DNA from: Deltaproteobacteria bacterium
Lineage (GTDB): Bacteria > Desulfobacterota_B > Binatia > UBA9968
DNA: 12,726 nucleotides
Assembly (NCBI GenBank): GCA_027297485.1
Contig: JAPUHZ010000371.1
Coordinates: 1-12,726, forward strand
Reading direction: 5' to 3'
Shown: piece after piece, positions 1 through 12,726 of the stretch
Layout: every line of letters begins with the position of its first letter
Position numbering within the stretch: the stretch's first letter is position 1
Program-made: the position numbers and the translations under genes
The notes under the pieces: generated by a model
What the model was told of the DNA's origin: nothing
What the model saw: only the letters and a program-made list of their open reading frames with translations
The model's database searches: none

Positions 1-1044
1 ATTCGCAGTCAAGCTCGGATGACGTACACTGGCGTGCGCCGCATCCTCGTCGACAAAGATCCGGAATGCATCCGGCGCTATCAGAATCTGGTCGACCAGT
101 TCAAGCTGATGGAAGAGCTGGCTTTGCTCCTTTGGGAGAGCAGGCGACGCAGGGGAACCTTGGATTTCGATCTCCCCGAGGCGGAGATCCTGCTCGACCT
201 TCAAGGAATGCCGGAAAACATCGTGCGCGCCGAACGCAACATCGCTCACCGCATGGTCGAGGAATTCATGATCGCTGCTAATGAAGCCGTCGCCCGTCAT
301 CTCAAAGAAAAAAACTTGCCGCTTCTCTATCGGGTGCATGAGGGACCGGAAGAGGAAACTCTGGAGGCCCTCGCCCCTTTCCTCCTGAGCCTGGGATACC
401 GTCTGCCGCTGAAACGAGGAAAGATCTCACCCAGAGAGCTTCAGGGACTTTTAGAGGCCTGCCGGGGAAAACCTGAAGAGAGGGTCGTGAATCGAGTGCT
501 CCTGCGCGCCATGAAGCAGGCCCACTACGCGCCGGAAAACATCGGCCACTTCGGCCTTGCCTCAACCTGCTACACCCATTTCACTTCACCGATCCGGCGT
601 TATCCCGATCTGATCATACATCGGATGCTGGAACATGCCCTAGAAGGAAGAAAACTCAAGCCGAAGAAAAGAGAAGAGCTCGATGCCTACCTTGAGGAAG
701 CCGGAACGCACACCTCCGAGCAGGAGAGGACCGCTATGGAAGCCGAGAGGGCGATGGTCAATCTCAAAAAGGCCCAGTTCATGATGGATAAGATCGGAGA
801 GGAGTTCGGCGGCTTTATTGTCAGCCTCGCCAACTTCGGATTTTTTGTTGAGCTGGAGGACTATTTCGTCGAAGGGCTCGTGCGTCTTTCAGCACTCAAA
901 GACGACTTCTACCACTACTACGAAAAAGAGTACGTCATCAAAGGACGCCGATACGGCCTCGCCTTTCACCTGGGTGACTCGGTCCGGATTAAGGTGACCC
1001 GCATTAACGCCTTCCGCGGTGAAATCGATTTTGAACTGGTTTAA
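1..1044 (+). CDS. rnr: Ribonuclease R, C-terminal part (5' end outside window)
   Basis: RNase R is a processive 3'-5' exoribonuclease that degrades structured RNA in the cytoplasm. The frame is open from base 1; the first ATG at 19 lies inside the RNB catalytic domain, so it is not the start. About 347 residues are visible. They show the RNB-family signature ARMTYTGV near the left edge and the motif HFTSPIRRYPDL (around nt 571-612), which carries the conserved arginines and HR of the RNB domain. The last 85 or so residues form an S1 RNA-binding domain (GGFIVSLANFGFFVEL). The protein stops straight after S1, without the long basic tail of enterobacterial RNase R. It is the only rightward gene here and runs convergently into the operon at 1126. 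RNase II is possible but less likely, given the RNase R-like RNB and S1 sequence. Confidence 0.93.
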   Translation: MRSQARMTYTGVRRILVDKDPECIRRYQNLVDQFKLMEELALLLWESRRRRGTLDFDLPEAEILLDLQGMPENIVRAERNIAHRMVEEFMIAANEAVARHLKEKNLPLLYRVHEGPEEETLEALAPFLLSLGYRLPLKRGKISPRELQGLLEACRGKPEERVVNRVLLRAMKQAHYAPENIGHFGLASTCYTHFTSPIRRYPDLIIHRMLEHALEGRKLKPKKREELDAYLEEAGTHTSEQERTAMEAERAMVNLKKAQFMMDKIGEEFGGFIVSLANFGFFVELEDYFVEGLVRLSALKDDFYHYYEKEYVIKGRRYGLAFHLGDSVRIKVTRINAFRGEIDFELV

Positions 1045-1047
1045 AAA

Positions 1048-1098
1048 GGATCAAGAGATGAAAGGGTTACTTGTCCCTTCATTTTTTCCCCTTGATCC
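1048..1098. terminator. Bidirectional intrinsic terminator between convergent genes
   Basis: GGATCAAG (1048-1055) pairs perfectly with CTTGATCC (1091-1098). An inner arm GATGAAAGGG pairs with CCCTTCATT, leaving one bulged base. Read leftward, the stem is followed directly by TTTTTAAA, a good U-tract for ending the minus-strand operon after 1126. Read rightward it is followed by CTTTATCCTTT, a weaker U-rich end for rnr. Its position between two stop codons fits this role. Confidence 0.72.
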
Positions 1099-1125
1099 CT
1101 TTATCCTTTAAGCCCTTGATCTTTA

Positions 1126-1602
1126 TTATGGTTCTCCCCGCACACCCTGAAAGATCTTCTCTATGGTCTCGTCAATTTCCTTTTTCTGAGGGCGGCTGAA
1201 AGTGACCCCGCTTGTAATCATCGCATCAGGCTCTTGATCCTCCAAGAGTTGTTCTATCTGCACACGAAACAGGGACATGAAAGGCACTCCCGTCATGGAT
1301 TCCTTGATCTCGCGGGCATTGCCTTTGAGGTAGTAGTTTATGCCGCTGTCGGTAATCAAAAGAGTGATTTTCCCTGTCCTCCTCAGGTTCTTCGCGGTGG
1401 TGCTGGTCTTTCCGATAGCCAGATCGAGCCTGGAACGATCTTTGGCAACGACTTCATAATAGGAAAGCATGGCGGGATGGGCCCATCCTTTGTCGTCCAC
1501 CGTGACCAGGACAATGGCCTTCCCCATCTTGGAGGCGACGTCTTCTCCCTTGAGGCGGTTAAAGAGTTCTTCCGTCAGCTCTTTCCCCAGAAGTCTCGAC
1601 AT
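1126..1602 (-). CDS. Pyridoxamine 5'-phosphate oxidase (PPOX) family FMN-binding split-barrel protein
   Basis: This 158-residue protein has the single split-barrel layout of the PPOX-like flavoprotein family. A first strand pair, KAIVLVTVDDKGWAHPAML, is followed by SRLDLAIGKTSTTAKNLRR, where the family contacts the flavin phosphate, and then by GKITLLITDSGINYYLKGNA. Family members bind FMN, F420 or haem and are often small oxidoreductases of unknown substrate; PNPOX activity itself cannot be claimed. The ATG at 1602 is preceded by a purine-rich GAGAG seven bases upstream. It is the last gene of the leftward run, 39 nt after a second PPOX-like gene, and ends at the shared terminator. The two neighbours share fold and size but little obvious identity, so they are not a recent tandem duplication. 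Confidence 0.75.
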   Translation of the reverse strand: MSRLLGKELTEELFNRLKGEDVASKMGKAIVLVTVDDKGWAHPAMLSYYEVVAKDRSRLDLAIGKTSTTAKNLRRTGKITLLITDSGINYYLKGNAREIKESMTGVPFMSLFRVQIEQLLEDQEPDAMITSGVTFSRPQKKEIDETIEKIFQGVRGEP

Positions 1603-1641
1603 TTAATCTCTCTATTCCTTGATCCCCTTAACCCTTAATCC
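1603..1641. repeat. Degenerate heptamer tandem repeat in spacer
   Basis: The spacer between the two PPOX genes is built from C-rich near-heptamers on the plus strand: CCCTTAA, CCCTTAA, TCCCTAT, preceded by a CCTTGATC unit. CCTTGATC also occurs twice in the spacer at 1088-1120. No promoter or terminator hairpin is apparent here. Confidence 0.5.
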
Positions 1642-2115
1642 CTATTCATGAACTACAAGTTCCTGCCTTTTGCCGAAACCCTGTTCATTGTCGATATAAA
1701 AAACCCGCTCCGGGACCACGCAGTAAAACTTAACTTTTAAAAAAGCCTTGTAAAAAATACCGCTTGTCGGATCAGTGAAGAGCTTTATGATGTCGGGATA
1801 TTTGCGGGCATAAACGGTCATCGCTTTGCCCTTCTCAATAAGGGAATCCACCAGGACCACCTTTCCTTCAAGCTGAATGCCCTTGATCTTACGCCAATCC
1901 TGATAGTCCTCCTGGATAGTCACCGCTACTCGAGAATTGGCCGCTAAATTCTGACAGTGGCGGGAATCTGGAGCGGAGAAGAAATAGAGATGGAGCCCAT
2001 CGCTGGCATAAAAAACCGTCGCCGCCCAAGGAATCTCCTCATGGCAGGTTCCCAGCGTCATGGTGTTGTGACCCTCCATGTAGCTCAGGATCTGCTGTTT
2101 AAGTTCTTCGGACAT
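1642..2115 (-). CDS. PPOX-family FMN-binding split-barrel protein
   Basis: This 157-residue protein opens with a short helix and NTMTLGTCHEEIPWAATVFY, the typical first strands of a flavin-reductase-like split barrel. LHLYFFSAPDSRHCQNLAAN follows, matching the family pattern where Ser/Arg residues hold the FMN phosphate, and then SRVAVTIQEDYQDWRKIKGI, QLEGKVVLV and a C-terminal VKFYCVVPERVFYIDNEQGF. This is close to the general-stress/YhbP-like branch of PPOX proteins. Its natural substrate is unknown. The ATG at 2115 has only a weak ribosome-binding site. It follows the isomerase gene by 67 nt and probably shares its transcript. That places two likely flavin binders downstream of an FMN-producing enzyme. 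Confidence 0.78.
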   Translation of the reverse strand: MSEELKQQILSYMEGHNTMTLGTCHEEIPWAATVFYASDGLHLYFFSAPDSRHCQNLAANSRVAVTIQEDYQDWRKIKGIQLEGKVVLVDSLIEKGKAMTVYARKYPDIIKLFTDPTSGIFYKAFLKVKFYCVVPERVFYIDNEQGFGKRQELVVHE

Positions 2116-2158
2116 CGGGATTCATTAAGTCATCAGGTTTCAGCTTTTTTGGTCTTGG

Positions 2159-2182
2159 GCTGGCAGCTGATTGCTGATAGCT
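2159..2182. repeat. Heptamer tandem repeat, 3.4 copies
   Basis: On the plus strand the units are GCTGGCA, GCTGATT, GCTGATA, then GCT. They sit directly after the stop codon of the isomerase gene. The unit differs from those in the neighbouring spacers but has the same 7-nt period. Confidence 0.6.
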
Positions 2183-3235
2183 TTAAGGCTCTCGTCGAAC
2201 CAATGGAACCTTGCTGAGCGCCGAGAGATTGGTTGCCCCAACACACAGCATAGCCACCTTGATCTCATAAATGATTCCAGTCAAAAAATGGATCACCTTC
2301 TCAGCCGATTCCAAAGCCGGCTCCAAGAGGGGCTGTCCGATAGCTCCGATATTCGCCCCCAAGGCAATGGCCTTGGCGATATCCAAACCACTGCGGATGC
2401 CGCCAGAGGCGACAATCTCCAGCTCCGGCGCTGCTTCTCTCACCTTGACTACGGCCTCCTCTGTAGGGATACCCCAATTGGCAAAGGTAAGGTTAACTGG
2501 CTGTCCTTTTCGAGCCGCCCTCTTGGCCTCCACCGCATACCATGAGGTTCCTCCTCGTCCGGCAACATCAATGGCTTTCACGCCCGCCCGTTTAAGTCGC
2601 ACGGCCACGTCCGCAGAAATTCCGCCGCCTACCTCCTTGGCCATAACCGGAACCTCAAGCTGGCGGCAAACCTCGGCGATCTTGTCGGCCAGCCCTTTAA
2701 AATTCCGATTCCCTTCAGGTTGGACCGCCTCTTGCAAAACGTTGAGATGGAGAATCAATCCATCCGCCTGAATCATCCGCACCGCTTGACGACACTGCTC
2801 GATACTGTAGCCATAGTTGAGCTGGACGGCACCAAGGTTGCCGAGCAGAAGGATATCCGGGGCCAGATCTCTGACCTCGAAGGAATCGGCTACGCTCTGC
2901 TCCTCCAGCGCGACCCGCTGGGACCCAACCCCCATAGCCAAACCCAGTTGTTGAGCTGCCAGCGCAAGATTCCGGTTGACCTTGCGGGCCAACTTAAACC
3001 CGCCGGTCATGGAGGAGATCATGAGAGGGGCTTTGAGCGCTTTGCCGAGGAAGGTCGTGCTGAGATCAATTTCTGCGATATCGACCTCGGGCAGGGCATT
3101 GTGGAGAAAAGAGTAACGCTCCAAACCTGTTCCGTAGGATCCCGCGACTACCCCGCTGTCGAGACAGAGCTCGAGGTGCTCCTTTTTTCTCTGCTGGGTT
3201 GCTGAGACGGATTTTTTACCCCTTCTGGGTGGCAT
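2183..3235 (-). CDS. fni: Type 2 isopentenyl-diphosphate delta-isomerase (FMN-dependent)
   Basis: The enzyme interconverts isopentenyl and dimethylallyl diphosphate (DMAPP) using reduced FMN and Mg2+. At 350 residues it is the usual length. All family landmarks are present in order: RKKEHLELC (16-24), APLMISSMTGG (69-79), MGVGSQR (101-107), a substrate/Mg motif beginning HLNVLQEAVQPEGN (163-176), KEVGGGIS (200-207), GRGGTSW (226-232), and the FMN-phosphate loops SGGIRSG (277-283) and GANIGAIGQP (293-302). The ATG at 3235 lacks a clear Shine-Dalgarno; the gene starts 18 nt after the ubiX stop, so coupled translation is likely. The first 13 or so residues are basic and not part of the family core. 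Its position beside ubiX matters because DMAPP is the source of the prenyl group that UbiX adds to FMN. Confidence 0.95.
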   Translation of the reverse strand: MPPRRGKKSVSATQQRKKEHLELCLDSGVVAGSYGTGLERYSFLHNALPEVDIAEIDLSTTFLGKALKAPLMISSMTGGFKLARKVNRNLALAAQQLGLAMGVGSQRVALEEQSVADSFEVRDLAPDILLLGNLGAVQLNYGYSIEQCRQAVRMIQADGLILHLNVLQEAVQPEGNRNFKGLADKIAEVCRQLEVPVMAKEVGGGISADVAVRLKRAGVKAIDVAGRGGTSWYAVEAKRAARKGQPVNLTFANWGIPTEEAVVKVREAAPELEIVASGGIRSGLDIAKAIALGANIGAIGQPLLEPALESAEKVIHFLTGIIYEIKVAMLCVGATNLSALSKVPLVRREP

Positions 3236-3253
3236 GGTGTGGCAGAGGGAATC

Positions 3254-3901
3254 TTACCTGCGCTTTTTTGTGGGCTGTTTACCCTGTCTGGCGGTTGGCA
3301 CGGAGCCAGGATTGGCCGCCTCGGGATGGCGGCTCATCTGCTCATCGCTCCAGCGCTCAAAGAGGGCCACATCGATCCCAAATTGATCGAGAATACGGGT
3401 AACGGTTTGATTGATCACATCATCGAGCGTCTTGGGCCGATGGTAAAAGGCCGGGACCGGAGGAAAGATCAGCGCCCCTATCCGGGTCAAGGCAGCCATG
3501 CTCTCCAGATGTCCCAAATGGAGCGGGGTCTCGCGCACGACCAAGACCAGCTTTTTCCTCTCTTTGAGCACTACGTCGGCGGCCCGGACCAAAAGATCCC
3601 CACCCACGGAAAGGACAATCCCTCCCATCGATTTCATCGAGCAGGGGGCTATCACCATGCCCTCCGTACGAAAAGAACCACTCGCTATACTGGCGCCGAC
3701 ATTGTTGATGTCGTGAACGACATCCGCCAGCGCTTCGACGTCTTTAGCGGAATAAGAGGTCTCGACTTGGATGGTCATCTTGGCCGCACGGGTCAGCACC
3801 AGGTGAGTCTCAACATCCTTGACCCCTGCAAGGACCTCTAGCATCCGGACCCCATAGATGGCGCCCGTGGCCCCTGATATGCCCACAATGAGTCGCCGCA
3901 T
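3254..3901 (-). CDS. ubiX: Flavin prenyltransferase UbiX (prenylated-FMN synthase)
   Basis: UbiX joins a dimethylallyl group to FMN, making prenylated FMN for UbiD-type reversible decarboxylases. The 215-residue protein has the N-terminal flavin loop GISGATGAIYG (8-18), SGSFRTEGMVIAPCSMKS (74-91), NLL-type helix GDLLVRAADVVLKERKKL (101-118), VVRETPLHLGHLESM (121-135) and PPVPAFY (147-153), all hallmark UbiX segments. It is longer than typical UbiX (about 190-200 residues) because of a basic, low-complexity tail from about residue 187 ending TKKRR. It begins 5 nt after the riboflavin kinase stop, with no strong ribosome-binding site, which indicates translational coupling. No UbiD partner lies in the window, so the use of the cofactor (ubiquinone or menaquinone precursor, aromatic acid or other decarboxylation) is open. 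Confidence 0.95.
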   Translation of the reverse strand: MRRLIVGISGATGAIYGVRMLEVLAGVKDVETHLVLTRAAKMTIQVETSYSAKDVEALADVVHDINNVGASIASGSFRTEGMVIAPCSMKSMGGIVLSVGGDLLVRAADVVLKERKKLVLVVRETPLHLGHLESMAALTRIGALIFPPVPAFYHRPKTLDDVINQTVTRILDQFGIDVALFERWSDEQMSRHPEAANPGSVPTARQGKQPTKKRR

Positions 3902-3906
3902 AGAAC

Positions 3907-4302
3907 TCAGTCCACAAACTCCAAAGTGATCCGATCTCCGTCCCTTACATGCAGTTCATCCTTAAGACGGACTGGAGCAATTACCTCAATTTTATCTGCC
4001 GGATACCCTTCAACTGCAGGAAGGAGCACCGCTCCTCTATGCTTCCTTTCGATATCGACTAAATAGCACCGGGCCTGGCAGAATGAAGAGTCCGGTGAAG
4101 CAATATCAATGCCCGTCACCCGCCTTTGTGCTTCCCGCCACACATCCATTTCTCTCTCCGACTCAAGCCGCAGGTTCAGTGTCGCCGGGTAGGGAAAAAA
4201 CCCGAGTCTTTCCCTCAAAGCCTTCTGCACCCAATCCAAAGACATAAAAGACGCGCCCTGACCTAAATCGGAGAAGATAACCCCCGTTATTCTCTTCGCC
4301 AC
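3907..4302 (-). CDS. ribK: Archaeal-type CTP-dependent riboflavin kinase (DUF120 domain)
   Basis: The predicted reaction is riboflavin + CTP to FMN + CDP. The 131-residue protein is a single DUF120/RibK domain without the N-terminal winged helix found in many archaeal versions. Visible family features are ITGVIFSDLGQGASF (5-19; the glycine loop matches GLGEGRYF of the Methanocaldococcus enzyme as I remember it), LGFFPYPATLNLRL (33-46; T41 and N43 correspond to the Mg-binding Thr-x-Asn), GAVLLP, and EVIAPVRLKDELHVRDGDRI near the C-terminus. The start is GTG at 4302, with GGGGG close upstream; an in-frame stop lies a few codons further up, so no longer form is possible. It lies 5 nt before ubiX, which consumes FMN. 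Bacteria normally use ATP-dependent RibF, so this is an unusual enzyme for a bacterial genome. Activity is inferred from motifs only. Confidence 0.85.
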   Translation of the reverse strand: MAKRITGVIFSDLGQGASFMSLDWVQKALRERLGFFPYPATLNLRLESEREMDVWREAQRRVTGIDIASPDSSFCQARCYLVDIERKHRGAVLLPAVEGYPADKIEVIAPVRLKDELHVRDGDRITLEFVD

Positions 4303-4393
4303 TTCACCCCCAGCCGTTACTCGTTATCCGTATATTCGTTATTCGTGTACGCAGAACCGATTAACAAGTCAACGAGTAACCATTAACGATACG
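4303..4393. repeat. Heptamer repeats and inverted repeat between the two operon halves
   Basis: From 4315 the plus strand reads as near-heptamers CGTTACT, CGTTATC, CGTATAT, (T)CGTTATT, CGTGTAC. GTTACTCGTT (4316-4325) has an exact reverse complement AACGAGTAAC at 4371-4380, a 10-bp stem with a 45-nt loop. The period matches the other spacers but the consensus does not. Confidence 0.6.
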
Positions 4394-4400
4394 TTAATGG
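4380..4400 (-). terminator. Perfect hairpin spanning the xdhC stop codon; possible attenuator
   Basis: CCATTAACG (4380-4388) and CGTTAATGG (4392-4400) form a 9-bp perfect stem with a 3-nt loop. The stop codon of the XdhC gene (4394-4396) lies inside it. It is AT-rich and no U-tract follows in the leftward direction, so it is a poor intrinsic terminator; it could be a processing or mRNA-stability element. Confidence 0.35.
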
Positions 4401-5167
4401 CCCGATAGAGACTGGGCCTTACCTCCCCTGCGGACCTTGACGATCTCGGCAAGGATGGAGAGGGCAATCTCCTCAGGGGTTTCGGTGTTGAAATCCAAAC
4501 CGACAGGGGCATAAACCCTCTGGATGATTTCTTCGGCGATCTTCTCTTCTTCCCTAAACCTCTGGAAACATGCCTTGACCCGTCTCCTGCTGCCGATCAT
4601 CCCGATGTACTTCGCCGGGCTATGAATGATCTCCCGCAGGCAAGGCTCGTCGTATTTATGGCCCCGGGTGATGAGGACAATATAAGTGGAGGGGGTGATT
4701 GCCAGCCCCTTCAGCATCACCGCCATATCCCCTACTAGAATTTCATCCGCATCAGGAAATCTCTCTCGATTGGCAAAGAGTATGCGGTCCTCAATGACGG
4801 AGACATGAAAATCCAAGATCTTGGCAAATTTCACCAACGGAATGGCGATGTGGCCCGCGCCGACCACGAAGAGCTTGAGGGGAGAGGGCATCACCTCGAA
4901 GAAGAGCTCAACCTTGCCTCCCGCATCGGGTACCTCCAACGGCACCAGCTTCGATCTCTCCTCCCGCAGGCGAGCCTCAGCCTCTTTGAGGACGGCCTGC
5001 AAAAGTCCTTCATGACGAATCGCTCCTACCTTGATCCTGCCGTCACGAACGAGACATTTTTCACCGGGTTTCACTCGGCCGTTTTCCTCGGCCTCCACTA
5101 CGGTCACCAACACCGCAGCCACGCCCTCCTCCTTGACCCGAATCAACTCCTCAGCTAACCGGCTCAT
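4394..5167 (-). CDS. XdhC/CoxF-family molybdenum-cofactor maturation protein with Rossmann domain
   Basis: XdhC-family proteins bind molybdenum cofactor, support its sulfuration and hand it to xanthine-dehydrogenase-type hydroxylases. I chose the ATG at 5167 (257 residues): MSRLAEELIRVKEEGVAAVL aligns with the family start and GGGAG lies 9 nt upstream. An ATG at 5221 would add 18 unrelated residues and a 71-nt overlap. The C-terminal Rossmann domain is intact, with LFVVGAGHIA (99-108), LITRGHKYDEP (165-175), YIGMIGSRRR (187-196) and PVGLDFNTETPEEIA (221-235). The N-terminal XdhC_CoxI domain has lost the GSTPR and GGGC motifs (here EENGRVKPGEKC and GAIRHEG). The preceding small gene supplies an intact copy of that domain, so the two probably act as a pair like CoxF and CoxI. 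It overlaps that gene by 17 nt. Confidence 0.88.
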   Translation of the reverse strand: MSRLAEELIRVKEEGVAAVLVTVVEAEENGRVKPGEKCLVRDGRIKVGAIRHEGLLQAVLKEAEARLREERSKLVPLEVPDAGGKVELFFEVMPSPLKLFVVGAGHIAIPLVKFAKILDFHVSVIEDRILFANRERFPDADEILVGDMAVMLKGLAITPSTYIVLITRGHKYDEPCLREIIHSPAKYIGMIGSRRRVKACFQRFREEEKIAEEIIQRVYAPVGLDFNTETPEEIALSILAEIVKVRRGGKAQSLSGH

Positions 5168-5507
5168 TGTTTTCTGCTCCCTCTCCTTCACTTTCCTCCC
5201 ACCAGGGATCAATAAAGACATTCATAATTCCCCCACAGACGGCCGGGCTATCCGAAGAGATGTCATCAAGGAGATCCACGCGCACCATCCTGGGCTTGCG
5301 CGTCCGGATCACCTCGATCGCCTCCCGCCGCACATCCGCCTCTCCGCACCCTCCCCCGATCGTCCCCAAAATCTCCCCCCAGGCGGTTACTACCATCTTG
5401 GCCCCTACCTCTCTTGGGGTCGAGCCGCGCGTTGAGACAATAGTGGCTACCGCCAAGGCCTCCCCTTTTTCAAGAAACTCCTTGATTTGGTGATAGATCA
5501 AATCCAT
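5151..5507 (-). CDS. Stand-alone XdhC N-terminal (XdhC_CoxI) domain protein
   Basis: This 118-residue protein consists only of the XdhC_CoxI domain: GSTPREVGAKMVV (28-40), LGTIGGGCGEADVRREAIEV (47-66) and CGGIMNVFIDP (91-101). These include the cysteine-bearing GGGCG and CGG motifs typical of Moco maturation factors. It lacks the Rossmann domain carried by the next gene. The ATG at 5507 is well supported: AAGGAG lies 8 nt upstream and overlaps the stop of the coxE-like gene, which indicates translational coupling. The acidic tail (EESEGEGAEN) is non-conserved. It probably works with the downstream XdhC in delivering sulfurated molybdenum cofactor to a hydroxylase encoded elsewhere. Confidence 0.88.
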   Translation of the reverse strand: MDLIYHQIKEFLEKGEALAVATIVSTRGSTPREVGAKMVVTAWGEILGTIGGGCGEADVRREAIEVIRTRKPRMVRVDLLDDISSDSPAVCGGIMNVFIDPWWEESEGEGAENNEPVS

Positions 5508-5518
5508 GTTCTGACTCC

Positions 5519-6730
5519 TTAAGCTACCAGCCTTTGCAGTGTCCGACCCAGAGTCATCAGGCTGTTTAGATTGTGCATCGATAAAAAGAGATCCAGATAG
5601 GGAAGCGCCGCCTGCATCCCCTTACATAGAGGCTCATAATTCTCGCTGGCCAATAGAGGATTGAGCCAAATGATCTTGCGGCACCGCCGCTTGAGATTCC
5701 TCATCTCTCGCTCCAGGAGAGCTACATCTCCCCGGTCCCACCCATCGCTGAAAATAACGGCCACAGTCCGATGAGTCACTAGACTGGGAGCAAACTCGCG
5801 GTTGAAGGTGTCAAGCGACCGGCCAATGTTCGTCCCACCCGACCAACCCAAAACAGAATTGGAAATTCTCTCCAGGGCGCTAGCGATGTCCTTGGTGCGA
5901 ATGAGGTGGGTGATGCGGCTCAAGGAGGTGCTGAAGACAAAGGTCTCCACTCCCCAAAGCTCGTTCTGGAGGCCATACATAAACTGGATCAAAAAACGGC
6001 TGTAGCAATCCATAGAGCCGCTGACATCGCAGAGCAGGACAACACGGGTTTTCTTGATCCTCCGCTTGCGCGAGACGAGTTCAATAATCTCTCCCCCGTA
6101 TTTGATGCTCTTACGCATGGTCCTTCGCGGATCCACCTCATCCCCTTTGAGAGCGCGTTTCCTGCGGCGACTCACCTGCGTCGCAATCTTGGTGGCGATC
6201 AAAAGAATGGCCCGGCTGATAGCACGACTCTCCTCAATGCCCATTTCGCTAAAGTCTTTTTTGCTCAGGGCCTCGTAGGGACTGTAGGTGGGTACAGGGA
6301 AGGGTTCCTCTTCTTCCTTCAGCTTGGACTCCTGGCTGGAGGCCTGCGCGACCACTTCCTCCAAACTCCCTCCAGCCCCACCCGGCTTCCCACCCTTATC
6401 CTCCGAGGAAGCTGCCGGCATCTCGACCGACTCCATAGGCGATTCCTCGGGGTGGTCCTGCCAAAAGCAATCAAAGACACGATCGAAGAGGGGAATCTCC
6501 TCTCTTTCAGAGACCAGGTTGGAACGCAAGACGGTGTGAAAATCCGCTCTGCGCGAGATATCCACAAACTCTAGGGAGCGGCTGGCGTCAATTGCCTGAC
6601 TCAGGCCGACTTTAATCCCCACCTGCTTCAGAACCCGACCAAAGGCCAATAGGTTGGCCAGGGTTCCTTGGCCTCGAATAGCGGAATAACGATCCACTGC
6701 TCTCAGGATAGCTTCATCCGAGACTTCCAT
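5519..6730 (-). CDS. coxE: CoxE-like VWA-domain protein (molybdenum hydroxylase maturation)
   Basis: CoxE proteins pair with the CoxD AAA+ ATPase in assembling the active site of CO-dehydrogenase-like molybdenum hydroxylases. I chose the ATG at 6730 (403 residues) because AAGGAG sits 5 nt upstream and the start falls 8 nt after the coxD stop. An upstream in-frame start at 6847 would add 39 residues and run far into coxD. The N-terminal 90 residues form the CoxE-type helical part (FGRVLKQVGIKVGLSQAIDA). A low-complexity linker follows (about 95-150), then a VWA domain with a complete MIDAS: LLCDVSGSMD (232-241), SGGTNIG (297-303) and IFSDGWDRGD (326-335). Late family elements include KIIWLNPL (352-359). 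It overlaps nothing and is followed after 11 nt by the XdhC-domain gene. Confidence 0.9.
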   Translation of the reverse strand: MEVSDEAILRAVDRYSAIRGQGTLANLLAFGRVLKQVGIKVGLSQAIDASRSLEFVDISRRADFHTVLRSNLVSEREEIPLFDRVFDCFWQDHPEESPMESVEMPAASSEDKGGKPGGAGGSLEEVVAQASSQESKLKEEEEPFPVPTYSPYEALSKKDFSEMGIEESRAISRAILLIATKIATQVSRRRKRALKGDEVDPRRTMRKSIKYGGEIIELVSRKRRIKKTRVVLLCDVSGSMDCYSRFLIQFMYGLQNELWGVETFVFSTSLSRITHLIRTKDIASALERISNSVLGWSGGTNIGRSLDTFNREFAPSLVTHRTVAVIFSDGWDRGDVALLEREMRNLKRRCRKIIWLNPLLASENYEPLCKGMQAALPYLDLFLSMHNLNSLMTLGRTLQRLVA

Positions 6731-6738
6731 GGCACTCC

Positions 6739-7659
6739 TTATGCCTGAGGCTCTGTAGACTCTATCAGCATCTGATCCAGCTCCAACCTCTTGCCAGCTA
6801 GCTCCTCCTGGAGGTGGTGGAGATCCTCCCGGTATTTGAAAACACACCCCATGGTCTGCTCTACGGCCTTCTCATCCAATTCATGCTGATTAAGGGTGAT
6901 GAGGGCAGAGGCCCAGTCCAGCGTCTCGGCAATCCCCGGGCGCTTGTAAAAATTCATCTGGCGTACCCGCTGCATAAAGGCACAGATTTGCTTGGCCAAC
7001 AGGTCTCGGATCTGGGGCAACTTGGTCATGATGATCTCATATTCCTTTTCAAAGGTGGGATATTCGATCCAGTGGTAGAGGCAGCGACGCTTCAGGGCGT
7101 CGTGAATTTCCCGCGTACGGTTCGAGGTCAAGAAGACATAGGGACGGAGCTTGGCGCGGATCGTCCCGATCTCCGGTATGGTGATTTGAAAATCGGAGAG
7201 GACCTCCAACAAAAAAGCCTCAAATTCCATATCCGCCCGATCAATCTCGTCGATGAGAAGGACCGGCGGTGTCGAGCCGTCACTCTGAATAGCCTCCAAC
7301 AAGGGCCTCTTGACGAGATACTCCTCAGTGAAGATTTCCGTCTCTACGGCTTCGCGATTCCCATGACGAACCTCCTCCAGCTTGATCCGCAGCATCTGCT
7401 TGGGGTAGTTCCATTCGTAGAGCGCGGTGTTGGCGTCCAGCCCCTCATAGCATTGGAGACGAATCAACCTCGTTCCCATGACCTTCGCCAATACCTTGGC
7501 AACCTCGGTCTTGCCGACGCCCGCCTCCCCTTCCAACAGAAGAGGCTTACCTAACGTAGTCGAGAGGTAAACCACAGTGGCCAGGGAGCGATCACAAATA
7601 TATTGCTGCTCGCGTAAGGCCTCTTGAATTTTCTCAATCGTAAGCTTCTTTGGATTCAC
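6739..7659 (-). CDS. coxD: CoxD-like MoxR-family AAA+ ATPase
   Basis: CoxD-type MoxR ATPases act as chaperones with a VWA partner in maturing molybdenum hydroxylases. The 306-residue protein carries Walker A GEAGVGKT (44-51), RLQCYEGLDANTALYEWNYP (67-86), a MoxR/CoxD-specific segment, Walker B VLLIDEIDRAD (133-143), EAFLLEVLSDFQITIPE (147-163), sensor 1 FLTSNRTREIHDAL (176-189) and the arginine region KRRCLYHWIEYP (190-201). The start is GTG at 7659, with GGGG about seven nt upstream. It follows the yqeB stop by 36 nt and precedes the coxE-like gene by 8 nt, matching the conserved coxD-coxE order. Confidence 0.92.
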   Translation of the reverse strand: MNPKKLTIEKIQEALREQQYICDRSLATVVYLSTTLGKPLLLEGEAGVGKTEVAKVLAKVMGTRLIRLQCYEGLDANTALYEWNYPKQMLRIKLEEVRHGNREAVETEIFTEEYLVKRPLLEAIQSDGSTPPVLLIDEIDRADMEFEAFLLEVLSDFQITIPEIGTIRAKLRPYVFLTSNRTREIHDALKRRCLYHWIEYPTFEKEYEIIMTKLPQIRDLLAKQICAFMQRVRQMNFYKRPGIAETLDWASALITLNQHELDEKAVEQTMGCVFKYREDLHHLQEELAGKRLELDQMLIESTEPQA

Positions 7660-7695
7660 CTATTACCCCGCATTGCACGTGAGATGAGACAGAAT

Positions 7696-8520
7696 TCAGG
7701 TGGAATGGGAACTGAGGTCCTTCAGGGAATGGAGAATGGCTTCTAATACTCCTCCAGCAATGGCTCTCGCTTTATCGGAAATCAGATAACAATACTCCCT
7801 TTCCCCTCGAGGATCAATGTCTCCGGCCTTCATCCCTTCCTCCACCGAAATGCCGTCTTTGAGTAACCCGCGCAAAACACCTTTGATCTTAGCTTGTATA
7901 GGATGGCCATCCACCTGAGCCAGCACTTCCGCTGCATTCACCAGATCGCCGATTTCATGCAGCGCCTTGAAAAAGCCCTTTTGGGGAACCCGCAGGACCC
8001 TTTCGTCCGTATACCCTCCAACAGGCGCCGGAACGCCTGTGTGCTCTTCGGCCTGGCCTTTCCAAAGGACCCGTCCCAGGTTATGGCCGCGATTGGTCTC
8101 CACCACTGCATGAACATTCAATCCTGCAGTAAAGCCCGGCCCCACCCCAATGACCAGCGGGGCATGAGACCTATCAGTACCGGTGTTCCTCTTGGCCATA
8201 ATGGCATCTACAATCACTTCTGGTCGTATGACTCCCCGGACCTTCGCCTCAGGATCGATAAAAACCGGGATGCCTCCACTCTTCCAAACCTCATAGGCCC
8301 CCTCTGGAGAGGATACCCTGGCTGCCCGGACCCCCTCCACTACGTGGCTTCCCTGGTAGACCGCCTCGGCAAAGGCCACCGCCCGACGCACCGTAGTAGG
8401 CACAGCCACCTCGGTAATAAAGACCCTCATGTGGCACTGGCGCAGACGGTAGGCGATGCCGCTGGCCATCTCCCCTCCACCTCTGACCAGCACCTTCACA
8501 TCAAAAAAGTTTAGCGCCAT
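7696..8520 (-). CDS. yqeB: YqeB-family (EF2563) selenium-dependent molybdenum hydroxylase system protein
   Basis: YqeB-family proteins accompany molybdenum hydroxylases proposed to need a labile selenium cofactor. From the ATG at 8520 the protein has 274 residues: a Rossmann-like glycine loop VLVRGGGEMASGIAYRL (10-26), VRGVIRPEVIVDAIMAKRNT (94-113), VIGVGPGFTAG (123-133), ETNRGHNLGRV (141-151), and a C-terminal barrel-sandwich (biotinyl/lipoyl-like) stretch around 205-238 (KIKGVLRGLL, GMKAGDIDPR). I chose 8520 over a TTG at 8604, which would add 28 residues without similarity; the ribosome-binding site at 8520 is weak. It is the first gene of the maturation run. A selenium dependence is inferred from the family's known association, not visible here. 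Confidence 0.85.
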   Translation of the reverse strand: MALNFFDVKVLVRGGGEMASGIAYRLRQCHMRVFITEVAVPTTVRRAVAFAEAVYQGSHVVEGVRAARVSSPEGAYEVWKSGGIPVFIDPEAKVRGVIRPEVIVDAIMAKRNTGTDRSHAPLVIGVGPGFTAGLNVHAVVETNRGHNLGRVLWKGQAEEHTGVPAPVGGYTDERVLRVPQKGFFKALHEIGDLVNAAEVLAQVDGHPIQAKIKGVLRGLLKDGISVEEGMKAGDIDPRGEREYCYLISDKARAIAGGVLEAILHSLKDLSSHST

Positions 8521-8610
8521 AATAATGTCTACTTTAGCTGACCTCCCATTAGACAAGGCGTCTGCAGACAAAGTAAACAGGATCGCGCTGCGTACACTTT
8601 TCAACTACTA
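8521..8610 (-). promoter_or_regulatory. Possible promoter/operator region of the maturation operon
   Basis: Upstream of yqeB on the minus strand there is TTTACT, an 18-nt spacer and TCTAAT, a loose match to a sigma70-type promoter. A perfect 10-bp palindrome GTCTGCAGAC (8560-8569) lies between the two boxes, where a repressor could bind. Neither element is strong; this is a candidate only. Confidence 0.25.
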
Positions 8611-8707
8611 TCACCCATTTCCCCTTTTAACCACACCTTGGGGCCGGGTTCCGTTTACGAGAAGACGCACTGTTTTTAATGGTTTATTCACCCATGCAAG
8701 CCTTACC

Positions 8708-8941
8708 CTATTCCTTTCTGGAGATCCTCCTCCACGGACCATACTCAATAATCTGCGCCATGGGGCCCAGATCGTTCGTGGTGACGTTGACCTCCCCCAG
8801 GTGGTCGTTGTGGTAGAAGAGGGTCTCGCCGGTGGATTTCTTTGAGGCGAGGTTTTCATTGCCTGTACAGATGTATTTGGTGATCACACCCGAAGCAAGG
8901 TCAGGCAGACCTGATTGATCTTTTAGATCCCCGCCCCTTTC
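8708..8941 (-). pseudogene. RHS/YD-repeat protein relic
   Basis: The minus strand between stops at 8942-8944 and 8708-8710 reads 77 codons without a proper start. It contains the C-terminal core motif of RHS/YD-repeat proteins: VITKYICTGNENLA, then ETLFYHNDHLGEVNVTTNDL, then IIEYGPWRRISRKE, close to the pattern YYHxDHLGS-VTD-EYDPWGxxxRKEG. The frame ends in TAG exactly where a glycine normally follows RKE, and nothing recognisable continues. RHS proteins are large secreted or wall-associated polymorphic toxins or adhesins; this piece is far too short to work. It is a decayed fragment left by an insertion or recombination event. Confidence 0.65.
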
Positions 8942-9012
8942 TCACGCGCCTTGCTGACTATGTCCAATGCCTGGATACAAAATGTCAATAAGGCATGCCC
9001 GACGCTATTACT

Positions 9013-9026
9013 AATACAAATGTATT
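9013..9026. repeat. Short AT-rich palindrome
   Basis: AATACA and TGTATT are separated by AA. This symmetric 14-bp site has operator-like shape, but no nearby gene start is in position to use it. Confidence 0.35.
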
Positions 9027-9050
9027 TAAATTTGCACCATTGAGGCTATT

Positions 9051-9200
9051 CCGAGGGGAAGGAGACTGAAGGACGAGGGAACCGAACGTGAGGCTTGGTA
9101 CAGGCCCAAACGGTAGGAATAATCACGTGAAGGGGTAGGGGTGACAGCCCTCAAGGCGCTGGCCCATTTCCCTCGGCCTGAAGGCTCCTTCCACCGAGGA
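9051..9200. other. Candidate structured RNA or mobile-element remnant with nested helices
   Basis: Complementary arms occur in strict nested order. GGAAGGAG (9057-9064) pairs with CTCCTTCC (9185-9192). CGAGGGAA (9074-9081) pairs with TTCCCTCG (9168-9175). ACGTGA (9086-9091) pairs with TCACGT (9123-9128), enclosing a hairpin GGCTTG-gta-CAGGCC (9092-9106). A further weak hairpin AGGG/CCCT lies around 9137-9152. I cannot match it to a known RNA family. The minus strand here is free of stops for about 79 codons (roughly 9008-9244) but has no usable start and no recognisable protein, so structure explains it better than coding. Confidence 0.4.
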
Positions 9201-9287
9201 AATGTAAACCTACTTACTGCGTCTGTATTATTATAGACCTAGCGAAGGATCTCAAGTTGTTAAGGGCCCGCATGAAGGGCTCAGATG

Positions 9288-11105
9288 TTACATAGCGTAG
9301 ATTAGTTGCCATCTTGGAAGCCTGACCCTCGTCTCTTTTCTTTTTAGTCTCTGCACGAGCCTTTCGATTCCTGGTTGTTTGGGCTCGAGCTCTTGCAGCC
9401 GGGCAAAGATTCGCCTCGCTTCGGTTACCTGGTTGTTCTGCAGGTAGGCATAGGTCAATTTCATCAGCAGCTGGGCGGTGGCAGGCTGACTGCTTCCGAT
9501 CTGCAGAGATGCCTCAATAAAGGGCAACGCCTGTTGGAGGGACCCCGCTTCGATGAGCAGCTCGGACACTCGCAGGTAGTTCTCTACATACAAAGGCGCG
9601 CTATTCACCAGTGCCCAATACTCCCGAAGTGCCAAGTCCTCCACCCCCCTGCTGGCATAATACTCAGCCATTTTCATGTGTGCCCCACGGAAACTGATTT
9701 TCTTCAGGAAAAACTCCTTGGCCAGCTCCTCAGCCTTTGTTCGTGGAGCATATCTGTCCACCGCATGACTGAACTCCGCTTCCGGTTTGAAGGGCCAATG
9801 GTCGGTTACGTGGAGAATGCGGATCTCCCCGATAGCAACGTCCAATTCACTAAATCCGTCGAAACGGCCGGCGTCTTTCCTCTTTAAATCCCAAACGTCG
9901 CTCAGAAACCGGTGCTTCTGCATCGTATCGAAAAAGGCGCGGCTCATCAGCTGGTGGCCACGAGCGTTCGGATGGAGGTGCTCCAGCATCAAGGTATTCC
10001 CCACGAGTCGATTGGGTGAAGCCGCCTCGAAATAGGACTTCATCGGCACAACCGGAATGCCATGCTCCTCGGCCAACTCATGGATGATCGCGTTGAATTC
10101 TTCGGTAGCCCTAAAGCGCAAACCGTCCAAATCTTTTGCTCTGGTGTACTCCGCTAGCGCTGATTCCATGAGGCCCCTCGATTCCAGGCTCCGTGCATTT
10201 CGAAAGGCCTCTTCGGCAGGGGATGGCAACTCGCTTCTATTCGAAAAGAACGGCGGATGATCGCGAACGTTGCTGACGAGCTCGCTCGTGATCACCGGTA
10301 CCCCAGCGGCCTTCGTCTTCGAGAGAAGGGCGCGAAGATTTCCTCTGAACTGCGCCTTGCCCCTCTCGTAGGTATCGCTTCCAAGGGAGATCTGATCTTC
10401 GCCGATGACTTGCCCCATCAGCGTTGGAAATTTCGCGCCATGCTCCGGACTGGAGGCACTTCGCTGGACTAAGAGCGTAGCGCGATTGATGGCATCGCGT
10501 AGTAGCAGAAAGGCCTTGAAGCGCTGGAGCGACAGATAGAGACGGATCAAAGAGGCTGTCGCGCCCAGCGACACCGTAGATGCGGCGCCCAAGGCACTGT
10601 AGAACTCATTGTGGCCCGCATAGATCAAGATCGCGTCGGGTTGCTGCTCCAAAACTTCGTCGATGAAGTCCAGCAGCGTGAAGGAATTGATCGCGGCCAT
10701 GCCGAGGTTGATTACCTCAATCTGCTTTTCGGGGAAGGTCTCAGTGAGGCGGCGCTGGAGCAGACGCGTGAACATCACGTTGTTTGGATAGGGCCAACCA
10801 GCGATCGTCGATCCGCCCAAAGCGAAAATGCGGTAGCTCCCTCTGGGTTTCTCATTTAAGAACCGGTCACTGGTGGGCCTGGGGATGAAATGGCCTTTAG
10901 GGAAGTAGCGCTCCGCCACCTGTGGGTTAATTCTGAGGTACTCCTTGCCTGCGGAGCTAGGTGATGCCGGAATGAACAATGCCAGATTCTCGCCATAGCC
11001 AAAGGCGCGCAACGACACCTCTAGCAAAAGTAGGACTAGGAAGGGGAAAAGAACAACGATGATTCGGAAGTAAATGACAGAAGCTTGCCTTTCAGATGTG
11101 GACAC
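9288..11105 (-). CDS. Membrane-anchored SGNH-hydrolase-like protein with C-terminal TPRs
   Basis: I place the start at GTG 11105 (605 residues): GGAG lies 6 nt upstream. A GTG at 11159 would add 18 residues read from DNA antisense to a transposase relic. A single membrane segment (about 11-29, IYFRIIVVLFPFLVLLLLEV) suggests an inner-membrane anchor with an exported body. SGNH-type blocks follow: block I as FALGGSTIAG (94-103, Ser99) instead of GDSL, block II NLGMAAINS (133-141), block III AGHNEF (163-168, Asn166), and block V as LEHLHPN (374-380) with Glu375 where Asp is usual and His378. A helical hairpin insert sits between blocks III and V (about 295-330). From about residue 480 three TPR-like units follow. 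The substrate is unknown; carbohydrate or acyl ester hydrolysis is plausible. It is related to the next gene leftward-transcribed upstream. Confidence 0.8.
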   Translation of the reverse strand: MSTSERQASVIYFRIIVVLFPFLVLLLLEVSLRAFGYGENLALFIPASPSSAGKEYLRINPQVAERYFPKGHFIPRPTSDRFLNEKPRGSYRIFALGGSTIAGWPYPNNVMFTRLLQRRLTETFPEKQIEVINLGMAAINSFTLLDFIDEVLEQQPDAILIYAGHNEFYSALGAASTVSLGATASLIRLYLSLQRFKAFLLLRDAINRATLLVQRSASSPEHGAKFPTLMGQVIGEDQISLGSDTYERGKAQFRGNLRALLSKTKAAGVPVITSELVSNVRDHPPFFSNRSELPSPAEEAFRNARSLESRGLMESALAEYTRAKDLDGLRFRATEEFNAIIHELAEEHGIPVVPMKSYFEAASPNRLVGNTLMLEHLHPNARGHQLMSRAFFDTMQKHRFLSDVWDLKRKDAGRFDGFSELDVAIGEIRILHVTDHWPFKPEAEFSHAVDRYAPRTKAEELAKEFFLKKISFRGAHMKMAEYYASRGVEDLALREYWALVNSAPLYVENYLRVSELLIEAGSLQQALPFIEASLQIGSSQPATAQLLMKLTYAYLQNNQVTEARRIFARLQELEPKQPGIERLVQRLKRKETRVRLPRWQLIYAM

Positions 11106-11108
11106 TGA

Positions 11109-11315
11109 GAACTCCGGAATTGTCCAATACGGATTGAATTCGCTGGTGCTGTTTACCACATAACGTCGCGGGGCGACCGCCGCGAACCGTTCTTCGAAGA
11201 CGATACCGACTGCCTTGGGTTTTTACATCTGTTAGGCGAGGTCTGCGGTCGCCACTACTGGCGTTGCCAAGCCTATTGCCTGATGACAAATCATTATCAC
11301 CTGATCGCAACAACG
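11109..11315 (+). pseudogene. RAYT (Y1/IS200-like, REP-associated) transposase N-terminal relic
   Basis: The plus strand carries the N-terminal half of a RAYT-type Y1 transposase without an initiator: RIEFAGAVYHITSRGDRREP, then FFEDDTDCLGFLHLLGEVCG and WRCQAYCLMTNHYHL. The HUH-type metal motif H-Y-H is at 11292-11300. After about 11315 similarity stops; the frame runs on without family character to a TGA at 11373-11375. The catalytic tyrosine region is missing, so it is inactive. Its left end lies within 4 nt of the start of the SGNH gene on the other strand. Confidence 0.8.
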
Positions 11316-11420
11316 TCAAAGGCGTTATCATTGTCATGGAGGAAATGTCGCTGTGGGCCAGTCCCCGGTTCATGACGTGGTAATAGGCGTAGGGTATTCA
11401 ATGCGCAGAGGTCGAGCCAT
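11316..11420 (-). pseudogene. Second RAYT transposase N-terminal relic, opposite strand, frameshifted
   Basis: Reading leftward from ATG at 11420 the sequence gives MARPLRIEYP, the classic RAYT start. One missing base shifts it into YYHVMNRGLAHSDI, and another into FLHDNDNAF. It then meets the tail of the rightward relic at about 11315. It differs in its motif from the rightward relic (MNRGLAHSD against TSRGDRRE), so it came from another RAYT subgroup. Two frameshifts and truncation make it non-functional. Confidence 0.7.
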
Positions 11421-11617
11421 GGGAGAGGAAGCATCAGCAACAGCATAAAGAGTCAAAAGCACCCCTCTTTCAGAATTCTCAACTCCTGTCGGATAAAATC
11501 CGTTGCCAAGTGAAATTTACTCACGGATCAGGGAATATAGCGCGCGAGTGTTTCTTTTATGGGATAAATCACAACAAATCTTTCTTCGGCAAGCCGAGGG
11601 AGATCAGATGCGATTGT
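11421..11617. other. Intergenic remainder between RAYT relics and the second SGNH/TPR gene
   Basis: Small hairpins only: CGGAT-aaa-ATCCG near 11490-11502 and, just after the upstream gene's stop, CCTCGG-cttg-CCGAAG (minus strand, about 11584-11599) followed by AAAGATTTGTT. The latter might be a weak terminator. No gene is seen. Confidence 0.4.
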
Positions 11618-12726
11618 CTATTGGGGAAGCTCGACGGCGGCCCCTACCCGGTGGCGGCGCGCTCGCAGCTGTTGCAGATGTTTCTTTACGACTTCGTCGT
11701 CTGGTTTCAGCCGCAAGGCCTCTGAGAAATGATGGATTGCAGTCCTGCTATCGCCCTGCTTTGCGAGCTGAATCGCAAGCCCGGTATGCGCGCGATGATT
11801 ATTCGGATGATGCTGAAGCTCCCATTGGTAATGTTCGATGGCCTCATTCGTTTTCCCTTGCTGCGCTAATAAACTTCCTATTTCTTGATGGAGGTCCGCC
11901 CTGTTTGGATCGATGGGCACCACCTGGCGGAGATAATGGAGGGCCTCATCGAGCTCTCCTTGTCTTGATAAAGTGTTGGCAAGTCGAAAAAAGATGACTG
12001 GGTCCGGGCCTAGAATCTCCAAGGCCCGCAAGAATGCGTTGTGTGCTTCATCAAACTTTCCAGCCCAATCCAGCACCTTTCCCAGATTCTTCAAGGCCCA
12101 GCCCTCTTCCCGGGGATCCAGGCCTGCAATGGCCTCTTGCTTCACGCGCTCCATGCGCGCCTCGCCCCAGGAGGCCACGGGTGTGGCAATCCCCTGTTTG
12201 ACTAACTGATCAAGCAGGGCCAGACCCAACAGACGGTAGCCTTCCATGTTGGTGTGGACATGGTCAACAAAAAATTCCTTGCCCAAGACGGCGTGATCAT
12301 ATTGGGCAAAATAGGCCTTTTGGAGGATGCGCGGAAAATCAATCAACGGGACGTTGTGCCGGGAGGCAACGTCTTTAACGATCCGTTGCATGGGGCTGAG
12401 GATGCGAAGCGGAGCGATGTCTTCATCAACCGCACGCCAAAAGGCCTGCTCGGCTCCGCGGTATTCCCCCAGATCAAAAAGGACCTGTCCTATGCGGAAA
12501 TGCAGCTCGGCATAGCGGTCGTCAATAGGAAGTGCCCGGCGATACAGGGCCAATGCCTCCCCCATGCGGCCTGCCTCATGCAGTGCCGTGGCCTGCTGAA
12601 CCAAGGCCTGCCATTGCATCAGCGCTTCTTCGTTCAATCCCGCTTTGTGTTCGCTCTTGAAAGGGGACATGTCTTTGAGGTTAATGGCGGGCTGAACAAA
12701 GATGATGTCTGCATTTACACTGCGTG
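11618..12726 (-). CDS. SGNH-hydrolase/TPR protein, N-terminus outside window
   Basis: The frame stays open past the ATG at 12670 to the window edge, and the residues before it (DIIFVQPAINLKD) continue naturally into MSPFKSEHKAGL, so 12670 is an internal methionine and the gene is 5'-truncated by the window. About 368 residues are seen. A helical TPR pair (EALALYRRALPIDDRYAELH onward) is followed by FFVDHVHTNMEGYRLLG, which matches SGNH block V with the D-x-x-H catalytic pair, and then by four or more TPRs (LGKVLDWAGKFDEAHNAFLR through EALRLKPDDEVVKKHLQQLR). The catalytic Ser and Asn blocks must lie further right. The order (SGNH core with a TPR insert before block V, then C-terminal TPRs) is the same as in the gene ending at 9288, so the two are divergent paralogues. 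Confidence 0.8.
   Translation of the reverse strand, partial: RSVNADIIFVQPAINLKDMSPFKSEHKAGLNEEALMQWQALVQQATALHEAGRMGEALALYRRALPIDDRYAELHFRIGQVLFDLGEYRGAEQAFWRAVDEDIAPLRILSPMQRIVKDVASRHNVPLIDFPRILQKAYFAQYDHAVLGKEFFVDHVHTNMEGYRLLGLALLDQLVKQGIATPVASWGEARMERVKQEAIAGLDPREEGWALKNLGKVLDWAGKFDEAHNAFLRALEILGPDPVIFFRLANTLSRQGELDEALHYLRQVVPIDPNRADLHQEIGSLLAQQGKTNEAIEHYQWELQHHPNNHRAHTGLAIQLAKQGDSRTAIHHFSEALRLKPDDEVVKKHLQQLRARRHRVGAAVELPQ

Follow-up and report, generated by a model that had tools for sequence, protein, structure and literature searches.

Why a riboflavin kinase homologue (RibK), the flavin prenyltransferase UbiX, and type 2 isopentenyl-diphosphate isomerase (Fni) are encoded side by side at a locus without ubiD is the question addressed here. 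The locus lies in a stretch of 12,726 nucleotides from an uncultured bacterium of the class Binatia (contig JAPUHZ010000371.1), called the window below. An earlier note read the three genes as a dedicated operon supplying both precursors of prenylated FMN (prFMN), a rare cofactor that derives from vitamin B2. Our analysis suggests a broader unit, which probably serves many UbiD enzymes encoded elsewhere in the genome.

Gene organization of the locus

The adjacency of the three genes, with gaps of 5 and 18 nt on the minus strand, stands as first described, and profile searches confirmed the families (Table 1). The unit, however, is not one of three genes. Five genes upstream and two downstream on the same strand extend it to a ten-gene run, yqeB-moxR-coxE-xdhC(N)-xdhC(C)-ribK-ubiX-fni-PPOX1-PPOX2. 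This order is kept up to the contig ends in all 14 Binatia-type loci of the genome scan, except that yqeB has no match in locus L013; locus L004 has a 41-aa piece of it, and the complete set of ten is present in L002, L007, and L011. In 13 of the 14 loci, a single contig carries ribK, ubiX, and fni intact (the contig of L008 stops within ubiX, and ribK of L012 is read as two pieces). The three were also found in eight genomes beyond these loci, so the gene order is not unique to one genome and is no chance arrangement. Neither UbiD nor a hydroxylase structural gene was found among the 13 ORFs scanned in the window.

Table 1. Features of the window around ribK-ubiX-fni
Feature	Positions	Strand	Basis
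PPOX2, PhdC-like protein, predicted prFMN maturase	1126..1602	-	PF01243 26.6 bits, slightly below cut-off 28.1; 9srg/9srj profile match; E50
PPOX1, PNPOx-like split-barrel protein	1642..2115	-	PF01243 53.5 bits
fni, type 2 (FMN-dependent) isopentenyl-diphosphate isomerase, 350 aa	2183..3235	-	TIGR02151 (IPP_isom_2) 417.3 bits, cut-off 281.3; 1vcf match, E 2.2e-76
ubiX, flavin prenyltransferase, predicted DMAPP-type (Q165, E124), 215 aa	3254..3901	-	NF004685 274.4 bits, cut-off 188; TIGR00421 239.6 bits, cut-off 108.9; alignment to 6qlg, 1sbz
ribK, DUF120, archaeal-type CTP-dependent riboflavin kinase homologue, 131 aa (GTG start)	3907..4302	-	PF01982 100.3 bits, cut-off 25; MJ0056 match, E 8e-13
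91-nt gap upstream of ribK, inverted repeat GTTACTCGTT/AACGAGTAAC	4303..4393	-	
XdhC C-terminal protein with weaker second XdhC_CoxI domain	4394..5221	-	PF13478 147.1 bits, PF02625 32.1 bits
XdhC/CoxI N-terminal protein	5151..5507	-	PF02625 90.6 bits
CoxE-like VWA protein	5519..6847	-	PF05762 VWA_CoxE 211.8 bits
MoxR/CoxD-type AAA ATPase	6739..7659	-	AAA_5, AAA
YqeB-like selenium-dependent molybdenum cofactor maturation protein	7696..8604	-	TIGR03309 350.8 bits, cut-off 220

An RNA leader or riboswitch ahead of ribK was considered for the 91-nt gap. The lack of an Rfam match and a fold z-score of only −1.8 argue against it. Promoter- and terminator-like sites occur at the shuffle level only.

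Residues and origin of RibK

RibK remains under both NCBIfam RibK equivalog cut-offs (NF040694, 66.8 bits against 168; NF010762, 79.9 against 279). Thr41, Asn43, and Glu106 are invariant in 27 Binatia, 8 Pseudomonadota, 4 HAD-fused, and 60 archaeal rows, where L012 was dropped and L149 kept, so that the eight Pseudomonadota rows include one gene twice. The Thr/Asn pair is presumably the Mg site of DUF120. The canonical GLGEG, which we take to be the glycine-rich nucleotide loop of DUF120 kinases, is absent in the window RibK, which has DLGQG instead. The first Gly of the loop is changed to Asp in all 26 Binatia rows having a residue there, and the third to Ala in 21 of 27, whereas the Pseudomonadota copies mostly retain the canonical loop. 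Position 104 is Lys in 27/27 Binatia rows and Val, Ile, Leu, or Met in 56 of the 60 archaeal rows. One RibF per genome was found in each of 20 genomes tested; ribK would thus be an extra FMN source, on which the FMN supply need not depend.

In a tree of 101 RibK rows and 130 columns with bootstrap not settled (L012, 89 aa, and L149, the same gene as L018b, were dropped), the Binatia rows all group together (94/96), seven Pseudomonadota rows form a group apart from them (100/98), and there are more deep lineages besides. The tree gives no number of transfers, and a single origin of bacterial ribK was set aside.

Prenyl donor of UbiX and the position of fni

Gln165 and Glu124 of the window UbiX correspond to Gln203 and to the phosphate-site Glu162 of the A. 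niger enzyme, AnUbiX. Gln occupies position 165 in all 44 rows covering it (33 genomes), and the UbiX of the Pseudomonadota clusters has Gln too (4/4 loci). Passages of a published UbiX study describe Gln203 as the β-phosphate contact in a DMAPP-specific UbiX, and state that the contact residue by itself does not fix specificity (PMC6541611). The window UbiX is therefore predicted to be of the DMAPP type and would form prFMNH2. The earlier note had called for either a phosphatase or a DMAPP-tolerant UbiX. The Gln residue suggests that the phosphatase is probably unnecessary, though one residue is not decisive. Separately, the NUDIX gene in the Pseudomonadota clusters could make DMAP.

Of the 14 Binatia genomes, 13 have no fni over the cut-off besides the cluster copy; in G012 this copy is cut by the contig end and falls under the cut-off. 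In eight genomes of a sister clade the neighbors are kept, and no fni lies between ubiX and PPOX1 in the cluster region searched. IspH was found in 11 of the 14 fni-bearing Binatia genomes and in all eight without fni in the cluster; where IspH is present, DMAPP can be made without fni. The proposed co-supply of both precursors is partly supported; fni is optional at this place, and ribK would be an extra source besides RibF. In a more distant genome, SKW240, the genes of ubiD-ubiX-fni overlap, ubiX and fni by 44 nt, with ubiD adjoining. These IspH counts led us to set aside another explanation, the modified mevalonate pathway of archaea, one step of which is a UbiD-like decarboxylase that requires prFMN.

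Relationship of PPOX2 to PhdC

The two PPOX proteins differ in their closest relatives. PPOX1 (mean column identity 84% over the nine rows of alignment A3; mean pLDDT of the structure model 82.5) is closest to general stress protein 26 among solved structures (E 4.6e-5). The profile of PPOX2 (mean pLDDT 70.6) matches PhdC (9srg) with E 1.1e-8 from alignment A2 and 2.8e-6 from A4. With A4, nothing reaches E ≤ 0.01 except 9srg and two almost identical chains, 9nk0 and 9nk3, which seem to be this protein as well; the next matches with A2 are 1eje (E 0.0016) and 2q9k (0.062). Glu50 of PPOX2, invariant in 15/15 A4 rows, aligns on Glu47 of the PhdC chain, in which Ala62 and Ser63 agree with the numbering in the passages of PMC13040415 whereas Leu41 does not. 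The similarity spans residues 11–93 only, and Glu136 in the ExW motif of PhdC is outside the alignment; the invariant Glu121 and Glu124 of PPOX2 are candidates for its equivalent. These observations suggest that PPOX2 is a distant PhdC homologue and a predicted prFMN maturase. In the PPOX of the Pseudomonadota clusters, the Glu47 column holds Trp in all three rows, and no solved relative was found for the one row tested (L019).

Linkage of ribK to UbiD-rich genomes

In a class of 148 genomes, 34 bear ribK, and each of these has 12–82 UbiD genes. All but one of the 34 have one UbiX over the cut-off. ribK is beside ubiX in 32, at a contig end in a 33rd, and not near ubiX in G058. Two of the genomes are nearly one contig each, G135 (34 UbiD; 4.21 of ~4.2 Mb) and G136 (38 UbiD; 4.09 of ~4.3 Mb), and each has one UbiX over the cut-off, so the counts are unlikely to result from binning error. 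The UbiD genes of the relatives are spread over many contigs, and the number in the window genome itself is deduced from these relatives. In a second class, at least five UbiD are present in 6 of 7 ribK genomes versus 1 of 362 others (Fisher P 1.5e-11, uncorrected for relatedness). The linkage has exceptions: G059, G065, and G142 have 14, 19, and 41 UbiD yet no ribK match, in G140 35 UbiD occur alongside a ribK fragment, and G522 has at least eight without ribK. Within the 3 kb fetched around ribK of G274, G304, G416, and G334, no UbiX or UbiD match was found. The Pseudomonadota clusters have the order ubiD-(ubiX)-ribK-(NUDIX)-(PPOX).

Among 41 distinct Binatia UbiD rows, the Arg is retained in 39, and the ends of the EGPFGE motif are acidic in 40 and 41; we assume the roles of these residues from general knowledge. 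Seven Binatia UbiD were tested against models: all exceeded the cut-off of the general TIGR00148, and none reached that of a specific UbiD model.

Molybdenum-hydroxylase maturation genes

We take MoxR, CoxE, and XdhC to be the coxDE/xdhC maturation set of CO-dehydrogenase-type molybdenum hydroxylases. XdhC is split over two genes in the window, its N-terminal protein being 79–91% identical in relatives, and the MoxR protein scores 295.1 bits with NF047784 (MadB), under the cut-off of 475. Since half of the run matures molybdenum hydroxylases, prFMN is not its only purpose, contrary to the original proposal. Three UbiD-rich genomes have 27–37 hydroxylase large subunits versus 6–13 in eight UbiD-free genomes of the same class. 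UbiD is present in 12 of 33 hydroxylase-centered 20-kb stretches versus 2 of 27 random ones, where one UbiD is counted in two of the 12 and a hydroxylase is present in four of the random stretches too. When the stretches are merged to 29, they contain 13 UbiD against 5.7 expected (P 0.006), in a test on one genome that used 33 of its 37 hydroxylases and whose expectation assumes that the one contig carries all 38 UbiD. The linkage of UbiD to molybdenum hydroxylases is modest.

Proposed role and alternatives

We consider that, with a probability of roughly 0.8, an expanded and dispersed UbiD set is supplied with prFMN centrally from this cluster, which shares a run with molybdenum maturation genes. 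RibK would phosphorylate riboflavin to FMN, Fni would keep DMAPP plentiful, and UbiX would prenylate reduced FMN with the dimethylallyl group from DMAPP, giving prFMNH2. PPOX2 may then oxidize prFMNH2 to the active iminium form, and PPOX1 is probably a second flavin-handling protein, a carrier or reductase. The product would go to the large set of dispersed UbiD (de)carboxylases, which apparently rely on one UbiX, rather than to a neighboring UbiD. XdhC, MoxR, CoxE, and YqeB would be in the same run because molybdenum hydroxylases are numerous in these bacteria as well, some of them encoded beside UbiD genes, and the two enzyme groups are likely to be made together, presumably from a co-transcribed run. 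Of the supply operon first proposed, the prFMN part is favored by the conservation, the PhdC-like protein two genes downstream of the three, the tracking of UbiD-rich genomes by ribK in two classes, the separate ubiD-ubiX-fni cluster, and the DMAPP-type residue of UbiX; the ten genes without dedication, the optional fni, the additional RibF, and the altered RibK loop weigh against the rest. At even odds stands a stronger reading: a complete and self-contained prFMN factory that evolved as a central depot for the genome-wide UbiD expansion, made up of a dedicated riboflavin kinase other than RibF, a DMAPP source, a prenyltransferase, a PhdC-like maturase, and a PPOX carrier. In this reading, the archaeal-type riboflavin kinase would generally mark bacteria that use prFMN heavily and would have been recruited on more than one occasion.

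Three alternatives compete with the supply line. It is somewhat doubtful that fni serves general isoprenoid balance and lies by ubiX incidentally. Its being the only fni over the cut-off in 13 of 14 genomes, the MEP pathway alongside (IspH in 11/14), and its absence from this place in the sister clade agree with such a role, but fni is dispensable for DMAPP where IspH is present, and the 44-nt overlap beside ubiD in SKW240 is hardly expected from it. The DUF120 protein is unlikely to be a prFMN or FMN carrier that has lost kinase activity while RibF makes all FMN. The altered nucleotide loop, with Asp for the first Gly and often Ala for the third, and RibF in 20/20 genomes would fit a carrier, for which LpdD, described in passages of PMC13040415 as a non-catalytic prFMNH2 chaperone, is a precedent; the invariance of Thr41, Asn43, and Glu106 from Binatia to archaea and the mostly canonical loop of the Pseudomonadota copies speak against it.

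Very unlikely is that the run is chiefly a maturation unit for molybdenum hydroxylases, in which RibK boosts FMN/FAD for flavoprotein subunits and ubiX and fni are quinone/isoprenoid passengers. Five of the ten genes are such maturation factors and travel with ribK up to the contig ends (except yqeB in L013), and the large subunits are more numerous in the UbiD-rich genomes. Against this, ribK in Pseudomonadota sits with ubiD/ubiX, where the window xdhC, moxR, and coxE are unmatched (several of these loci span only 3 kb), PPOX2 is similar to a prFMN maturase, and a single UbiX copy was found for dozens of UbiD.

Significance and comparison with known systems

No paper on the association of the ribK-ubiX-fni run with UbiD-rich genomes was found in the literature searched. 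UbiD enzymes made heterologously often contain inactive prFMN forms, according to passages of PMC13040415. A naturally occurring cluster in which UbiX is accompanied by FMN and DMAPP supply and by a maturase-like protein lends itself readily to tests of cofactor supply. Bacterial DUF120 proteins gain a likely role, and PhdC-like maturases would reach beyond Actinomycetota, the only phylum among the 86 PhdC-like sequences that a BLAST search described in PMC13040415 retrieved. The analysis also points out a bacterial group with dozens of uncharacterized UbiD (de)carboxylases, some beside molybdenum hydroxylases.

The window RibK shares the DUF120 domain and the Thr, Asn, and Glu positions with archaeal MJ0056 (2vbs–2vbv), but is bacterial, with a changed glycine loop and Lys at position 104. 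Like the coxDE/xdhC maturation genes, the window has the MoxR, CoxE, XdhC, and YqeB set, positioned here with a prFMN cluster and without a hydroxylase structural gene in the 13 ORFs. As in UbiDX pairs and the Vdc, Lpd, and phenylphosphate carboxylase clusters, UbiX would serve UbiD (de)carboxylases, whereas the window lacks ubiD and adds precursor genes, and one UbiX in the Binatia relatives faces 12–82 UbiD. The window UbiX has Gln at the β-phosphate contact like the A. niger and E. coli K-12 enzymes, which passages of PMC6541611 give as DMAPP-specific, while its own substrate choice is a prediction from sequence. In the phdABC operon of Mycolicibacterium fortuitum, as passages of PMC13040415 describe it, UbiX (PhdB) is encoded with the UbiD PhdA and the PNPOx-fold prFMN maturase PhdC, whose Glu47 equivalent is kept in PPOX2. 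phdABC, however, consists of three genes without ribK, fni, or molybdenum maturation genes, whereas in Binatia the UbiD enzymes are many and dispersed.

Gene order in the window and its relatives

The cluster lies on the minus strand. The adjacency of ribK (DUF120, an archaeal-type riboflavin kinase homologue), ubiX, and fni (type 2 IPP isomerase) described in the earlier note, spaced by 5 and 18 nt, is found in the window ORFs, and family-model matches bear out the three families named there. Five genes, namely yqeB, moxR, coxE, and a split xdhC, lie upstream of ribK on the same strand with an xdhC-to-ribK spacing of 91 nt, and fni is followed by two PNPOx-fold genes, PPOX1 and PPOX2 (gaps of 67 and 39 nt). 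The window has no Rfam or tRNA match, and no UbiD is present among the 13 window ORFs scanned. The repeat in the gap 5′ of ribK may be a regulatory or repeat element.

Positions of features in the window and in two Pseudomonadota loci
Sequence	Positions	Feature	Remark
Window	4303-4393	Inverted repeat with exact 10-base arms (GTTACTCGTT/AACGAGTAAC), plus another small hairpin	Gap 5′ of ribK
Window	4394-5507	XdhC as two overlapping genes	Frames of both matches differ in 12/13 relatives' loci
Window	9288-12670	GDSL-lipase/TPR protein and TPR-repeat protein	Same strand, upstream of the cluster; no match in L001-L014
L019	2413-3406	NUDIX gene and PPOX gene	After ribK in a ubiD-ubiX-ribK cluster
L015	10378-11374	NUDIX gene and PPOX gene	After ribK in a ubiD-ubiX-ribK cluster

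Genome contigs were searched using 27 aligned DUF120 proteins, and of the 165 loci confirmed, the best 80 were kept. Loci L001-L014, from Deltaproteobacteria (13) and Candidatus Binatia (1), have an identical gene order as far as the contigs extend, and L002, L007, and L011 carry the complete ten-gene set. The order is thus not unique to one genome; uniqueness was what, according to the earlier note, would refute its proposal. ribK-ubiX-fni lies on a single contig in 13 of the 14, and the contig of L008 terminates inside ubiX. yqeB has no match in L013 despite 3.6 kb upstream of moxR and is a 41-aa piece in L004, while PPOX2 (L006) and ribK (L012) are each read in two pieces.

Among 148 genomes of the class of genome G002, 34 have a DUF120 match over the cut-off, and ubiX adjoins ribK in 32 of them (ubiX is at a contig end in G134 and elsewhere in G058). 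Comparison of 30 loci (G143 and G146 outside the set, G134 unreadable) revealed ribK-ubiX-fni in eight genomes beyond L001-L014. In eight others (G128-G133, G135, and G136), ubiX directly precedes PPOX1, and fni is therefore an optional module of the cluster, the core of which is xdhC-ribK-ubiX-PPOX1-PPOX2. Each of the eight genomes with no fni in the cluster also carries a divergent second IspH-like gene; of the 14 fni-bearing genomes, only G008 and G012 do, and G005 has a fragment.

Association of ribK with UbiD

UbiD matches number 19-64 per genome in the 14 genomes of L001-L014 and 16-82 in the 21 genomes G128-G148, which include G140 and G142 without ribK over the cut-off (82 of 126 candidates were scored in G147). 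These counts come from relatives, not from the window's own genome. The 34 ribK genomes have 12-82 UbiD each (median 34), and 33 of them have exactly one UbiX over the cut-off, ubiX being incomplete in G134. In the 114 genomes of the class without ribK over the cut-off, UbiD is absent from 106 and numbers fewer than 12 in 110; the UbiD-rich exceptions are G059 (14), G065 (19), G142 (41), and G140, which has 35 and a fragment of ribK. In both G135 and G136, one contig accounts for the entire genome or almost the entire genome. Because relatives share ancestry, the P of 2e-29 from Fisher's test for this link is not a proper test.

The class of Aromatoleum is a better control. Of 369 genomes sampled, with up to eight UbiD scored per genome, seven have ribK over the cut-off, seven have at least five UbiD, and six have both (P 1.5e-11; 6.6e-10 without the centre genome). 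The mismatches are G334, with a partial ribK match and no UbiD, and G522. A UbiD match lies within about 1.5 kb of ribK for five of the nine ribK genes over the cut-off in this class (L141, L142, L144, L149, and L150) and was not found near the other four (L143, L145, L146, and L147). The order in Rhodocyclales, Ramlibacter, Aromatoleum, and Sulfuritalea loci is ubiD, ubiX, and then ribK, and some of the Pseudomonadota clusters continue as listed in the table. Fusions of the DUF120 domain with a HAD hydrolase domain occur in G511 and G416 (L144 and L145) and in L073, and UbiD adjoins the fused gene in G511 (L144); L146 (G304) has the same fusion by eye. SKW240 (G020) carries three ubiD, two HAD genes, ubiX, and fni in one run, with ubiD-ubiX and ubiX-fni overlaps of 14 and 44 nt when first start codons are taken. 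Its fni and ubiX products are 43% and 56% identical to those of the window; the genome has only four UbiD, and its ribK is at a separate locus (L073).

After merging at 98%, 43 Binatia UbiD rows leave 41 distinct ones, with a median pairwise identity of 34%. The Arg is conserved in 39 of the 41, and the two ends of the EGPFGE motif are acidic in 40 and 41 of them, the pattern expected of functional members. All seven Binatia UbiD tested score above TIGR00148, and none of the seven reaches the cut-off of specific UbiD models. Genes near UbiD in L152-L158 encode a Rieske protein in L158, a solute-binding-like protein in L153, and, by eye, amidohydrolase-like proteins. These neighbours suggest catabolism of many aromatic acids.

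Residues of RibK, UbiX, and the PPOX proteins

The ribK protein matches MJ0056, the archaeal CTP-dependent riboflavin kinase (E 8e-13). Thr41, Asn43, and Glu106 are unchanged in every row of the RibK alignment: 27 from Binatia, 8 from Pseudomonadota (with one gene entered twice), 4 from HAD fusions, and 60 from archaea. The first Gly of the loop, found in 59 of 60 archaeal rows, is Asp in all 26 Binatia rows that have a residue at this position. Lys104 is present in 27/27 Binatia, 8/8 Pseudomonadota, and 3/4 HAD-fused rows, and 56/60 archaeal rows have Val, Ile, Leu, or Met there. The nucleotide preference is not readable from sequence. Each of 20 genomes out of 20 has one copy of RibF, the ordinary bacterial FMN enzyme; RibK is therefore an extra enzyme.

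According to PMC6541611, UbiX of Aspergillus niger (AnUbiX) and Escherichia coli K-12 require DMAPP, the β-phosphate is bonded by Gln203 of AnUbiX, Phe181 takes this place in the DMAP-specific Pseudomonas enzyme, and the position is not the sole determinant of the choice. In the alignment, Gln165 and Glu124 of the window UbiX correspond to Gln203 and Glu162, and Gln occupies the former site in all 44 rows covering it (33 genomes, some entered twice).

The best solved relatives of PPOX2 in a profile search are 9srg/9srj and 9nk0 (E about 1e-8). The former is PhdC, a prFMN maturase of Mycolicibacterium fortuitum with Glu47 as a proposed catalytic residue (PMC13040415). Removing the Pseudomonadota rows gave an E of 2.8e-6 and left, at E ≤0.01, no matches beyond 9srg and the near-identical chains 9nk0 and 9nk3. 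Glu50 of the window PPOX2 aligns with Glu47 and is invariant in 15/15 rows; the Ala there in the 9nk3/9nk4 chain is apparently a variant made by the depositors. PPOX2 is PhdC-like, and 24 of the 81 aligned residues are identical (30%). Glu136 has no placement in PPOX2, since the alignment ends at residue 93. The PPOX2 search gave 865 relatives (77-100% identity among the 120 matches listed). PPOX1 is closest to general stress protein 26 (E 4.6e-5).

Link to molybdenum hydroxylases and overall reading

Three UbiD-rich genomes have 27, 35, and 37 Mo-hydroxylase large subunits, eight genomes of the class that lack UbiD have 6-13 each, and CoxL/CoxM/CoxS-type genes adjoin some UbiD genes (L151, L153, and L157). 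On the main contig of G136, UbiD occurs in 12 of 33 hydroxylase-centred 20-kb stretches versus 2 of 27 random ones, a modest enrichment. This abundance and proximity would account for prFMN and Mo-maturation genes in one run. The supply of prFMN proposed in the earlier note stands as a reading of the operon, in a UbiD-rich bacterial group, but "dedicated" does not, as Mo-hydroxylase maturation genes share the run; the cluster would thus be a prFMN supply operon combined with them.

A limited literature search, with subscription papers mostly outside it, found no publication joining CTP-dependent riboflavin kinase with UbiX, DUF120 with riboflavin kinase, or UbiD with Binatota; UbiX, UbiD, and riboflavin kinase occur together in a single one, about symbionts of trypanosomatids. 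By a term search, the word UbiD is absent from the Binatota genome paper (PMC8262859). The individual parts are known, and the combination and scale are new.
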